64,000 nt of DNA, taken from a virus. Location: positions 62,001-126,000 of the IMG/VR virus record IMGVR_UViG_3300017971_000213; one strand, written 5' to 3'. Below, one piece after another: positions 1 to 64,000 of the stretch. Both the position numbers and the translations under genes were made by a program. The stretch's first letter is position 1, and every line of letters starts with the position of its first letter. The notes beneath the pieces were generated by a model. It made no database searches, was not told the origin of the DNA, and was given only the letters and a program-made list of their open reading frames with translations.

Positions 1-1834
1 TGCCCTCGGCGGCTTCCCTACGAACCAGAGAAGCGCGACGAGAGGTACGTCGCATATCAGTCGCCTCGGCAGATCCCCTCACAGCAACCGGAGCGAGGTT
101 CCTGAGGTCCTCCTCCGCGTCCTTGAGGTACGAGGCGTCCTTGGCCATCAGGTCGGCGGCTTTCTCCAAGAGAGCCTCCACGAACCTGTCATGACCTTCT
201 GCGGTAATCAGCTCCGTCAGATCGACGGCGGCGGAAACGTCCATACCCGAATAGACGTCACCGTTGGCGAACTCGATGTCACCGGACTCCGCCGACAGGA
301 CGTCGACGGCGGCAACCTTGATCGGGTGCTCCTCATGGTTGAGGCGCATCCGCGACGACGCCACCCGGACCGCACGAGCGAACTTCCGGACGAAGTCCTC
401 CTTGGCCTCAGCGACAGCCTTCTTCGTCCGCTCGTCGTAGAGCTTCTTGAAGTTGGCGTGCGCCGAACGAATCACGTCATCTCCGCCCGAGAGAACATCA
501 CCTTCGGAACCGTTGTGCTGCTCCTGGGCGTTGGTGTCGGCGTCGGAAGTGGAGTCCATGGACGGCTTGGAGGGCTTCTTCTCCTCGATGACGTTCTCGG
601 CTTCGTCGAGGATGTCCTTGGTCTCGCCCTCAGCCTTCTTGCGAGCTTCGAAAGTAAGGCGCGCTCGCCGCAGGACAGCCCTGCGCTCACCGCTCAGGGT
701 GCGCGGGGTCACCTTGTCGGGCTTCTCCCTGGTATCAACCTCGCCACCGGGAAGCGCCGAGTCCGGATCGGAGTCGTCGTACTCCTGACGGTTGACGTCC
801 TCGGCGTCCGCGAGGATGCCCTGATTCTTCGGCTCGACTTCCTCGGCGCTGTTCAGCTCGATGTCATCGTCGACACCGGCAGCCCGCAGCATCTTCGCGT
901 TACAGAACTCAGCGGCCTTGCTAAACCCCTGGTAAACAGCGAGCCCGTACACACGGTTGGCCAAACGCCGAAGAGCTTCGGGGTCGTTGCGATACTTGTC
1001 AGCAGGAACTGCGTGGAAGATCGCGCCATGATCCTCGTGATGCGCGACCAGCGTACGGCTTCGGGTGATGGCGATCTTGATCTTCTTCGCCCTGGCAGGC
1101 ATCGTAGTGTCCTCGTGAGCCATCGAACCCTCCCCGGCATCCGAGATGCCCATCTCCTCCGCTGAAGGAGAAGTGCCGGCTTCCTCTGCGCGCTCCTGAA
1201 GCTCCTGGATGTCTCCGTGCTCCTGCTCCTGCGCACGCCGCAACGTGGCCTCGCGCTCCTTGGAGAGGTCCGGCTTGTCGTCCTTCTTTTCCTCGGGCTT
1301 GTCGTCCTTCTTTTCCTCGGGCTTGTCGTCCTTCTTGGGAGGCTTCTCCTCGCCGGACTCGTCCTTCTTGGGAGGCTTCTCCTCGTCGGGCTTTCCACCC
1401 ATCGAGGGCACCGGCTTGTCGTCGAGCTTGACCTCGATGGGATCGCCGCCACCCATCTCCTTGACCTTCTCCGTGATCGGAGACGAGGGACCATCGGTAG
1501 CCTTCTCCTTGACGTCCGCCAGCTCGTCTTCCAGAATCTCGGCCTCCTCAGCCCTCTCGATCTCTTCCTTGATGATTCCCTCGGTCTTCAGGAAGTCGAC
1601 GATCACGTTGTACGCCGCGTCGGCATCGGGAGCCTTCTCCAGCTCCATGAGAACCTTCTCGAACCCCGGAGGGGCGGACATGGCCGTCCGGTTCAATACC
1701 GACTTACGAACGAGATCCATGGTCTCGGATTCGATGCGCTCCTGGTCTGATGCCGAGAGGTTGATCGTGCCCTTGGCGTGAAGATCCGCCACGGTCTTGA
1801 AGAGCTTGAATCGTTCGGTAAACGGCATTGTCAT
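1..1834 (-). CDS. Acidic scaffold-like head protein, partial (runs off left edge)
   Basis: An open frame of about 611 codons continues past the left edge. It starts at the first of two nearby ATGs (1834), 8 nt after an AGGAGAGG ribosome site. The product is very rich in Lys, Glu and Asp. Around positions 1270-1400 it has a low-complexity stretch of repeated KKDDKPEE-type units, and other parts are predicted to be helical. I recognise no family. It follows the prohead protease directly (10 nt gap), the place where scaffold or core proteins often lie, so a prohead scaffold or core role is an inference from context and composition. An unrelated structural protein remains possible. Confidence 0.75.
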   Translation of the reverse strand, partial: MTMPFTERFKLFKTVADLHAKGTINLSASDQERIESETMDLVRKSVLNRTAMSAPPGFEKVLMELEKAPDADAAYNVIVDFLKTEGIIKEEIERAEEAEILEDELADVKEKATDGPSSPITEKVKEMGGGDPIEVKLDDKPVPSMGGKPDEEKPPKKDESGEEKPPKKDDKPEEKKDDKPEEKKDDKPDLSKEREATLRRAQEQEHGDIQELQERAEEAGTSPSAEEMGISDAGEGSMAHEDTTMPARAKKIKIAITRSRTLVAHHEDHGAIFHAVPADKYRNDPEALRRLANRVYGLAVYQGFSKAAEFCNAKMLRAAGVDDDIELNSAEEVEPKNQGILADAEDVNRQEYDDSDPDSALPGGEVDTREKPDKVTPRTLSGERRAVLRRARLTFEARKKAEGETKDILDEAENVIEEKKPSKPSMDSTSDADTNAQEQHNGSEGDVLSGGDDVIRSAHANFKKLYDERTKKAVAEAKEDFVRKFARAVRVASSRMRLNHEEHPIKVAAVDVLSAESGDIEFANGDVYSGMDVSAAVDLTELITAEGHDRFVEALLEKAADLMAKDASYLKDAEEDLRNLAPVAVRGSAEATDMRRTSRRASLVRREAAEG

Positions 1835-1844
1835 CAGACCTCTC

Positions 1845-2762
1845 CTAACGTCCCGCCAAAGCTGAGTTAATCAGCCCAGCCAGGGACTCCGGGATCTTAC
1901 TGGCGTTCTTCGCAACGTAGGTGGTGATCTCACGCACCTGATCTTCTGTCAAGGAATGAGCCTGCGGGTCCGTGGCAGCCACCCGAAGGATACCCTCCTG
2001 GATCTCAGCAGATTTATCAGCGGGATCGTCAACCGCGCTCAGCTCCGCGAAGATAGTACCCCCGCACCACTCGAAGGCGCGACGTTCACCGCCGCCATCG
2101 ACGGGATACGCGATCCGGGAATGCTTACCCCGGACGTGATCGCAGAACTGGAGAGTCGTCGAGGCTACCTTACCGCACACCGAGCACTCGGTGTTCTCGA
2201 CGTCGCAACCCATGCTGAAACGATCAACAGCGCCACCCTTGTAGGCCTCCGCGAGATGCGGGTCCTTGGTCATGTCGGCAGCGATCAGAACTTCGACAAA
2301 CTCATCGTTGACCACATCCTTGCCGGTGGCCTCGAAGACTGCCGTCTTGACCGCGTCCGTGGCAGCGTTCTGATCGTTGAAGTGCGAGTCGATGAGGACT
2401 CCGCGCGACAGTGCGTAGTTGCTGGCGTTGTGGTTGACGAAGTGGGGTTTCAGCTGGAAGGTGGAGTAGACGCGGCGGCCGATAGGGGGATCGAACCGAA
2501 GAAGTTCCTCTCTCCGGAACGCATCCATGTTCTCGTTCGGACGATCCGCGCTACAAGCCCTGCACGGTATGAGCAAGTAGTCACGCGGGTCGCGAGAAAT
2601 CTTGAAAGTGTCCGCAACCGTGTCCAGGATGGCCTCGAAGTTGAGACCGTACCCGTCGTCCATGTAGACGGAGGAGAACTTGCCCGAAGCAACCTTATTC
2701 CACGCCCCGCCCAGAGGCTGAACGCCCAGAACTTGCGCCGCAGCTGTTTTCTTGAAGCTCAT
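1845..2762 (-). CDS. Putative prohead (head maturation) protease
   Basis: 305 aa from the ATG at 2762. An upstream in-frame ATG at 2798 lies only 3 nt from the -10 box of the promoter at 2801-2832, so it is unlikely to be used. His107 or His111 (KPHFVNHN) followed by Ser183 in the motif RFSMGCD resembles the His and Ser-Ile-Gly-Phe catalytic layout of HK97/herpes-type prohead proteases. A likely zinc knuckle follows (C193, C196, C207, H209). The protease would cleave scaffold and capsid precursors during head assembly. Position after portal and MuF-like genes fits. The family call rests on motif and context, not a search. Confidence 0.68.
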   Translation of the reverse strand: MSFKKTAAAQVLGVQPLGGAWNKVASGKFSSVYMDDGYGLNFEAILDTVADTFKISRDPRDYLLIPCRACSADRPNENMDAFRREELLRFDPPIGRRVYSTFQLKPHFVNHNASNYALSRGVLIDSHFNDQNAATDAVKTAVFEATGKDVVNDEFVEVLIAADMTKDPHLAEAYKGGAVDRFSMGCDVENTECSVCGKVASTTLQFCDHVRGKHSRIAYPVDGGGERRAFEWCGGTIFAELSAVDDPADKSAEIQEGILRVAATDPQAHSLTEDQVREITTYVAKNASKIPESLAGLINSALAGR

Positions 2763-2800
2763 GATCTTTTCAAAACAACGAAAGCGTCGTTCATCCAAAG

Positions 2801-2832
2801 ATTATACGCAACTACGGTGTCGGGATTTTAAA
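2801..2832 (-). promoter_or_regulatory. Promoter, TTTAAA-20-TATAAT (late-type motif)
   Basis: On the minus strand TTTAAA is followed after 20 nt by TATAAT, with the inner ATCCCGA block shared by the other promoters of this class. It lies 39 nt before the prohead protease start. Confidence 0.7.
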
Positions 2833-2851
2833 AAAGATTTCGACTATATGA

Positions 2852-3178
2852 TCAGGTGAGATATTTCCGGATTATCGAATCAATACCGGAGGCTACATCG
2901 GCCACTCTACCATTTTCCGCTACAGACCAGAACCCTGTACTGAGCTGATCAAGCGCGTTTTCGGCCCAAGCGTAATCCTCTACCCCCGCGTGGATCGCTC
3001 GAAGTACCCTACCTTGGTCCCCCTCTCGAACCAGGTCAACCCCCGATCTGGCACAAACGGCATCAAAGGCTGCAAGGAAGGAAGCAGAACGAGAACGGCA
3101 GTAGAGTACCCCCTCGCGGTGATCATGAAACACCACCGCTACAGGAGAGTCCCCTTGGTTTACAGCGAAGAACCTCAC
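2852..3178 (-). CDS. Hypothetical protein
   Basis: 108 aa with a GTG start that overlaps the stop of the preceding small gene (GTGA), so translation is probably coupled. The protein is mixed alpha/beta with no membrane segment, signal peptide or Cys cluster. It sits between the MuF-like protein and the prohead protease, so a head-assembly role is possible. I do not recognise the family. Confidence 0.7.
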   Translation of the reverse strand: MRFFAVNQGDSPVAVVFHDHREGVLYCRSRSASFLAAFDAVCARSGVDLVREGDQGRVLRAIHAGVEDYAWAENALDQLSTGFWSVAENGRVADVASGIDSIIRKYLT

Positions 3179-3282
3179 TTCTTCGGAGGCTGCGGGGCCG
3201 AACCCTTCTTGTCGTCCTTGGGTACCTTAGGGGTAAAGGGCTTCCCCGTCGGTGTGGCGTCTCCGGTCTTCTTGAAACCCAT
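3175..3282 (-). CDS. Small basic Lys/Pro-rich protein
   Basis: 35 aa starting MGFKKTGDATPTGK and ending in PPKK. The start follows GGAGGT with 6 nt spacing, and the stop overlaps the GTG of the next gene. It carries about ten lysines and seven prolines and is probably disordered. Position between MuF-like and protease genes suggests a minor head component or assembly peptide; function unknown. Confidence 0.6.
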   Translation of the reverse strand: MGFKKTGDATPTGKPFTPKVPKDDKKGSAPQPPKK

Positions 3283-3291
3283 CTCTACCTC

Positions 3292-4386
3292 CTACGCGAG
3301 ACGCTCTCCCGTGCTAGCGTCCCAGAATTTACCCTCGTGACGTACTGCGGAACGTCCGCCTACATAGTACACCGTGGGGTCCCTGACGTCATCAAGAGAG
3401 ATCTTCGAGAGGTTGACCACCGGCCTTGAGAACTCCCGGAGAAACTCCACAGGACCGTTGATCCCAACGTACCCGTTGTGAACCACCAAGGTATCCTCCT
3501 CCACGAGAACAACCACCCCGTCCAGGTCCCCTTGGTACGAAGAGTCGTTCAGTGAGTAGTCAACCATGTTCACAAAGCGGATACGCTCGAAGTCGAGCTT
3601 CTCCGCGATCAACTTGATCTCCTCCACGTACTCGGCAGGAACGTTCAGCAGCTCCACACCGCCGTGCTCCAACCGCTCCACATTCAGATGTCCAAGCAAG
3701 GGACCGTAGTAGCTCGACCGGTCGATCACAGGAGCCCATGTGGACTCGCAGTAAGGATGGGGAACGTTGCCACCCGAGCACAAACGGTCCATCAGGCTGT
3801 TCACGCGATAGAAGAGCCCCTCGTGGGCCACACACAGGGGGCAACCGTCTTTCTGACAGAAGCGAACCGTGTCTACCCCCATGTTGTCGTACGCCACGAG
3901 AAGAGCCACCTGGGCAACCTTGAAGTAGTCAGAGGTAGTGGTCTTCAAGTATTCCAGTATGTAGTAGTCGTTCTCGTCCAAGACCAAGTCCACCTCTTGG
4001 AGAGGGACATCACCGGCCGCCCCGGACCTGATAGCGGAGAAACCAAACAGCCGAAACGCGTCCCGTTTAACGGCGAAGAACAGCTCCCCGTAACGGTCCT
4101 CGTGAAGGAGGTTCACCTGATCGACCACGAACTGATCGAAGTCGTCAACCGCCTCTACCAGAGCTTCCGTCGAGGGAGGGTTCTTCAGATCCTGGACCGT
4201 AACGATACCGGTCAGCTGATCAGAGAAACACTCGGTGTTGTACCCCGGCAGCTCATCCCCGGTAGAACCCCCGATGAAGAAGTCGTCGTAAGCCAGAATG
4301 GGGTCTTCCTCGGGCCACCCGTTGAAGATCTCCTCCGCCTCGACTCTGGTACGAGACCTAACCGACACCGGTCGGCAATCCGCCAC
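3292..4386 (-). CDS. MuF-like minor head / head morphogenesis protein
   Basis: 364 aa, starting 29 nt inside the end of the portal gene. Its mark is C177-x4-CPLC-x2-H then PHPYC (H210, C213), which resembles the Cys/His motif near the C-terminus of Mu gpF / SPP1 gp7 head proteins. Those bind the portal and help DNA packaging or ejection. Gene order portal, then MuF, then protease supports this. Sequence outside the motif is not recognisable, so the call is by motif and order. Confidence 0.58.
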   Translation of the reverse strand: MADCRPVSVRSRTRVEAEEIFNGWPEEDPILAYDDFFIGGSTGDELPGYNTECFSDQLTGIVTVQDLKNPPSTEALVEAVDDFDQFVVDQVNLLHEDRYGELFFAVKRDAFRLFGFSAIRSGAAGDVPLQEVDLVLDENDYYILEYLKTTTSDYFKVAQVALLVAYDNMGVDTVRFCQKDGCPLCVAHEGLFYRVNSLMDRLCSGGNVPHPYCESTWAPVIDRSSYYGPLLGHLNVERLEHGGVELLNVPAEYVEEIKLIAEKLDFERIRFVNMVDYSLNDSSYQGDLDGVVVLVEEDTLVVHNGYVGINGPVEFLREFSRPVVNLSKISLDDVRDPTVYYVGGRSAVRHEGKFWDASTGERLA

Positions 4387-7300
4387 CGGAAGGCGACTCG
4401 ATGGTCTCCTGGAGAACTCCGCCGCCCTCAGCGCTACCAGGAGGCTGTGAAGCGTCGTTCATGCCACCAGGAGCCAGAAGACCACCCCCAGCACCTCCGG
4501 CAGGGGCTGCGCCCCCTGGAGGCTTACCTGCGGCTGCTGGAGGCTTCGCACCTGCACCAGGAGTCCCCGGAGGTTGCGCACCCTGCGGACCACCCTGCTG
4601 CTCGTACTTCTGGAGGTCAGCCTTGCCCAGGGTCTGCTTCTTCATCTCCTCGGCGCTCTTGAACTCGCGCAGGCTCTTGTCCAGCTCGTCCTGCCAGTCT
4701 ACGCCGACAGCCGACGTCACCGTGGACTTGGACAGCTTGATCCCGAAGCCTTGCTCAAGCATCTTGTACGCGTTGAGCAGATCTTGGTCCACGCTGGGGT
4801 CGAGCTTGTTCTTCCACTTGACCGTCGGCATCAGAACCAGGTTTTGCTCCTGGATCTCCTGAGCTGTGCGCTTGATTCGGTACTTGTGGTTGACCTCACT
4901 CGGAGAAGAGGTGGTCCACTCGTTGATCTCGGAGATCGGCCGGAAGTACTTGGGGTAGAGCCACATGTTCTCCAGGAACTGCCGCAGAGACAGCAACCTA
5001 CGTAGGAAAACCTGGAGACCGGACTTGGCGGAGTTGAACGAAGCGATGTTGTCGAGCGTGTAGCTGCTGGTCTCCTCCACCGTGAGACTGTACACGTAGG
5101 GGTGAGCCTCTTGATCGACCCTAACAACCTCTACCGACTTCACCGGAAGGTAAACGAACTCATCGTCCACGAAGACTTCGTGACGCTCACCCTGGCAGTC
5201 GTCGCGGTCGAACCCCTCCCGGTCGATACCGGCCCACACATCGGGAACGTCCGACCAGATGAGTTCCGCAAGAGAGCGAGCCTGCTTTCCCGCACAGGTG
5301 ATGTAATGGCACTCCTTGTGAACGTAGCCCTTCTCGTCCTCACGCTCCGGAGAAGTGTGCACGTAGCAAGAGTAGCCCAACTGGGTGAGGATCACTTCGA
5401 GCTGCCGCATCAGCTGCGTCGAGGTCGTCGTGTACACAACATCGAGGCGGTTACCTTGCTTGAAGAGATAACCGTCCCCGCGATACATCCCCTTCAAGAG
5501 TTCCCGCTTCAGCTCCAGACCCCAACCCATCACTTCCGACGAGAAGTTCTTAGAGTCGCTACCTTTCCCAGCTCGGCTCTCCAAATAGTTGCTCATCCCG
5601 GTAGCGGCTGTCGGGACGTAGACCGTGTAGGATGGGGCTTCCGATTCAGGATGCTTCAGGTTTCTCTGGATCGTACAAAGATGCCCGAGCGACTCCAAGA
5701 TTTCTGCGACATCGGCAACGTAGAAGCTCTCCTTGGCGCAGTCGACACGCCCGAACGAGAACCGCGTTACCTTGTTACCTGAGTCAGACGCGGTGAAATC
5801 CGTAGAGCCTTCCGCCGTGTAGTACCCCAGCAATCTCGCCCTGGCTAGATTCCCCGGAGTTGCCTCTACCCCGCACTCCTCGAACCCACGCGGAATCATC
5901 AACCAGTCCCCCACCCGAACCTCATCCGCGCGCAAGCGCTGGAAAGGCTCGTGCTCAGCGGGGAAAGAAGCGATGACCCTATCTCCGTGCATGTAGTCGA
6001 CCCACTCTCGGTCGCGACCACCGCGCATCGAGAGTTTGTGGTGCTGAGGTGAGAAAGAACGCCACTTCCGGCGACCTCCACTGGTCGCCTTAGCGTCCCC
6101 AAGATCCTCTCCGCACCCACAGAGACACTCATGCGGTCGAGTGAAAACAGGGAGCTTGTGGTTATCCGTAAGAGTCAGCTCTCGATCACCGTAGAGCGTG
6201 AGCTTCACCATCTCGTCGGGAGACGGGTACTTCAGGACATCCGTAACTCCACGGGGATGTCCAAACCGATCCACGACGACGTCCCCGCGCTGTATATCCT
6301 GGATCTCGCTATATGAACCGTCACTAAGACGCACAGAAGTTCCGTCGACAGAGCAGGCATAGGTGACCTCCCCCGTCATGAAGGACTTCGAGAGGCCCAG
6401 CGCGAGGAGCTTGACCTTCTCGATTACGTCGTGCTCCTTGTTGATGGTGACCGCGCGGTCGTTCGTACCCCAGGCCTCGAAGTTGATGCCGTAGTGGTAG
6501 ATCAGCCAGCTATTCCGGGTTCCAATACAATCAGTGAGGTAAGAGTGATCTCCGCTGACCGTCATGTTGACCACGGTCTGCGGCTCCTCGCATTCCACGA
6601 CCTTCACGCCACGAACCTTCACATACAGGTAGTCGTTGTCGGTCCACCACTGACGTGGAGTACGGCCCTCCACGTCCTGCAACTCGAAACCCCAGATATC
6701 ACGAGAAAGGTCCGCAGCAGCCTGACCGTATACGTGCAAGCGATATTGCGCATTACCAGGACCGAAAGTCTCTTCTGACTGCTCTCGTTCACTGAAATTG
6801 CCGTACGTCCCCCACTGAGCGAGTATCAGCTTCACCTGATTAATCAGGTTGCGAGAGCTAGACGAAACCTCAACATAGCGACCGGAACTGCCCGGCTTCT
6901 TCCAAATGCTGCTCCCATCTCCTCCGATGTACCCCTTCAGGAACTCGTACTTGAGATCAAGCGGCCACGACATGACCTCCCCGGAAAGCCTCTTCGTCCG
7001 AGCCCCAGAACCTCCGTGGAGTTCGAGCCATTCAGCAAGATCAATGCTCGCGTTCCTGCGAGCACGCACCTGGCAGTTGGAACGGTCTCCATAGAAGACC
7101 TCCGGACGGTAATCGCACAGAGCCTCCACAATGGAGCAAGCATCCCGTACCAAGGTGTCCTTTTCGTCCGCACCGAAGGAAAGCTCAAAGCCTTTCCGGA
7201 CACTGCCGTCCTCCCGCTCGTAGACCCCAACAGTATTCCCCTCCGCGACGTAGTACCCGAGCAGACGCGCCTTTTCGCGCGTCACGTTCTCGGGACGATT

Positions 7301-8752
7301 CTCCTCAAACCGGCGAGGGATCATCAAGTAGTCCCCAGGGCGCAACTGGGTCGATAGAAGCTTCTGGTAGGGGTCAAAGCCCTCCAAAAAACGGACCTTC
7401 CCCGTCTGCGTCTTCTTGGGGGCATCCGCAGGCATTTCCTGGTAGCGGTAACCTCCGGGATGCGTACCATGACCGGGGGAGAAGTTCCCTCCCGTGATGA
7501 CTTCTCCACAACCGCATGAACACGTCCGTGGCCCTCCCCACACAGGCCACTTGTGATTCGGGGTACACCGAATAGAAGGAGACCCCACCACATCGATCTC
7601 AACAAGCTGATCAGTACCTTCACGCTCCAGAGCAAGCACGCTACAAGGAGCGCCGTCCTTGTCGAGCAACTCGTCCCCGATGTCCAAGTCTCCGATGGGG
7701 CGCTGAGAACCGTCCCCGAGGGTAACAAGCGTCTCGGGGACGAAACACTGAGGATCGACCTCGGCCCTATTGAGCATCTCCAAGAGCTTCGACTCCGCCC
7801 CTGGAGCGGGAATCCACCCCGTGGCGGGATCACCGAGCTTGAGCACCTTGACCGGCGCCGCATGACGCCGATACGTGGCGATGGTCGAGTTGTACACCGC
7901 GTCCTCGACCATGAAGATCCGCCACATCCTGCTCGCCAAAGAAGTCCCCCGTACCTGGTAGGGATGAAGCTTCCTGGCGATGAACGTGGTGTTCAACGGA
8001 GACAGACGGATCTTCTGCCGTGCCATGATCTTGGACACGAACTCCGCCGGCAACCTCGACCGGAACTCCCTGGCCTCGGGAGATCCGTCCGCGAGCATGC
8101 GCCGAAGCTCCTCGTCAGGCACGAAGTTGATGATCGGGTCCATGTTGACCACCGGAGCATCGACAACGTCGATGTAGTCCGGGTTGTGCATGGCGATGTA
8201 GGTCCAGATACCGAGGCTGTCATCAAAGAAGCAGTGAGGGATCGCCTCCCCCATGACCAAGTACTCTTTGATTATATATCGTAACCGATCCATGAGATGC
8301 GAGACCTGGCACATGTACTCCAGCGTGTCCCGGATCTCTCGGCTCTTCTCGTCCCCGACAGAAATGTCAAAATCGCTGACCAGCATCTCGGCATACATGT
8401 CCACGGCAGTCCCGAAGATGGGGTCCGTTTCGTGAAACAGTCGCCAGGCTCTGTTGGCCTCCTGACGAGTCTTCGGGTACTGGACTCGGTCAGGAGATTC
8501 GACTCCAGGCATGTAGGGGCGCTGCATGTGGTACATGGCGCTCCCACCACCCCCGGACGGGTACGGAGATACCCCCATCGGCATGTTGCCACCGAAGAAG
8601 CCTGCGGCCTCCCGACGGCCCGCAGAGGGGGCCAGCGTGGCGTTCTTGGGTAGAACGCTCGCCGCTAGCTCCCTGCGACCGTAAGAGGGGTCTGAAGAGA
8701 CGATGCGGGGCTTGAAGACTTCCCCACGACGGGTCGGAACGAAATTAGCCAT
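4358..8752 (-). CDS. Portal protein precursor with two inteins
   Basis: 1464-aa precursor. Removing two inteins (residues 336-747 and 800-1240) leaves exteins of 335, 52 and 224 aa, a 611-aa protein of normal portal size. The N-extein has portal-like features (YPKTRQEANRAWRLF, then FGTAVDMYAEMLVSDFDI). The C-extein ends in a Gly/Pro/Ala-rich tail (from about residue 1380). The portal forms the dodecameric DNA gate at one capsid vertex and docks the terminase. The gene overlaps the upstream coiled-coil gene by 8 nt and the MuF-like gene by 29 nt. Portal identity comes from extein pattern, size and order; the inteins are clear. Confidence 0.85.
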   Translation of the reverse strand: MANFVPTRRGEVFKPRIVSSDPSYGRRELAASVLPKNATLAPSAGRREAAGFFGGNMPMGVSPYPSGGGGSAMYHMQRPYMPGVESPDRVQYPKTRQEANRAWRLFHETDPIFGTAVDMYAEMLVSDFDISVGDEKSREIRDTLEYMCQVSHLMDRLRYIIKEYLVMGEAIPHCFFDDSLGIWTYIAMHNPDYIDVVDAPVVNMDPIINFVPDEELRRMLADGSPEAREFRSRLPAEFVSKIMARQKIRLSPLNTTFIARKLHPYQVRGTSLASRMWRIFMVEDAVYNSTIATYRRHAAPVKVLKLGDPATGWIPAPGAESKLLEMLNRAEVDPQCFVPETLVTLGDGSQRPIGDLDIGDELLDKDGAPCSVLALEREGTDQLVEIDVVGSPSIRCTPNHKWPVWGGPRTCSCGCGEVITGGNFSPGHGTHPGGYRYQEMPADAPKKTQTGKVRFLEGFDPYQKLLSTQLRPGDYLMIPRRFEENRPENVTREKARLLGYYVAEGNTVGVYEREDGSVRKGFELSFGADEKDTLVRDACSIVEALCDYRPEVFYGDRSNCQVRARRNASIDLAEWLELHGGSGARTKRLSGEVMSWPLDLKYEFLKGYIGGDGSSIWKKPGSSGRYVEVSSSSRNLINQVKLILAQWGTYGNFSEREQSEETFGPGNAQYRLHVYGQAAADLSRDIWGFELQDVEGRTPRQWWTDNDYLYVKVRGVKVVECEEPQTVVNMTVSGDHSYLTDCIGTRNSWLIYHYGINFEAWGTNDRAVTINKEHDVIEKVKLLALGLSKSFMTGEVTYACSVDGTSVRLSDGSYSEIQDIQRGDVVVDRFGHPRGVTDVLKYPSPDEMVKLTLYGDRELTLTDNHKLPVFTRPHECLCGCGEDLGDAKATSGGRRKWRSFSPQHHKLSMRGGRDREWVDYMHGDRVIASFPAEHEPFQRLRADEVRVGDWLMIPRGFEECGVEATPGNLARARLLGYYTAEGSTDFTASDSGNKVTRFSFGRVDCAKESFYVADVAEILESLGHLCTIQRNLKHPESEAPSYTVYVPTAATGMSNYLESRAGKGSDSKNFSSEVMGWGLELKRELLKGMYRGDGYLFKQGNRLDVVYTTTSTQLMRQLEVILTQLGYSCYVHTSPEREDEKGYVHKECHYITCAGKQARSLAELIWSDVPDVWAGIDREGFDRDDCQGERHEVFVDDEFVYLPVKSVEVVRVDQEAHPYVYSLTVEETSSYTLDNIASFNSAKSGLQVFLRRLLSLRQFLENMWLYPKYFRPISEINEWTTSSPSEVNHKYRIKRTAQEIQEQNLVLMPTVKWKNKLDPSVDQDLLNAYKMLEQGFGIKLSKSTVTSAVGVDWQDELDKSLREFKSAEEMKKQTLGKADLQKYEQQGGPQGAQPPGTPGAGAKPPAAAGKPPGGAAPAGGAGGGLLAPGGMNDASQPPGSAEGGGVLQETIESPSGGGLPTGVG
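5033..6355 (-). other. Intein 2 in portal (LAGLIDADG type, 441 aa)
   Basis: Portal residues 800-1240, only 52 aa after intein 1. It begins CSVDGTSVRLSDGS, has LTDNHKLPVF (block B), two LAGLIDADG motifs (LLGYYTAEGS and LLKGMYRGDG) and ends NIASFN/S. The penultimate residue is Phe instead of His. It shares with intein 1 the layout and a CLCGCGE insert, so the two look like distant paralogues. Confidence 0.93.
6512..7747 (-). other. Intein 1 in portal (LAGLIDADG type, 412 aa)
   Basis: Portal residues 336-747. It begins with Cys1 (CFVPETLVTLGDGS), has the splicing block B around CTPNHKWPV, two LAGLIDADG motifs (LLGYYVAEGN and LKGYIGGDG), block F (SGDHSYLTD) and ends in Asn followed by Ser+1 (GTRN/S). 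The penultimate residue is Arg, not the usual His. A CSCGCGE element near residue 412 is probably a zinc-binding insert. It should splice itself out, and the endonuclease domain would home into intein-less portal genes. Confidence 0.93.
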
Positions 8753-9101
8753 TTTCCTTCACGTAGCTCTCTCCCTGCGGAGGTACGACCACGAGGCGCT
8801 CCACGTCGACTTGGTTGTCAGGCGACAGGTTCAGCTCCCGCAGGATCTGCTGCTGGACCTTCACCGAGTCGTCCCTCGCGCTCATGACGTTGGTCTGCGC
8901 CGTACGCATGGCATCCTGGGCCGAGCGGAACCGAGTCTCGGCCTCAGTGATGGTCATGTACGCCAACCGAACCTCCGCACGATGGGCGCGGTTGAGCTTC
9001 ACGACGGCCCTACGAGGAGAGACCGGCTCCTCAGTGGTGGGATTCTCGTCGTTGGGCTTGTCTTCGACAGGGGTGAGGTCGGGCTTCTTCTTGTCAGACA
9101 T
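8745..9101 (-). CDS. Hypothetical coiled-coil protein upstream of portal
   Basis: 118 aa, ATG after AAGGAG. The N-terminal 30 residues are charged and Pro-rich; residues 35-95 are helical with heptad-like Ala/Arg/Gln spacing. No Cys, no membrane segment. The stop overlaps the portal start by 8 nt, so the two are probably made together. A head-assembly helper is possible, but I do not recognise it. Confidence 0.75.
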   Translation of the reverse strand: MSDKKKPDLTPVEDKPNDENPTTEEPVSPRRAVVKLNRAHRAEVRLAYMTITEAETRFRSAQDAMRTAQTNVMSARDDSVKVQQQILRELNLSPDNQVDVERLVVVPPQGESYVKENG

Positions 9102-9133
9102 GGCGTTCTCCTTGGGTAAAGTGTTCTACTCCC

Positions 9134-9143
9134 TAATATACAA
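9134..9143 (-). promoter_or_regulatory. Recurrent TTGTATATTA element
   Basis: One of the YTGTATATTA decamers found in late intergenic gaps. Here it lies in the loop of an inverted repeat (GTGTTCT and AGAACAC, 15 nt apart), 33 nt before the start at 9101. It could be a -10 element, operator or RNA processing site. Confidence 0.45.
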
Positions 9144-9167
9144 GAACACCTTCCCGATCTACCCCTA

Positions 9168-11708
9168 TCATGACTGAGTGGCGTTGTTGGCTACCACCGA
9201 AGAAGTACCCCACTGGGAAGACGTGGCGGTCTCGGACATACCGTCATTCGATCCCGAGTCTTGGTACATGGAGTTCCCGACTACCGACCACAGTTCGGGC
9301 TTACCATTTGTTCCCGTCTCAGCCGTTAGGCCGTGGCAGTACCTCTTGTCGTCACCATCGAAGAAATTGCCGTTGGCGCTCCCCCCGATAGCGTAGGTCG
9401 CCGGGTCGGCACCACTCTCAAGGAGGTAGATGCCGTGTCCGTCAGAAGTCGCGGTTCCGTGGATACCGGTGAAGCGGTTGCTGTTGACAACGGTACCCTT
9501 GAGTTCATCGCTGTTCGCGTCGATGTAGTACACGAGTACGCCAACGCGAGAAGTGTTGTACAGAGCGAACTCGTTCCCCACAATCCCACAACGAGGTGCG
9601 TAGACTTCGACCAAGCCCTCTGTAGGCGTCCCCGTGGTCTCGAAACCGATCCTACGGCCATGTAGGTAGTTTCCATTGATGGTCACGTCGGGCTGACCCA
9701 CGTAGACGAGCGGAGCGGTGTTCACCCCTGAGTTCGAGACCCTTTCGAGATGGTTCCCCTCTATGAGGTGACGCCCACAGTCGAGCCCTGAGTCGGACTC
9801 GATGTAGACGCAACAGCCATCGTCCACGTCCCCTCCGGTATCGGCTCTCAGGTAGTTACCCGTGATCAACCAACGGTAGGAGTCCTGCGGGATGAAAATA
9901 CCTGCACCCGCCGAGCTGTTGTTCGTCGGGTAGCTGTCGACTTGGTTGTTGAGGATGTCGATGTTCGAGCACCGGCCCACCGTGTGGTCCCCTCGAACGA
10001 ACCAGTTGGCCGAGCACTGGATGCCCTTGTTGTTCGCTATGGTGAGGTCTTCGACGTCGTCCAAGAAGAGCAGACAGCAATCCGTAGCAGCAGGATTCAC
10101 CCGAAGATTGGCAGCAAACGTGCAGTTCGACACCATGCTCCCTTGCGCCCCTGACGAGAACTTGATGGCGTAGGGAGGAGAAGAAGTGGTGCTGTCCCAC
10201 GCAGACGAAGCAAACCGAACGTTCTCGAAGATCACCTGATCAGTGACCTCCAAGTAGTTGTTGGCGTTGTTGGTGTCCAGGCTGATCGTTACCGTAGCTG
10301 TCGAACCGAAGCGGGTCGAACCCATGACCCTCGTGTTCCCTCGAACCTGAAGGACGCTAGTATGGGTCAACGAGTAGGTGAATGACGGATCAAGGATGAC
10401 CGTATAGTTGCTCGTCGAGTTCAAGTACGTCGCCAGTTCCGTACCGTCTCTGGGGAAGACGATGCGTCTCTGAATCTTGAGAGTCCCTGCGTGGTCCCCG
10501 CTCAGAATCGTATTGGAGTTCCGAACAACAGAAAAATCTCCAGTAGAGTCCCCGCTATCATAGGTCAGCGTGAGGTCGTCGTTTGCATCAACAGAAAAAT
10601 CATCTCCGGAAGTGAGAGTGATGCTACCCGCACCTGCCGTGGTCTGGTTCAGGTCTTGACCACTGACAGGTGTGATGTCCACCTGCCCTGCTGTGGTGAT
10701 CGCGAAGATATTACCGCTCGCCCGCTGCAAGGAAAACGAACCGGAACTGCCCCCGTAGTTCCACGTCGTAGAACCCCCCAGCGTAACGAGCGCAAAAGCA
10801 TCGCTACCAGAGATCTTAAAAGCTCCTCCACCCACTCCGATTTGAATATCGCAATCACCACCCCCAGAAGGATTAAGAATAAGATCTTGGCCCGAGACAG
10901 GGTACGCAGCTACCGACCCCGTAGAGCTGCAAGTGAGAACACCCGTACCGTTCCTACTAACCGTGAATTCCTCGGTACCAGTATCATTAGCCCGATAGTC
11001 TAGTAGAATGGAACCCCCCGCATCCAGTTCCACATTTGCAACAGAAGAGGCATCGGTTCCCGCGTGTAGCTTAACTAGACCGTCTACGGTGCGAAGTAGT
11101 ATGGTACCGGTGCCTGAAGTATCCAAACCGATCCAGCCATCGACGTCGACATCGAAATTGGCCCCGGCATCGATATCCACTGTACCACTCGCAGACGCCA
11201 ACAAGATGGTGCCGGAACCCGAGTTGAAGTTCATGGCACCGCCGTTCGAGACGGTCACGTCGAAGTCTTGGCTGAGCGGAAGGTCGAAAGTGACGCCACC
11301 GCTCTGGTTGAAGGTCAAGAGGGTCACGTTGTTGCGCTTCACCAGAAGCTCACCCGCGCCCTCGGTATTGTTGTAACTGAAAGAAGTGGTCAGGCCCGAA
11401 CCAACATCGATACCGGCTGAAGTACCGAGCTTGATCGAATCAGCGCCTGTCCCCTCTGAGAAGATTTCGACCTTCTGAGCACCGCCGCCCGCAACCCCAA
11501 GCTCAAGGTTCGAACCGGAGTTGTCGACGAGGAACTTGGAAGTAGCGACCCCCGTTAGCTCGACCGCGCCTCCTGAACCGAGATCGACGGAAGCAGAACC
11601 TCGTACCAAACCGCCGAGGAGCGCACGATCCGACTCAGCGAGACGGACCCGTGTCAACTCCCCGGCAGAAGGACTAGAAATCGAACCGTAGAGGTACCTG
11701 TCAGCCAT
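9168..11708 (-). CDS. Tail spike/fibre protein with C-terminal parallel beta-helix
   Basis: 846 aa, ATG after GAGGAG. The first 400 residues are short beta-strand repeats rich in Gly, Ser, Asp and Leu (for example GTILLASASGTVDIDAG). From about residue 405 (FPRDGTELATYL) the pattern changes to pectate-lyase-like coils with Asn ladders (DLTIANN, IDILNNQ, LITGNYL, LIEGNHL, VTINGNYL, GIVGNEF), typical of right-handed beta-helix tailspikes that bind or cut surface polysaccharide. It is therefore a likely receptor-binding protein. No catalytic residues can be assigned by eye. Confidence 0.8.
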   Translation of the reverse strand: MADRYLYGSISSPSAGELTRVRLAESDRALLGGLVRGSASVDLGSGGAVELTGVATSKFLVDNSGSNLELGVAGGGAQKVEIFSEGTGADSIKLGTSAGIDVGSGLTTSFSYNNTEGAGELLVKRNNVTLLTFNQSGGVTFDLPLSQDFDVTVSNGGAMNFNSGSGTILLASASGTVDIDAGANFDVDVDGWIGLDTSGTGTILLRTVDGLVKLHAGTDASSVANVELDAGGSILLDYRANDTGTEEFTVSRNGTGVLTCSSTGSVAAYPVSGQDLILNPSGGGDCDIQIGVGGGAFKISGSDAFALVTLGGSTTWNYGGSSGSFSLQRASGNIFAITTAGQVDITPVSGQDLNQTTAGAGSITLTSGDDFSVDANDDLTLTYDSGDSTGDFSVVRNSNTILSGDHAGTLKIQRRIVFPRDGTELATYLNSTSNYTVILDPSFTYSLTHTSVLQVRGNTRVMGSTRFGSTATVTISLDTNNANNYLEVTDQVIFENVRFASSAWDSTTSSPPYAIKFSSGAQGSMVSNCTFAANLRVNPAATDCCLLFLDDVEDLTIANNKGIQCSANWFVRGDHTVGRCSNIDILNNQVDSYPTNNSSAGAGIFIPQDSYRWLITGNYLRADTGGDVDDGCCVYIESDSGLDCGRHLIEGNHLERVSNSGVNTAPLVYVGQPDVTINGNYLHGRRIGFETTGTPTEGLVEVYAPRCGIVGNEFALYNTSRVGVLVYYIDANSDELKGTVVNSNRFTGIHGTATSDGHGIYLLESGADPATYAIGGSANGNFFDGDDKRYCHGLTAETGTNGKPELWSVVGNSMYQDSGSNDGMSETATSSQWGTSSVVANNATQS

Positions 11709-11731
11709 GAAAGCTCCTCAGAGCTTCTGGC

Positions 11732-14700
11732 CTAGACGAGGGTCGGCTCGCCAATGGCCAGAACGATCTCGTGCGAAGTGGTAGCACCGGAATCACCGGT
11801 CGCCCAACCCAACCTCTGAACCACATCCCCCGACGTACTCGGAGCGGTCGTGGTGGCACACCCGGCGTTGGTGTCCAGGTACACCGCATCACCCGCCGAC
11901 CACGTCTCCGAAGCGTTCGAAGTAACGTCGACCACACCCGTGGTGGCGATCTCAGCATCGTCACCGCTGGCCGTGGTGGCCCCGGTCACGCAAACACCAC
12001 AGAGACCGTACTTCTTGTTCGCATCGTTGGCGTCCGCAACCGAAATGATTCCATTCGTCCCCGAGTTGTACGCCGTGACAGGCTGACCTGCCGTCAGGTC
12101 CTCGTCCGGCTGCGCGTACCAAGAGGTGTACTCGTCGGTAGCGCCACCCTTCAGCTCGTTGAGAGCGCCAACGATAGAGGTCGCAGTAAAGGCAGCATCC
12201 AGCCCGGTCGTTCCCGACTCAGAAATCGGGATGGCAGCAGAGAGGTGCTGATCGTTGAGAGTGAGTTCTCCCGCAGAAGCCAACAGCAGCGTCCCGCTAG
12301 TCAGCGTACCCAGCGTGAGGTTGGCCGACGTCGTCTGGAAGGAAGAAGCCGAACCACCTGCGATGGCTACGCTTGTGCCGCTGCCAGCGTGGCCGATGCT
12401 AACCGCAGCGTCGTAACCAGACGGCTGGATGTTGAGCGCACCCGATCCGGTAGATCCTGGGCGCGCGGCAATGTTTACCGTGGCATTTCTTGTTGAGACA
12501 ACGCTAGCATCGGCAATGAGATTGACCGAAGCGTTCCCCGCAGTAGCACCTGCCCGGTTATGCGCGATCAGGTCCAACTGCGGCGAGTAGGTCGCATCGT
12601 TGCTTGAGGCAATCGTCATGATCGGACCATCTGTGGCACTGGCAACAAGGCGAATGTTGGAGTAGGTTCCCCCCAGCCGAATCGCGTCACCGCTAATGTC
12701 GCCACAGATGACCTTCAGAGAACCGCTACCCCCAGAAGTCGGCCCTGTAACTGTGAAAGCCCCGCTCGATAGGTCCATTGTGGCGCTGTCAACATTCACA
12801 TCGAGAGTCACTGAATGCGCGGCATCGCCAATCTTAACCTCACCGTCCTGCACGTCCTGGATTCGCACCTGTGCGTCACCTGTACCGCCGCTATGGGCGT
12901 ACATCAGGATCTCGGCATTGTTGTTCGTTCCGTTGCTACCGTTGGAAACCAGCGTCAAACGAGGAGTGATACTTGTAGTACCAACAGTAACCGCACCGAC
13001 CTGCATGTTCGGCACGTAGCTGCTATCCGTTCCGTAGTTCGCGACGATGAAATCTGTGGCATCAGCGTCCGCAACCGAAGAAACCCGGCGAGACGTACCA
13101 GACAGGTAGACCGAGGCACCGTTGTTCGTGTTGTTGTCTACAACCAACCCATGCTTATCGTTGGTATCATCGTTCTGGGTCAGGGTGAGGACGTCCACAT
13201 TCTGTGTATCCGCCACAGAGAACGCAATCGCTCCATTGGCCGAAGTCGCCGCGATGGTGTTGTCGTCCTCGTAGGCGTCCTGAAGACCGACAGCCCCCGC
13301 ACTTGCGTATGCCTGGTTGACCGCATTGATGAGGCTGACCTCACCGAAGTTCGTCTCGAAGGTGTCCCACTCACCGCTCGTGTCGGTGAACTTCATTGCG
13401 GTGCTGTAGGTGCTGCCGCTTCGATTTCCGTCATCCAGCGTGATCTCGCCAGCAGCGCCAACAGTAATGTCGCCGCTGGTAGCCGTGGACAGCCCAAGCG
13501 TACCGCCAGTCACTGAGATGTTGGAAGCTGTTCCGTTACCGACGATATTGAACTCGACGTTGGCGTTCGAGGCGTTACCGATATTGATGATACCGGCGTC
13601 GGTAGCCTGGATATTGACCTCTGCATCACCAGTACCGTCCACCTGGGCGTAGATGTTGACCTGTGCGTCCGCTGCCGCATCAGAAGATGCCTGGGAATCC
13701 GCACCGATATTGATGGTCGCATCGTTAGCAGAACCCGTGAGAACACGACTGAGCAGATTCAACCGAGGAGCCACTGTGGTGGTGCCGTAGGTGGCGACGA
13801 TCATCACATCGTCTTCGGCATCAGCTACCGTCCCGATTGTACGCTGTGTGCCCGTGAGGCCGATGGCGATACCCGCGTTGTCACTACAGTCGACGATCAA
13901 GGCCGCGCCATCATTACTCGTGGCGGGTCCGTTGATCTTGAGTGCGCTGTTCTTCAGCGTGATTGTGCCCTCATCCAGATACGCCGTGAGTGTAGAGCCT
14001 GAACCGGCAACAAACGTGAGGTAGTACGCATCTCCAGTATCCCAATCGTTCTGCGCACCTCCAGAGAGGGTAGCCGTAACCGTAGTGGAAGTGTTCGCCG
14101 TGACCAATCCGCTGGAGCCATCCGTAGTATTGTACACCCTCAGCCCAACAAGTTCGTTAGTGTCCCAATCCTGTGCACTGTCGGTCAGCACGGACGCATC
14201 ATCAGCGCCTGTGTGCGTACCGCTGTCGCGGAAGCCGATCTGAATGTCCTGCGCCGTCGAAGTGTCCGCGAGGTAAATGTCACCACCAGCGGACAAGCGC
14301 AGATCGCCACTTGTAACCGTACCGACACTCAAGTCTCCACCAGTGACCGAGATCCCGCTGTTGGCAGCAGCACCCTGAATGGAGAACTGCTTGGTCCCAC
14401 TATTGTCACCGATGCGAACGGTACCGTCATTGTCCTTCTGGATCTCGACCGCAGCGTAGGCGGCAGCAGAGGCATCCGCGAATACTTTTGTGGTGGCGGT
14501 CTCTCCAGAGTTGTCGTTCTTCGACTCCACCTCCATCAGAGCAGCACCAGAGGTTGCACTACCGAGAACGCGCGCCGTGATCTTGTTGTCTGCGCCCTGT
14601 GTACCGGAAGCAGCAAACGACCCAACGACCAGTTCGCTGTTGCTAGCGTCGGCAATCGTTCCGATACGACGATTCGACCCTTCGAGAGTCAGCGCGAGCG

Positions 14701-15772
14701 ATGTAGCCTGCGATGCGCTGTTGTCGATCAGCACCGCATGATTGGTCCCGCCATCCTGCGTGATCGTGAACGGACCAGCCGTCATGTTCATAGCTGCATC
14801 ATCGCAATCGAAGTCGAAGGAACCGCCGCTTGCGTTGAGCGCGATGCCTCCAGAACCAGACTGAATCGTCGTCGTCGTCGTCGTGTTGGTCGAGCCGATG
14901 GTCAGAGTGTTCGCCACTGCGCCAGTACCGATGTTGATCGTCTGCGCGACGGCATTAGCTCCAATGTTGATAGTCGAAGCGGTCGACTCGATGTCGACGG
15001 TCGGGGCCGTCATGGTGATGGTCCCTGCCGCCGTGACCGTCATGTCCTCCAGCACCGCATTCACGCTCAACTGATCGGCTGCCGGCGTCTCGTAATCCCA
15101 ATAGTCACTTTCGAGAGCGTTGTTCGTGGTAATACGATGCTTCGCCGCTGTATTCTCAGTCAGCTCGAACTGAAGGTCGCCCGTCCCAGCCGCGACAAGG
15201 ATGTCCTGCCCTTGGGTATACGCCTGCTGGAGACTGTTACCCGCAGATGTTCCAGCAGTCTGCCACGTGGCACCGTTGTACCACTGGAAAGCGCCCGCTC
15301 CGTTAACTCGGACAGCGCCCGTTGCCAAATTGGCAGGAGCATCGTCAGAGTCGGGAAGGATCAGAACAGACTCCGAATCGGCAGTACGGTCGAACAAGAC
15401 ACTCTTGTCCTGTGCGACATCCATGTCGACACGGAGATTGACATCAGTGTCACCACTCGCATCGGCAGTACCGATGTTGACGACGTCAACAGCCGTATCG
15501 TACGCACCGCCGAGGGTGATGGTATCGCCGTCTCCGTCACCGAACTGGACGGTACCGCTGTTCACGGTCAGAGTACTGCTATCGAGCAGAGTCACCGTAC
15601 CAGGAAACTGAACCTCCTGACCGGTACGACCGATGGTGATCGTGGTGGCGTTGGTGGTACCGATGTTCAACGCCGCAGCAGACGAAGCATCCAGACTACG
15701 CGCGTTGAGGACGTCAGTGGCCTCGATGAAATTCCTTACTTGCCCTGAGGGCCTTACCAGCGGTAGAACCAT
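11732..15772 (-). CDS. Giant repetitive tail/capsid fibre protein
   Basis: 1346 aa, ATG after GGAGAGGAG. The N-terminus (to about residue 70) has an NIGTTNATTITIGR motif like those in marine-phage fibres. The centre holds four related modules of about 130-180 aa, each with a line of the form RRIGTIADAS or RTIGTVADAE, then a VxNIxA strand, a GxVxIGD turn and an SVTGGxLxxG strand. The last 120 residues (from DEDLTAGQPVTAYN) form a compact domain seen on other fibre-like proteins. It is very rich in Thr, Ser, Ala, Gly and Asp, nearly free of Lys and Cys. Probably a long trimeric fibre; attachment point unknown. Confidence 0.78.
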   Translation of the reverse strand: MVLPLVRPSGQVRNFIEATDVLNARSLDASSAAALNIGTTNATTITIGRTGQEVQFPGTVTLLDSSTLTVNSGTVQFGDGDGDTITLGGAYDTAVDVVNIGTADASGDTDVNLRVDMDVAQDKSVLFDRTADSESVLILPDSDDAPANLATGAVRVNGAGAFQWYNGATWQTAGTSAGNSLQQAYTQGQDILVAAGTGDLQFELTENTAAKHRITTNNALESDYWDYETPAADQLSVNAVLEDMTVTAAGTITMTAPTVDIESTASTINIGANAVAQTINIGTGAVANTLTIGSTNTTTTTTIQSGSGGIALNASGGSFDFDCDDAAMNMTAGPFTITQDGGTNHAVLIDNSASQATSLALTLEGSNRRIGTIADASNSELVVGSFAASGTQGADNKITARVLGSATSGAALMEVESKNDNSGETATTKVFADASAAAYAAVEIQKDNDGTVRIGDNSGTKQFSIQGAAANSGISVTGGDLSVGTVTSGDLRLSAGGDIYLADTSTAQDIQIGFRDSGTHTGADDASVLTDSAQDWDTNELVGLRVYNTTDGSSGLVTANTSTTVTATLSGGAQNDWDTGDAYYLTFVAGSGSTLTAYLDEGTITLKNSALKINGPATSNDGAALIVDCSDNAGIAIGLTGTQRTIGTVADAEDDVMIVATYGTTTVAPRLNLLSRVLTGSANDATINIGADSQASSDAAADAQVNIYAQVDGTGDAEVNIQATDAGIINIGNASNANVEFNIVGNGTASNISVTGGTLGLSTATSGDITVGAAGEITLDDGNRSGSTYSTAMKFTDTSGEWDTFETNFGEVSLINAVNQAYASAGAVGLQDAYEDDNTIAATSANGAIAFSVADTQNVDVLTLTQNDDTNDKHGLVVDNNTNNGASVYLSGTSRRVSSVADADATDFIVANYGTDSSYVPNMQVGAVTVGTTSITPRLTLVSNGSNGTNNNAEILMYAHSGGTGDAQVRIQDVQDGEVKIGDAAHSVTLDVNVDSATMDLSSGAFTVTGPTSGGSGSLKVICGDISGDAIRLGGTYSNIRLVASATDGPIMTIASSNDATYSPQLDLIAHNRAGATAGNASVNLIADASVVSTRNATVNIAARPGSTGSGALNIQPSGYDAAVSIGHAGSGTSVAIAGGSASSFQTTSANLTLGTLTSGTLLLASAGELTLNDQHLSAAIPISESGTTGLDAAFTATSIVGALNELKGGATDEYTSWYAQPDEDLTAGQPVTAYNSGTNGIISVADANDANKKYGLCGVCVTGATTASGDDAEIATTGVVDVTSNASETWSAGDAVYLDTNAGCATTTAPSTSGDVVQRLGWATGDSGATTSHEIVLAIGEPTLV

Positions 15773-15807
15773 TTGCTACTCCTCTCCTGGAATTCTTCTC
15801 CGGCCCA

Positions 15808-16137
15808 CTACAGCTCGATGTGATGGGTCAGATTGTTCGCCACGACCTCGAAAGGCCGAAGATCTGCGTGATCTGCATGCTCGTAGAACTGGTTGGACGC
15901 TTCGGGCTCACCTTGCGCCCGAACCATCAGCTTCGGAACCCGTGGAGGGGCATACTGCTCCAGCTGAGCCTTCACCAGGTCGTCCTCCGTACGGACGATC
16001 TCCCCGGCGTGGATGTCGAGGTTCCGATAACCGGAACGGGTGAACACCTTGAGACGTAGCATCGGAGTACCGTTGTCGTCATGCAACAACATATCCGGCA
16101 ACCCGTCGAAGCTGACCCTGAATTTCTTGACCGTCAT
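15808..16137 (-). CDS. Hypothetical small structural protein
   Basis: 109 aa, mixed beta (MTVKKFRVSFDGLPDMLLHDD), ending in THHIEL. It sits 10 nt after the preceding gene and before the giant fibre gene, so it is transcribed with structural genes. No known motif. A fibre-attachment or chaperone role is only a guess from position. Confidence 0.7.
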   Translation of the reverse strand: MTVKKFRVSFDGLPDMLLHDDNGTPMLRLKVFTRSGYRNLDIHAGEIVRTEDDLVKAQLEQYAPPRVPKLMVRAQGEPEASNQFYEHADHADLRPFEVVANNLTHHIEL

Positions 16138-16147
16138 TCGCGCCTCC

Positions 16148-16822
16148 CTACACCGTCGTTGCCAAGGTGGGGTTCACCACCAAAGTCGTAGTCGAACGTG
16201 CCACCCCAACGAGCTGCTTCACCGTGGCCGTACCGGGGATCGCAATCTCCAGGACAGCAGCCCCCGCGTCCCCCAGATAGTACTCAGACCCCGCAGTGAG
16301 GCCGGACAACCCCGCAACCTCCGCTCGATAAGCGATGTCGCAGGTCGTGCCACCCCCGTACACATTGATGACCATGCCGTCAGCGCGCAGACCCGCCGTG
16401 GCGTCCGCCCACGTCACCGTATCTGCACCGTTGATGTGGGCCAACTCCCCCACGACCATCCCTGGAGGACACGTGAACCCAAAACCGAGGAATCCCGCCG
16501 AGGACGCCGTCCGGAGATCGTAGCTATTCCCGAGATCATCAGTGTAGATGATGGGGAAACCGGGACCACTGGAGTTGTCCACCCAGAGAGAAGGAGATCC
16601 AGGAGTCCCCGGATTCGAGGGGTTCCCGAGAGGATCGAACTCCAGCCCTCCGGTACCGACAACAAGCGAGTTGTCGACGTTGAGCTTGGCCTGGAGGGCC
16701 ATGACAGCAGAAGCTAACGAATTAGGGTGGTTAGCCCACACGATGTCGACGTTGTCGATCTGGGCGACCGAGAAATTGTCGAGAACCGTCGGATACCCCG
16801 CAGGGTAGGGCCAAAACGCCAT
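16148..16822 (-). CDS. Putative fibre-associated structural protein
   Basis: 224 aa starting MAFWPYPAGYPTVLDN. The centre is Gly/Pro-rich. The C-terminal 80 residues (GLRADGMVINVYGG to the end) form a small beta domain like the C-terminal domain of the giant fibre, with a LTAGSEYYLGDAG segment matching its SAGDAVYLDTNAG. It has its own promoter 31 nt upstream. Probably a virion surface or fibre component. Confidence 0.7.
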   Translation of the reverse strand: MAFWPYPAGYPTVLDNFSVAQIDNVDIVWANHPNSLASAVMALQAKLNVDNSLVVGTGGLEFDPLGNPSNPGTPGSPSLWVDNSSGPGFPIIYTDDLGNSYDLRTASSAGFLGFGFTCPPGMVVGELAHINGADTVTWADATAGLRADGMVINVYGGGTTCDIAYRAEVAGLSGLTAGSEYYLGDAGAAVLEIAIPGTATVKQLVGVARSTTTLVVNPTLATTV

Positions 16823-16852
16823 AGCTATACCTCACTCCTCACGGCAGGAGCA

Positions 16853-16884
16853 AGTATACCCTACGATCCGTTGGGATTCTTAAA
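16853..16884 (-). promoter_or_regulatory. Promoter, TTTAAG-20-TATACT (late-type motif)
   Basis: Minus-strand TTTAAGAATCCCAA followed by TATACT, 31 nt before the 16822 start. It is one of the clearest members of the class. Confidence 0.72.
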
Positions 16885-16900
16885 GTTGGAGTACGTCCCT

Positions 16901-17761
16901 TTAGAGACCGTACGTGGCAGGATCGATGGGACCCGTGTAGGGCTTCGTACCCCGGATGGCCCGGTGGAAGTACTTGCCCGCCGAGTCCTCAGTGAAGAAG
17001 CTCTCAAACTCGTCAGCGCTAACACCGGTATACCGATACATGGTCCGTGGCGTGTTGCGCTTGGCTTTGAAGATGATGTATAGGAGGTTCTCCTCAGGGT
17101 CGTACCCCACCTGCTCCAAGTTCGAAGACTCGATGGGGATCATCTCGGGGATCTCCCTGACGTCGCCAAACGCCGCCGGAGGAGCCTCCTCCTCGAACGG
17201 CGGCACCACCTCAGGCTCTGGCTCACCGACCGGGACACGTGGTTCCTTCACAGGCTCCTCCTGTACGGGTACCGGAAGTTCCGGTGCTGGCATCGGCGGC
17301 ACGCCACCGCCAACGAACTCCTCAGGCTCCGTCGAGTACATCTCCTCCGTACCCGGCTCCTTGTAGGGAAAAACCTCACCCGCATAGTCCTTGTACCCCT
17401 CAGGAGCACCGGTACCCCACCAGTCCTTGACCTTGTCCTTGACGTTCTGCCACCACTGAGCGTCCTTGTGCATGGCGGCGTAGACAAGCCTCCCCTCCAC
17501 GTCACCCTCAGTGAGACCCGTAGCCCCTACAAGAGTTCTACAAACGGGGTTCGAAGACAAAAAATCCCGGACAGCCTCCGAGGCCTCCCTGTGCCCGGTA
17601 CGCGGACCGATGTTGAGTTCCGCGAGAGCCATCGTGAACGGGTAGCGCTCCTCCTCGGAGAGCTGTTGAAGCAGATCCTCATAGTGCTGCTGACGCAGGA
17701 TACGGTCCTTGCCCGCTGAGATCTTGGCAGATTCTATGGCTTCATCCAGAGTGATCATCAT
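16901..17761 (-). CDS. KTSC-domain protein with Pro/Glu-rich linker
   Basis: 286 aa. Residues 1-120 are helical and charged; 140-205 form a Pro/Glu-rich linker. Residues 208-274 match the KTSC domain (IESSNLEQVGYD, LYIIFK, MYRYTGVSADEFESFF, GKYFHRAIRGTKPY), a small domain of unknown function seen in bacteria and phages. The start overlaps the preceding small gene by 20 nt. Role in the virion or cell unknown; the domain call is good. Confidence 0.8.
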   Translation of the reverse strand: MMITLDEAIESAKISAGKDRILRQQHYEDLLQQLSEEERYPFTMALAELNIGPRTGHREASEAVRDFLSSNPVCRTLVGATGLTEGDVEGRLVYAAMHKDAQWWQNVKDKVKDWWGTGAPEGYKDYAGEVFPYKEPGTEEMYSTEPEEFVGGGVPPMPAPELPVPVQEEPVKEPRVPVGEPEPEVVPPFEEEAPPAAFGDVREIPEMIPIESSNLEQVGYDPEENLLYIIFKAKRNTPRTMYRYTGVSADEFESFFTEDSAGKYFHRAIRGTKPYTGPIDPATYGL

Positions 17762-17915
17762 GCTCCTCCGTCTGACAAGTGCCGAACCACTCCCCGCACA
17801 GGTCGGGTCGGCAGTAGGGTTCCTTGCGGTTATAGCACGGAGGAGGTTGCTCGATCTTAACTTGACGAGACTTTCCGTCGACCTTGATCACTTCCACCGG
17901 TTTACGCTTGGCCAC
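17742..17915 (-). CDS. Small Cys-rich protein (57 aa)
   Basis: GTG start 7 nt after GGAGG; product begins VAKRKPVEVIKVDGK. Four cysteines (CYNRKEPYC, then DLCGEWFGTC) suggest a zinc or disulfide knot. It overlaps the next gene by 20 nt. Family unknown. Confidence 0.6.
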   Translation of the reverse strand: MAKRKPVEVIKVDGKSRQVKIEQPPPCYNRKEPYCRPDLCGEWFGTCQTEEHDDHSG

Positions 17916-17949
17916 CTACACCTCCTCGGCGCACAAGAGGGCCTACACG

Positions 17950-17959
17950 TAATATACAG
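17950..17959 (-). promoter_or_regulatory. Recurrent CTGTATATTA element
   Basis: Decamer of the YTGTATATTA class in the gap between the EF-hand protein and the small Cys-rich gene, 35 nt before the latter's start. Confidence 0.42.
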
Positions 17960-17982
17960 GAAGTAGCCAGACGGGGCAGCTT

Positions 17983-18636
17983 CTAGACGAAGATGCCTTC
18001 GATGACGAGCTTCATCTTGCCGGAAGTGCCGCTGTCGGCACCAGCGACCTTGGCGTACAGAGTCGCGTTGTCGGCCAGCATCGCCGCAGCCGCCACCGGA
18101 GGAGTCACGTTGGTGTAGAAGCCCTCGCCGGCCGCGTCCACCAGGACACCCTGGGCGTTCAGCAGATCGGTACCGCCACTCGTGGTAGCCAGGTTCAGAG
18201 TCGCGTCCCCGACCAGCGAGTCGTCCTCGGTGCACACGTAGACGTACCGGGTCGGAAGGAAGTACCCGGAGCCCGTCCCGCGCAGCTGGATCTCGTACTC
18301 GGTCGTGGTGTCCTTGAGATCGATGTCGACCTGCACCGCGCCGGCACCCTTCTCGGACTGGTCGACCACGCCGTCCTGATCGAGATCGTACAGCGAGCCA
18401 TCCTGGACCGCCGACATCTCGCTAGCTGCGAGGATGCGGCCCGTGGCGCTCCCCACGCGCACTTCGATCTTTCCGCCCGTGATGAAGGTCGCCGCGTCCT
18501 CGCAGAAACGCTGATTGCCGATCACCTCGCGAACCGCGACCTGATCAGTCTCGTTGCTCGACACGCTGATGCTGGGGACGCCGCCATCCCCGGAGAGGCT
18601 AACATTCGCAGCCAGACCCTTGATGTAGAGATCCAT
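17983..18636 (-). CDS. Structural protein with EF-hand-type calcium loop
   Basis: 217 aa, Ala/Gly/Thr-rich beta protein. Residues 84-95 read DLDQDGVVDQSE, which fits an EF-hand loop with acidic residues at positions 1, 3, 5, 9 and 12, so it may bind calcium. It has its own promoter (18691-18721) and lies right after the large terminase. Size and own promoter would fit an abundant virion protein such as a decoration or tail protein. Family not recognised. Confidence 0.72.
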   Translation of the reverse strand: MDLYIKGLAANVSLSGDGGVPSISVSSNETDQVAVREVIGNQRFCEDAATFITGGKIEVRVGSATGRILAASEMSAVQDGSLYDLDQDGVVDQSEKGAGAVQVDIDLKDTTTEYEIQLRGTGSGYFLPTRYVYVCTEDDSLVGDATLNLATTSGGTDLLNAQGVLVDAAGEGFYTNVTPPVAAAAMLADNATLYAKVAGADSGTSGKMKLVIEGIFV

Positions 18637-18690
18637 TTTCGTCCCCTTTCAATCCTGTCATAGGGAGAAGACTCCCTGAAACACAAGGGC

Positions 18691-18721
18691 AGTATAGCAC
18701 GCTCGATTTGGGATTCTTAAA
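18691..18721 (-). promoter_or_regulatory. Promoter, TTTAAG-19-TATACT (late-type motif)
   Basis: Minus-strand TTTAAGAATCCCAAA followed by TATACT, 55 nt before the 18636 start. Almost identical to the copy at 16853-16884. Confidence 0.72.
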
Positions 18722-18724
18722 GAC

Positions 18725-20995
18725 CTACCACTGACCGCGTCCCTGGTAGACCTGGCCAACCGAGCCGGAATCTGTAGCGATCTGGCGCTTACGGATCGAC
18801 ATACGTCGCTTCTGGTTCGCCATCTCGTCCACGATGGAATCCTGCACCAGGTGGTGCGCGCCGACGTAGCAACGCGCGAGATCATCAGAGTCCTTGCCTC
18901 TGATCTGCCCCTTCTTGGGGTTGTAGAACTTTCGCAGATCGGGAGACCGTGTCAGTTTGAGCAGCTCAACCAGCGCTACCGACGAAGGCTGCATCTCCTC
19001 CTGAGGGGTGCCGATGACGAGCGCACCCGTGTCGGTGAGACCCACCGTGTCCCTCTGATCGGGAGGCAGCAGCTTGACACGGCCGTTGTAGGACATCCGG
19101 AGGAACCCCATGAAGTGTTCGGTCTTCAAGGTCACCTTGCGCGCCAGGATACCCATGGTGCGTAGCTGCTGTATCGTGGACTCAGAGTTCCAGTGGTCGA
19201 ACGCCACTCCGCCGATCCGAATCTTCTTCTGCAAGCTCTCCACGACATCAACCACGGAGTTGAACCAGATGTCACGGTCCACGGTGGGGACGATGCGGAG
19301 CGCGAAATCAACCACCGTACACAGCATCTCCCCCATGTGATCGTACGGGATACGCCCGGTGTTCTGAACATCCATGGCGGTCATGGCTCGACGACGATTG
19401 GCCTGGGACTCCTTGATCATCGCCCCGTCGGCACCCACGGGGATGTTGGCCCCCATGAAACTCCCCATCTGCTCCGCGAACACCACGTCCCAACCCGTGG
19501 AGGGTTCTACCCGCCCCGCCCCTGGAGGCGACTGTTGGGGCTTCTTGACAGGCACTCCGTTTTCGTCGAGCACCTCTGCGTTCGAGAACTCGCTGGCATC
19601 GATCCATTCCGGGTGGGCACAAACGAGAGCGAAAGAGTCCCAGGTCAACCCAGCATCACCGAATATGTAGTAGGTGTTGGTGTGGTCGAGCGCACAGTGC
19701 GCCAGCTCCGATCCCACGTAATCCTTGCCCGTGGGGTCCGTGAGGTAGGTCGACTGGAAGGTCGCGATGGGTTTGCGCTCGAAGTCGACGCTCTTCCAGA
19801 ACCTCTTGGGGTCGTCGACAAAAGGAGACTCGGCGTTGGGGGGATTGGCGCCGAAGTCACGCTCGGCCGCCACAGGGTCTTTGACGTACTCCTCGTCGAA
19901 GACCTCCCGAGGCATCTGCGGGTTGAACTCCCAGGTCGGACCCTTCCAGGCATAGGTGCGCTTCAGGGACCCATCAGAGGCCTTGTTGTAGGTCTCCATA
20001 GCGGGGTCATCCTGGGAAATCGGGCTGGTGACGTTGATCATCAGACCCATGAAAGCCGGAAGATCGTTGAGGTCCACGGCGGCACGGATCGTCTTCAACG
20101 ACTGGTTGAGCACACGGTACAGCTCCGTGGCCGAACGGGTACCCTCCGTATCAGAGAGACGCGCCCACTCGTCAATGGATGCCGCGATACGGGTCCTGCC
20201 GGCGACACCTCTAGAATCCGACGCGATGCGGTTGTAACGAACCTTGGCCCACCCGTCGAGGACCGCGTCGTCGTTGGTCCGGTAGGTCCACATGTCTGAA
20301 CCGGCCGGTTGTCGCTCCTCGAACCCCCGAACCCAGGACACGTACCGCTGAACCCACGGAGAGCCCTTCCGCATCTCCCGGTACTTGGCGTAGATGGTCT
20401 GCGCAGCCTGCGTGGCTGTACTGGCCGCAAAGGTGACCTCGAACCACTCCGCAGCAGCCTGCTTGAGCATCCGCTGGAGGTAGCCATGACCGAACATGGC
20501 TCGCGTGGACAGGAAGTGCTCGTAGTAGCCTCCGATGTGCGCACCCAGGTAGGACTTGCCGCTACGCATACCGGCCAGGACGATCATCTCGTTGTACGGG
20601 ATGAACATCCGGTCCCGGATCAACTCCCGCTGGGTATGGGTGCATCTTGGACAGACGAAGTCCTGGGCGCGCTCGTTCCACACGAGCAGAGTCTCGGACT
20701 CCAGGTAGATGCGAGACTTCCCCCAGCAGTCGATGTCCTCGGGCTTCATCGAGTTGCAGATCGGACAACGCGTGCAGAAAACGTCGCGCATGATCTGGTA
20801 CTGCCGCGAGTGATCAAACGTTGACGGCATGTTCCAGAAATCGACCCCCGTCACCCACTCGACGATGTTCGGTGCCGGGGTCCTCAAGTAGTCGACCTCC
20901 GGACCAGAGAGTCCGCCAGCGGTCCTCGACATCAACGACGTATCGATGTTGTTGGTGATACGGTCCAGGAAATCGAGGTTCTTGGGGTCGTTCAT
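18725..20995 (-). CDS. terL: Terminase large subunit
   Basis: 756 aa packaging motor. Walker A is AGMRSGKS (residues 141-148) and Walker B is IAASIDE (270-276). The C-terminal nuclease shows FGDAG (446-450) with D453, GGVAFDHWNS (about 600) and KDSDDLARC (about 710). A zinc-finger-like insert (C74, C77, C80, C90, C115, C118) precedes the ATPase, which is unusual. It uses ATP to pump DNA through the portal and cuts concatemers. Start overlaps the preceding stop (ATGA). Confidence 0.95.
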   Translation of the reverse strand: MNDPKNLDFLDRITNNIDTSLMSRTAGGLSGPEVDYLRTPAPNIVEWVTGVDFWNMPSTFDHSRQYQIMRDVFCTRCPICNSMKPEDIDCWGKSRIYLESETLLVWNERAQDFVCPRCTHTQRELIRDRMFIPYNEMIVLAGMRSGKSYLGAHIGGYYEHFLSTRAMFGHGYLQRMLKQAAAEWFEVTFAASTATQAAQTIYAKYREMRKGSPWVQRYVSWVRGFEERQPAGSDMWTYRTNDDAVLDGWAKVRYNRIASDSRGVAGRTRIAASIDEWARLSDTEGTRSATELYRVLNQSLKTIRAAVDLNDLPAFMGLMINVTSPISQDDPAMETYNKASDGSLKRTYAWKGPTWEFNPQMPREVFDEEYVKDPVAAERDFGANPPNAESPFVDDPKRFWKSVDFERKPIATFQSTYLTDPTGKDYVGSELAHCALDHTNTYYIFGDAGLTWDSFALVCAHPEWIDASEFSNAEVLDENGVPVKKPQQSPPGAGRVEPSTGWDVVFAEQMGSFMGANIPVGADGAMIKESQANRRRAMTAMDVQNTGRIPYDHMGEMLCTVVDFALRIVPTVDRDIWFNSVVDVVESLQKKIRIGGVAFDHWNSESTIQQLRTMGILARKVTLKTEHFMGFLRMSYNGRVKLLPPDQRDTVGLTDTGALVIGTPQEEMQPSSVALVELLKLTRSPDLRKFYNPKKGQIRGKDSDDLARCYVGAHHLVQDSIVDEMANQKRRMSIRKRQIATDSGSVGQVYQGRGQW

Positions 20996-21279
20996 AAGTT
21001 GACCGGCTCCAGCATGAAGCTGTTGACGCGATGCCTGCCCATGGAAATGATGATTCGGGCGTCGGGTACATCCTCCGGGACCCTGTAGGGGTGGCCGTCC
21101 AGGTAGAGCACGAGCGCCTTGATCTTGGCGATCTCCGTAACCGGCACCGTCAGCAACGCCACGTCCACGGGCTCCCCTTCCTCGTAGGCCGAGTCGTCCC
21201 GGAGGACGATCCTGCCAATGGGTCTCCCCATTCTATCACGAACCGCGTGGTCTCTCTTGAAGCTCTTCACGATAGTCAT
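20992..21279 (-). CDS. Hypothetical protein between terminase genes
   Basis: 95 aa, beginning MTIVKSFKRDHAVRD. Mostly beta (GRPIGRIVLRDDSAYEEG, ALVLYLDGHPYRV). Both ends overlap their neighbours by 4 nt (ATGA), so it belongs to the terminase operon. It might be a packaging accessory; no family recognised. Confidence 0.75.
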   Translation of the reverse strand: MTIVKSFKRDHAVRDRMGRPIGRIVLRDDSAYEEGEPVDVALLTVPVTEIAKIKALVLYLDGHPYRVPEDVPDARIIISMGRHRVNSFMLEPVNL

Positions 21280-22094
21280 TTTATCTTGTACTTTTTAGAA
21301 ATGTTTTTCAAGACGACAGGGATGGCGTCCTTGAGCGCAGAACCCACGGTGTTCAAGACCAGGCCCTCCATCTGCTGAGGTAGAGACGAACCTGGTAACT
21401 CCCTGGCGATGTTGGACCGCATCTCTATCAGGACGTCCTTGAGCGACCCCACGGTGAGATTGACAATCTGCTCGATGGCCTCCTGAAGGGCGGCACCCGC
21501 GATGGCCTCCGAGGACTGAAGGACCGCCAGCTCCTTCTTCATCCCCATCAGCTCCTTGATGAGCTTCTGGAAGAGCTGAATCTCTGACAGGTCGACCGGC
21601 CGGTCCTGCTCCGCACGATCCTTGGCGAGCAGCTTGCCGTTGTACATGGTCAGCCGATCCTCAGCCGCCGACACCAAGCGCTGCATGCGGCAGTAGTCCT
21701 CAACCTCCTCCGACGTCTCCGCAGGAGAGGACAGCGTCAAGAAAGGAGCCTTCGCCGCCTGAGCGCTAGCGGCCTTCGGATCGTTTCGACGCAAGTCCTT
21801 CTGCGTGTAATGGACGCCTGCGGTCAGCGCCTGCTCCATCTCCTCGACCGAGATGACGTGGCTGCGGAAATGGTTGTACACCGTGGTCTGGTGGAACGGC
21901 GTGATGTAGTTCTCGATGTCAGCGGGGTCGTGACCGGCGTTCAGGACGTCGAGCCTCGTGTTCAGCCACTCGGCTACCTGCGTACGGCTCTCCCCCAGGA
22001 TGAGGACACGACGATGGGCCTCCTCCCACAAGGCAACGTCCTTGTCGAAGAGAGCGCAGAGCTTGCAGCGCGGGGAGAGTTTGAGCTTCTCCAT
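21276..22094 (-). CDS. Probable terminase small subunit
   Basis: 272 aa from ATG 22094, preceded by AGGGG. The N-terminal 90 residues contain CKLC and a helix-turn-helix-like stretch (ESRTQVAEWLNTRLD, QTTVYNHFRSHV). Residues 130-210 are helical. Small terminases pair an N-terminal DNA-binding HTH with a helical oligomerisation core and sit before terL, as here. The call is by architecture and position; a different DNA-binding protein is possible. Confidence 0.6.
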   Translation of the reverse strand: MEKLKLSPRCKLCALFDKDVALWEEAHRRVLILGESRTQVAEWLNTRLDVLNAGHDPADIENYITPFHQTTVYNHFRSHVISVEEMEQALTAGVHYTQKDLRRNDPKAASAQAAKAPFLTLSSPAETSEEVEDYCRMQRLVSAAEDRLTMYNGKLLAKDRAEQDRPVDLSEIQLFQKLIKELMGMKKELAVLQSSEAIAGAALQEAIEQIVNLTVGSLKDVLIEMRSNIARELPGSSLPQQMEGLVLNTVGSALKDAIPVVLKNISKKYKIK

Positions 22095-22099
22095 ACCCC

Positions 22100-22109
22100 T
22101 AATATACAA
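22100..22109 (-). promoter_or_regulatory. Recurrent TTGTATATTA element
   Basis: Copy of the decamer directly before the probable small-terminase ribosome site (TTGTATATTAGGGG then TATGG). Its position only 5 nt from the start codon argues against a simple -10 box for this gene. Confidence 0.42.
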
Positions 22110-22132
22110 CGTCAGGCATGGAGGATCTAGCT

Positions 22133-22576
22133 CTAGCGGTCTTCGACAGCCCTTCGTACAGCGTCTTCGATGGCCGTCACAGTGATCCTGCTCGCGGAGT
22201 CCTCCTGCCGATGACGATCCTCGACCTGCTCAAGAACCTTGTTGTTCGCCTCCAGGTTGTAAGATAGCCCGGCCAGGTACCACACGAACATAGCCCCAGA
22301 CGTCAGCAGCACGAGAATGACTGCCGCGAACCCCCTCGCGTACCACTTGTACATACTCTGCACGGCTTCCTGGTTTCGCACACTCAACTGTTCCACACCA
22401 GCGATCCTCGCTTCCTGTTCGCATGGATGCTTTGTGCCCACCTTACCGGTCAACTCGTCAATCTTCTCGTCCAAGCGCTTCACCTCAGACTTCACAACGG
22501 CTTTGTCAGACTTCTCGCCTACCTCGCGCTCCATCCAACGCTTCCAGTCCCCGGACTTATCTACGCCATTCGCCAT
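22133..22576 (-). CDS. Single-pass membrane protein, holin/lysis-like or signalling
   Basis: 147 aa from ATG 22576; longer frames reach 22867, but the promoter at 22627-22657 supports this start. Residues 20-60 form a charged coiled coil (KSEVKRLDEKIDELTGK). One membrane helix follows (about 84-104, FAAVILVLLTSGAMFVWYLA), then a charged helical tail. An N-terminal coil with one TM recalls XhlA-type accessory holins, but the long tail does not fit well. Confidence 0.7.
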   Translation of the reverse strand: MANGVDKSGDWKRWMEREVGEKSDKAVVKSEVKRLDEKIDELTGKVGTKHPCEQEARIAGVEQLSVRNQEAVQSMYKWYARGFAAVILVLLTSGAMFVWYLAGLSYNLEANNKVLEQVEDRHRQEDSASRITVTAIEDAVRRAVEDR

Positions 22577-22626
22577 TACCCGCAACCTCCGGAAGAACAA
22601 ACACGCGCCGGAACTTTTCGCGGACC

Positions 22627-22657
22627 ATTCTACCCCAGTACGAGTTGGTCTTTTAAA
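22627..22657 (-). promoter_or_regulatory. Promoter, TTTAAA-19-TAGAAT (late-type motif)
   Basis: Minus-strand TTTAAAAGACCAAC followed by TAGAAT, 51 nt before the start at 22576. Confidence 0.65.
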
Positions 22658-23078
22658 GTTCGAAAATGAAGATCGAAAGACGAAAAAGTGATAGATATGG
22701 CAAGTTTCTACAAACGTTTGATCCATAGCTTCCGTGATCAATAAGATCCTATGATCATAAAGTCTAAGAAATACTAGCAGATCTGTATATTGCTGGAGGA
22801 AGATTCCTTGCGAAGCAAGGGATCTTCCGAAAGCCTGGCGGGGACCCGAAAACAGCGCAAAGAGCACAGAATTTCAAGATAGCTGGATTTTATGTACTCA
22901 GTTGTAATTCTCTGAAAGGATCGGAAAACACGTTGCATCGTATACCGAATAATGTACCTTTTTACCTTAACATACAAGAAAGGGTTCTGTAAGGTTGACC
23001 CTTTCGTGCACCCCAGGGTAAGCGTGTACCCAGAAACTCTAAGAGTCCCGCAGAGTTAAAATTTTTTCAGAAAACGAT
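22658..23078. other. AT-rich gene-free region with hairpins
   Basis: About 420 nt with no convincing gene, much more AT-rich than the rest. It holds a long hairpin at about 22797-22828 (GGAAGAT-T-CCTTGC, GAA loop, GCAAGG-G-ATCTTCC), a 10-bp palindrome TATGATCATA near 22752, and an 8-bp stem around 22979-23006 (GAAAGGGT and ACCCTTTC on the minus strand). There is also a TTGTATGTTA copy of the recurrent decamer at 22968-22977. It could carry an RNA, a terminator or an origin. Confidence 0.6.
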
Positions 23079-23591
23079 CTAGAGCTTACGGAGGGTGAAG
23101 CACTGGAGGGTATCGTCGGAGTCCCGGAACACCGCCAGCACCTGGTACCCTTGTGGGGCTAGGAAGCCGTTGAGTACCCCCAGGAACCCGATCAACGTGT
23201 GGGGGCTACCTTCGGTCTGAACAACCTGTACGTAGGGATCACGGGCCAGGACTTCGTTACAGGGAACTCTACTACCGATGAGGTCATCCACCGCAGACAC
23301 GTCCAGCTCGACCAGGCGGTTCAGGTAGTCCACCCAGGACTGTGGGGTCATGTCGAAGATGTTCGGCTCGTTCGGTGGCTCCTCATCTTTCAGAACGGCC
23401 CCGTAGGACATCCCCAGGTCCTCCAGGAACCACTCCTCTACGTACTCCACTACATCACTCTCTAGGAGTCCTCCGTCTTCGTCGAAACAGTGCTCGGGGA
23501 CTCTGATGACGTCTGTGAACTTGCCTGCTCCTGGGAAAGACAACCACGCTCTAACATCTCGGAGATCATCTTCTCGTGAGCTTCCAGCCAT
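23079..23591 (-). CDS. Hypothetical acidic protein
   Basis: 170 aa, ATG 6 nt after GAGAGG. It is strongly acidic (ESDVVEYVEEWFLEDLG), with a C-terminal beta part ending CFTLRKL. It overlaps the upstream gene by 130 nt in another frame, which is unusual, so the true start may be internal. It precedes the long AT-rich gap, so it may end an operon. Family unknown. Confidence 0.65.
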   Translation of the reverse strand: MAGSSREDDLRDVRAWLSFPGAGKFTDVIRVPEHCFDEDGGLLESDVVEYVEEWFLEDLGMSYGAVLKDEEPPNEPNIFDMTPQSWVDYLNRLVELDVSAVDDLIGSRVPCNEVLARDPYVQVVQTEGSPHTLIGFLGVLNGFLAPQGYQVLAVFRDSDDTLQCFTLRKL

Positions 23592-23908
23592 TCTCGCCTC
23601 TCTTCCTCTGCCTGAAGCCTCCCCTGGGCCTCCAGGATGGCGTTGTACAACCCCAGCAGCTCGCGTCCCGGTTGGAGCTGGAGCGAAGTCTCCACGATCT
23701 CCGGACCGCCCTGTTCCGCGTAGACCACGGTACCTGCGGCGATGTGAGCGATCACGACCCGACGCAGACCCTGGAGTATCTCCCCCTCGGTGACCTTGGC
23801 CCCCTCCAGTGCTTCGTTGATCTCCGAGTACAGGAGTTCTCGTGGGTTGCCGTGCTCGTCGAGGTAGGTGGACTGTAGGCGCTCGAACAGTGCTTGCAGT
23901 CGGTTCAA
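23462..23908 (-). CDS. Hypothetical helical protein
   Basis: 148 aa: helical N-terminus (MNRLQALFERLQSTYLDEHG), a short beta centre, a long Glu/Arg-rich helix (GRLQAEEERREWLEAHEK) and a Ser/Thr-rich tail. No Cys cluster or membrane segment. Start overlaps the preceding stop (ATGA). Function unknown. Confidence 0.7.
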   Translation of the reverse strand: MNRLQALFERLQSTYLDEHGNPRELLYSEINEALEGAKVTEGEILQGLRRVVIAHIAAGTVVYAEQGGPEIVETSLQLQPGRELLGLYNAILEAQGRLQAEEERREWLEAHEKMISEMLERGCLSQEQASSQTSSESPSTVSTKTEDS

Positions 23909-24153
23909 CCCACCGCCCCCTTCATAGGACTCCAGAAGCGCTCAGGGACTTCCTCGGGGTCGAAGATGTAGCGACACTGGTCGCAACGGTGAAGTCTGCC
24001 GTGATGGTCAGGCTCGATGATCGCCCCCGTGGGCTTGCAGATGTTCTGTTCGGGGAACTTCGTGTACTGCACGAGGTGCTCGCAGTCATCGGCACAGAAG
24101 TTGGGACCGAACTTGTCGCTGGTCTTGACCTGGAAAGTCGTCTCTTGGATCAT
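23905..24153 (-). CDS. Small zinc-finger-like protein
   Basis: 82 aa from ATG 24153, overlapping the previous stop (ATGA). CADDC at 20-24, a lone Cys at 39 and CDQC at 57-60 suggest a zinc ribbon. A longer frame upstream is a shadow of the neighbouring gene. Possibly nucleic-acid or protein binding. Confidence 0.68.
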   Translation of the reverse strand: MIQETTFQVKTSDKFGPNFCADDCEHLVQYTKFPEQNICKPTGAIIEPDHHGRLHRCDQCRYIFDPEEVPERFWSPMKGAVG

Positions 24154-24515
24154 TCTCCTGCCTCCGAATCTAGGTACAGTTGGATGTGCATTGAGGGCCT
24201 GGGGTACGGAAGGTGCCACCTGCGGATGACGCGACCTCGTACTTTTTGGTCCACCCACACGCAGGCACCCTTCTTGTTCTTGGCCTCCCTGGCCTCCAGG
24301 ATACGCTCCTCTTCCTTGTCCCTCACACGGACCACCGTCGGGTAGAACCCTGGGATGGACGGTGCATCGGTGGTCATGAACCCATTCAGAAAGTTCTCCC
24401 ACACCTCTAGCTCTTCTCGCCCTTCGAGGAGGCACTTCTCACAGATGAGCTGACCTCGGTCACCCATGGGTTCCGGATCAGCGAGAACGTGGACATAGGG
24501 GTTAGTCGCTCGCAT
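24150..24515 (-). CDS. Hypothetical protein with one CxxC
   Basis: 121 aa from ATG 24515, 7 nt after AGGAG; an ATG at 24542 has no good ribosome site. Contains LICEKCLLEGRE near residue 25, then a basic central part (KEEERILEAREAKNKKG). Overlaps both neighbours. Function unknown. Confidence 0.65.
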   Translation of the reverse strand: MRATNPYVHVLADPEPMGDRGQLICEKCLLEGREELEVWENFLNGFMTTDAPSIPGFYPTVVRVRDKEEERILEAREAKNKKGACVWVDQKVRGRVIRRWHLPYPRPSMHIQLYLDSEAGE

Positions 24516-24840
24516 CGACTGCTCCTGTTGCTTGCGACCCATAGGGCAACGACCGTAGCTCTAGAGGCTCCAGTCTCCCTTCGAGTGCAGCGATCTTGGT
24601 TTCGTGCTCTTCAAGAATCGCGCTGACCTCGGTGTTGAGGCGTTCGTTCTCCTGCACGAGAGCACTGTTGATGGATTCGAGGTGGGCGATACGCTCCATG
24701 AGCTTCTGATTGGTCTCCAGCGCCCGTCGGAGGAGGTCAGGTAGGTCTTGCAGCCCTCCGAGCTGGTTCAGAGCGGCTTGGGCCTGCTGACGTACCTGCT
24801 TAGCCTTCGGAGGGGTTCTCTTTATCTTCCTCTGCGACAT
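24502..24840 (-). CDS. Coiled-coil protein
   Basis: 112 aa from ATG 24840. Basic N-terminus (MSQRKIKRTPPKAKQ), then a long helix with leucine heptads (LMERIAHLESINSALVQENE). Lies in the run of small genes before the AT-rich gap. Probably an oligomeric helper or structural protein. Confidence 0.68.
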   Translation of the reverse strand: MSQRKIKRTPPKAKQVRQQAQAALNQLGGLQDLPDLLRRALETNQKLMERIAHLESINSALVQENERLNTEVSAILEEHETKIAALEGRLEPLELRSLPYGSQATGAVDASD

Positions 24841-25165
24841 CAACCTCTCCTGGCAAACCCAGCTCACACACGACCTCCCACAAGGACAACGCGAGGAGAC
24901 CCCCACGGGCCTCGTCCCCCTTGTCCTTCAGCTCACCCGCGATTTGGATAGAGCGAGCAAGACAGGTCCGGATCACCTCTTCGTAGATGGAAGCCTCGGC
25001 GTGGAGTACCTCTTCCTCCGTCAGACCCTCGTCGATGGTCTTCGTGACCACCCCGAGTGCACGAAGCACTGATGCCTCCAGAAGGTCCAAAACAGGTTTT
25101 GTCGAGGTCTCGATGAGGGCTGTCAGATCGGAACGTTCGAGCACCTTCTCTTCGAAATCTGGCAT
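24800..25165 (-). CDS. Hypothetical helical protein
   Basis: 121 aa, beginning MPDFEEKVLERSDLTAL; almost all helix, no motif recognised. A TTGTATATTA element lies 36-45 nt upstream. Overlaps the next gene by 41 nt. Confidence 0.68.
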   Translation of the reverse strand: MPDFEEKVLERSDLTALIETSTKPVLDLLEASVLRALGVVTKTIDEGLTEEEVLHAEASIYEEVIRTCLARSIQIAGELKDKGDEARGGLLALSLWEVVCELGLPGEVDVAEEDKENPSEG

Positions 25166-25200
25166 AAGGGCACCTCTCTATAGTAGACAGATCACACCCA

Positions 25201-25210
25201 TAATATACAA
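25201..25210 (-). promoter_or_regulatory. Recurrent TTGTATATTA element
   Basis: Copy in the gap before the 25165 start. A TACTAT box lies 19 nt after its TTGTAT, so here it could instead serve as a -35-like box. Confidence 0.42.
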
Positions 25211-25230
25211 GAAAGAGTCAGAGGGGAAGG

Positions 25231-25800
25231 CTACTTCTCGACAGGAACGCCAGGAGGGGTGTCGGTGCGGAAGAAGTACTCGCTGGCTTTCCAATACACC
25301 TGGAGGTATAGAGGAGAGACCTCCGGAGGCTTCCACTTCTCTGTATCCGGGATCGGACCGAGCCCTTCTACGTCACCCGCTCCGGGAAGCTTGCCAGCCT
25401 TCATGACACGTCCAACACCTTCAGAACAGAACAGTCTGTGGTGCCGGTGAACGGGTTTGAGAATCGTCTTACCGAACAGACGGAAGACGATCAACTTGAA
25501 CAACCCCCAGAGGAGCCCACGCCAATCGTACTTGGCACCGACGAAGTCCGTGATCGTCCTGAGTGCCGGCCAGAGGTCGTTCTTGCACTCGTAGCACTCG
25601 ATGTAGTTGATCCGGTCGAGCTTCTCCACGGGTAGCTTCCTGACGCCATGCTCGTTGATCTCAACGGCCCACCAGCCACCCCACTCCTTGGACTCGTAGA
25701 GGATGAACGAGTGGTTGACGTTCGTCCGCATCGCCCACTGAAGAAGCTTCCCGTACCAGGCGTTGCTCCCAGTGACGCAAAACAGGATACGAGAACTCAC
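25231..25800 (-). CDS. Permuted NlpC/P60-like (YiiX-type) cysteine hydrolase
   Basis: 189 aa; GTG start overlaps the previous stop (GTGA). The layout places the His motif first (NVNHSFILYES, residues 27-37) and the Cys motif later (LFCSEGVGRVMKAG, about 123-136), as in permuted papain-like NlpC/P60 enzymes of the YiiX/YaeF group. Members cut or bind peptidoglycan or other amides. A Trp-rich hydrophobic helix (WRGLLWGLFKLIVFRLFG) sits between. Possibly a virion or lysis-linked hydrolase; the substrate is unknown. Confidence 0.65.
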   Translation of the reverse strand: MSSRILFCVTGSNAWYGKLLQWAMRTNVNHSFILYESKEWGGWWAVEINEHGVRKLPVEKLDRINYIECYECKNDLWPALRTITDFVGAKYDWRGLLWGLFKLIVFRLFGKTILKPVHRHHRLFCSEGVGRVMKAGKLPGAGDVEGLGPIPDTEKWKPPEVSPLYLQVYWKASEYFFRTDTPPGVPVEK

Positions 25801-25979
25801 GGAGCGACCTCAACCCAGGACGAGCCGTCCCAGACCTTCAGAGCCTCGGCCTGGGTATCGAAGATGACCTCCTTCGGTGAAGGGGAAGAGGGGTAGTTGG
25901 ACACCCCGTCGACGTCCTTCGAAGGGAGTAGTGACCGCAGCATCTTCTTCACGTCGGACTTCTTGATCTTTGGAGTCAT
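25797..25979 (-). CDS. Small hypothetical protein (60 aa)
   Basis: Basic N-terminus (MTPKIKKSDVKKMLRS), and a short C-terminal beta hairpin (LKVWDGSSWVEVAP) of the 'WDGSSW' kind common at the ends of phage fibre proteins. Overlaps the hydrolase gene by 4 nt and follows the beta-helix protein after 9 nt. Confidence 0.68.
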   Translation of the reverse strand: MTPKIKKSDVKKMLRSLLPSKDVDGVSNYPSSPSPKEVIFDTQAEALKVWDGSSWVEVAP

Positions 25980-25988
25980 CTGTACCTC

Positions 25989-27302
25989 CTAAGGAATGAC
26001 GGTCCCCGCAGGGTCTACCCAGCCAGGCAAGAAGGCGTTGTACACGAGCGTGACGCCATTTCCAGCTCCGCCACCGGGAGCAGTATCGTAGGCGAAGAAC
26101 TCATACCCGTGTGGAGGTTTAGGGGGCCGCTGATCGGTGCCTTGCACAGTCCCAGATCCCCACGTGCCCGTCCACATCCTGACTAGAGTCCCGTTGACCA
26201 CCCAGTTCTCGTAAGGGGCCGAACCGGGACCTCCAAAGGCGTTGAGCGCAACGTCTCCCTCTATCATGAAAGAGGTCGCATCGATGTCTACCGGTGTCCC
26301 AGGGATGCCGCCGAGATTGATCATCCTGGCAGCAAACACCGCAGTTCCCGTAGTGGCTTTGACGCCGTTCTGCCCATCAATGAGGCAGTCCACCGCAGCG
26401 AATACACTGGCATCAGCGTCCACTGCTGTTCCGCTTGAGATGTCGGCAGAGATGCCAGCACCGCTTGTCGCGATCAACGTAGCTCCGTTACGGAGCTTGG
26501 CACCCGTGTCGGCGTTCCCGTCTGTACCTCCGCTGATGACGAACGCTCCCCCTCCGTCGAGATAGTAACCATCTCCCCCGGACGGGTTGTCCACGCCGCA
26601 GAAGACGCAAAGAACGTTCGTATCCGGAGGCAGCGTATCTACAAAGATACCGCGACCTCCTCCCATCGCAGTACACGAACAGTACGAAAGGAACGACTCG
26701 TCACCCGCCCCGAGACCGTCATCGATGACATGAACCGGAGAATCAGTAGTGCTGAAAGAGCTGTTCTCGATTGTGATCCCTACGATCCCACAATCGTGCA
26801 TGGGCATCGTTACGGTGTGACCTGAGGTGGCGTGCAGAACAGTCGACTTGCTGAGACCAAAGCTCAGCGTTGTGCACAGATACACGTACCTCTTCAGGAC
26901 CAACGACTCTATCTCGTAGAACCCTGGGGCCAAGACGATGACGTATCTGTTGTCGTCGGTGGCATCCGTGATGGCGTCAACCGCTTCCTGGATAGTCTCG
27001 AAGTCCCCGTCTCCAGAAGGGGTCAACGAGTACACGGTCCCCTCCAGCAGTTCTGTGATGTCCCTGTTCTTGAGGTCCCTGACCTTGGCCGCTGTCAGCT
27101 CCACAGACCCCAGAAAAACCCTACAACGAGACCTCTCCGTGTACTGCGCCACCGTCTCTACAAAGAGGTCGTCGAACTGGAGCGAAGCCAAGTTCACAGG
27201 TTTTGTCTGGAGTGCCCCCACGGATACGCTGGGCTTACCGTACTCTCCGTCGATGGAGAGTACGTTCTTGGTCAAGTTCTGGATCGTCAACTGGACGCTC
27301 AT
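25989..27302 (-). CDS. Beta-helix (pectin-lyase-like) tail protein
   Basis: 437 aa from ATG 27302, which overlaps the glycosyltransferase stop (ATGA). Residues 1-95 resemble the N-terminus of the protein at 35215-35979 (LTAxxxRxLxxRDxTxxxxG). From about 100 (GDFETIQEAVDAITDA) there is a pectin-lyase-like opening, then short strand coils (VFVISGGTDGNADTG, TGTAVFAARMINLGG). The C-terminus ends in a FLPGWVDPAG segment. It is a probable tail or fibre component of the cluster. Confidence 0.75.
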   Translation of the reverse strand: MSVQLTIQNLTKNVLSIDGEYGKPSVSVGALQTKPVNLASLQFDDLFVETVAQYTERSRCRVFLGSVELTAAKVRDLKNRDITELLEGTVYSLTPSGDGDFETIQEAVDAITDATDDNRYVIVLAPGFYEIESLVLKRYVYLCTTLSFGLSKSTVLHATSGHTVTMPMHDCGIVGITIENSSFSTTDSPVHVIDDGLGAGDESFLSYCSCTAMGGGRGIFVDTLPPDTNVLCVFCGVDNPSGGDGYYLDGGGAFVISGGTDGNADTGAKLRNGATLIATSGAGISADISSGTAVDADASVFAAVDCLIDGQNGVKATTGTAVFAARMINLGGIPGTPVDIDATSFMIEGDVALNAFGGPGSAPYENWVVNGTLVRMWTGTWGSGTVQGTDQRPPKPPHGYEFFAYDTAPGGGAGNGVTLVYNAFLPGWVDPAGTVIP

Positions 27303-28435
27303 ACGGACCTCTCTTCCAGGCACTCTTTCCAGATCTGAACGTTCTTCTGGATTCTAGGGTTCGCACCGACCTTCAAGGCCTTTTCAGCCTGCTCGACGGC
27401 AGCACCGAACATCCCCAAATGGTTGTACGTCATGGACAGGAGGTCGTAACGATCTACCTGATAGATCTTGGGGTTCACGAACAGCTTGCACTGAGGCTGA
27501 TCCATCTGGACGCACCTCTCTAACCAGACTCGTGCCTCGTGGTACCTTTGCTGCTTGTACGCTAGATTTCCGAGATAGTAGTACGCTTCCGCCATCTCCG
27601 GATACTCCTCGATGGCCAAAACATACTGGTTCCGGGCAGCGTCGATATCCCCCAGGTTACTGTGACACGTTGCCGCACCCACCCTGGAGTGCCAGCGCTC
27701 TTCATTCCATACGCTGAACTTCAAGCACTCTATGAAGGCCCGATGCCCCTCGTCCCACCGACCGTTCTCTTTGTAGGCCGTCGCCAGGTAGAACCAGCTC
27801 CGAGCGTCGTCTCCGTCGATACGAAGTTTCTTACGGAACGCTTCGATGTTGGCCTTTGAGCGCTGTCGGTCACGCTCCGCTTTCGACTCAGGGTCTTGGT
27901 CGCACTTCCGGTGCTCTACCCTGACGAATTTTTCTTTGTACGTCGACTTCGTCACCGGAAGATTGTGGATAGGGTTCTTGTACAGAACATCTGAACGCAT
28001 CAACCTCACAGAACCGAAACGCGTCTGGGGTACCCCTTCTTCGTCTGGCTCGAAGAGCACAAGCACCTCCACAGAGTCACACCCTGCGCGCTCTGCTTCT
28101 GTGATGGCATCTGTCAGCCCAGATGCGTTGAGAACTGTCTCGTGGCCATCCAGGACCAAACGCCAGGAGTCTGGATGGCACTCACGGAAAACCTTGTTCC
28201 GGGCATTCGAGAAACCCCAGTCTCCCTCACCGTTGAGGGGTCCGCAGAGTTCTAGCTCTTCGGTGAGGTGAATGTCGACGAGCGTATCCGCCCACTTCTC
28301 CGCGATTTCTCTCGTTCCGTCTGAGGATGCTACATCGAGCCCGATAACGATTTCGTCTACGTGCTCGCGAACCGCCTGAATGGTGCGCTCCAGGGTGCGC
28401 ACCTCGTTCTTCACGATCATCGCCAGTGAGAGCAC
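27299..28435 (-). CDS. Family 2 glycosyltransferase with TPR repeats
   Basis: 378 aa, GTG start. Residues 1-200 form a GT-A fold: MIVKNE, then DVASSDGT (34-41), GFSNARN, and VLDGHE (94-99, a DxD-like metal site). Residues 210-370 have TPR-type repeats (WFYLATAYKENGRW, AYYYLGNLAYKQQRY). The same pairing is known in SunS-like S/O-glycosyltransferases and many bacterial protein glycosyltransferases. In the fibre operon it may decorate fibre proteins or host surface; the acceptor is not known. Confidence 0.85.
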   Translation of the reverse strand: MLSLAMIVKNEVRTLERTIQAVREHVDEIVIGLDVASSDGTREIAEKWADTLVDIHLTEELELCGPLNGEGDWGFSNARNKVFRECHPDSWRLVLDGHETVLNASGLTDAITEAERAGCDSVEVLVLFEPDEEGVPQTRFGSVRLMRSDVLYKNPIHNLPVTKSTYKEKFVRVEHRKCDQDPESKAERDRQRSKANIEAFRKKLRIDGDDARSWFYLATAYKENGRWDEGHRAFIECLKFSVWNEERWHSRVGAATCHSNLGDIDAARNQYVLAIEEYPEMAEAYYYLGNLAYKQQRYHEARVWLERCVQMDQPQCKLFVNPKIYQVDRYDLLSMTYNHLGMFGAAVEQAEKALKVGANPRIQKNVQIWKECLEERSV

Positions 28436-28438
28436 CCC

Positions 28439-29299
28439 TTACCCCTGGTACTCAGGATCGACGTAGTACGTTGCGTCGGGGAAGCGCGATTCGCAGTACT
28501 CCAGGTCTTCTTCTTGACCCGTGTCTTTGTTTTTCGCGTCGTACGGCTGGTGATCCAGGATTCTCAGCGTCAACTTGTTCATGTAAGGCAAATACTCGGA
28601 GGCGGGCGTGTCCGCGAGGTGGAGGTAGATGATCTCACCGAACTCGTAGGTATGGACCTCGATGGGGTTGTTGTAACGAGCGGGAGAGATCTCCTTGAAC
28701 TCGGTGAACTTGGCGAGGAAGTCGTCCAGGCTGTAGTAGATGGTGCGCCGAATGAGCGACCCGTCTTTCTTGTAGTACGAAACAACCAGCGGGCTGTGGA
28801 GATCGGCGTTGTTGGAGATCATCAGCTCGATGGTTTCGAGTTTGATCAGCTGCCCTACCACCCCCTGAAGCGTCAGCATCTCTATAGGGATCAAGTCCCA
28901 CTCGCTGTCATAGTCGTTGAAGTCAATCGTTCCGCCGCTAGTCCAGGCCGAGAAATCGTCACCGTCAGTGTCTACTTCCGTGATCGACTTGTCAGCGTTG
29001 ATCTTCCAATACGAAAGATCGATGGTGTCAGCGTCCACGACGGTCACGATGAACGTCCTGCCGTTCAGCTCTTCACCAAGATCACCATCGACGCCAGAGA
29101 AACGGGCATTCGTACCCGTCGACACTCCATGAGCGGTCACAGTGATACGAAGAGGCTGACCAGAGGTGCGCGTAACACCAGAAACCAGACCCTGGCTCTC
29201 AGTCCATCCACCCTCTGGCTTCTTCTGCCACTTCTCAGGGTGACGCCAATCGTGCATCGGCAGAGAATCAGTGTACAGCTTATCTCCCAGCAACGTCAT
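28439..29299 (-). CDS. Tail protein with E1-FCCH-like domain
   Basis: 286 aa; start overlaps the previous stop (ATGA). Residues 50-98 (LRITVTAHGVSTGTNARFSG, ELNGRTFIVTVVDADTIDL) match the small beta domain annotated as 'ubiquitin-activating E1 FCCH' in many phage tail proteins. The rest (SDEWDLIP-like, YYSLDDFLAKFTEFKEI) is unfamiliar. It belongs to the tail-fibre operon, ending 4 nt before the glycosyltransferase start. Confidence 0.75.
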   Translation of the reverse strand: MTLLGDKLYTDSLPMHDWRHPEKWQKKPEGGWTESQGLVSGVTRTSGQPLRITVTAHGVSTGTNARFSGVDGDLGEELNGRTFIVTVVDADTIDLSYWKINADKSITEVDTDGDDFSAWTSGGTIDFNDYDSEWDLIPIEMLTLQGVVGQLIKLETIELMISNNADLHSPLVVSYYKKDGSLIRRTIYYSLDDFLAKFTEFKEISPARYNNPIEVHTYEFGEIIYLHLADTPASEYLPYMNKLTLRILDHQPYDAKNKDTGQEEDLEYCESRFPDATYYVDPEYQG

Positions 29300-29775
29300 C
29301 CTTTTGCCTCCCAGTCGAACGTAACCGGCGTGCGGGATACATTCTTCGTGTTGCGCACACGCACCTCATAATCAAAGAACGCCGTATCCCTCTGAGCAAC
29401 CTCAACGGTCTGGCTGCGATTCGAGAGGACCACAGCAGGAACGTTCACAAACTCAGACTTGAAGTGTATGCGCTCCCTTTTCGTGATCCACTTCTGACTC
29501 GCGGAACCGTTGAAAAGGATGTCGAGGTACACACAACCAGTTTCTCTGTGCCAGCTTCCGTTGTGATCGATAGCATCCTGGACAATAGCGTCGAGAACGT
29601 CCTCCTGCTCCGCAGACAAGGCTTCCTCGAACCAAATCTTCAACCAATCTTCATCGGGGTTGTAGCTGAAGTAAGGAGCGGCCAGCTGTACTGAGATCTG
29701 CGCCTCGACTTCTACTTCGAGTTCCCCCAAAGAAGGGGCCTGCGTACAGTTGTCGTAATGGTAGAGTTCTGACAT
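29296..29775 (-). CDS. Hypothetical tail-cluster protein
   Basis: 159 aa, starting MSELYHYDNCTQAPSLGELE at the junction TGAGATG. Acidic, mixed alpha/beta, C-terminal strands (FFDYEVRVRNTKNVSRT). Sits between collagen-like and FCCH-domain genes; probably a tail component. Family unknown. Confidence 0.7.
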   Translation of the reverse strand: MSELYHYDNCTQAPSLGELEVEVEAQISVQLAAPYFSYNPDEDWLKIWFEEALSAEQEDVLDAIVQDAIDHNGSWHRETGCVYLDILFNGSASQKWITKRERIHFKSEFVNVPAVVLSNRSQTVEVAQRDTAFFDYEVRVRNTKNVSRTPVTFDWEAKG

Positions 29776-29776
29776 C

Positions 29777-35214
<5,438 letters not shown>

Positions 35215-35979
35215 CTATCGCCTCTTGTAGAAGACCAGCATGCTCGGTCTATTGATGTTCGTGCCGTTGCAGTACATCTGAATCGTTTCTCCCGCAGAAA
35301 CACTGATATTCAAGAAGAGCCCAGTGTACCCGCTCGAAGCCCCCACGACATTCAGGGAAGTGATGGGAGAAGCGCCTCCATTCTTGCGCACCTCTGCTGT
35401 CCAGGAAAAAGTGCCGTTGGTGGTGGCACTGATAGCCATGATAGTAGCATTGAAGGGGAGGAGGAAGCCCCCTATGTTCGTCGGTACGCCCCCCGCACCA
35501 CGCAGATAGCTGTTGGTGATGCTGCTATTACGACCTGCGGACATGAACGGTAGGTCCTGCAACAGAGAAGGAGGCTGGAAACCGAAGCTCGTCGGGGTGA
35601 GCGCGGTCAGGACGTCGCCCGGCGTCAGTCCTGTTGCGACATGCGCAGCTCCGACAAGAGCATGAGCCGGAACACCGCCAACTACGTCGGTCAGGTCTCT
35701 TCGACGAAGCTCTCGGATGTCGGAAGCGGTCAGGACGGTGATGGCTCCCAAGGAGTCAATCCACGCAGATGCTTTTCCGCGATCTACGTAAGTCGCCAAG
35801 GTGTCCAGGAACAGCTGATCGAACTGAACCGTCCGAAGCTCTACCGACTTGGTCTCCCTGGGACGGAGGACGATACTGGGGCCAGAGGCTCGGATAGAGC
35901 CATCCGAGTTGCCAGCGAGGGAGAGGTTCTCCCCTCTCTGAATTCGGCTCTGGATTACGAGATAGGTGGTCTCGGACAT
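35215..35979 (-). CDS. Fibre-cluster structural protein
   Basis: 254 aa. N-terminal domain (1-105) has LTASDIRELRRRDLTDVVGG, like the beta-helix protein at 25989-27302. Residues 105-140 carry the HALVGAAHVATGLTPGDVL module shared with the long collagen fibre. The C-terminal part is a small C1q-like beta domain (LFLNISVSAGETIQMYCNG). Probably a paralogue that lacks the collagen stalk. Confidence 0.75.
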   Translation of the reverse strand: MSETTYLVIQSRIQRGENLSLAGNSDGSIRASGPSIVLRPRETKSVELRTVQFDQLFLDTLATYVDRGKASAWIDSLGAITVLTASDIRELRRRDLTDVVGGVPAHALVGAAHVATGLTPGDVLTALTPTSFGFQPPSLLQDLPFMSAGRNSSITNSYLRGAGGVPTNIGGFLLPFNATIMAISATTNGTFSWTAEVRKNGGASPITSLNVVGASSGYTGLFLNISVSAGETIQMYCNGTNINRPSMLVFYKRR

Positions 35980-35988
35980 CGACGTCCC

Positions 35989-36609
35989 CTAGAAATCCTG
36001 GGATGCCAAGATCTCGGAAACAGCCTCTTCCGGCGTATAGTTGTCCTCCCGCATCCGCGTCAGTTCGGCGCCGAACTGGCCAACCTGCAACCCTTGCTGG
36101 TTCAAGGCAACACCGACCTCGTCGATCCACTCGTCGTACCCTTGTTCGAGGCCCGCCAAGTTCACTACGGTGCGCCCCATGTCGGTCAAGAGACCCGCAG
36201 GGCTTGCTTCGTGATGCAGAGCCCTGGCTGTAATCTTCCAATCCGCGTCCCAAGGCTCCTCGGGTAGCGTGCTCAGCATCGGATCGTCGCGACGGTTCTC
36301 TTCAGGAAGAGCTTCTTCGTGAAGTGCATCCGAGACGGCTCGTTCAGCAGACTCTTCGAGAACGTTCGCCCCTTCGGCATCCATGACGGCCTTGGCGATC
36401 TCGACATCCGAGATCGCCTCGGACCCTTCCTCCAACCCAACGCCTTCCTGCTCTTCATACGGCCTCCACGCGCGCCTGGGAGGTACCAGAGCAGACAAAG
36501 ACTTTCTCTGCGGACGCGAGGACACCCTGGGCGAAAGAGGGTCAGACGGGGCTCCTGCGAGCCTCTGAAGGTGCTGGAGGGCGCCGTTGGTCAATCCCGA
36601 TTTACGCAT
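35989..36609 (-). CDS. Hypothetical acidic protein
   Basis: 206 aa. Basic first 50 residues (RPQRKSLSALVPPRRAW), then an acidic helical part (ISDVEIAKAVMDAEGANV). Expressed from its own late-type promoter. It heads the fibre cluster, but no motif is recognised. Confidence 0.7.
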   Translation of the reverse strand: MRKSGLTNGALQHLQRLAGAPSDPLSPRVSSRPQRKSLSALVPPRRAWRPYEEQEGVGLEEGSEAISDVEIAKAVMDAEGANVLEESAERAVSDALHEEALPEENRRDDPMLSTLPEEPWDADWKITARALHHEASPAGLLTDMGRTVVNLAGLEQGYDEWIDEVGVALNQQGLQVGQFGAELTRMREDNYTPEEAVSEILASQDF

Positions 36610-36632
36610 AGGTATCCTCCTCGATAGGGGAT

Positions 36633-36663
36633 ACTATATCATCGGCGTGTTCGGGTTCTTAAA
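36633..36663 (-). promoter_or_regulatory. Promoter, TTTAAG-19-TATAGT (late-type motif)
   Basis: Minus-strand TTTAAGAACCCGAA then TATAGT, 24 nt before the start at 36609. It probably drives the fibre operon. Confidence 0.7.
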
Positions 36664-36672
36664 GAAGACGGT

Positions 36673-37173
36673 CTAGTAGCCGGCCTCGTAGAGAATATCG
36701 CCCCACGTGTCATCAAGACCACGTACTGACCGGAAAGTCTGGATGTCCACGTGATCCATCTGGCGACCAGCCCGGATGAACAAGATCGCCATGTCCTCCG
36801 GATAGAGTTCGGCCAAGGTCCCGTCGGGAAGCTCTACCGAGGACTCGGGGTTTCCTGACTTGTACAAAGCCTGGGCTACCCGGTACTGGTAGTCATCCAC
36901 GATGTTGTCGAAGTTGGCCTGCACGCGGCCCATGCCGCCACCGCCAGAAGACGGAGTACCGAATGGAGCACCACCTTGCTGAACGTCAGCAGGGACGTAC
37001 TCGCTGGTTCCGTACTCCAAACCGGCAGCCTGCGCTCGCTGGGCAGCCACGGAGAATGCCATCGGGGAGGTGCTGTTGCGGATACGCTCCAGCGCACTCT
37101 CAGAGTGGGTGACTGCGAACTCGGCCGGTTTTTGGTCAGGCGGCTCCCAGGTCCCAGGATTTCTCTTTGACAT
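36673..37173 (-). CDS. Hypothetical protein
   Basis: 166 aa from ATG 37173 (GGAGG 5 nt upstream). Contains a GTPSSGGGGMGRVQ linker between two helical parts. The second (NIVDDYQYRVAQALYKSG) is acidic. Single gene with its own promoter; probably a virion or late protein. Family unknown. Confidence 0.7.
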   Translation of the reverse strand: MSKRNPGTWEPPDQKPAEFAVTHSESALERIRNSTSPMAFSVAAQRAQAAGLEYGTSEYVPADVQQGGAPFGTPSSGGGGMGRVQANFDNIVDDYQYRVAQALYKSGNPESSVELPDGTLAELYPEDMAILFIRAGRQMDHVDIQTFRSVRGLDDTWGDILYEAGY

Positions 37174-37193
37174 GTCGACCTCCAAAGCACCTT

Positions 37194-37225
37194 ACTGTAG
37201 CACAGAGCTATTCGGTCCTCTTAAA
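37194..37225 (-). promoter_or_regulatory. Promoter, TTTAAG-20-TACAGT (late-type motif)
   Basis: Minus-strand TTTAAGAGGACCGAA then TACAGT, 21 nt before ATG 37173. Confidence 0.65.
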
Positions 37226-37238
37226 GATGGCGGCTCTT

Positions 37239-37670
37239 TCAGACACTCAGCGCTTTCAGACACTCGGCACACAAGACATTCTTGTTGTCCGGGTGATGTT
37301 CGACATGCCCGCACCGAGGACAGATCCGTACAGGACCCGCCAACTCCCGAAGAGAGTCCTTCACCTTGACCAGTACGTCGCGCTCCCTCTCTATCGTATC
37401 ACGGAGGTGCCCCGCAACAGTTGCGGCATCCTTCCGGAGCTTGGATGCTTGGGCGCCAGTGATGTACAGGTACTGATACGTCAGCATCCGGTCTTTCATC
37501 GCTGACAGATCTTTCATGAGTTGATCCCGTTCACCCCGCTCCTTGTACCGCTGGGCGTTGACCGTTTGAAGCTCTCCGCGAGCTTCGTTGTACAGGCGTT
37601 CGAACTCCTGCGCTCGTTCGAAAAGCTGTGCTTTGGTCATTCGGGAAAGACGGGGGGCAGTATTGCTCAT
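37239..37670 (-). CDS. Coiled-coil protein with C-terminal zinc ribbon
   Basis: 143 aa. Residues 10-100 form a long charged helix (ERLYNEARGELQTVNAQRY). The end has CPRCGHVEHH and CAEC (about 117-137), a four-Cys zinc ribbon. It would bind nucleic acid or a partner protein as an oligomer. A TATAGT box lies upstream at 37693-37698 but its -35 is poor. Confidence 0.7.
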   Translation of the reverse strand: MSNTAPRLSRMTKAQLFERAQEFERLYNEARGELQTVNAQRYKERGERDQLMKDLSAMKDRMLTYQYLYITGAQASKLRKDAATVAGHLRDTIERERDVLVKVKDSLRELAGPVRICPRCGHVEHHPDNKNVLCAECLKALSV

Positions 37671-37725
37671 CGATCACCTCCTGTAGGCTAGTACTATACC
37701 ACAGGATGGTGGACTTCGCAACTAT

Positions 37726-38157
37726 TTAGTAGGAACCGACCTGATAGGGGTATGGATTTCGACGAAGATAATCGTCCCACCATTGAGAACCTTCGGAAAC
37801 GTAAGACTGCGGCTCCGCCCTCTTCTTCTCCTGAGCCTCTTCCAAGGTATTCATACGTTCCGAGATCTCATTGATAGTAGTGGCGAGGCTGTTGCTCCAT
37901 TCGATGGCTTGTCCGCTCCACGCCGCCAAGGCCTCGACCTGAGCTTGAAGCTCCCAGATCTGGATCTCCAGGTCCTCTATCTGTTCTTCAGAGAGGGTCT
38001 GCTCTGCCCGGAGCTGTTCCAGGAGTGCATGCAGCTCCTCTACGTTGGCAGCCGCCCCCTCCAGCTCGGCATCCAGATCGTAGACCTCTTCCTCGGGGAC
38101 CTCGGCGCCTACCACCTGGGCGATACGGACCAGTGATGCGTTGAGTAGACCTGACAT
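37726..38157 (-). CDS. Coiled-coil protein
   Basis: 143 aa, acidic. Residues 30-115 form a coiled coil (VEELHALLEQLRAEQTLSEE). Trp/Tyr-rich tail (WWDDYLRRNPYPYQVGSY). A weak motif copy (TTTAGG-19-TAGGGT at 38164-38194) lies 7 nt before the ATG; if used, the mRNA would be nearly leaderless. Function unknown. Confidence 0.7.
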   Translation of the reverse strand: MSGLLNASLVRIAQVVGAEVPEEEVYDLDAELEGAAANVEELHALLEQLRAEQTLSEEQIEDLEIQIWELQAQVEALAAWSGQAIEWSNSLATTINEISERMNTLEEAQEKKRAEPQSYVSEGSQWWDDYLRRNPYPYQVGSY

Positions 38158-38189
38158 GAGCCTACCCTACCACAAGAGGGGTCGGAAAC

Positions 38190-38909
38190 CTAAAGAGACT
38201 CTGATCCCTGCGAAAGGCCGCTCTTCAGTTCCTCGTAGTCGAATTTGGAGCCCAGGCACTCTTTGATCGTGACAACATCGCCACCGAAACCAACCACATT
38301 CCCGCAGAGCAGGTGAAGATGGGAACGTACGTACTGCTCCCCCTCGGCAAAGCGGATGCCCTTCCCAGTAGGTCGGTACTTGCCAGCCTTGGCTCCGGAC
38401 TCGTTCTCGTGAGCTTCGCGCTCGATCAGACCCCAGTGCACGAGGTACGATCCGTCGGTGCTGGCCTTGGTGGTCGACGGCACGAGTTCTCGGGTGGAGT
38501 ACCAACGAGGTTCCTCCTTGAAGGCTCGAACAAGCTTGAGCAAGAAGAGAGCCATCTCGGTGTGGAGCTTGCGCCGGTACAGCTTGACGAGACGACCGCA
38601 ACAAGGGCAGGATGCCCCTTTGTCGGTCATCGACATCATCTTCGTCCGAGCCTCTTCCAGTGTGACCTCTGGGCTCTCCGTATCCGGAGGCAGTTCTACC
38701 CGAGGACCCCAAGAGTAGATATCCGAAGGGAAGTGAGTGTACATGAAGCCCAGGATTCCCACGCTCTTCGCTACGCCTCCTTGGAAGAACACCAGCGCAG
38801 GGGCAGCCTCAGCACCCTCCGACAGCTTCACCCAAATACGCTGCGTTCGGGCTACCGCCGTACCGATTTCCCCCGAGATTGTTGGTGGTTTCTCGAACCA
38901 TTGTGACAT
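38190..38909 (-). CDS. Protein with Cys-rich knuckle and winged-helix-like region
   Basis: 239 aa. CPCCGRL near residue 100 suggests a metal site; from there a helical part follows (KLHTEMALFLLKLVRAF) and a wing-like segment (YSTRELVPSTTKASTDG, LVHWGLIEREA). I recall similar proteins in other phages, without a known role. Sigma70-like promoter directly upstream. DNA binding is an inference. Confidence 0.68.
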   Translation of the reverse strand: MSQWFEKPPTISGEIGTAVARTQRIWVKLSEGAEAAPALVFFQGGVAKSVGILGFMYTHFPSDIYSWGPRVELPPDTESPEVTLEEARTKMMSMTDKGASCPCCGRLVKLYRRKLHTEMALFLLKLVRAFKEEPRWYSTRELVPSTTKASTDGSYLVHWGLIEREAHENESGAKAGKYRPTGKGIRFAEGEQYVRSHLHLLCGNVVGFGGDVVTIKECLGSKFDYEELKSGLSQGSESL

Positions 38910-38938
38910 TTTGCCCTCCTGTGCGTATGCTCAGGGGA

Positions 38939-38967
38939 ACCATACCACAATATATAGGTGAGGTCAA
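38939..38967 (-). promoter_or_regulatory. Promoter, TTGACC-17-TATGGT
   Basis: Sigma70-like boxes on the minus strand, 30 nt before ATG 38909, which has AGGAGGG 6 nt upstream. Unlike its neighbours it does not use the TTTAAG motif. CTATATATTG in the spacer resembles the recurrent decamer. Confidence 0.55.
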
Positions 38968-38970
38968 GTA

Positions 38971-39441
38971 TTAGCGGACGAAGGGAGACCGACGAGACGC
39001 GACGAACTGCTGATCCCAGAGGTTTTGTGCCCTCTCGTCTTCAGAGGCGAAGCTCATGGCTCCGGTGTCGGACTCCGCGCTGGCCTCGCTGAGGACGTCC
39101 CAGACTTCCTCGCTGGTCGCTCCGGCTTGGAGCTGGTCGAGGAGGCTCGCTGCGATCACAGTATCCACGAGCATCTCTACCCCGCTCTCGTCACGGACAT
39201 ACGCCAGGCTCTTCGAAGGGTCCTGGCTCGGAACGGGTTCCACAACAAAACTGCCGATCCCCTCAAACCCAGAAGGGTCGAGCCCCAACGCCTCTTGCTC
39301 ACCAGGAGCGCCCCCGATGTTCTGCGGGTTGAAGTAGTCGAGCTTCTGCTGGAGCACATTGGCCAGGGCCGTGTGGCGTTGCTTGTAGTACGATTCCAGG
39401 CGCCCCAGGGCTCCGGTCTCCGCGATGCGTCTCATCTTCAT
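38971..39441 (-). CDS. Hypothetical protein
   Basis: 156 aa. Basic helical N-terminus (MKMRRIAETGALGRLESYYK), acidic remainder. A VRDESGVEMLVDTVIA segment and a helical region follow. Own late-type promoter 23 nt upstream. No family recognised. Confidence 0.7.
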   Translation of the reverse strand: MKMRRIAETGALGRLESYYKQRHTALANVLQQKLDYFNPQNIGGAPGEQEALGLDPSGFEGIGSFVVEPVPSQDPSKSLAYVRDESGVEMLVDTVIAASLLDQLQAGATSEEVWDVLSEASAESDTGAMSFASEDERAQNLWDQQFVASRRSPFVR

Positions 39442-39463
39442 GGCTAACCTCCTGAGAGCTTGT

Positions 39464-39494
39464 ACTGTAGCACGAAGATCGTCGGAATTATAAA
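39464..39494 (-). promoter_or_regulatory. Promoter, TTTATA-19-TACAGT (late-type motif)
   Basis: Minus-strand TTTATAATTCCGA then TACAGT; same inner block as the other copies. Confidence 0.6.
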
Positions 39495-40151
39495 CTACAG
39501 AGCGTCGTCAAGGTCTTCCGGAAGTTGCTGCTGGGCCTGAGGGGCGAATAGCTCTTCCGGAGATTTCAGTTCGGGAAGCTCCTCTTCGGGATCAGGTTCC
39601 TTGGAAGACGCTTGAGGGGGTTCTATAGCGGCCAAAACGTCATCGAGGTCCAGGCCCTCCGCAGAGCCTTCCTCTTCTGCCAGCGCCTCTTCGTCCACCC
39701 CGGCCAAAGGATCGTCTGCGGATACTGCGATGCCGTACAGAGCACCGGCACCCATTCCGTAGCCGGAACCGCTCCCTCCGCCCCCGCCAACTCCCCGAGC
39801 AGCCCGGACGGGCTTGAAGGGGTTTTCCTCCACGACCGGTTCCGGGAGAGAAGCATTCGACCCCAACGCAATCATATCCAACGCAGCTCGCATCGCCTGC
39901 ATGCTGTGTTGCACCCCTTGCAGCTGGTGGTAGAGATAGCTCGTCTTCTGAGCCTCGAACTCCACCTTCTGCTTGAGCAGTTCGTACGTCTTGTCGGTCT
40001 TACGCTCCACACGCTCTTCGTCGGAGTCGTCGAGCGCATGGAAGAGGCTGGTGCCGCTCATCGACAAGGCAGTCAAGATGCCTCCGATGACCAGACCGAC
40101 CTTGGTGTACGGGTTCTGGGGGACCTTTGATTTACGAGCAGCTTCCGGCAT
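39495..40151 (-). CDS. Single-pass membrane protein with acidic tail
   Basis: 218 aa. One N-terminal membrane helix (about 17-35, KVGLVIGGILTALSMSGTSL), then a coiled coil (ERVERKTDKTYELLKQKVEF), a Gly-rich hinge (GVGGGGGSGSGYG) and a long Asp/Glu/Pro tail. It could be a membrane-anchored late protein (spanin-like layout), but there is no lipobox. Family unknown. Confidence 0.7.
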   Translation of the reverse strand: MPEAARKSKVPQNPYTKVGLVIGGILTALSMSGTSLFHALDDSDEERVERKTDKTYELLKQKVEFEAQKTSYLYHQLQGVQHSMQAMRAALDMIALGSNASLPEPVVEENPFKPVRAARGVGGGGGSGSGYGMGAGALYGIAVSADDPLAGVDEEALAEEEGSAEGLDLDDVLAAIEPPQASSKEPDPEEELPELKSPEELFAPQAQQQLPEDLDDAL

Positions 40152-40171
40152 GGAGTCCTCCTCTCAGGATT

Positions 40172-40203
40172 ATTCTACCATGCCTTTTTGTGTACAGGCT
40201 AAA
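40172..40203 (-). promoter_or_regulatory. Promoter, TTTAGC-20-TAGAAT (late-type motif)
   Basis: Minus strand, 21 nt before ATG 40151; its -35-like part overlaps the last codons of the ATPase gene. Confidence 0.55.
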
Positions 40204-40807
40204 GTCGATGCGAATTGTCCCACGGACCTTTCTGGGAAAGAATGAACCTTTCTCCGCTGCGCCATCGACGCTCCTCCACGTCGAGAACATGTTCGAAGTG
40301 CTCGATCACAGTGGGGTTGTGTACCGCGCATAGAACTTGCGCCGAGATCTCTGCCAGCGAATAGAGCGCACCGATGAGCCGGTAGCAACTTCGGATACTC
40401 AACCCGATGTCAGGTTCGTCGAGAAGAACCACAGGAGAAGGCGACTGCCCGTCTCGGTTGAGGTCCCTCACGCTCTTCAGAACTCCCTCCAGGAGGAAGT
40501 TCATGGCCTGCCCGTGAGACATGAGCCGGGTAGAGAGGGCGACACGAGGAGCCGTAGAGAAGGCGTCCACGAACAGCGTCCGGGGGTTGTGGCGTTCGGC
40601 ATCGTAGGCCAGTACCGGGCTAGGGTTCCGCATCTTCAGAAGCACCTCGGACCTCTTACCTTGCGAGGTCAACAAGATGGACTCCAGGAGGGTCGTCTTA
40701 CCAGCGCCCTGATCCCCCACGAGGATGTTGATGCCGCTGCTGAGATCGAAATACGTACCCTTCTCGAAGCATCGAAACTCCTCGTCGAACACGACACGCT
40801 CGATCAT
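40199..40807 (-). CDS. Small ABC/SMC-type ATPase
   Basis: 202 aa from ATG 40807. Walker A GDQGAGKTT (31-39), a short signature SHGQ (97-100), Walker B VVLLDEPD (126-133) and an H-loop His in VLCAVHNPT (about 166). All core ATPase motifs of an ABC/AAA-type head are present with no coiled-coil arms or nuclease domain. Such stand-alone heads act in DNA repair, toxin or defence systems. Here it follows the LexA-type gene by 1 nt (TGAGATG), so they are likely functionally linked. Confidence 0.82.
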   Translation of the reverse strand: MIERVVFDEEFRCFEKGTYFDLSSGINILVGDQGAGKTTLLESILLTSQGKRSEVLLKMRNPSPVLAYDAERHNPRTLFVDAFSTAPRVALSTRLMSHGQAMNFLLEGVLKSVRDLNRDGQSPSPVVLLDEPDIGLSIRSCYRLIGALYSLAEISAQVLCAVHNPTVIEHFEHVLDVEERRWRSGERFILSQKGPWDNSHRL

Positions 40808-40808
40808 C

Positions 40809-41216
40809 TCAGTACTCCAGCTCCATGATGTCCTCGATGTCGTTGATGACCTGGGCCGCACCTTCCAGCGGGGTTTCACACCGTTGGATGTCGGAAGCCA
40901 CGCTCTCCGGAAACTCCTCGATGTACTCCATGATGCGCCGTAGGATCGTGTTGTCCAACCGGGAACGAAAAATTCCGTACTCGCGCTGGGCGGCCACTGT
41001 CATGAAGATCCCGCGTGCGCGTACCTTCCCGTCACGGCCACGGAGCCAACCTTTCCTACGGAGAGACTCCAGGTGGCAGCTGACTCCGTTGGTCGAGGTA
41101 ATGCCCATCTCGGCACCGATCTCACGCAGAGAAGGGAAGACGCCGCCGTTCGCTTCGTAAAAGGACACCATGAAGTCCATGACGTCCTGCTGCCGGGGGC
41201 TCAACTTTTCGAGCAT
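40809..41216 (-). CDS. LexA-type winged-helix regulator (no peptidase domain)
   Basis: 135 aa from ATG 41216. Residues 4-70 (LSPRQQDVMDFMVSFYEANG, FPSLREIGAEMGITSTNGVS, LESLRRKGWLRG) are a LexA DNA-binding domain. The C-terminal half is helical and has no Ser-Lys peptidase, so it is not self-cleaving. Likely a transcription factor, perhaps binding LexA-like boxes. It overlaps the preceding gene by 16 nt. Confidence 0.82.
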   Translation of the reverse strand: MLEKLSPRQQDVMDFMVSFYEANGGVFPSLREIGAEMGITSTNGVSCHLESLRRKGWLRGRDGKVRARGIFMTVAAQREYGIFRSRLDNTILRRIMEYIEEFPESVASDIQRCETPLEGAAQVINDIEDIMELEY

Positions 41217-41668
41217 CCCCCCTCGCGCTCTTCCTGTTTCTTCAGGAGCGCCTTCACCTTCTTCGCATGACGCCTCGAACCCTCTGCGCTCTTCTCCTGA
41301 TGCTTTTCTCTGCATACCACCTTCTCCATCAGTCGGTCGTACTCAAATCTGCCCGGAAGCGTCCACGGGGTCAGCTCGCCTCTGAGGTAGATCGGCCATC
41401 CTATCTTGCTGATCAAGGGCTTCCGGAAGTCCTTGGCGATCAACGCGGGACGCCGTGTACCCGATTTGGCCTCCGGGAGCGTGTATAGGAGGACTCGCGC
41501 GCTGGTTCTCTTGACGACCCTTCGTACACCTACAGCGAGGAGGTCCGCATCGAACGGGTTGTCCTTGTCTTCCCTCTTCCACCAGATTCCGCGTAACTTA
41601 CGAGCGTAAATATTCATCTCCGCCCGTCGCAGCTCCGCTTTGGTCATGGCACCCATGCCGTGCTTCAT
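41201..41668 (-). CDS. Hypothetical basic protein
   Basis: 155 aa; ATG overlaps the tmk stop (ATGA). Highly basic (RRAEMNIYARKLRGIWWKRE, then a Lys-rich tail HAKKVKALLKKQEEREGG). Mixed alpha/beta. Could bind nucleic acid. Family not recognised. Confidence 0.7.
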   Translation of the reverse strand: MKHGMGAMTKAELRRAEMNIYARKLRGIWWKREDKDNPFDADLLAVGVRRVVKRTSARVLLYTLPEAKSGTRRPALIAKDFRKPLISKIGWPIYLRGELTPWTLPGRFEYDRLMEKVVCREKHQEKSAEGSRRHAKKVKALLKKQEEREGGCSKS

Positions 41669-42393
41669 ACAGTACCTCTCCGAGAACAGAAATTCGAGAA
41701 CGCCGTAGACGCCTCTGAGGGCTCAACCTCTGCCAGCGTAGACACGCGCCCCCAGCAATCCTCCAGCACCGACAGCTCTGAAGGGGCCGCATCGATCCTG
41801 TCGGGCGTGTTCAACGACGCATTGGCGTGCCAGTGCTCGTACATCTCCACCACCCTCTGCTGGAAAGGATCGGACTCGTACATCTCTGCCTGCTCCCCAC
41901 GTCCACTTCTGCGAGCAGCCAGTACGTTCACGTCATCAACTGCCAAGTAGAGCCAGAGATGAGGCTCCAGTACTCTCGGATGGTCTACTCCGCGCTTTAC
42001 ATTCACACGCCACATTTCGTCGAGAAGTTGAGAAAACCTTTTCTCAGCGCCCTCCCGAGTCTCTGCGCTGGCACTCTGGTAGACAAGGGTGCTGGCGTAG
42101 TACCGATCACAGATCACGTGCTTTCCGGACTCCAGGGCAGGTTCGATCTCTTCACGAACGTGATGCAGCCGATCCGCCATGAAGAGGTAGCTCATCTCTC
42201 TCCACGGCCACGGCTCATCGCTGTTCTTGAGCACTCCACGGATGAACGTCCCTATCGGTCCTGCCGAGGGCTCCCAGGTCCTGACCACAGACTCCCCGCC
42301 CAGACACGTCGTCAATAGAGTGTACAGATTGATCGCCTGTGTCGTCGTCCCTGCTCCGTCGGCCCCTTCGAGTACGATGAACTTCCCCCGCAT
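41665..42393 (-). CDS. tmk: Thymidylate kinase
   Basis: 242 aa. Phosphorylates dTMP to dTDP for phage DNA synthesis. P-loop is EGADGAGTTTQ (9-19), CDRYYAST at 95-102, and ADRLHH near 73. The P-loop has Thr where Lys usually stands (GxxGAGKTT). I recall GAGTTTQ P-loops in some bacterial dTMP kinases, so it may still be active. Overlaps the next gene by 4 nt. Confidence 0.88.
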   Translation of the reverse strand: MRGKFIVLEGADGAGTTTQAINLYTLLTTCLGGESVVRTWEPSAGPIGTFIRGVLKNSDEPWPWREMSYLFMADRLHHVREEIEPALESGKHVICDRYYASTLVYQSASAETREGAEKRFSQLLDEMWRVNVKRGVDHPRVLEPHLWLYLAVDDVNVLAARRSGRGEQAEMYESDPFQQRVVEMYEHWHANASLNTPDRIDAAPSELSVLEDCWGRVSTLAEVEPSEASTAFSNFCSRRGTV

Positions 42394-42403
42394 GATGCCC
42401 CTC

Positions 42404-42790
42404 CTACTTGGTCAAGTCAGTCTGCGCGGTTCGCAGAATCCTCCTGAAGTTGCTCTTCTCCAGTTTCGCAAACTTTGCGGCTTCGTTGACGCTCCCGAAC
42501 CGGGCGATCAACGAAGAGCAGTACACGAGCTGGAACTGCCGAACGTTCCTCATCCGGGCCTTCTTATAGGGAAGCCCCAGAGGCACGTCTATGGGTACAG
42601 AAGAGAACACCTGGTCCACACCCTCGTCAACCGCGCGAACGGCCTCCTGGAGAGCCTGGCGGGCCTTCTCGATGGCTAGAGCCTCCCCCTTCGTGCAGCC
42701 GTCCTCCTCTGTAACGTTGGCCTCCGTCCACAAGGCCTGCGTCTGCTCTTCCAGTTCCTTCAAGTGCTCCAGTATCTCTGCCCTAGTCAC
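42404..42790 (-). CDS. Fis-type HTH protein with coiled coil
   Basis: 128 aa; GTG 42790, 7 nt after GGAGG, overlapping the previous stop. Residues 5-60 form a coiled coil (LEHLKELEEQTQALWTEANV). The C-terminus (RFGSVNEAAKFAKLEKSNFR, RILRT) matches a Fis/NtrC-type HTH. Probably a dimeric DNA-binding regulator or architectural protein. Confidence 0.72.
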   Translation of the reverse strand: MTRAEILEHLKELEEQTQALWTEANVTEEDGCTKGEALAIEKARQALQEAVRAVDEGVDQVFSSVPIDVPLGLPYKKARMRNVRQFQLVYCSSLIARFGSVNEAAKFAKLEKSNFRRILRTAQTDLTK

Positions 42791-43148
42791 TGTCTTCCTC
42801 CTCGCCAATGTTTTCCAACTTCGCAGCGTCGTTCCACCCAACGCCGAATCTCTGATATTTTGGGGGATCAACAGCGTTCCCCTCAGAATCGTACCAAACA
42901 CCGTCAGACTCGATGCACACCCCAGACACCGCAAACACCGTCCTTTCCAGCTCAACCGCGTCAGATGACACAACCCAAGACGTCTGCCCCCAAGAAGTCG
43001 AAGCAGCCCCTGACGTTCCCCTCAGAGGCCACATCAGTTCCTCGTCCCAGAGAGCCTTACACGAGAGAGAACACGCGTGACGATTGTCGTTGGTCAGATG
43101 GAGACTGCCAGCATCAAACACTCGCCTGCACTGCACGCACTGATACAT
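42783..43148 (-). CDS. Small zinc-finger-like protein
   Basis: 121 aa. Opens CVQCRRVFDAG then CSLSCKALW, a four-Cys treble-clef-like zinc site as in YHS/FCS/MYND-type fingers. The rest is acidic. Overlaps the Fis-type gene by 8 nt. Confidence 0.7.
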   Translation of the reverse strand: MYQCVQCRRVFDAGSLHLTNDNRHACSLSCKALWDEELMWPLRGTSGAASTSWGQTSWVVSSDAVELERTVFAVSGVCIESDGVWYDSEGNAVDPPKYQRFGVGWNDAAKLENIGEEEDSD

Positions 43149-43157
43149 CAGCTCTCC

Positions 43158-43742
43158 TTACTCACCGCGTGCCAAGGTAGGGGTGAGGTGATCCCGACAA
43201 GGCTTGAATAAAAAGGTCCTCCCGCACTTCTCGCAAAGAGCTTTTCCCGTGGAGACAGCGGTTAGCGGGAAGTGATTGCACGTCTGGCAAGTCAAACCGA
43301 GCGCCTGCAAAGTCTGCCCAAGGTCGAGATCGTCAAAAGAAACCGCCTGCACTACAACCGTGAAAGACCCATGCAGCTCCGCTGCGTTCCTGTTGACCTG
43401 GAAATCGGTGTGTAGCGACTTGACGGAACCTTGCACTTTCCCAACGCCCGGTACCGAGATAATGACCCCCGTGTAGCCCTTACCCCAGAGTTCACGAATG
43501 AAGTCCCCCATAGGACCGTCGTAGGAACGGTCCACTACGCCGGAATTCATGACCACTACTACTTCGGGACCTCCGTCTGGAGGGTCGGGCTTCTTCGAGA
43601 GCTTTGACCGAACTTCTGCGATCCACTCACGCGTGATCTCCGGTTCGCTGCTTCCAGAATGAATCTTGTAGTGTTCATCGCTAGAGTACAGGGCTCCCTC
43701 TTTCGGGTACTCGTCTTGTTTGAACCTGACCTCGATTGTCAC
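43158..43742 (-). CDS. Hypothetical protein with zinc ribbon
   Basis: 194 aa; GTG start overlaps the YkgJ-like stop (GTGA). N-terminal domain is alpha/beta (VVVVMNSGVVDRSYDGPMGD). The C-terminus has CQTC and CEKC (about 152-176), a zinc ribbon. Function unknown. Confidence 0.7.
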   Translation of the reverse strand: MTIEVRFKQDEYPKEGALYSSDEHYKIHSGSSEPEITREWIAEVRSKLSKKPDPPDGGPEVVVVMNSGVVDRSYDGPMGDFIRELWGKGYTGVIISVPGVGKVQGSVKSLHTDFQVNRNAAELHGSFTVVVQAVSFDDLDLGQTLQALGLTCQTCNHFPLTAVSTGKALCEKCGRTFLFKPCRDHLTPTLARGE

Positions 43743-44158
43743 AGCTCCCCATCTCCTCCCTCAGGTGTTGTCGAGTCTACCCACCTGTCTTGCATGTTGA
43801 ATCGCTCTTCGTATCTCGGACCCATCTGTTTGAGCAGGGACTTCTCGTCCTCCAGCTCTTCGGATGTCGGAACGTGGCCGACCACTCGATAAGTGTTCAA
43901 GCTCGCACAGCAGCCTTCACCCACACCCAGCACGTTCACGACGTGAGTGAGTTCCTTACCCTTGGTGTGGAGTACAAAACCACAGCGCCAGCGTTCTCCG
44001 TCCCACTCCAGAGACGGACAGCCACCTTGCTCCTGCCAGATGATCTCTGCGTTGAAACCACTGAGTTCGATCTTGGCCACTTCCCAGTACGTGTCCATGA
44101 TCAAATTGCAGGGAGCTTTCCTGCAACAGTAGCCGCACCCTATACAGTCCCTGGGCAT
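43739..44158 (-). CDS. YkgJ-like Cys-cluster protein
   Basis: 139 aa. The opening CIGCGYCCRKAPC with later GGCPSL, WRCGF and GEGCCASL fits the YkgJ family (CxxCxxCC), which binds zinc or an iron-sulfur cluster. Its enzymatic role is not known, though members often lie near modification enzymes. Confidence 0.8.
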   Translation of the reverse strand: MPRDCIGCGYCCRKAPCNLIMDTYWEVAKIELSGFNAEIIWQEQGGCPSLEWDGERWRCGFVLHTKGKELTHVVNVLGVGEGCCASLNTYRVVGHVPTSEELEDEKSLLKQMGPRYEERFNMQDRWVDSTTPEGGDGEL

Positions 44159-44202
44159 CTACGCCACCTTGCGGCTGCTCCGCTTTTTCTTGTCGCGGGA
44201 TT

Positions 44203-44463
44203 TCACGTAGAAGTCCTCGTAGCAGGTGTTGAAGACGTCCATGATGAACTCCCCAACCGAACCGAACCGAACCCCCACCTCTCAGACTCTTCTTCTACCC
44301 ACAACAGCTCTTCCGAGCTGAGGCAGACCTTGACGAACCTCGTGAGATAACTCACGTGCCACGGCAGAAGTCCTAGACGAAATGCCGTCTCGTCGATGGT
44401 ACGTCCTTGAGAGCGTAGGTGAATCATGTCTGCGATACGCTCCAAACCTCGTGCGGTCTTCAT
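44203..44463 (-). CDS. HTH regulator broken at a GGTTC repeat (possible phase variation)
   Basis: As read, 86 aa from ATG 44463. Residues 14-45 (IHLRSQGRTIDETAFRLG, LPWHVSYLTRF) form a helix-turn-helix. After SERWGFGSV the frame passes a GGTTC pentamer repeat (44254-44274) and ends in low-quality sequence (SSSWTSSTPATRTST). One repeat fewer would instead lead into a credible C-terminus (GEFIMDVFNTCYEDFYVKS, ending RSSRKVA) with a stop at 44159. It is the first gene after an early promoter. Confidence 0.7.
   Translation of the reverse strand: MKTARGLERIADMIHLRSQGRTIDETAFRLGLLPWHVSYLTRFVKVCLSSEELLWVEEESERWGFGSVRLGSSSWTSSTPATRTST
44254..44274 (-). repeat. GGTTC pentanucleotide tandem repeat
   Basis: Three full GGTTC units plus GGTT (minus strand) inside the HTH gene. 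Changing the number of units by one shifts the reading frame. Confidence 0.85.
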
Positions 44464-44503
44464 CACTAGCACCTCCCGTACAGAAACCCGTACAACTCTA
44501 ACA

Positions 44504-44533
44504 CCTATAGCATAGGTGCAGAGGGGGTGTCAA
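44504..44533 (-). promoter_or_regulatory. Early promoter, TTGACA-18-TATAGG with palindrome
   Basis: Sigma70-type boxes on the minus strand. A perfect 7-bp-arm palindrome (CACCTAT-GCT-ATAGGTG, 44502-44518) covers the -10 and could be an operator. The leader then has the shared GTTGTACGGG element before ATG 44463. Confidence 0.8.
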
Positions 44534-44607
44534 GTTTTTCCCCATGACGTTCGTCTTTGTACATTTACGTAGTCTTGTCAATAGAGCGCAGATTCACCAC
44601 TTTTTTC

Positions 44608-44636
44608 TTGACAGCAGCTCCGGGAAGCCCCATATT
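44608..44636 (+). promoter_or_regulatory. Promoter of the tRNA cluster, TTGACA-17-CATATT
   Basis: The only convincing plus-strand promoter. It lies 91 nt before tRNA-Pro and diverges from the early promoter at 44504-44533. A CGCCCC-GAGA-GGGGCG hairpin lies between it and the first tRNA. Confidence 0.65.
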
Positions 44637-44726
44637 GGCACACTGCGACGGTGAGAACGATGAAGAGAAACTACCAGATGCGACCTTGCCCATCCCCTAC
44701 GGCGCCCCGAGAGGGGCGATCCGTAT

Positions 44727-44800
44727 CCGGGTGTGGCGCAGTCTGGCAGCGCACTTGATTCGGGATCAAGGGGTCGGGAGTTCGAATCTCCCCGCCCGGA
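44727..44800 (+). tRNA. tRNA-Pro (CGG)
   Basis: Cloverleaf with acceptor CCGGGTG/CGCCCGG, anticodon loop TTCGGGA in a CTTGA/TCAAG stem, T-loop TTCGAAT. No encoded CCA. First of the cluster. Confidence 0.93.
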
Positions 44801-44967
44801 CAGATGGAGAGAGAACGATGAAACGCAAGAGACGAGAAACAGTCATGCCAACCATCACTCCCGCCGCCACGGCTCCCCGCCGGTGGTGCCTCTCCTCGTT
44901 TACCCAGCTATCCCAACATCTCTATTTGAATTCGAGTCTGTAGGCCTAGTTTAGGCCCGCAGAGCTT

Positions 44968-45054
44968 GGAGTCGTAGCCTCAACGGTAAGGCCCCGCCCC
45001 GGAACGGCGTGTGCACGGTCTCCCGTGGTCCAGGTTCGAATCCTGGCGGCTCCG
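44968..45054 (+). tRNA. tRNA-Ser (GGA)
   Basis: Acceptor GGAGTCG/CGGCTCC, anticodon loop CCGGAAC (C33 instead of U33), long variable arm CACGG/CCGTG. Class II as expected for Ser. Confidence 0.88.
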
Positions 45055-45128
45055 CTCGAATTGTTGTGAAGGAATAAGCAGCAACGCTGTTTGCTGCTCG
45101 TAGATCTTTGAAAATTGAGCAGCAAACA

Positions 45129-45220
45129 GGAGGGATGGCTGAAATGGCAATAGCGGCGGTCTCGAAAATCGCAGCCCACGGCGTCGTACCGTGGTGGGGG
45201 TTCGAATCCCTCTCCCTCCT
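45129..45220 (+). tRNA. tRNA-Ser (CGA)
   Basis: Acceptor GGAGGGA/TCCCTCC, anticodon loop CTCGAAA, long variable arm CCACGG/CCGTGG. The 74-nt spacer before it contains an AGCAGCAA hairpin and GATCTTTGAAAATTGAG, similar to rRNA/tRNA operon spacers. Confidence 0.93.
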
Positions 45221-45222
45221 CT

Positions 45223-45299
45223 GTGGCCGTAGCTCAAAGTTTGGATAGAGCCCCGGATTGTGGCTCCGGGGGTTGCGGGTTCGAGTCCCGTCGGTCACT
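45223..45299 (+). tRNA. tRNA-His (GTG)
   Basis: Acceptor GTGGCCG/CGGTCAC, anticodon loop TTGTGGC. The template base before position 1 is T, so the His-specific extra G would need to be added or be absent. Confidence 0.9.
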
Positions 45300-45303
45300 C
45301 CAG

Positions 45304-45375
45304 AGGGCTGTAGTTCAGTTGGAAGAACATCGGGATTTGACCCCGACGACCACGGTTCAAGTCCGTGCAGCCCTT
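45304..45375 (+). tRNA. tRNA-Gln (TTG)
   Basis: Acceptor AGGGCTG/CAGCCCT, anticodon loop ATTTGAC in a TCGGG/CCCGA stem, T-loop TTCAAGT. Confidence 0.92.
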
Positions 45376-45378
45376 CAG

Positions 45379-45451
45379 GTCTCGGTAGCTGAGTTGGTTC
45401 AAGCGCTGGGCTGCAACCCCGGAGACACCCGTTCAAGTCGGGTCCGAGACT
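45379..45451 (+). tRNA. tRNA-Cys (GCA)
   Basis: Acceptor GTCTCGG/CCGAGAC, anticodon loop CTGCAAC in a CTGGG/CCCGG stem. Confidence 0.92.
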
Positions 45452-45454
45452 CCA

Positions 45455-45541
45455 CGGAAGGATGGCTGAGAGGTAAAGCAGCGGGTTGCTAACCCGTGGT
45501 CGTCCGCCAGGACGCGGAGGTTCGATCCCTCCTCCTTCCGC
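45455..45541 (+). tRNA. tRNA-Ser (GCT)
   Basis: Acceptor CGGAAGG/CCTTCCG, anticodon loop TTGCTAA, long variable arm CGTCC/GGACG. Third serine tRNA of the cluster. Confidence 0.93.
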
Positions 45542-45545
45542 AAAC

Positions 45546-45619
45546 GGGTGGGTAGCTTGAACTGGTAGAGCACCGGACTCCAAATCCGGAAGGTCCAGGT
45601 TCGAATCCTGGCTCACCTG
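45546..45619 (+). tRNA. tRNA-Trp (CCA)
   Basis: Anticodon loop CTCCAAA in a CCGGA/TCCGG stem; acceptor GGGTGGG/CTCACCT with two G-T pairs. Confidence 0.9.
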
Positions 45620-45623
45620 CTGA

Positions 45624-45701
45624 TGCGTCCGTAGGCTAATTGGCAAAGTCGCCTCGCTCAAAATGAGGGTCAACTCTCGGTTCGAGTCCGAGCGGACGCA
45701 C
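45624..45701 (+). tRNA. tRNA-Leu (CAA), short variable loop
   Basis: Acceptor TGCGTCC/GGACGCA, anticodon loop CTCAAAA in CCTCG/TGAGG. The variable region is only about 7 nt, although bacterial tRNA-Leu normally has a long arm. The D-arm AGGCTAATTGGCAAAGTCGCC is shared with the other two Leu tRNAs. Confidence 0.85.
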
Positions 45702-45704
45702 AAA

Positions 45705-45777
45705 GGACGGATAGCTCAGTTGGTAGAGCGGTGGCTTGTTAAGCCAAGGCGCGGGGGTTCGAGTCCCTCTCCGTCCG
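45705..45777 (+). tRNA. tRNA-Asn (GTT)
   Basis: Acceptor GGACGGA/TCCGTCC, anticodon loop TTGTTAA, standard 73-nt cloverleaf. Confidence 0.94.
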
Positions 45778-45781
45778 CAGT

Positions 45782-45856
45782 TGCGCGTGTAGGCCAACGG
45801 AAGAGTCGCCAGGTTCAGAACCTGGATGTTGGAGGTTCGAATCCTCTCACGCGCAC
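45782..45856 (+). tRNA. tRNA-Leu (CAG), short variable loop
   Basis: Acceptor TGCGCGT/ACGCGCA, anticodon loop TTCAGAA in CCAGG/CCTGG, variable loop about 5 nt (ATGTT). Class I size, unusual for Leu. Confidence 0.87.
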
Positions 45857-45859
45857 CGT

Positions 45860-45933
45860 TGGGTAGGTAACTCAGTAGGTAGAGTGCCGGCCTGAAAAGC
45901 CGGATGCGGCGGTTCGATTCCGCCCCTGCTCAC
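45860..45933 (+). tRNA. tRNA-Phe (GAA)
   Basis: Anticodon loop CTGAAAA in a perfect CCGGC/GCCGG stem; acceptor TGGGTAG/CTGCTCA with two G-T pairs. Confidence 0.9.
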
Positions 45934-45935
45934 TA

Positions 45936-46010
45936 TGCCCGTGTAGGCCAACGGCAGAGTCGCTGGATCGAGGGTCCAGAGGTTGGTGGTTCGAATCCAC
46001 TCACGGGCAT
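45936..46010 (+). tRNA. tRNA-Leu (GAG), short variable loop
   Basis: Acceptor TGCCCGT/ACGGGCA, anticodon loop TCGAGGG (C33 instead of U33) in CTGGA/TCCAG, variable loop about 5 nt. Close relative of the CAG tRNA. Confidence 0.85.
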
Positions 46011-46013
46011 TCT

Positions 46014-46100
46014 GGGAGCCGTCATAAGGCAGGCTGGGCCTACGGAGCGCTGTAAACGCTCTCCTCCACGAGGCACGTGGTTCGATTCCACCGGCTCCCA
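46014..46100 (+). tRNA. tRNA-Tyr (GTA)
   Basis: Acceptor GGGAGCC/GGCTCCC, anticodon loop CTGTAAA in GAGCG/CGCTC, long variable arm CCTC/GAGG as is normal for Tyr. Last tRNA, 8 nt from the convergent end of the early operon. Confidence 0.93.
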
Positions 46101-46107
46101 CCGCACG

Positions 46108-46278
46108 TCAAACCTCTACAACTACTTCGGGGTTCATCACTAGGATGCATTCGACGTCCCATCCGTACAAGTCTGGAGGTACGTCGTCACCTTCGCTGCC
46201 GTGCTGACGAGCATTACCGAATCGCGTGAGCCATTGACCTTCTTCGGTGAGGTAGATAACGTCCCAGAACTCTCGCAT
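46108..46278 (-). CDS. Small hypothetical protein (56 aa)
   Basis: From ATG 46278: MREFWDVIYLTEEGQWLTRF, ending NPEVVVEV. The frame is open further up (RVLPRHVFIDFERMREF) but has no usual start codon there, so the start is uncertain and the ribosome site weak. Last gene of the early operon before the tRNAs. Confidence 0.6.
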   Translation of the reverse strand: MREFWDVIYLTEEGQWLTRFGNARQHGSEGDDVPPDLYGWDVECILVMNPEVVVEV

Positions 46279-46318
46279 CCGCTCGAAGTCTATGAAAACG
46301 TGACGAGGGAGAACCCTG

Positions 46319-46627
46319 TCACTCCTGGAGGGGGTAAGCTCGGATCAGCGCCAAGAGATCTGTGTACCTGTGAACGGTCTTGACCCTACAGTGCGGGCAG
46401 AGCAGAAAGTCAAAATACTCCTCTAGGTCCTCTATGTGGAATTCTTCCTCTTCGCACCACTCCCTCCAAGGGTCCCTTTTCCTACCACGATCATCCTGAT
46501 AGATCGGACCAGCCCAGAGACCACCAGAAGGCTTGCAGAACCTACGATTGGCTACCTCGTTGTACTTCTGCATATCGAAACACGGAGAACCGTAGTGGCG
46601 GTATATGGTGCTCGGAGGGAGACGCAT
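46319..46627 (-). CDS. Hypothetical early protein with CPHC
   Basis: 102 aa: MRLPPSTIYRHYGSPCFDMQ. Acidic centre (REWCEEEEFHIEDLEEYFDF), one CPHC near residue 78. Begins 1 nt after the preceding stop. Function unknown. Confidence 0.68.
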   Translation of the reverse strand: MRLPPSTIYRHYGSPCFDMQKYNEVANRRFCKPSGGLWAGPIYQDDRGRKRDPWREWCEEEEFHIEDLEEYFDFLLCPHCRVKTVHRYTDLLALIRAYPLQE

Positions 46628-46855
46628 TCAAGGGGTCTCCGCCGAATGGACTATGAGCAACTGTAGACGGTGCGCCCCGTCCACGTAGGCCTTCCCGCTC
46701 GCATTCGCTTCCTCCGGGTAATGGATCTCGTGCCGAATTCCAGTAACACAGTCCCTGAAGTGCTCCTCTCCGTCGTGATACCCAACGACTTCGATCTTGA
46801 GATCGGGCGGCAGAACCTTGAGCACCTTCAACAGTTCATCAACCCTCAACGCCAT
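46628..46855 (-). CDS. Hypothetical early protein
   Basis: 75 aa from ATG 46855 (GGAGG 7 nt upstream): MALRVDELLKVLKVLPPDLK, then VVGYHDGEEHFRDCVTG. The opening 'L..LL..LPPD..' resembles the many small phage proteins that start with a short helix before a beta sheet (compare 62329-62658, MKVKELIEVLRQVDPELPVV). Confidence 0.7.
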   Translation of the reverse strand: MALRVDELLKVLKVLPPDLKIEVVGYHDGEEHFRDCVTGIRHEIHYPEEANASGKAYVDGAHRLQLLIVHSAETP

Positions 46856-47342
46856 CTCCACCCTCCTTTGCGTCTTCTATCTTTTCCTGAAGAGTACGTG
46901 TGTCGTGCTTTCCCTCGTTGAACTCTTCATGGAGACGCTGCTTCAACTCGGGGTCCTCGCTGCCGACGAGGAAGGGGTCGCCGTCCATGATTCCCGCAGC
47001 ACGCTTGTTGACGACATACCCTCCAGGACCCTCCTGGAACATGTACTTCGACTCCACCTTGGCCTTGACCTGAACGAACTCCAGCTTCGACATCGAACTC
47101 CGTAGCTTGTTGTAGGACTTCCCCAGAGCGCCTATCGCCTTGTGCTGCCGCTCGATGGTCTGCCGTTGGCCGGAGAGCTGCTCCTCGAAGAATTCGCACG
47201 CTCGCTGGAGACGATCAACCCGGCGACGAAGAGCGCAGTTCTCGTTTCGCAGCTCTTCTTCCCTACGGCGTTGATGCTCGCATGCGCAAGGATCGTCTGG
47301 GTAGCTCGTGCTGCTGCACTTTGAACACTCGTGATCACTCAC
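46839..47342 (-). CDS. Coiled-coil protein with N-terminal Cys cluster
   Basis: 167 aa; GTG 47342 overlaps the previous stop (GTGA). CSKCSSTSYPDDPCACEH, then a long Arg/Glu coiled coil (RRREEELRNENCALRRRVDR). C-terminal acidic helix. The Cys motif probably binds zinc. Confidence 0.7.
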   Translation of the reverse strand: MSDHECSKCSSTSYPDDPCACEHQRRREEELRNENCALRRRVDRLQRACEFFEEQLSGQRQTIERQHKAIGALGKSYNKLRSSMSKLEFVQVKAKVESKYMFQEGPGGYVVNKRAAGIMDGDPFLVGSEDPELKQRLHEEFNEGKHDTRTLQEKIEDAKEGGDGVEG

Positions 47343-47635
47343 CGTCCACCCCCCTCCATCGCGAATACGTGCCAGACAAGACGACCCTTGGCCATCTGGA
47401 AAGAGCCGTAGTGGCCCCCCACGTTTTCCTTCAGAGGGTGTCCGGTTCCGCACAAGCGAAATCGTCGACGCTCCATCGGGGCCTCAGTGTCGACACGCGC
47501 CCACATGCAAGCCTGCTCGGCAGACGCTAGCGAATACACCGGCTGGGACTCGACGACGAGGATTTCGGCACCCTCGGGCATCTCCAGCTCAACGATGTCG
47601 GAGATCTGGAACGGGAACTTCCCCACAGTCTGCAT
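47339..47635 (-). CDS. DUF7352-like protein
   Basis: 98 aa from ATG 47635 (GGAGG 7 nt upstream). The pattern FPFQISDIVELEMPEGAEIL, ACMWARVD, RLCGTGHPL, HYGSFQMAKGRLVWHVF is that of a small beta-barrel phage family I know as DUF7352. Function unknown; found in the early regions of many phages. Confidence 0.78.
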   Translation of the reverse strand: MQTVGKFPFQISDIVELEMPEGAEILVVESQPVYSLASAEQACMWARVDTEAPMERRRFRLCGTGHPLKENVGGHYGSFQMAKGRLVWHVFAMEGGGR

Positions 47636-47952
47636 CACTGGCCCTCCTTTTCCTCTTCCGAGCGCTCCTCCAGGAGCTGATTGAGACGCTTCGTGTAGCG
47701 CAGAGCCTCGTCTGTATCGAACGCCTCAATCACACTCAGCAGTTCTGACTCCCTCCACAGATCCTTCACCCACTGCATCATGAAATTTCGCCCTTCGGGG
47801 CGCATCATCATCGCATCGAAGCTCTTTGTAGGCGTAGGAGGATGATGTTGGAGCCAGCAGAGCTGACACGCAATGAGCCCCTCTCTGGCCGTTACACCAC
47901 TCCCCTTCGTGTCGCGCCCACAGTACGGGCAAGGTTGTTTCTTTTTCGTCAT
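47635..47952 (-). CDS. Small zinc-ribbon protein
   Basis: 105 aa from ATG 47952 (TGAGATG junction). CPYCGRD and CQLC (residues 8-33) form a zinc ribbon; the rest is helical (RYTKRLNQLLEERSEEEK). Confidence 0.7.
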   Translation of the reverse strand: MTKKKQPCPYCGRDTKGSGVTAREGLIACQLCWLQHHPPTPTKSFDAMMMRPEGRNFMMQWVKDLWRESELLSVIEAFDTDEALRYTKRLNQLLEERSEEEKEGQ

Positions 47953-47953
47953 C

Positions 47954-48340
47954 TCAAGCCTCCTCCCCGTACTGCCCTTCTTGATCTGGAGCATCGACAC
48001 CCTCTCCCAAGTTCAGCCGGGCCAACTCTTTCCCCGTCTCGCAAATGAATTTCTTCATCCTTTTCTGAATGGTCTCGGCGGCTTCAATCGATTTTTCAAG
48101 AAGTTCTTTTCTAGTGCGGAACCAGGGGCCGATGTCATCACCGGTCTCTTCGACCAAAACGTGCGCCTCCAGCTTTTCTCGACACTTCCATAGTACTAGC
48201 CAAGGATGGCCTGGCATCGTTGAATACATAGCGCCCTGGTTGTCGTGCCTCAGGTACTCGAACTGTGCATCCATAAGATCGAGACTCTGAGTGTCCAAGA
48301 CAAAAATCTTTTCCGGAGCCCATTCTGGTCTTTCACCCAC
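47954..48340 (-). CDS. Hypothetical early protein
   Basis: 128 aa from a GTG at 48340, chosen because upstream codons overlap the next gene. Contains EKIFVLDTQSLDLMDAQ and a helical C-terminus (LLEKSIEAAETIQKRMKKF). Start uncertain; function unknown. Confidence 0.65.
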   Translation of the reverse strand: MGERPEWAPEKIFVLDTQSLDLMDAQFEYLRHDNQGAMYSTMPGHPWLVLWKCREKLEAHVLVEETGDDIGPWFRTRKELLEKSIEAAETIQKRMKKFICETGKELARLNLGEGVDAPDQEGQYGEEA

Positions 48341-48344
48341 GGCG

Positions 48345-48542
48345 CTACACCCAACCCTTCTTCTCGGCCCACCATTCAGTAACCATGAGAACCCCATCGT
48401 CTCCCTTCCGCCACACGTCGCTGTCTTCGGTTATCTGGCTCTGTGGTATCCATTCAGGCTCGTCGAAGTCTGGAGCCTCCACCAAAATGGCCGTCTCCGT
48501 CTCCGCCGTACACTCTGCGTCTTCTATCCTGAAATCAGTCAT
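48345..48542 (-). CDS. Conserved small phage protein
   Basis: 65 aa from ATG 48542 (AGGAAGAG upstream). The pattern AILVEAPDFDEPEWIPQSQI, DSDVWRKGDDGVLMVTEWWA, EKKGWV is a small family seen in many phages, function unknown. Overlaps the ATP-grasp stop. Confidence 0.72.
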   Translation of the reverse strand: MTDFRIEDAECTAETETAILVEAPDFDEPEWIPQSQITEDSDVWRKGDDGVLMVTEWWAEKKGWV

Positions 48543-49317
48543 CGTACTCTTCCTCAAGCGCCATTATCAAGCGCTGCATGTCGGCCTTGTAGAAGCCCGC
48601 ACAGTTGATACATCCGCACTCAACGATCTTCCAGCCGGTCTCGGTGAGTGCAACATCCATCACGAACGACCGGGCTAGGCAGAACCGGTTGATCATCTTC
48701 TCGCAGAACCACGACGCCTCAGGAGGAACATCGATACTGAAGAACGGGCGGCCCCCGAGCTTGTAGCAGCTCTGCGCGGCGATTTTGGCCCCTACGACCC
48801 AGAAACGGTACTCCTGCCGTACCCGCTTCACCGGGGCCACCTGGATAGGCGTCTCGTCCCTCAAGGACGTAACCAGCCCTCCGCCCTTAACACCCTGCTG
48901 GTGATCGTAGCGGAACTTCATCCAGGAGGTCATATTGAAGACCCCTCCGTTGAACTCCTTGCCGTCACCACACGGACGAATGAAGTAGTTACCTATCGGC
49001 CAGGGAAAGTCCTCACCGAACAGGTAGACGTTGGAATCGAAATTGAGGAGGTAGTGTTGGTAATGGTTCCGGTACACTAGAAAGTTGTGGTTCGGGGACA
49101 GCACCACCCCCGGCACCCAACCAAGTTTCGACGCCAGCCGGGCCAGCTTCAACGACCCGAACACGAAAACGTCCTTACGGTCGGTCTGGAACTCGAACTC
49201 CTCGACGAACGGCAAGACCCTTACAACCTCCCAATCGAGTCCGAGCCTCTCTAAGGTATCGGTGAGAGAGTCATAGCCTTCCTCGCGAAAGACGTTTTCT
49301 TGGATGACGTAGTACAT
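48535..49317 (-). CDS. ATP-grasp domain protein (DUF4343 / R2K type)
   Basis: 260 aa: MYYVIQENVFREEGYDSLTD, YFIRPCGDGKEFNGGVF (phosphate and nucleotide loop), then RFWVVGAKIAAQSCYK, and the metal site WKIVECGCINCAGFY near the C-terminus. ATP-grasp enzymes join a carboxylate to an amine or thiol via acyl phosphate. The R2K clade was proposed to modify proteins with peptides in phages and bacterial conflict systems. Substrate unknown here. Confidence 0.82.
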   Translation of the reverse strand: MYYVIQENVFREEGYDSLTDTLERLGLDWEVVRVLPFVEEFEFQTDRKDVFVFGSLKLARLASKLGWVPGVVLSPNHNFLVYRNHYQHYLLNFDSNVYLFGEDFPWPIGNYFIRPCGDGKEFNGGVFNMTSWMKFRYDHQQGVKGGGLVTSLRDETPIQVAPVKRVRQEYRFWVVGAKIAAQSCYKLGGRPFFSIDVPPEASWFCEKMINRFCLARSFVMDVALTETGWKIVECGCINCAGFYKADMQRLIMALEEEYDD

Positions 49318-49339
49318 CAGTTCACGGTCCAGTCACCAT

Positions 49340-49519
49340 TCACCCCTTCGTGTTGCTTGTGAAACTCCAGATCAGAGCAACCAACCAACCGATTACGCTC
49401 CACCCGAAGAAGAGGTTGACCAGCAGGATAGGGCCTCCGTTGTTGTGCTTGCGTGCCGCCGCCACAACCGTCGGGAGGAAGTAAAGAAAAACGAAAAGAA
49501 TGACCGTACCAGTACCCAT
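49340..49519 (-). CDS. Superinfection-immunity (Imm) family membrane protein
   Basis: 59 aa: two membrane helices around LPTVVAAARKHNNGGPILLV, NLFFGWSVIGWLVALIWSF. This is the Imm_superinfect family, whose T4 member blocks DNA injection by related phages; members also occur in bacteria. ATG 49519 with GGGAGG upstream. Most of this frame is overlapped by a longer but meaningless frame. Confidence 0.85.
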   Translation of the reverse strand: MGTGTVILFVFLYFLPTVVAAARKHNNGGPILLVNLFFGWSVIGWLVALIWSFTSNTKG

Positions 49520-49531
49520 ACCAAACCTCCC

Positions 49532-49723
49532 TTATCCAACCTTCACTGCCTGAATCTTCGCTACCGCCCACGGAGGGTGCTCCCGCGTCATCTCGTGGGT
49601 AACTCGGAAATAGACGTCCTTACGGTCGACCCCGAGCATCTCAGCCACTTCGCGCTCGGTGAGGACCAGCTCAGCCACGATCTGTTCTTTCTTGGGCTCT
49701 TTTGGGTAGTCGTACTTCGGCAT
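49532..49723 (-). CDS. Small HTH-like protein
   Basis: 63 aa: MPKYDYPKEPKKEQIVAELV, then LTEREVAEMLGVDRKDVYFR, a helix-turn-helix like that of MerR/excisionase proteins. Start ATG overlaps the RHH gene stop (TGATG). Possible regulator. Confidence 0.7.
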   Translation of the reverse strand: MPKYDYPKEPKKEQIVAELVLTEREVAEMLGVDRKDVYFRVTHEMTREHPPWAVAKIQAVKVG

Positions 49724-49941
49724 CAAAACACCTTGACCTCAGCGTAGCCCGTCCCGTTCTCGGACTTCACGTAGAGCTTCCCTTGCGTGCACAGCCACAT
49801 CAGGTTGATCGACCGACGGACCACCTCGGCGTTGGAAGACATGTCGAGACTTTCTCGAATCTCGCGAACTCTCTCCATCTGTAGAGCAGAGAAGTCGAAC
49901 TGCACCCGTGAGTAGCCTCCCTTTCGAGCCGGCTTAGGCAT
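49723..49941 (-). CDS. Ribbon-helix-helix (CopG/Arc-type) regulator
   Basis: 72 aa from ATG 49941. YSRVQFDFSALQMERVREIR, ESLDMSSNAEVVRRSINLM shows one strand and two helices, the RHH fold. Likely a dimeric DNA-binding repressor of early genes. Overlaps the previous stop by 8 nt. Confidence 0.78.
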   Translation of the reverse strand: MPKPARKGGYSRVQFDFSALQMERVREIRESLDMSSNAEVVRRSINLMWLCTQGKLYVKSENGTGYAEVKVF

Positions 49942-50335
49942 CCTCGTCCTCCGTGATCGTCCGGTCGACGTGAGCAAGGTCGTCGGCCACCCGCTCAACC
50001 AGCTCTCGCGTGATGTCATCGTTGGACAGCTTGGTGTTCCCGTAAGCAAAGCTCCTGCGCTGCGCCTCACGCTCTTCGTCAGAGATCGTGCGTTCGAAGG
50101 GCTCAACCGTGACGGGCACCTCCGTAGCAACGACATCTTCATCCGCCGAAGCAGGCATCGCGTGTTCACGGCCGATAGGGTAGATCTCGCCTGCGTCTAG
50201 ACGACGGTCTAGTTCATCGTCATCGATGCTCAAAGCGTCTTTGAGCGCCTCCCTGACGGCCATCGCCATCCCACAGATACACGACCCCTTGTCGATGAAA
50301 CCCCCGCATTCCGGACATCGCACGTACTCAGACAT
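49934..50335 (-). CDS. Hypothetical protein with N-terminal zinc knuckle
   Basis: 133 aa from ATG 50335. CPECGGFIDKGSCICG near residue 7 is a zinc knuckle; the rest is acidic and helical (AVREALKDALSIDDDELDRR). Ends in TITEDEDA. Function unknown. Confidence 0.7.
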   Translation of the reverse strand: MSEYVRCPECGGFIDKGSCICGMAMAVREALKDALSIDDDELDRRLDAGEIYPIGREHAMPASADEDVVATEVPVTVEPFERTISDEEREAQRRSFAYGNTKLSNDDITRELVERVADDLAHVDRTITEDEDA

Positions 50336-50342
50336 CTGCGCC

Positions 50343-50636
50343 TCAACCCCCCTTGTACGGCGGCATTCCGTCAATGACGTACTCGCCGTCCGGGTTGTCC
50401 ATCTCTTCGGAGCAGCAGTAACCGGGATCATCCGGGTCCCAGCCTTCTGCAAGCGTGGAGACGTCAATCGACGTATCCGGTGACTCTGAGGTCGTCTCGG
50501 GCTCCTCGATTTCGTCGAGAAGCTCGATCACACCAGCCGCCAGCAACATCGTACTCTCCAGGGGAACCGGCCCGTGGAGAGTCTCGCCCATGAGGCCCTC
50601 AGCCAGTTTCCTGAGATCCTTGCGGTTCGTCTTCAT
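50343..50636 (-). CDS. Hypothetical acidic protein
   Basis: 97 aa: basic start (MKTNRKDLRKLAEGLMGETL), then acidic (LLDEIEEPETTSESPDTSID), with CC near the end. Its first 38 nt overlap the end of the upstream gene. Unknown. Confidence 0.68.
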   Translation of the reverse strand: MKTNRKDLRKLAEGLMGETLHGPVPLESTMLLAAGVIELLDEIEEPETTSESPDTSIDVSTLAEGWDPDDPGYCCSEEMDNPDGEYVIDGMPPYKGG

Positions 50637-51003
50637 CGTCGTCCTCCCACCATTCCTCGATCATCCCACACACGCGCTCTCGGGCACGCGGAGTCAATTC
50701 CACCAGACAGTCGAAGTCCACATCCGGGGCAGCACAGAAGTGCTCCGTCAGAAGCTCCCAGAGACCTCCGTAGACGTACCCTTCGCAGAAAAACACGTCA
50801 CGGACACTCAGGCAGTCCTTGCAGGTCTTGAAGGTGTGCGTGGACCCGTCCCAGACCCCGAAGACGTGTTCGTAGTCTTCACCGGCTCCGATAGTCCGCG
50901 AGCAGTCCGTGCACTTGTGCTCCTTCCGAGCCTTGCGTACCTTCGAGTCTGTGAAATCCGCAGGGTCGTAGTCCCCGACATAGACACAGGAGCATGCATC
51001 CAT
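50599..51003 (-). CDS. Phage zinc-finger protein
   Basis: 134 aa. ARKEHKCTDCSRTIGAGEDY, TCKDCL: a 'harvested' zinc ribbon found in many phage early genes. C-terminal acidic tail. Function unknown; the ribbon is clear. Confidence 0.72.
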   Translation of the reverse strand: MDACSCVYVGDYDPADFTDSKVRKARKEHKCTDCSRTIGAGEDYEHVFGVWDGSTHTFKTCKDCLSVRDVFFCEGYVYGGLWELLTEHFCAAPDVDFDCLVELTPRARERVCGMIEEWWEDDDEDEPQGSQETG

Positions 51004-51198
51004 CTACTCACCTCCTAGCTGAGTCTTGGTGAACTTGCCCATCATCACAGGGACTACCGTAACGGTCTCTCCCATACTGCTGAGCTGGCGAGCCTGGTGC
51101 TCGGCTTCCTTCAGGGTGTGGAAGCCTCCGGGGCAGCAAGAATCGATCTTGATGGTCCCCTCCGTAGAGATGCTGACCACCAATACGATGTACACCAT
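51004..51198 (-). CDS. Hypothetical first gene of early operon
   Basis: 64 aa from ATG 51198: MVYIVLVVSISTEGTIKI. The first gene downstream of the early promoter at 51244-51272. Small beta protein with two adjacent Cys (SCCPGG). Function unknown. Confidence 0.68.
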   Translation of the reverse strand: MVYIVLVVSISTEGTIKIDSCCPGGFHTLKEAEHQARQLSSMGETVTVVPVMMGKFTKTQLGGE

Positions 51199-51243
51199 AC
51201 TGCTCACGCTCTCCTCCCGTACAACCCACTTACAAGCCTCGCC

Positions 51244-51272
51244 TATATAGCATAGGCGAGTGGACAAGTCAA
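51244..51272 (-). promoter_or_regulatory. Early promoter, TTGACT-17-TATATA
   Basis: Sigma70-type boxes. A near-palindrome (GCCTAT and ATAGGC) covers the -10, and the leader carries the shared GTTGTACGGG element followed by AGGAGAG. Confidence 0.8.
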
Positions 51273-51282
51273 CTATAAAGAG

Positions 51283-51576
51283 CTAGTCGCGATCCAAGAT
51301 CTCGACGATGCGGTCCGCAGGGACCTCCAAATGGTCTTTCTGGTAGCCCTCACAGAGCTTTCGAATCTGGTCGAGCTTCACCCTGATCCGGAACAACTCA
51401 CCGGCCTGCACGCCATTGAACTGCTCGCGGGGGACGATGGCGTAACCGTCCAGGTGCGCCACCGCGACCTCGACCGGTTCCCGTGTCTCGGGATCGATCA
51501 TCATGCAGCCCGTAAACAAGATCTCATCAGGCCTTCTTGCCGCGATGTGGCAGTTCACCACTCTAGACTTCCTCAC
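51283..51576 (-). CDS. Hypothetical early protein
   Basis: 97 aa, GTG start overlapping the DnaJ-like stop (GTGA): RKSRVVNCHIAARRPDEILF. Beta-rich N-terminus, helical end (IRKLCEGYQKDHLEVPADRI). Last gene before the 51244 promoter. Unknown. Confidence 0.68.
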   Translation of the reverse strand: MRKSRVVNCHIAARRPDEILFTGCMMIDPETREPVEVAVAHLDGYAIVPREQFNGVQAGELFRIRVKLDQIRKLCEGYQKDHLEVPADRIVEILDRD

Positions 51577-52307
51577 GAGTTTCCCTCCTTGGCTGCTAGG
51601 AACCCTCGGGGGATAACGGGGTTCCGCATCTCGATCTCACCCACGCCTGCACACTTCGTGCACTTGTTATAGATCTTCCGGATGTCCTTCTTGGGGACTT
51701 CGACCGTACCGTGCCCGTCACAAGCGTTGCAGGTCTGCCCCACCTTGTCCGTGCCGGGGATGTACCTGGCCCGACGGAGAAAGTCGAAAGCAGACCGCGC
51801 GGAGTACTGCTTCTTCTTCCTTGGGTAGAACCAACCGGTACCCTTGCAGAGATAGCACTCCCCGGAAACCTTACCCGTCTTGGGATGCTTGTACTTACCG
51901 TCACCGCCGCACTTGCGACACGGGTACCGTACGAGACCACCGCCTCCGCACTTCTCGCACGTGGCAGTCTCGTATCCGACGGTCTTCGTGAACTCCTGGT
52001 ACCCCCGACCTTGGCAGGTCTCGCAGGTCCTGGCAGACGTCGTGAGAGGGTAGCCATGACCCAACTCCACCAGAGGTGTCCCATCGACGGTAGAAAGGGC
52101 CTTGTCGGTCCCGGAAGCCCCGGTAGCAGAGACATGCCCCTCTAGCGTAGAAAAGGCCGCCTGAAGCTCCTGAAAGGCCTCCCCTGAGCCTCCGGTGTCG
52201 GGATGGGCGAGCAGGGACTGCTTTCGGAAAGCCGACTTCAGCTCTGTGAAGGTGAACTTGGCGTCCACCGAGAAACCCAGCAATTCCCTGGCACGAAGCT
52301 CCTTCAC
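51573..52307 (-). CDS. DnaJ-like protein with expanded zinc domain
   Basis: 244 aa, GTG start overlapping the previous stop (GTGA). Residues 5-55 form a J domain with the key HPD at 35-37. The rest has six CxxCxGxG-type motifs (CETCQGRG, CEKCGGGG, CRKCGGDG, CYLCKGTG, CNACDGHG, CTKCAGVG), where DnaJ has four. There is no C-terminal client-binding domain. It probably recruits host DnaK to phage complexes. Confidence 0.88.
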   Translation of the reverse strand: MKELRARELLGFSVDAKFTFTELKSAFRKQSLLAHPDTGGSGEAFQELQAAFSTLEGHVSATGASGTDKALSTVDGTPLVELGHGYPLTTSARTCETCQGRGYQEFTKTVGYETATCEKCGGGGLVRYPCRKCGGDGKYKHPKTGKVSGECYLCKGTGWFYPRKKKQYSARSAFDFLRRARYIPGTDKVGQTCNACDGHGTVEVPKKDIRKIYNKCTKCAGVGEIEMRNPVIPRGFLAAKEGNS

Positions 52308-52549
52308 GGGGAGGTGCTCCCGTCTTTCAGGCCCGGACGGTCTTTCTCGGAGTCGACAATCGTGACGGGTGCGAGACCCAGCACGGTCCCTTTGGGGATC
52401 ACCACATCACCCACCGCCGTGCGAACTTCCACCGTGACCTCAGGATCGACGTACCGCTGGCGGGGGTAGTTGCGCTCGCACCATTGACCGAGAAAGAAAG
52501 CCCCGATCAGCGCAGCGGGAAAGACCAGTAGGATGACCCAGAAGAGCAC
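52304..52549 (-). CDS. Small membrane protein
   Basis: 81 aa from GTG 52549 (1 nt overlap TAGTG): one membrane helix (LFWVILLVFPAALIGAFFLG), then a soluble beta part (VTVEVRTAVGDVVIPKGTVL). Function unknown. Confidence 0.68.
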   Translation of the reverse strand: MLFWVILLVFPAALIGAFFLGQWCERNYPRQRYVDPEVTVEVRTAVGDVVIPKGTVLGLAPVTIVDSEKDRPGLKDGSTSP

Positions 52550-52791
52550 TACTGGGCCTTCGACGACAGACGAAGCTGTACGCAATCAGCCGGTGTGGTC
52601 AACTCTATCTCACGACTGATTTGCAAACCATGCTTGTCTACGGCCGCGACCCGGTCGACGATCTTGCCGTCAGGGCTCGTGAAGGTCTTCCCCACGTAGG
52701 GCGTGAACAGCTCGACCATCTTTTCCGGGTACCTCGCGCACTCCCACAGCATCTCCCGGTAGACTTCCCACTCTGCCTTCTTCTTAGCCAT
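52549..52791 (-). CDS. Hypothetical early protein
   Basis: 80 aa from ATG 52791: MAKKKAEWEVYREMLWECAR, then beta (VGKTFTSPDGKIVDRVAAVD). Looks like a small conserved phage protein; function unknown. Confidence 0.68.
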   Translation of the reverse strand: MAKKKAEWEVYREMLWECARYPEKMVELFTPYVGKTFTSPDGKIVDRVAAVDKHGLQISREIELTTPADCVQLRLSSKAQ

Positions 52792-52792
52792 C

Positions 52793-52978
52793 CTACTCCT
52801 CCACGGGTTCGATCTGCACATTGAGCCCTTCGCCGCTCTCTTCGTCTTGCGCTGCGAAATTGATCAAATCTTCCCAGTTACCGAGGTCGGCTTCAGCCAT
52901 CTCCTTCGGATCAGCTGTCCCATAGAACTTCGGGTTAGCCTCGTACTCATAGGTCACTGTCAGCCGCAGCTTCGTCAT
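52793..52978 (-). CDS. Small acidic protein (61 aa)
   Basis: MTKLRLTVTYEYEANPKFYG, then DPKEMAEADLGNWEDLINFA. The opening resembles small phage proteins that start with a beta strand then an acidic helix. Start overlaps the previous stop (ATGA). Confidence 0.7.
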   Translation of the reverse strand: MTKLRLTVTYEYEANPKFYGTADPKEMAEADLGNWEDLINFAAQDEESGEGLNVQIEPVEE

Positions 52979-53313
52979 CTTGGGGTTCCCTCCATTTCTA
53001 GGTACTCTTCAAGGATCTCTTCCGGATCAGTCTTGCTGTTCGGATTCTTACCCTCCGACCACCGCCACTGACCGATCTCGTCTGCCATCATCCGCGCGAT
53101 TTTTTCCCACCTTTTGGCCTCCCCGCGAATATAGATCATCTTCCCCTCGACACGTTGAGACACGACGGCATGCGCGAACTGAGAGTCCTTGCGGTAACGG
53201 GAAACGTCCTTGATCGCCTGGGCCAGATCCGCCTCGGCTGCCTCGGCGCGCTTCCGGTACCCCGCAATGAGTTCTGATGCATCGAGCCTGAACTGGATAT
53301 TTCCGTGGCCCAT
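52975..53313 (-). CDS. Hypothetical helical protein
   Basis: 112 aa from ATG 53313 (TGAGATG junction): coiled (YRKRAEAAEADLAQAIKDVS). Ends acidic (DPEEILEEYLEMEG). Unknown. Confidence 0.68.
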   Translation of the reverse strand: MGHGNIQFRLDASELIAGYRKRAEAAEADLAQAIKDVSRYRKDSQFAHAVVSQRVEGKMIYIRGEAKRWEKIARMMADEIGQWRWSEGKNPNSKTDPEEILEEYLEMEGTPR

Positions 53314-53314
53314 C

Positions 53315-53983
53315 TCAGTCCTCCGCTGACCACCACACGTACGCGGTCTCGTAGGTCGGGATGGGTACACCATGGAGATAGGACATGTACTCCAGCTTGA
53401 CGTACTTCTCGTTATCTTGCCTGCGGCATCCGGAAAGGATATCCCCCATCACCATTAGCTCGTCTTCCAGATCCAGCATTATCTCATCGCACACAGACTG
53501 CTTCGAGTGGGTTACGTAGGCGTCGATGTCATCGTAGCATTCGTCGAGTTCCGACTCCAGAGACTCCTCCTCTTGACGACAACGTCTGAGTTTCTTCAAG
53601 CTCTCCTCATGTCCCTTAGAGAGGTCCTTGAGCTTCTTCTGTACACGGCTCAATCGATCCGCGATCAGACGTCGAGGTTCCCCACAGAACCCATGAGCCT
53701 CACACCACAGCTCTTCGTCCGTGGCCGGAGGCAGCTTCATGTCCTTTTCCAGCTCAGCGACTCTGCACTCCACAGATACTTCCTCGCGAAGCTCCTCCTT
53801 GAAGTCTTCGGTCTTCCACTGCGAGTAACCGTAGATCACTCCACAGGTAGCGCCGCCAGCCAGCACCAGGACGATCAACGACGCTACAATATCACTGACG
53901 TCTCTTGCCCCGGCGTCATCGCGCTCCCTGTCATCCGTCCGGCTGACAACAGAACCACAATGCTGGCATTTCAGGCTACCCAT
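53315..53983 (-). CDS. Membrane protein with N-terminal zinc knuckle and coiled coil
   Basis: 222 aa from ATG 53983: CQHCGS at the start, one membrane helix (about 32-54, IVASLIVLVLAGGATCGVIY), then an acidic coiled coil with paired Cys residues. Layout suggests anchoring at the inner membrane. Function unknown. Confidence 0.7.
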   Translation of the reverse strand: MGSLKCQHCGSVVSRTDDRERDDAGARDVSDIVASLIVLVLAGGATCGVIYGYSQWKTEDFKEELREEVSVECRVAELEKDMKLPPATDEELWCEAHGFCGEPRRLIADRLSRVQKKLKDLSKGHEESLKKLRRCRQEEESLESELDECYDDIDAYVTHSKQSVCDEIMLDLEDELMVMGDILSGCRRQDNEKYVKLEYMSYLHGVPIPTYETAYVWWSAED

Positions 53984-54743
53984 TCGGCCCACCCTTCATC
54001 GGTATCGGACCTTCCCCGTTGGCCCACTGACGTAGCTCCTCTACGGTGAACCAACCGCAGTTGTTCTCACGCTGCCGTCGAGGGTTCAGCCATGTCCGTA
54101 CCACCCCGTCATCACCTCTGTGGAGCGTAGTGCCCATCGAGTACCAGTGGCATCCTGCGGTCTTCAGAACCTCTTCCAGGTCCCCCGCAGCGAGAACCCA
54201 CGCGTCCCTGATCGCAATGCGCTCCAGATCGTCCCTCCTCCACTTGTCTAGAATCTTCTGGGAAACACGACTGGCGATGAGGATCATCAGCCCGCTACCC
54301 GCGAAGGGGTTCCGGGAACCAGATAGACAGACAAAAGCGTCCTTGTCCCGCAACGCATCGAAGATCTCATCGAGCCGACGAAGACCGACTGGATCACGGG
54401 CGAGAAGAGCAAGCGACTCCTCGTTCCACGCACACGCCAGGTCATTGTCGTAGAAGTTCAGCTCTCCGAAATGGACTTCTCGAACCTCTCTGTCCCACAA
54501 CGGTCTCGTATACGCGAAACCCTTTCCTTGCGGGTTATCTATCTTGCGGAGACCCGCCTCGGGGGTCTTGGTCACCCGGATAGCGTCAGCGCCCACGACA
54601 TCCGGGTCCGTCCCGACCCCAAAAGCCTCCTTGATGTGCTTGATACCTACCTCGTGCTCGGCGCAGTAATCGTAACCCAATGAGACGCCGACGAACGTAC
54701 CGTTCTCGACGATAAAGGACATCTCCCTCGTTGTTGCGCGCAT
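53976..54743 (-). CDS. Hypothetical early protein (255 aa)
   Basis: First gene after the early promoter at 54780-54808; ATG 5 nt after GGAGGG. Mixed alpha/beta: FIVENGTFVGVSLGYDYCAE, ALRDKDAFVCLSGSRNPFAG, and a C-terminal WFTVEELRQWANG. It is one of the largest early proteins. I do not recognise a family. Confidence 0.72.
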   Translation of the reverse strand: MRATTREMSFIVENGTFVGVSLGYDYCAEHEVGIKHIKEAFGVGTDPDVVGADAIRVTKTPEAGLRKIDNPQGKGFAYTRPLWDREVREVHFGELNFYDNDLACAWNEESLALLARDPVGLRRLDEIFDALRDKDAFVCLSGSRNPFAGSGLMILIASRVSQKILDKWRRDDLERIAIRDAWVLAAGDLEEVLKTAGCHWYSMGTTLHRGDDGVVRTWLNPRRQRENNCGWFTVEELRQWANGEGPIPMKGGPNG

Positions 54744-54779
54744 TGTGCCCTCCGTAGCAAGTCCCGTACAACTCTCATA

Positions 54780-54808
54780 GCTATATCATAGGCTCACTAG
54801 CCTGTCAA
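54780..54808 (-). promoter_or_regulatory. Early promoter, TTGACA-17-TATAGC
   Basis: Consensus sigma70 promoter on the minus strand, CCTATGATATAG around the -10 as in the copy at 63235-63264; leader has GTTGTACGGG. Confidence 0.82.
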
Positions 54809-54830
54809 CCCTAAAGCACCCCGTGCCAAG

Positions 54831-55214
54831 CTATTTTCGGGGACGTACCCGTTTGAGGAGCACCTGCACGACAGTCGTACCGTCCTCCGCCGCGCAGTCC
54901 CACATCGCAGCCAGCTCCCATCCGCGAGCCCCCTCCCCGTTTAGGATGCACGGGAGATCGTTAGACTCCGTGAGAACCATCTGCATCCTCCGGTACTGGA
55001 TCAATGGAGTCTCAGAGTCGTAGTAAGTCGTGCACAGCTCACAGAGCCGATGCAACTTACGACCGCCCGAGATCTGAATCGGCGTCAACCGATCTTTGAT
55101 GTGCTCGTCACAGAAGCGCGCCCCGCAGTCGTCGCACATGTGTATACCGAAGGAATCTGTAGTAGCGTAACACCCTGGATGCGCGCACACCAGGGACGGC
55201 TTGTCCTTAGACAT
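54831..55214 (-). CDS. Zinc-finger protein with DUF4177-like end
   Basis: 127 aa. CAHPGC, CDDCGARFC, CELC: a treble-clef-like zinc domain (9-64). The end (LNGEGARGWELAAMWDCAAE, VVQVLLKR) resembles the DUF4177 fold ('lN.lg.eGWelv'). Function unknown. Confidence 0.7.
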   Translation of the reverse strand: MSKDKPSLVCAHPGCYATTDSFGIHMCDDCGARFCDEHIKDRLTPIQISGGRKLHRLCELCTTYYDSETPLIQYRRMQMVLTESNDLPCILNGEGARGWELAAMWDCAAEDGTTVVQVLLKRVRPRK

Positions 55215-55719
55215 CGTCTCCCTCCACGGCTAGGATTTCGTCCATCCTCTGAGTGCCGATGGCCTCTCTGATCTTGGCCAAGTCGGTTTCCATGCGCTGG
55301 CACTGCTCGGACAGTCGATCCCTCTCGTCCCCCAGCTCCGCCCGCACCTCAAGCCCGCGAGTGACATCTCCTCGGAGCTGATTGTTCAGCCTCTTGGCCT
55401 CCTTCAATAGCTCCTGGGTATCCCTGACCTCCAGACGAGCCTTCTGGGCTACCTCCTTGGCTTTCTCGGCATCTTCGTTCGCCCACTTGACCGCAGCGTC
55501 CTCGTTGAGTCGCATAAGGAATCGTGTAGATGTCGAAGGCACCATCTCGTCTCGGTAAACGGGATTCCCGTACTGGTCCTGGTTCCCGCTCTGGCAAGAC
55601 TGCATACGAGACTCCTGCTCTTGATACACCCCCACGATCTCGTACCCGCAGAGAGACAGCGCGTGAACTTTCTCCTCCTCGACGACCTGAACCTCTCCCG
55701 TCAATTCCATCTTGATCAT
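55207..55719 (-). CDS. Coiled-coil protein
   Basis: 170 aa: beta N-terminal domain (KVHALSLCGYEIVGVYQEQE), then a long coiled coil (DAEKAKEVAQKARLEVRDTQ). Overlaps the HNH gene by 4 nt. Unknown. Confidence 0.7.
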   Translation of the reverse strand: MIKMELTGEVQVVEEEKVHALSLCGYEIVGVYQEQESRMQSCQSGNQDQYGNPVYRDEMVPSTSTRFLMRLNEDAAVKWANEDAEKAKEVAQKARLEVRDTQELLKEAKRLNNQLRGDVTRGLEVRAELGDERDRLSEQCQRMETDLAKIREAIGTQRMDEILAVEGDDV

Positions 55720-56159
55720 TTTCCGTCCTCCTTTTCGTGGAGTTCCTCCCGCAGCTGGATCAACTCTGCCAGCACGGGGTCATCGGGCTCTTCGTACTTC
55801 TCAGGTTCCACGGTCTTGGCCCCTTTGTAGAGGTTGCATTGAGGACACGCCAACTGGAGGTTGGTGAGGTCAAACTCAGCACCTCCCTTGGAGAGAGGTA
55901 CGATGTGGTCGACATGGAACTTCTGGTGTCGCCGGATGCGCGAGCCGCAAATCATACAGATACCCCCATCGCGCTCGTAGACGACCCTGCGAACCCTCTT
56001 CCAGTCCGTCCCCATGAAGAAGTCGCGCAGACACTCCCGGCCGCAGAACGACGTTCTCCTGCCGCTCAGGGTCTTCCCGCATACCCTACAAAGACGTCGC
56101 CCCTGCGCGTCCTTACGGTACGGGAACAGCTTCGCATTGCTGTGAACGAGTCGACTCAT
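55716..56159 (-). CDS. HNH endonuclease
   Basis: 147 aa from ATG 56159. The HNH core is FHVDHIVPLSKGG (81-93), DLTNLQLACPQCN (97-109), with zinc Cys at 68, 71, 105 and 108. An extra knuckle (CRVCGK, FCGREC, 24-43) precedes it. Could be a free-standing homing enzyme, or a host or competitor DNA nuclease. Tightly packed into the operon (ATGA overlap), so it looks like a resident gene. Confidence 0.88.
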   Translation of the reverse strand: MSRLVHSNAKLFPYRKDAQGRRLCRVCGKTLSGRRTSFCGRECLRDFFMGTDWKRVRRVVYERDGGICMICGSRIRRHQKFHVDHIVPLSKGGAEFDLTNLQLACPQCNLYKGAKTVEPEKYEEPDDPVLAELIQLREELHEKEDGK

Positions 56160-56392
56160 TCCGAAAACCCAGCAACCAACGGGAACACCTTGTCGAAGCA
56201 CTCTCGGGCATCGACGTACTGCTCCGGACGAACCCTCTTCGGGGTATCCATGAACTCTTCTACGTTCGCGGTGATGCCGAGGTTGACCAGCTCGTCGAAG
56301 CACTCGCAGCAGATGTACCCAAGCCGGTTCGAGTAGCGATCACACATCACGTTGTCGCAACCTGTCCTGTCGCACGCCATCACTCCCATCAT
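56156..56392 (-). CDS. Small Cys-rich protein
   Basis: 78 aa from ATG 56392 (GAGAGG upstream). MACDRTGCDNVMCDRYS, YICCECFDELV: a zinc ribbon typical of small phage proteins. Overlaps the LexA-type stop (ATGA). Confidence 0.72.
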   Translation of the reverse strand: MMGVMACDRTGCDNVMCDRYSNRLGYICCECFDELVNLGITANVEEFMDTPKRVRPEQYVDARECFDKVFPLVAGFSE

Positions 56393-56670
56393 GCACCTCT
56401 CTGAAGGGGGATCACGGAAAACTTGCACGGAGTCCCGTCGGTCAACCTCTTGATCCGAATCGCCCGTTTGTCTCTCGAAGGACCCAGCTCGATGTACCCA
56501 AAACGCACTAGCTCGTCGAGATGGTCCTTCACCGTACCTACGTTCCGCAACTGTAGCAGATCTGCGAGCCGGCGGCGCGTCGGAGGATAGCCCATGCGGT
56601 CGATATAGGAAATCACCGTCTCCAGCACTTCGAGCTGACGGGTGGTCGGTTTTGTACTCTTGAGGGCCAT
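56389..56670 (-). CDS. Second LexA-type winged-helix protein
   Basis: 93 aa: TTRQLEVLETVISYIDRMGY, PPTRRRLADLLQL, VKDHLDELVRFGYIELG is a LexA DNA-binding domain with no peptidase. Separate from the copy at 40809-41216. Likely an early regulator. Confidence 0.83.
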   Translation of the reverse strand: MALKSTKPTTRQLEVLETVISYIDRMGYPPTRRRLADLLQLRNVGTVKDHLDELVRFGYIELGPSRDKRAIRIKRLTDGTPCKFSVIPLQRGA

Positions 56671-56673
56671 CGA

Positions 56674-56967
56674 CTACTTCCTTGGATCTGAGCAGATGCT
56701 CTCAGTCGACATGTAACCACCCCTCTGAGAGCGCCGGTTCATCTCCAACGACAGATACACAACTAGCGCAGCCATTCCTTCACAGCGAAGCTTTTCAGCC
56801 TTCGTGCGCGGCTTGGTCGGGTGAATGCACTCGCCCACGTAATACATGTGTGCATCCGACTCAGCGATGTAGTAGCCGATCTCCTTGCAGTCGCTCTTCG
56901 AGTACTCCCCGTCGCCCTTGGCCGACAGGCAGAGCACGGCCAGTATCAGTAAGAAACACACTCGCAC
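56674..56967 (-). CDS. Secreted protein with signal peptide
   Basis: 97 aa, GTG start: RVCFLLILAVLCLSAKGDGE is a signal peptide. The mature part has four Cys (KSDCKEIGYYIAE, GECIHP, LRCEGM, SICSDP), suggesting disulfides in the periplasm or outside. Unknown role; may act in the cell envelope. Confidence 0.72.
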   Translation of the reverse strand: MRVCFLLILAVLCLSAKGDGEYSKSDCKEIGYYIAESDAHMYYVGECIHPTKPRTKAEKLRCEGMAALVVYLSLEMNRRSQRGGYMSTESICSDPRK

Positions 56968-56968
56968 G

Positions 56969-57250
56969 TCAGCCCTCCTGTTCCTTCCCTCGGAGTAGGG
57001 AGATGAGCGTACAGGAGAGGCAGCCAGAGCCGTCCTTTCTGTCGATGCAGCCGATCTCCTTGTACAGCTCCGAAAAGACCTTGCGGGATTCCTCCAGTCG
57101 ACCCTCCAGCTCTTCGAGGCGACACCACGGGCAGTTCTCTTTCGGGACGTAGCCTACCCCGTCACATCCGGGACGAATGACCTCGGTAAAACCATGTTTG
57201 GGGCACCGAATCGCAACCGACAGCACAAAGTCTCTCTTGCAGTCGGTCAT
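56969..57250 (-). CDS. Hypothetical Cys-containing protein
   Basis: 93 aa from ATG 57250 (ATGA overlap): IRCPKHGFTEVIRPGCDG, ENCPWCRLEELEGRLEESRK. Zinc-binding N-terminus and coiled-coil end. Unknown. Confidence 0.68.
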   Translation of the reverse strand: MTDCKRDFVLSVAIRCPKHGFTEVIRPGCDGVGYVPKENCPWCRLEELEGRLEESRKVFSELYKEIGCIDRKDGSGCLSCTLISLLRGKEQEG

Positions 57251-57702
57251 GTCGGCATCCTTGTCAGCAATTCGCAGCTTTTCTGCCACGCCCAGTGCTT
57301 CTCAAGATCTCCAGGCTTGTTCTTACGGATGTACCCAGCGCCAGCGAGTCCCGTAGGGACACCTGGGAGGCGAAACTGCTCTTGTCGGCAGTTACCCACC
57401 GCAGTTCTTGCCATCATGAACGAACCCGCTAGCGAGTCTTCGTACATCGCCTCTTCGGCTTCGAAATCATGCTCCCACTGGTCATCGTCTTCACAGGTGT
57501 AATCGAATGGATCTTTGGTACGCACTGGTTTCCCGATGACACCGATTTTTACCAACGTATCTGCCGCCGCGCAGTCATGGCAGCACGGGTTGCCTTCTAG
57601 GTCGAGCGGAGCATCGGCTCCCTCTGGCAGCGGCATGATGGCTTCCTTGCGGATCGCCCCATTCATGTGCGCGTTGATACAGCGCGGACACGGATCTTGC
57701 AT
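57247..57702 (-). CDS. Hypothetical zinc-binding protein
   Basis: 151 aa from ATG 57702 (GGAGGGAG upstream). CPRC near the start, GNPCCHDCAAAD at about 40, then an acidic helix (QWEHDFEAEEAMYEDSLAG). The middle resembles small phage zinc proteins. Function unknown. Confidence 0.7.
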   Translation of the reverse strand: MQDPCPRCINAHMNGAIRKEAIMPLPEGADAPLDLEGNPCCHDCAAADTLVKIGVIGKPVRTKDPFDYTCEDDDQWEHDFEAEEAMYEDSLAGSFMMARTAVGNCRQEQFRLPGVPTGLAGAGYIRKNKPGDLEKHWAWQKSCELLTRMPT

Positions 57703-57796
57703 CACTTCTCCCTCCACTCCAGCATCGGTCTGGTCGATTCGACGCGTACCCCACACCGCAAGCGGTGTCCCTGGGACGACCCTCCCTACGCGTCAT
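57575..57796 (-). CDS. Possible leader ORF after early promoter
   Basis: 73 codons from ATG 57796, 7 nt after AGGAGG and directly downstream of the 57837-57866 promoter. The first 31 codons overlap nothing, but the rest overlaps the next gene in another frame and looks random (Arg/Ser-rich). It may be a decayed leader gene comparable to the 20-aa ORF at 63132-63194. Confidence 0.35.
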   Translation of the reverse strand: MTRREGRPRDTACGVGYASNRPDRCWSGGRSDARSVSALYQRAHEWGDPQGSHHAAARGSRCSARPRRQPVLP

Positions 57797-57836
57797 ATCC
57801 AGTCCTCCTCGTACAAACCCACATAACAGCCTGACC

Positions 57837-57866
57837 TATATAGCACAGGGGCACACCGGGTGTCAA
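57837..57866 (-). promoter_or_regulatory. Early promoter, TTGACA-18-TATATA
   Basis: Minus strand; leader has GTTTGTACGAGG, a variant of the shared element. It lies in the 86-nt gap after the 57883-58173 gene. Confidence 0.78.
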
Positions 57867-57882
57867 GAAGAGGGTCGAAAAG

Positions 57883-58173
57883 TCACCTCTGCGGGTGACT
57901 ACGCCCCTCGAAGTAGCAGTCCGAAGCGTCGTCGGGGTCCAGGCCAGCGACCAAGGCCAAGTCATTGGCATCAAGGACGCCCTTCGCGGCCAAGACCTCA
58001 CAGAGCTTAGAAAACGCCGACGCGATCAGATCAACGCTCGGAGCCGTCAGTGTAGGGTAGTGGCTATTTGAATTCTGATACACGTACACCGAGGACTGGA
58101 TGAACTCCTTGACGGGTTTGACCAACTCCCCCTCAACGGGGTCGGGGTATACGATTCTGGTGCTGTCGGTCAT
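57883..58173 (-). CDS. Hypothetical early protein
   Basis: 96 aa: MTDSTRIVYPDPVEGELVKP, helical centre (LIASAFSKLCEVLAAKGVLD). Last gene before the 57837 promoter; GGAG 7 nt before the ATG. Unknown. Confidence 0.7.
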   Translation of the reverse strand: MTDSTRIVYPDPVEGELVKPVKEFIQSSVYVYQNSNSHYPTLTAPSVDLIASAFSKLCEVLAAKGVLDANDLALVAGLDPDDASDCYFEGRSHPQR

Positions 58174-58174
58174 G

Positions 58175-58447
58175 TCACTTCTCCATGGATTCGAGTTCTT
58201 TCCTGAAGCTCGGTAGTCGCGCGATCATGAGACGGCAGCTGTTTGCCTTATCCGTGGGCCACAGCTTTTTCCACAAGCGGAAATACCAAGAGACCTCGCG
58301 AAACAGGAAGACCGGACGTGCGTCAGTCAGCTCGTCGAACATCTCGTCACCCAGGTAGCCCTCCTTCCAGAGCCACGCTATCATCTTCATCCCCGCATCT
58401 GTGGCAAGATCCTCGATGTCGTGCTCTGTGTACGAGTATATATGCAT
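58175..58447 (-). CDS. Hypothetical early protein
   Basis: 90 aa from ATG 58447 (TGAGATG junction). Helical, aromatic (MIAWLWKEGYLGDEMFDELT, VSWYFRLWKKLW). Unknown; perhaps membrane-associated. Confidence 0.68.
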   Translation of the reverse strand: MHIYSYTEHDIEDLATDAGMKMIAWLWKEGYLGDEMFDELTDARPVFLFREVSWYFRLWKKLWPTDKANSCRLMIARLPSFRKELESMEK

Positions 58448-58448
58448 C

Positions 58449-58898
58449 TCAGTGTTTCTCCTTTCCGAAGCAGTCGTAGCAGGCATACCCTTCGCACGCC
58501 TCTTTCGTGTGAGGGGTGACGTGAGCTGGATGCCAGCCCCTGCGCATCTCTGCTATCTCGGACTCACAGGTCATCAACGACTCGTAGACGTAGTCGCAGC
58601 GCCGCATCTCCTTGTCAGCCTGCTCCTGCCAATCAACGAGCGTGTCCCAGCAAACGATCTCACGAGACTCTTCGACGTACCGTTCGATGTCCTCCTGGCA
58701 CTCGACCCACGCATGCTTCCAGTACATCACACGCTCGGTCTCGGGCTCGAACTCGGAGAACGAACTACACTCCTCGAACAGGTCCTTGTACTGCTTGACC
58801 TCGTGCTTCCACTGGAACCAGTTGAACGCCCACATACCAAGAAGCACCGTGTACGCGACGATCAAGATGTTCCACCGTCTTCGGTAATAATCATTCAC
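58449..58898 (-). CDS. Single-pass membrane protein with paired Cys
   Basis: 149 aa. One N-terminal helix (about 11-27, ILIVAYTVLLGMWAFNW), then an acidic helix with regularly placed Cys and a CEGYACYDC end. If the tail lies in the periplasm, the Cys may form disulfides. Similar in layout to 53315-53983. Confidence 0.7.
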   Translation of the reverse strand: MNDYYRRRWNILIVAYTVLLGMWAFNWFQWKHEVKQYKDLFEECSSFSEFEPETERVMYWKHAWVECQEDIERYVEESREIVCWDTLVDWQEQADKEMRRCDYVYESLMTCESEIAEMRRGWHPAHVTPHTKEACEGYACYDCFGKEKH

Positions 58899-58901
58899 GG
58901 A

Positions 58902-58988
58902 CTACCACCACCTTTCCGAGAGCACGATTGCGCCCATGATCAGACCCACGAACCAACCATACCCGGACTCGCCCTGAGAAGAATCCAC
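58902..58988 (-). CDS. Possible 28-aa membrane peptide
   Basis: GTG 58988: VDSSQGESGYGWFVGLIMGA, ending SERWW. Overlaps the previous gene in another frame and lacks a ribosome site. The sequence looks like a small membrane peptide, but support is weak. Confidence 0.3.
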   Translation of the reverse strand: MDSSQGESGYGWFVGLIMGAIVLSERWW

Positions 58989-59125
58989 AGCATCTGTACG
59001 ACCGGGTTCTCGAAGCCGCTAGTCACTTGAAACCACCAGACAGATGCGCCGAACAAAGCAACTATCGCCAGGACGTACAGCAATTTGCAGACGATCTCGA
59101 CCACCAGTTTCTGTACCGAAGTCAC
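58940..59125 (-). CDS. Small membrane protein (61 aa)
   Basis: GTG 59125, 7 nt after GGAGG. TSVQKLVVEIVCKLLYVLAI, VALFGASVWWF forms a membrane helix; a second weakly hydrophobic stretch follows (VVQMLWILL). Function unknown. Confidence 0.68.
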   Translation of the reverse strand: MTSVQKLVVEIVCKLLYVLAIVALFGASVWWFQVTSGFENPVVQMLWILLRASPGMVGSWV

Positions 59126-59731
59126 CTAGCCCTCCTCGACCTCAGAAAGTACATCGCAACGGCAACCCGCGTTCTTCCCAGTCTTCTGCATGTCCACTTG
59201 GCGTGTTGCTATCGAGTCGATGAAGTCCTTGTCCCACAGAACATCGATCTCCCGTTTCGAGACCTTCTTAGCCTCTTCAACCGTGAAGACATGAGCGTCT
59301 TCGAGATGAGTCGTATAGCCTGCGTAGTCCTTGGCCCACCACAGAATGCAGTTGCCGACAGGCCCACGGTTCTGCATGTAGTAGAGCTTCTCCTCCCCCG
59401 AAGATCTCCCACACTGTACGTCAGGGTACTCCCACGGAAGAGGCTCGACACCGCGTAGGCGCTGTAAGGTTTCGTAGCGGTCGTTCTCTGCATCTCCGAC
59501 AAAGGTGTCGTGCCACCCGTAGTCGTAGTGCCGGCACTGGAAGTGCATGCACCTTCCGTCCTCTACGAGATCTCCATGCTCGGCCGGCATGTCGCACCAG
59601 TCGCAGGTAGGTGGATTCTCCGCCAGGAACGCCTTGCACGCCTTCTCGCACTCCTCGGCCTCTTCGTAGGTCGAGTGCTCCGTGTAGCAGTACTCGCAGC
59701 TCCAAGGTATGTCGTCTATCCTAGTCGGCAT
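59126..59731 (-). CDS. Zinc-finger early protein
   Basis: 201 aa from ATG 59731 (GGGAGG upstream). CEYCYTEHSTYEEAEECEKAC and CDWCDMPAEHGDLVEDGRC look like tandem zinc ribbons. C-terminal part GFTVEEAKK-like helix and a CRCDVLSEVEEG end. Function unknown. Confidence 0.72.
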   Translation of the reverse strand: MPTRIDDIPWSCEYCYTEHSTYEEAEECEKACKAFLAENPPTCDWCDMPAEHGDLVEDGRCMHFQCRHYDYGWHDTFVGDAENDRYETLQRLRGVEPLPWEYPDVQCGRSSGEEKLYYMQNRGPVGNCILWWAKDYAGYTTHLEDAHVFTVEEAKKVSKREIDVLWDKDFIDSIATRQVDMQKTGKNAGCRCDVLSEVEEG

Positions 59732-59879
59732 CCCATCCTCCCTCTTTCTCCAGCTCCCCCAGGGAACCGAGAATCTCCCGCAGGCTGTCATACGAAGTAC
59801 GACTGTCGCACCCCCGCTGCTTCTCTGTCCACTCCCGCACTTCGCGCAGTTTAGCTTCGGCAACTTCGGCACGGGCCGT
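59721..59879 (-). pseudogene. Truncated C-terminus of a coiled-coil gene
   Basis: Open for 52 codons after an in-frame TAA, with no start codon or ribosome site. It reads RAEVAEAKLREVREWTEKQR to EKEGGWDAD, like RAEAKLEAVREWKKKR in the 61537-62172 protein. Looks like the 3' end of a lost paralogue, next to the inverted repeat at 59891-59945. Confidence 0.6.
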
Positions 59880-59890
59880 TTAATTTAGTC

Positions 59891-59945
59891 GGGGTGCTGC
59901 GTCGGGTTGGAGAGTCGTCCTAAACAGGTTATGACGCAGCACCCC
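59891..59945. repeat. 13-bp perfect inverted repeat
   Basis: GGGGTGCTGCGTC at 59891-59903 and its exact complement at 59933-59945, separated by 29 nt. It fills the gap between the truncated gene and the 59951 gene. Possible terminator, protein site or deletion scar. Confidence 0.8.
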
Positions 59946-59950
59946 ATGTT

Positions 59951-60244
59951 TCAGTCCTTCCTCTTCGCACCCTCGATGATCATGAGTGCGTACGCGACAG
60001 CCCGACGGTACTCGATCTCTCCCTGTTCCCCGAGAGCCACAGAGCGTGAGCATTCCAGCAACCGACCCTCAATCCTGTCGACGACCTTCTTCCACTTTGC
60101 CCTATCGTGCCAGCGTGTCGCAACCTTGAGCCGAGAGGACTTGTCCAGAAGGTCACGCCCGGCGTCAAGAGCTTCTGCGGCCGACTTGAGCACCTCTCGC
60201 GCCGCCAGTTCCACGTCTTCGTCGTAGAAACTCACTTCAGCCAT
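59951..60244 (-). CDS. Hypothetical helical protein
   Basis: 97 aa from ATG 60244: MAEVSFYDEDVELAAREVLK, then a helical remainder ending EGAKRKD. Overlaps the upstream stop by 8 nt. Unknown. Confidence 0.68.
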   Translation of the reverse strand: MAEVSFYDEDVELAAREVLKSAAEALDAGRDLLDKSSRLKVATRWHDRAKWKKVVDRIEGRLLECSRSVALGEQGEIEYRRAVAYALMIIEGAKRKD

Positions 60245-60470
60245 TATCTCTCCGCTGGTACTCACCGCACCATTCGTCATCTTTGACGGGAGGCCAACCT
60301 GAGACGACATGCTTGGACGTGATGAATGATGGCCTGAAGGACTTCCGGAATTCATCTTTGGTCGCGCCGTACACTGGCCACGTCATGCGCGGCGACTTCT
60401 TATGGCACTCGTTGTTGCGGCAGAAGCGGCAGTTCTTGCAGCTTTCTTTATCGACTTTTCTTTTGGTCAT
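60237..60470 (-). CDS. Small zinc-binding protein
   Basis: 77 aa from ATG 60470: CKNCRFCRNNECHKKSP at 11-27 and DDEWCGEY near the end. Common type of small phage zinc protein (CxxCxxC). Overlaps the neighbour by 23 nt. Confidence 0.7.
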   Translation of the reverse strand: MTKRKVDKESCKNCRFCRNNECHKKSPRMTWPVYGATKDEFRKSFRPSFITSKHVVSGWPPVKDDEWCGEYQRRDNG

Positions 60471-60735
60471 CGTCTTCCTCCTCGGGCGCGTGAGTGGGGG
60501 CGGTGTTGAGTTGCTCGCGAATCTGCTGGGCACACTCGCGGGGCGACCACTCTCGGCACCGTGGCCTCTCACACAACCTGGCGGCTTCCTCTAGAGCGTC
60601 GGACCTCGCCGCCGCCAACGTCGCCCGCGCCTCGTCCCGCTCGCGCTCCAACTCTGCGATCTGCTCGTCTACGCAATCTCCGCAACGGCAACGCGGGCCT
60701 GCTAATGCGCCGTGCCTCATGCAGGTGTACTCCAT
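60448..60735 (-). CDS. Small coiled-coil protein with Cys cluster
   Basis: 95 aa from ATG 60735 (GAGGAGGACTGAGATG junction): CMRHG, CRCGDCVDEQ, then a coiled coil (IAELERERDEARATLAAARS). Resembles the 61537-62172 protein in the coil part. Confidence 0.7.
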   Translation of the reverse strand: MEYTCMRHGALAGPRCRCGDCVDEQIAELERERDEARATLAAARSDALEEAARLCERPRCREWSPRECAQQIREQLNTAPTHAPEEEDDDQKKSR

Positions 60736-60736
60736 C

Positions 60737-60949
60737 TCAGTCCTCCTCGACAATGACCGTATAGCCGCTGCGGGACTCGGTACCAATGCGGTCTGGGCGC
60801 ACCCAAGTCTTAGAGGTCCCCCAGTTGACCCGTACACGACCGAGGTGTTCAACATCAGAACCCTTTTCGATCACCGCCCCCTTCCGGTAGCTACACCGGG
60901 GATCGTTGTCCTGGATGACCATACCGATCTTGACATCTTCGAACTTCAT
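60737..60949 (-). CDS. Hypothetical small beta protein
   Basis: 70 aa: MKFEDVKIGMVIQDNDPRCS, then RVRVNWGTSKTWVRPDRIGT, ending VIVEED. KOW-like small beta barrel pattern. Function unknown. Confidence 0.7.
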   Translation of the reverse strand: MKFEDVKIGMVIQDNDPRCSYRKGAVIEKGSDVEHLGRVRVNWGTSKTWVRPDRIGTESRSGYTVIVEED

Positions 60950-60960
60950 TCACGCGCTCC

Positions 60961-61188
60961 TTACTCTACGTAGCATAGTCCCCCACCCATCCCGCCAGTA
61001 CACAGCAAGCCCACTACACCGACGAATATCAGCGTCCCGGACACGCCTCCCCACCAGTAGGTGAAGATTTGGTCCTGTCTGCGCGCTGGGTGGATGAACG
61101 CAAAGGGGATGAGGCAGAACGGGAGCGCAGCGGCACCCAAGTAGCCGAGTATGAACGACCACCCGAACAAGGTACGTAGCAGTTCCAC
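60961..61188 (-). CDS. Small two-pass membrane protein
   Basis: 75 aa, GTG start with GGGGGAG upstream. Hydrophobic segments GWSFILGYLGAAALPFCLIP and VSGTLIFVGVVGLLCTGGMG. Function unknown; might be an envelope or superinfection protein. Confidence 0.68.
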   Translation of the reverse strand: MELLRTLFGWSFILGYLGAAALPFCLIPFAFIHPARRQDQIFTYWWGGVSGTLIFVGVVGLLCTGGMGGGLCYVE

Positions 61189-61193
61189 GGCCC

Positions 61194-61547
61194 CTACTCC
61201 CCCTTCAGCGACTGGTCGTCCTCAGTCCCGAGGATGACATCCAGATCGTCCCAGACAATCGCCTGGAGCGGCCCCCTGTTCAGCTCCGCCCACTTCCTCA
61301 CCTCGGATAGCCTTGAGCGCACCTCGGTCACCTCGCGCTCGGCTGCGGAAAGCTTGTCCCGCGTTTCGCCATGCCACTTGACCTCATAGCCGTGGTCGCG
61401 CTTCCACCCGTCCCGCTCGCGCAGCGCGTCTCTATACCATGGTGACTTTTTGACGCACTCCTCGCATACGTAGTCGTTGTGCTTCCCAAACAGCTTGCTG
61501 TCGTCGTGCGGATATGTTTTGCAGATCGCGCAGTATTTATCGCTCAT
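61194..61547 (-). CDS. Zinc-finger protein with coiled coil
   Basis: 117 aa: CAICKTYPHDDSKLFGKHND, VCEECV is a zinc ribbon; coil at 65-90. Ends DDQSLKGE. GAGGAG before the ATG. Unknown. Confidence 0.7.
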   Translation of the reverse strand: MSDKYCAICKTYPHDDSKLFGKHNDYVCEECVKKSPWYRDALRERDGWKRDHGYEVKWHGETRDKLSAAEREVTEVRSRLSEVRKWAELNRGPLQAIVWDDLDVILGTEDDQSLKGE

Positions 61548-62172
61548 CGTCTTGCTCCTCGGGCGCGGGGGTGGTGAGGATGCAGCCTAATTCTAACCAA
61601 TCTTGTTGTGTCAAGCCCCCGTAAACCAGTGGGCTGCGTTTCTTCTTCCACTCCCTCACCGCCTCCAGCTTCGCCTCTGCTCTCTCGGTGCGCGCGCGGA
61701 GTCGTACATTTTCGTCAAACATCCTGGTGTAGTCGTCCTCCCAGCACTCGCACGAATAGGCCAGGTCATCGCATGCTTCCCGTGCCTCGTCTCGCTCGCG
61801 CTCGGCTTTTAAGGCACGTTCGCGCATAGTGTCCAACGCATCTTCTTTTGTCACATGGTATGACATCTCAGTCCTCCTCGGGCACGTCGAGCGCAAGAAA
61901 TGCAACTGCCCAATCTCCCGGTCCCGCTCCTCGATCACGCGCGCATCAGCAGCCCTCACTGCTGCCACGGCATCGGCCAGAGACAGGTGCTCGTGATCGC
62001 GCCCGATACTCTCGGAGTATACGCGAGCTATCTCCCGGTCCCGCTCCTCTACGGCAGCGAGGGCGCGGAGTATGTCTTCATTCGTCCACTCGCAACAATC
62101 GTCTGGCTCCTCTGTAGCGTACTGCCGGTACTCTACGATCTCCTCCGCCGTCAGCGGCTTGTATTCAGTCAT
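61537..62172 (-). CDS. Coiled-coil protein, apparent fusion of two genes
   Basis: Reads 211 aa from ATG 62172: MTEYKPLTAEEIVEYRQYAT to a coil, then PRRTE just before MSYHVTKEDALDTMRERALK at 61866. The junction GAGGAGGACTGAGATG is identical to true gene ends elsewhere in this operon. In a shifted frame the upstream part would end in GDWAVAFLALDVPEED and stop at 61868. So this may be two genes fused by a one-base change. The second half (109 aa) is coiled coil plus a GLTQQDWLELGCIL tail. Confidence 0.65.
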   Translation of the reverse strand: MTEYKPLTAEEIVEYRQYATEEPDDCCEWTNEDILRALAAVEERDREIARVYSESIGRDHEHLSLADAVAAVRAADARVIEERDREIGQLHFLRSTCPRRTEMSYHVTKEDALDTMRERALKAERERDEAREACDDLAYSCECWEDDYTRMFDENVRLRARTERAEAKLEAVREWKKKRSPLVYGGLTQQDWLELGCILTTPAPEEQDDER

Positions 62173-62396
62173 CGCGCATCCCCACACTTCCGCATCTCCC
62201 GATGCCCCTGCACCCACTCCTGGAGAGTCTTCTCACGGTACTTGCCGTGGTACTGTGCAAACCACAGCGCCACCTCTTCTAGAGTGACACGACGTTCGAC
62301 CTCGGGACCGAGACGAAGCAGCTCTCCCTCAATGGACTCGATGACATCTGCGGGAGCGTTTTCCGTCATCCACATCAGCGCGTTGCTTAGATCCAT
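62169..62396 (-). CDS. Hypothetical helical protein
   Basis: 75 aa: MDLSNALMWMTENAPADVIE, acidic helix (LEEVALWFAQYHGKYREKTL). Overlaps the next start (ATGA). Function unknown. Confidence 0.68.
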   Translation of the reverse strand: MDLSNALMWMTENAPADVIESIEGELLRLGPEVERRVTLEEVALWFAQYHGKYREKTLQEWVQGHREMRKCGDAR

Positions 62397-62658
62397 CTCG
62401 GTTCTCCTCGTCTACGGCGACAATCACCCCCACCCACTCATTGGGGTAGTTGAAACGCAGATCACGAACGTTTCCAATGAGCACTCCGTCAACTGACGCG
62501 CTGCCGTCGTCCTTCCCTGAAAAAGAAATCCCCACCTTGAGTGGACCGTGACTGCGAAAGTCGTCCCTACTGTGATAGGTGTGACGGTTGGCGTAGGTCA
62601 CGACAGGCAGCTCGGGGTCCACCTGCCTGAGCACCTCAATCAGTTCCTTGACCTTCAT
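62329..62658 (-). CDS. Hypothetical early protein, stop codon lost
   Basis: 109 aa from ATG 62658: MKVKELIEVLRQVDPELPVV, a fold I see in several small phage proteins, then VDGVLIGNVRDLRFNYPNEW. The usual junction stop TGA appears here as CGA (GAGGAGAACCGAGATGG), so the frame reads on for 23 more codons into the next gene. Confidence 0.68.
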   Translation of the reverse strand: MKVKELIEVLRQVDPELPVVTYANRHTYHSRDDFRSHGPLKVGISFSGKDDGSASVDGVLIGNVRDLRFNYPNEWVGVIVAVDEENRDGSKQRADVDDGKRSRRCHRVH

Positions 62659-62659
62659 C

Positions 62660-63130
62660 TCAGCCCTCCTCGCTCGTGGCCAGTGCGTAGACCATCTCGG
62701 GCACGGTACACTTCTCCTCCGAAGGCCAAGGCCACTCGGCCTTCTTGAAGCACTCGGGACAGATACGATGGCCAGACTGAACACCGTCGGCGGCCTTCGC
62801 CATGCGACCACACCTCGAACAAACCCAAAGAGGTCCTCCGAGCAACTTCGACAATCGCTCCAGGGTATCTTGGTTCAGAACGCTGAAGCGGCTCTCGTGT
62901 TCGAGTATATTCTGACGCTCTGTGAGGCCCTGCACCATCCGTTCCAGCGCCCGCCTCTCCTGTGAGGCCTGCTGGTGCATATCTCGGAGAGTCAGGCAGC
63001 GGGCCTGGAGATTGGCAACACTCAGCTTCAAGCCCTCGCGGTCTTTGATCGTCGCGCGCAGCGCCGCCGACATTGCATCGATCTCATCGAGGATCTCAGC
63101 CTTGGTCCGTCTGTCCTTCGCATCACCCAT
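62660..63130 (-). CDS. Coiled coil plus zinc ribbon protein
   Basis: 156 aa: coil (RAALERMVQGL-like, residues 40-75), then CSRCGRMAKAADGVQSGHRI, CPECFKK (about 104-128). A zinc-finger-with-coil layout. TGAGATG junction at both ends. Function unknown. Confidence 0.7.
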   Translation of the reverse strand: MGDAKDRRTKAEILDEIDAMSAALRATIKDREGLKLSVANLQARCLTLRDMHQQASQERRALERMVQGLTERQNILEHESRFSVLNQDTLERLSKLLGGPLWVCSRCGRMAKAADGVQSGHRICPECFKKAEWPWPSEEKCTVPEMVYALATSEEG

Positions 63131-63131
63131 C

Positions 63132-63194
63132 TCAGTCCTCCTTCTTCATCCGCAGCAGATCCGTACCGCCACCGGAAAACCGAACATTGCCCAT
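63132..63194 (-). CDS. 20-aa leader peptide of the early operon
   Basis: ATG 63194 with GGAGG 9 nt upstream, right after the early promoter: MGNVRFSGGGTDLLRMKKED. Ends in KKED with the GGAGGACTGAGATG junction. Too short for a normal gene; may be a real small protein or a leader. Confidence 0.5.
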   Translation of the reverse strand: MGNVRFSGGGTDLLRMKKED

Positions 63195-63234
63195 CGTTTC
63201 GATCCTCCGTACCAGATCACGTACGACCCTCTAT

Positions 63235-63264
63235 GCTATATCATAGGTCCAAGGTTCCTGTCAA
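63235..63264 (-). promoter_or_regulatory. Early promoter, TTGACA-18-TATAGC
   Basis: Sigma70-type promoter next to the CRISPR array. Downstream GGTCGTACG is a variant of the leader element. It should drive the rightmost early genes. Confidence 0.8.
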
Positions 63265-63302
63265 GCAGAAATCTTCTCACTGTCACAGACCATTCCACTA
63301 CC

Positions 63303-64000
63303 GTCGAGACTTCTAAACCGTCTCACAGACATCGAGGGGATCGGCCAGTCGAGACTTCTAAACCGTCTCGCAGGTATTGTAAGCTGAGGCGATGAACCGT
63401 ATTGCCAACACGGCCCGACAGTCGAGACTTCTAAACCGTCTCGCAGGTATTGGAAGCCCGCGAGAGTGAGCGCGTCTCCAGATGAGGCCAAGACGTCGAG
63501 ACTTCTAAACCGTCTCGCAGGTATTGGAAGGGCCTCATGGTAGAGGATGTTGTCGGCGCGGTTGGGGGTCGAGACTTCTAAACCGTCTCGCAGGTATTGT
63601 AAGAAGAGCAACGGGCGAAGTGAGGGTACCAAGCACTTTGCGTCGAGACTTCTAAACCGTCTCGCAGGTATTGGAAGGGCGATCCCGAAAAAGATCGCGG
63701 CTTGGCCTCTCAGTCGAGACTTCTAAACCGTCTCGCAGGTATTGTAAGAACTGCGTGTTCGGGCTCCAGCTCAACCCGGCCTCTCAGTCGAGACTTCTAA
63801 ACCGTCTCGCAGGTATTGTAAGCTCCGCGCGACGGAAGGGTAACGTCTACATCACCACGTCGAGACTTCTAAACCGTCTCGCAGGTATTGTAAGAGTGGA
63901 CTGGCAACCACTCCAACGGAGAGTGGCGTCCGTCGAGACCTCTAAACCGTCTCGCAGGTATTGTAAACAAGGGACGGTGCGCGCCCTGGGCCAGGCCTCC
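63303..64000. CRISPR. CRISPR array (nine 36-nt repeats plus a degenerate one)
   Basis: Repeats begin at 63348, 63421, 63495, 63568, 63642, 63713, 63787, 63859 and 63932; spacers are 35-38 nt. On the plus strand each unit starts GTCGAGACTTCTAAACC and contains the stem CGAGAC...GTCTCG. Position 33 is T or G. A degenerate repeat (63303-63338) is followed by only 9 nt. The last repeat (63932) has two changes, and the array runs past the right edge. No cas gene is visible. Confidence 0.95.

What the first reader, a model, noticed from the sequence alone, without database searches (positions are those of the whole stretch)
63303..64000. Phage-borne CRISPR array with repeat architecture like type V arrays
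The minus-strand repeat ends in the stem CGAGAC...GTCTCG followed by AC, right next to the spacer. This is the layout of Cas12-type repeats, including phage-encoded Cas12j. The repeats vary mainly at the end far from the spacer (TTGTAAG or TTGGAAG on the plus strand), as expected if that end is trimmed. In the plus orientation the ATTGTAAG end would instead look like a class 1 handle, so the type is open. The effector should lie right of this window.
Basis: partly seen in the sequence, partly recalled or inferred. Interest (0 to 1): 0.72.

Follow-up and report, generated by a model that had tools for sequence, protein, structure and literature searches.

The report
Phage-borne Cas12m (type V-M) CRISPR locus
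A large bacterial virus carries its own compact CRISPR system, a Cas12m protein plus 16 guides, which by analogy with tested relatives probably sits on the DNA of rival viruses and blocks it without cutting; such loci recur in at least two dozen other viral sequences.

Summary
The array is real. It runs past the window edge: 18 repeats and 16 full-length spacers (15 distinct) over 1,251 bp. The window lies in a 129-kb virus record. A second record (192 kb, 99.998% identical) extends it, and portal, terminase and tail-fibre genes confirm a tailed phage. The predicted effector is 167 bp right of the array, on the minus strand: a 642-aa Cas12m (type V-M, formerly V-U1). HMM, PDB sequence search, AlphaFold/Foldseek and alignment all agree. 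The repeat forms the Cas12m pseudoknot, supported by strong covariation across relatives.

No Cas1 was found here or in 28 related phage records. About 30 IMG/VR phages carry Cas12m, most with an array directly downstream. A sister phage from the same sample has its own locus with entirely different spacers. One spacer matches this phage's own gene 34/38, with coding-type differences, so it probably targets a relative's homologue. The likeliest function is RNA-guided DNA binding that silences competing phages. The RuvC triad is intact (D-E-D), but tested D-E-D Cas12m proteins bind and do not cut. Surprise: a related phage replaces the array with 28 individually diverged scaffolds carrying mostly 16-22-nt guides.

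The parts
63303..63338 (-). Terminal, leader-distal degenerate repeat (CCCTCGATGTCTGTGAGACGGTTTAGAAGTCTCGAC), separated from the next repeat by only 9 nt
63348..63967 (-). Nine complete 36-nt repeats (63348-63383, 63421-63456, 63495-63530, 63568-63603, 63642-63677, 63713-63748, 63787-63822, 63859-63894, 63932-63967) and the 35-38-nt spacers between them (A9-A16)
63968..64000 (-). 33 bases of the 38-nt spacer A8, cut by the window edge. OUTSIDE THE WINDOW the locus goes on (window-equivalent = record minus 62000): array to 64553 (eight more repeats, spacers A1-A8, including A4, the near-match to the phage's own gene, and A3, identical to A13); 166-nt leader 64554-64719 with a boxA-like GTTCTTTGACAA just after the cas12m stop codon; cas12m gene 64720-66648, minus strand (record 126720-128648, L004:6720-8648), 642 aa, RuvC D313/E494/D585, zinc ribbon C556/C559/C575/C578, WED His-Arg H261/R262

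Best explanation
A phage-encoded type V-M CRISPR locus. Cas12m and the array are transcribed on the minus strand in the order effector, boxA-like leader, array. Cas12m binds the repeat's pseudoknot, trims the pre-crRNA inside the repeat, and uses the spacer's first ~17-20 nt to bind double-stranded DNA beside a 5' PAM. Bound Cas12m blocks transcription or replication of competing phages (or plasmids) in the same cell, probably without cutting. SHOWN here: gene, array, anatomy, family, no detectable Cas1, conservation of the layout in other phages. INFERRED from characterised Cas12m proteins: crRNA trimming, PAM-dependent binding, silencing without cleavage. INFERRED from one spacer and the setting: rival, related phages are the target. 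How spacers are gained without Cas1/Cas2 is unknown; a host system acting in trans, or recombination, are candidates.
For: Effector: PADLOC Cas12u1 E=1e-101. PDB sequence hits: Cas12m 23vw E=3e-66, Cas12m2 8hhl 7e-28. AF2 model pLDDT 83; the four best Foldseek hits are all Cas12m structures, E 4e-28 to 2e-21, then Cas12f/TnpB at 1e-10 and weaker. Scaffold: both pseudoknot helices covary over 13 family repeats (94% of cells paired vs 62% shuffled; 35 double-sided changes vs 10; every slid control far lower). Geometry matches the Cas12m2 crRNA structure: 6-bp helix, G:A pair, C(-1) read by His-Arg (PMC10442227); His-Arg is conserved here. Layout: Cas12m in 36 IMG/VR loci, most with an array directly downstream; scaffold-pattern units 195 downstream on the coding strand vs 22-29 in controls. 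No Cas1 in 30 records, positive controls ringing. No cleavage: D-E-D, H-D-D and N-D-D Cas12m proteins were tested and none cut dsDNA; 6 of the 8 variants showed PAM-dependent binding (PMC11013384); the triad is eroded in six viral relatives, two of them (L105, L120) in this protein's own clade. Target: spacer A4 matches a phage gene 34/38, 28 contiguous, E=7e-11; differences are silent plus one V/T change. Sister phage B from the same sample: Cas12m 52% identical, repeat nearly identical, no shared spacer.
Against: Only 1 of 15 distinct spacers has an interpretable target. None matched phage or plasmid records, and three tested seeds matched nothing else in IMG/VR. No RNA or biochemical data. 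The RuvC triad is intact, so cutting cannot be excluded by sequence. No convincing array promoter was found by the simple scan.
Confidence: 0.72

Rival explanations
1. Same locus, but the phage Cas12m with its intact D-E-D RuvC site cuts or nicks target DNA, so it works as a phage-borne nuclease like Cas12j.
For: D313/E494/D585 are all present. PMC10442227 speculates that D-E-D clades may hydrolyse DNA.
Against: Four D-E-D Cas12m orthologues were among those tested and no dsDNA cleavage was seen; purified MsCas12m, whose RuvC residue is D274, cut neither DNA nor RNA (PMC11013384). Close viral relatives have lost the triad.
Confidence: 0.15
2. The guides silence host genes (defence or metabolism) to take over the cell rather than rival phages.
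For: Some huge-phage arrays carry host-targeting spacers (PMC7162821). Most spacers here have no known target.
Against: The only interpretable spacer (A4) matches a gene of this phage's own lineage. No host genome was available to test.
Confidence: 0.15
3. Self-regulation: A4 is a guide against the phage's own gene and tunes its expression.
For: 34/38 match with 28 contiguous bases at record G001:162475-162512.
Against: A mismatch at guide position 2 (seed) and three at 31-33; the differences keep the reading frame, as expected of a diverged homologue in another phage. No other spacer matches the own genome.
Confidence: 0.05
4. The array is an orphan or decoy for a host class 1 system, read on the plus strand.
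For: The plus-strand repeat end ATTGTAAG superficially resembles a class 1 handle.
Against: Cas12m is adjacent and co-oriented with minus-strand reading. Covariation, the conserved GAC end and the boxA-like leader fix the minus strand.
Confidence: 0.02

Closest known systems
Type V-M CRISPR-Cas12m of plasmids and bacteria (MmCas12m2, GoCas12m, MsCas12m)
   Same: Effector family and fold, single effector gene, repeat length and pseudoknot scaffold ending in AC, array next to cas12m
   Different: Carried by a large tailed phage; about 24-34% identical to the plasmid Cas12m proteins compared here; lies in a group of 26 viral Cas12m rows (support 95/89) whose sister is MsCas12m
Virus Rctr197k (KX853510) Cas12m-like locus, annotated only as 'similar to transposase' plus CRISPR
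   Same: Phage of about 197 kb, cas12m followed by the array, GCTCTTTGACAA leader, 38% identical terminase
   Different: Cas12m about 32% identical, different repeat, different spacers
Phage type V-U variants reported from huge phages and landfills (PMC7162821, PMC12607003)
   Same: Phage-encoded V-U effectors beside arrays without acquisition genes
   Different: In the passages read, those papers do not describe this phage, the pseudoknot covariation or the diverged-scaffold arrays
   Same: Compact phage Cas12 with an array
   Different: Different family; weaker fold match (Foldseek E 9e-6 vs 4e-28 for Cas12m2)

Membership tests
Type V-M (Cas12m) | Effector homologous to Cas12m/V-U1 over its full length | tested here: met
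   PADLOC Cas12u1 residues 2-595, E=1e-101; PDB Cas12m E=3e-66
Type V-M (Cas12m) | Cas12m fold nearer than Cas12f/TnpB | tested here: met
   Foldseek top four hits are all Cas12m
Type V-M (Cas12m) | CRISPR array next to the effector | tested here: met
   18 repeats starting 167 bp from the cas12m stop codon
Type V-M (Cas12m) | Repeat forms the Cas12m pseudoknot with G:A pair and C(-1) | tested here: met
   Covariation counts; published crRNA structure
Type V-M (Cas12m) | No tracrRNA | tested here: inconclusive
   No Rfam match; no targeted anti-repeat search was made and no RNA data exist
Type V-M (Cas12m) | Binds dsDNA without cleaving it | not testable with these tools
   Inferred from PMC11013384
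Type V-J (Cas12j) | Effector closest to Cas12j | tested here: not met
Class 1 (type I/III) | Class 1 cas genes near the array | tested here: not met
   The neighbouring gene is cas12m; no Cas1 in the record. Other class 1 genes were not searched record-wide
Complete adaptive CRISPR system | Cas1 (acquisition) encoded in the genome | tested here: not met
   No PF01867 match in G000, G001 or 28 related phage records

The most novel reading that the evidence does not exclude
A large lineage of phages uses Cas12m as a dedicated RNA-guided DNA roadblock against other phages, independent of CRISPR adaptation. In part of the lineage the array has left the CRISPR format altogether: scaffolds are no longer identical repeats but individually diverged pseudoknots kept by compensatory changes, with guides cut down to about the 17-bp heteroduplex (28 units in phage L095; smaller cases in L105, L109 and L111).
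Probability: 0.45. Interest if true: 0.75.

Novelty: new member of a known kind. Interest (0 to 1): 0.52.

Why it matters
Cas12m is known mainly from plasmids, and its place in phages is mentioned only in passing in the papers read here. This locus and its relatives give complete phage systems (effector, array, leader, paired sister phages in one sample) in which non-cutting phage-phage interference can be tested directly. The relatives with diverged scaffolds offer a natural route from a CRISPR array to fixed guide RNAs, and compact ~47-nt guide units of possible practical use.

Tried and rejected
Plus-strand class 1 reading: rejected (Cas12m neighbour, covariation). Spacer targets: 15 spacers vs phages and plasmids, no match; vs sister phages B, G008 and Rctr197k, nothing above chance; translated spacers vs five phages, only A4 above the shuffles; three exact seeds in IMG/VR, self only. 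Relatives of the A4 target gene in IMG/VR: only self. The same repeat in other IMG/VR contigs: only the twin record. Self-targets for the 28 short guides of L095: none. Array flanked by inverted repeats in the window phage: no convincing arms. Rfam: no match. Promoter and terminator scans: not above shuffles. Genome scan with the single protein found nothing; with the alignment it found one full-length bacterial relative.

Full report
OBSERVATION. The window is record positions 62001-126000 of a 129,006-bp IMG/VR virus record. The array is present as described and extends to record 126553: 18 repeats, 16 spacers of 34-40 nt (two identical, A3 and A13), and a last 9-nt interval before a degenerate terminal repeat. 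In Cas12m2 the same 5' stretch (-36 to -30) is disordered (PMC10442227).

EFFECTOR. A 642-aa minus-strand ORF ends 167 bp right of the array. It is Cas12m: PADLOC Cas12u1 E=1e-101 over residues 2-595, PDB Cas12m entries first, AF2 model with mean pLDDT 83 (pTM 0.63) whose four best Foldseek hits are Cas12m structures. Pfam and NCBIfam see only the TnpB/Cas12f-like C-terminus. The RuvC triad is D313-E494-D585 and the zinc ribbon is intact. Tested D-E-D family members did not cut dsDNA (PMC11013384).

ORIENTATION AND SCAFFOLD. Reading effector then leader then array on the minus strand puts the degenerate repeat at the leader-distal end. The minus-strand repeat folds as a pseudoknot: ACC with GGU and CGAGAC with GUCUCG, then A(-2), C(-1). 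Thirteen repeats from phages and plasmids support both helices by covariation (94% of cells paired vs 62% in shuffles; covariation score 0.85 vs 0.23; all slid controls at or below 0.15). The sister phage has CCC:GGG where this one has ACC:GGU. A 12-nt boxA-like motif GCTCTTTGACAA (at most one mismatch) lies between cas12m and the array in this phage, phage B, L097, L116 and Rctr197k. boxA has been reported upstream of natural CRISPR arrays (Stringer et al., as cited in PMC7862264).

PHAGE CONTEXT. Portal (E=2e-66), terminase (4e-47) and collagen-like tail fibres and a 14-tRNA cluster mark a large tailed phage. Record G001 (192,260 bp) is 99.998% identical over the shared 129 kb and carries the same array and effector; it is probably the same phage population, so it is not independent evidence. 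Terminase relatives at 64-80% identity were found in IMG/VR; Rctr197k is 38%. Phage B (G011 and G012, 99.99% identical and permuted relative to each other, so circular or circularly permuted, ~188 kb) has a 732-aa Cas12m (52% identical), an 11-repeat array with nearly the same repeat and no shared spacer; G012 comes from the same IMG sample number as G001. G008 has only TnpB-like genes and no array.

FAMILY. An alignment-based scan found Cas12m relatives in 36 IMG/VR loci, some of them duplicates of one phage, but only one full-length one in 84,980 GTDB genomes. The two scans used partly different patterns, so the enrichment in viruses is suggestive, not measured. Twenty-six viral rows form one group (95/89) with the A. 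silvanus plasmid protein as sister; many branches are long. The triad is eroded in L103, L105, L110, L113, L116 and L120, consistent with cleavage being dispensable. No Cas1 in 30 phage records, with positive controls ringing.

TARGETS. Fourteen of 15 distinct spacers have no target in anything searched. A4 matches the phage's own genome at G001:162475-162512, 34/38 with 28 contiguous bases, E=7e-11, inside a 126-aa ORF. In the ORF's frame the spacer reads LVTQVRDGAFCK against LVVQVRDGAFCK, with the other changes silent. That is what a homologue in a related phage would give, with mismatches at guide position 2 and 31-33 that may spare the carrier.

SIDE FINDING. Phage L095 (180 kb, Cas12m 39-41% identical) has, from a few bases after the cas12m stop, 28 units with a period of about 47 nt: 29-nt scaffolds that differ from unit to unit and guides mostly 16-22 nt long. 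Base pairing is kept in 96.8% of cells against 84.2% in shuffles, with 45 double-sided changes against 13. No self-target was found. Units with short gaps and altered stems also occur at L105, L109 and L111. The guide length fits the 17-bp heteroduplex of Cas12m2. I know of no published description, but the library searched is partial; TIGR stem-loop arrays with variable palindromic repeats (PMC12045711) are an architectural parallel with an unrelated effector.

VERDICT. An ordinary kind of system (type V-M) in an under-described carrier. Type and anatomy are close to certain. Silencing of competitors is the best-supported function and remains inferred.

Noticed in passing
L095:7755-9100 (IMGVR_UViG_3300024243_000005); same array in L094 and L096: 28 guide units with ~47-nt period: individually diverged 29-nt pseudoknot scaffolds kept by compensatory changes, guides mostly 16-22 nt, starting right after a cas12m stop codon.
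   Followed up: partly
L063:14550-14587 and 15501-15538 (sister phage B): The whole array of phage B is bracketed by a 38-nt inverted repeat (89% complementary) whose left arm contains the boxA-like motif.
   Followed up: no
L111:7748-8150, L105:7989-8060, L109:7732-8300: Further Cas12m loci with few, non-identical scaffolds and shortened guide gaps.
   Followed up: partly
L020:2634-2888 and 993-2396 (Rctr197k): A second CRISPR array with a different repeat next to a 'transposase-like' gene in a phage that also has a Cas12m locus.
   Followed up: no
window 63642-63822 and L004:6332-6369 (spacers A11, A12, A13, A3): Spacers A11 and A12 share their first nine bases (TGAGAGGCC), and A3 is identical to A13, pointing to duplication or recombination inside the array.
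   Followed up: no
G000 and G001 record ends (L005:1-125; L004:8960-9006): The G000 ends fall in short tandem repeats (ggagcagcggcagcc, catcaagtaccc), and the first of these also ends G001, so the record ends look like assembly breaks.
   Followed up: partly
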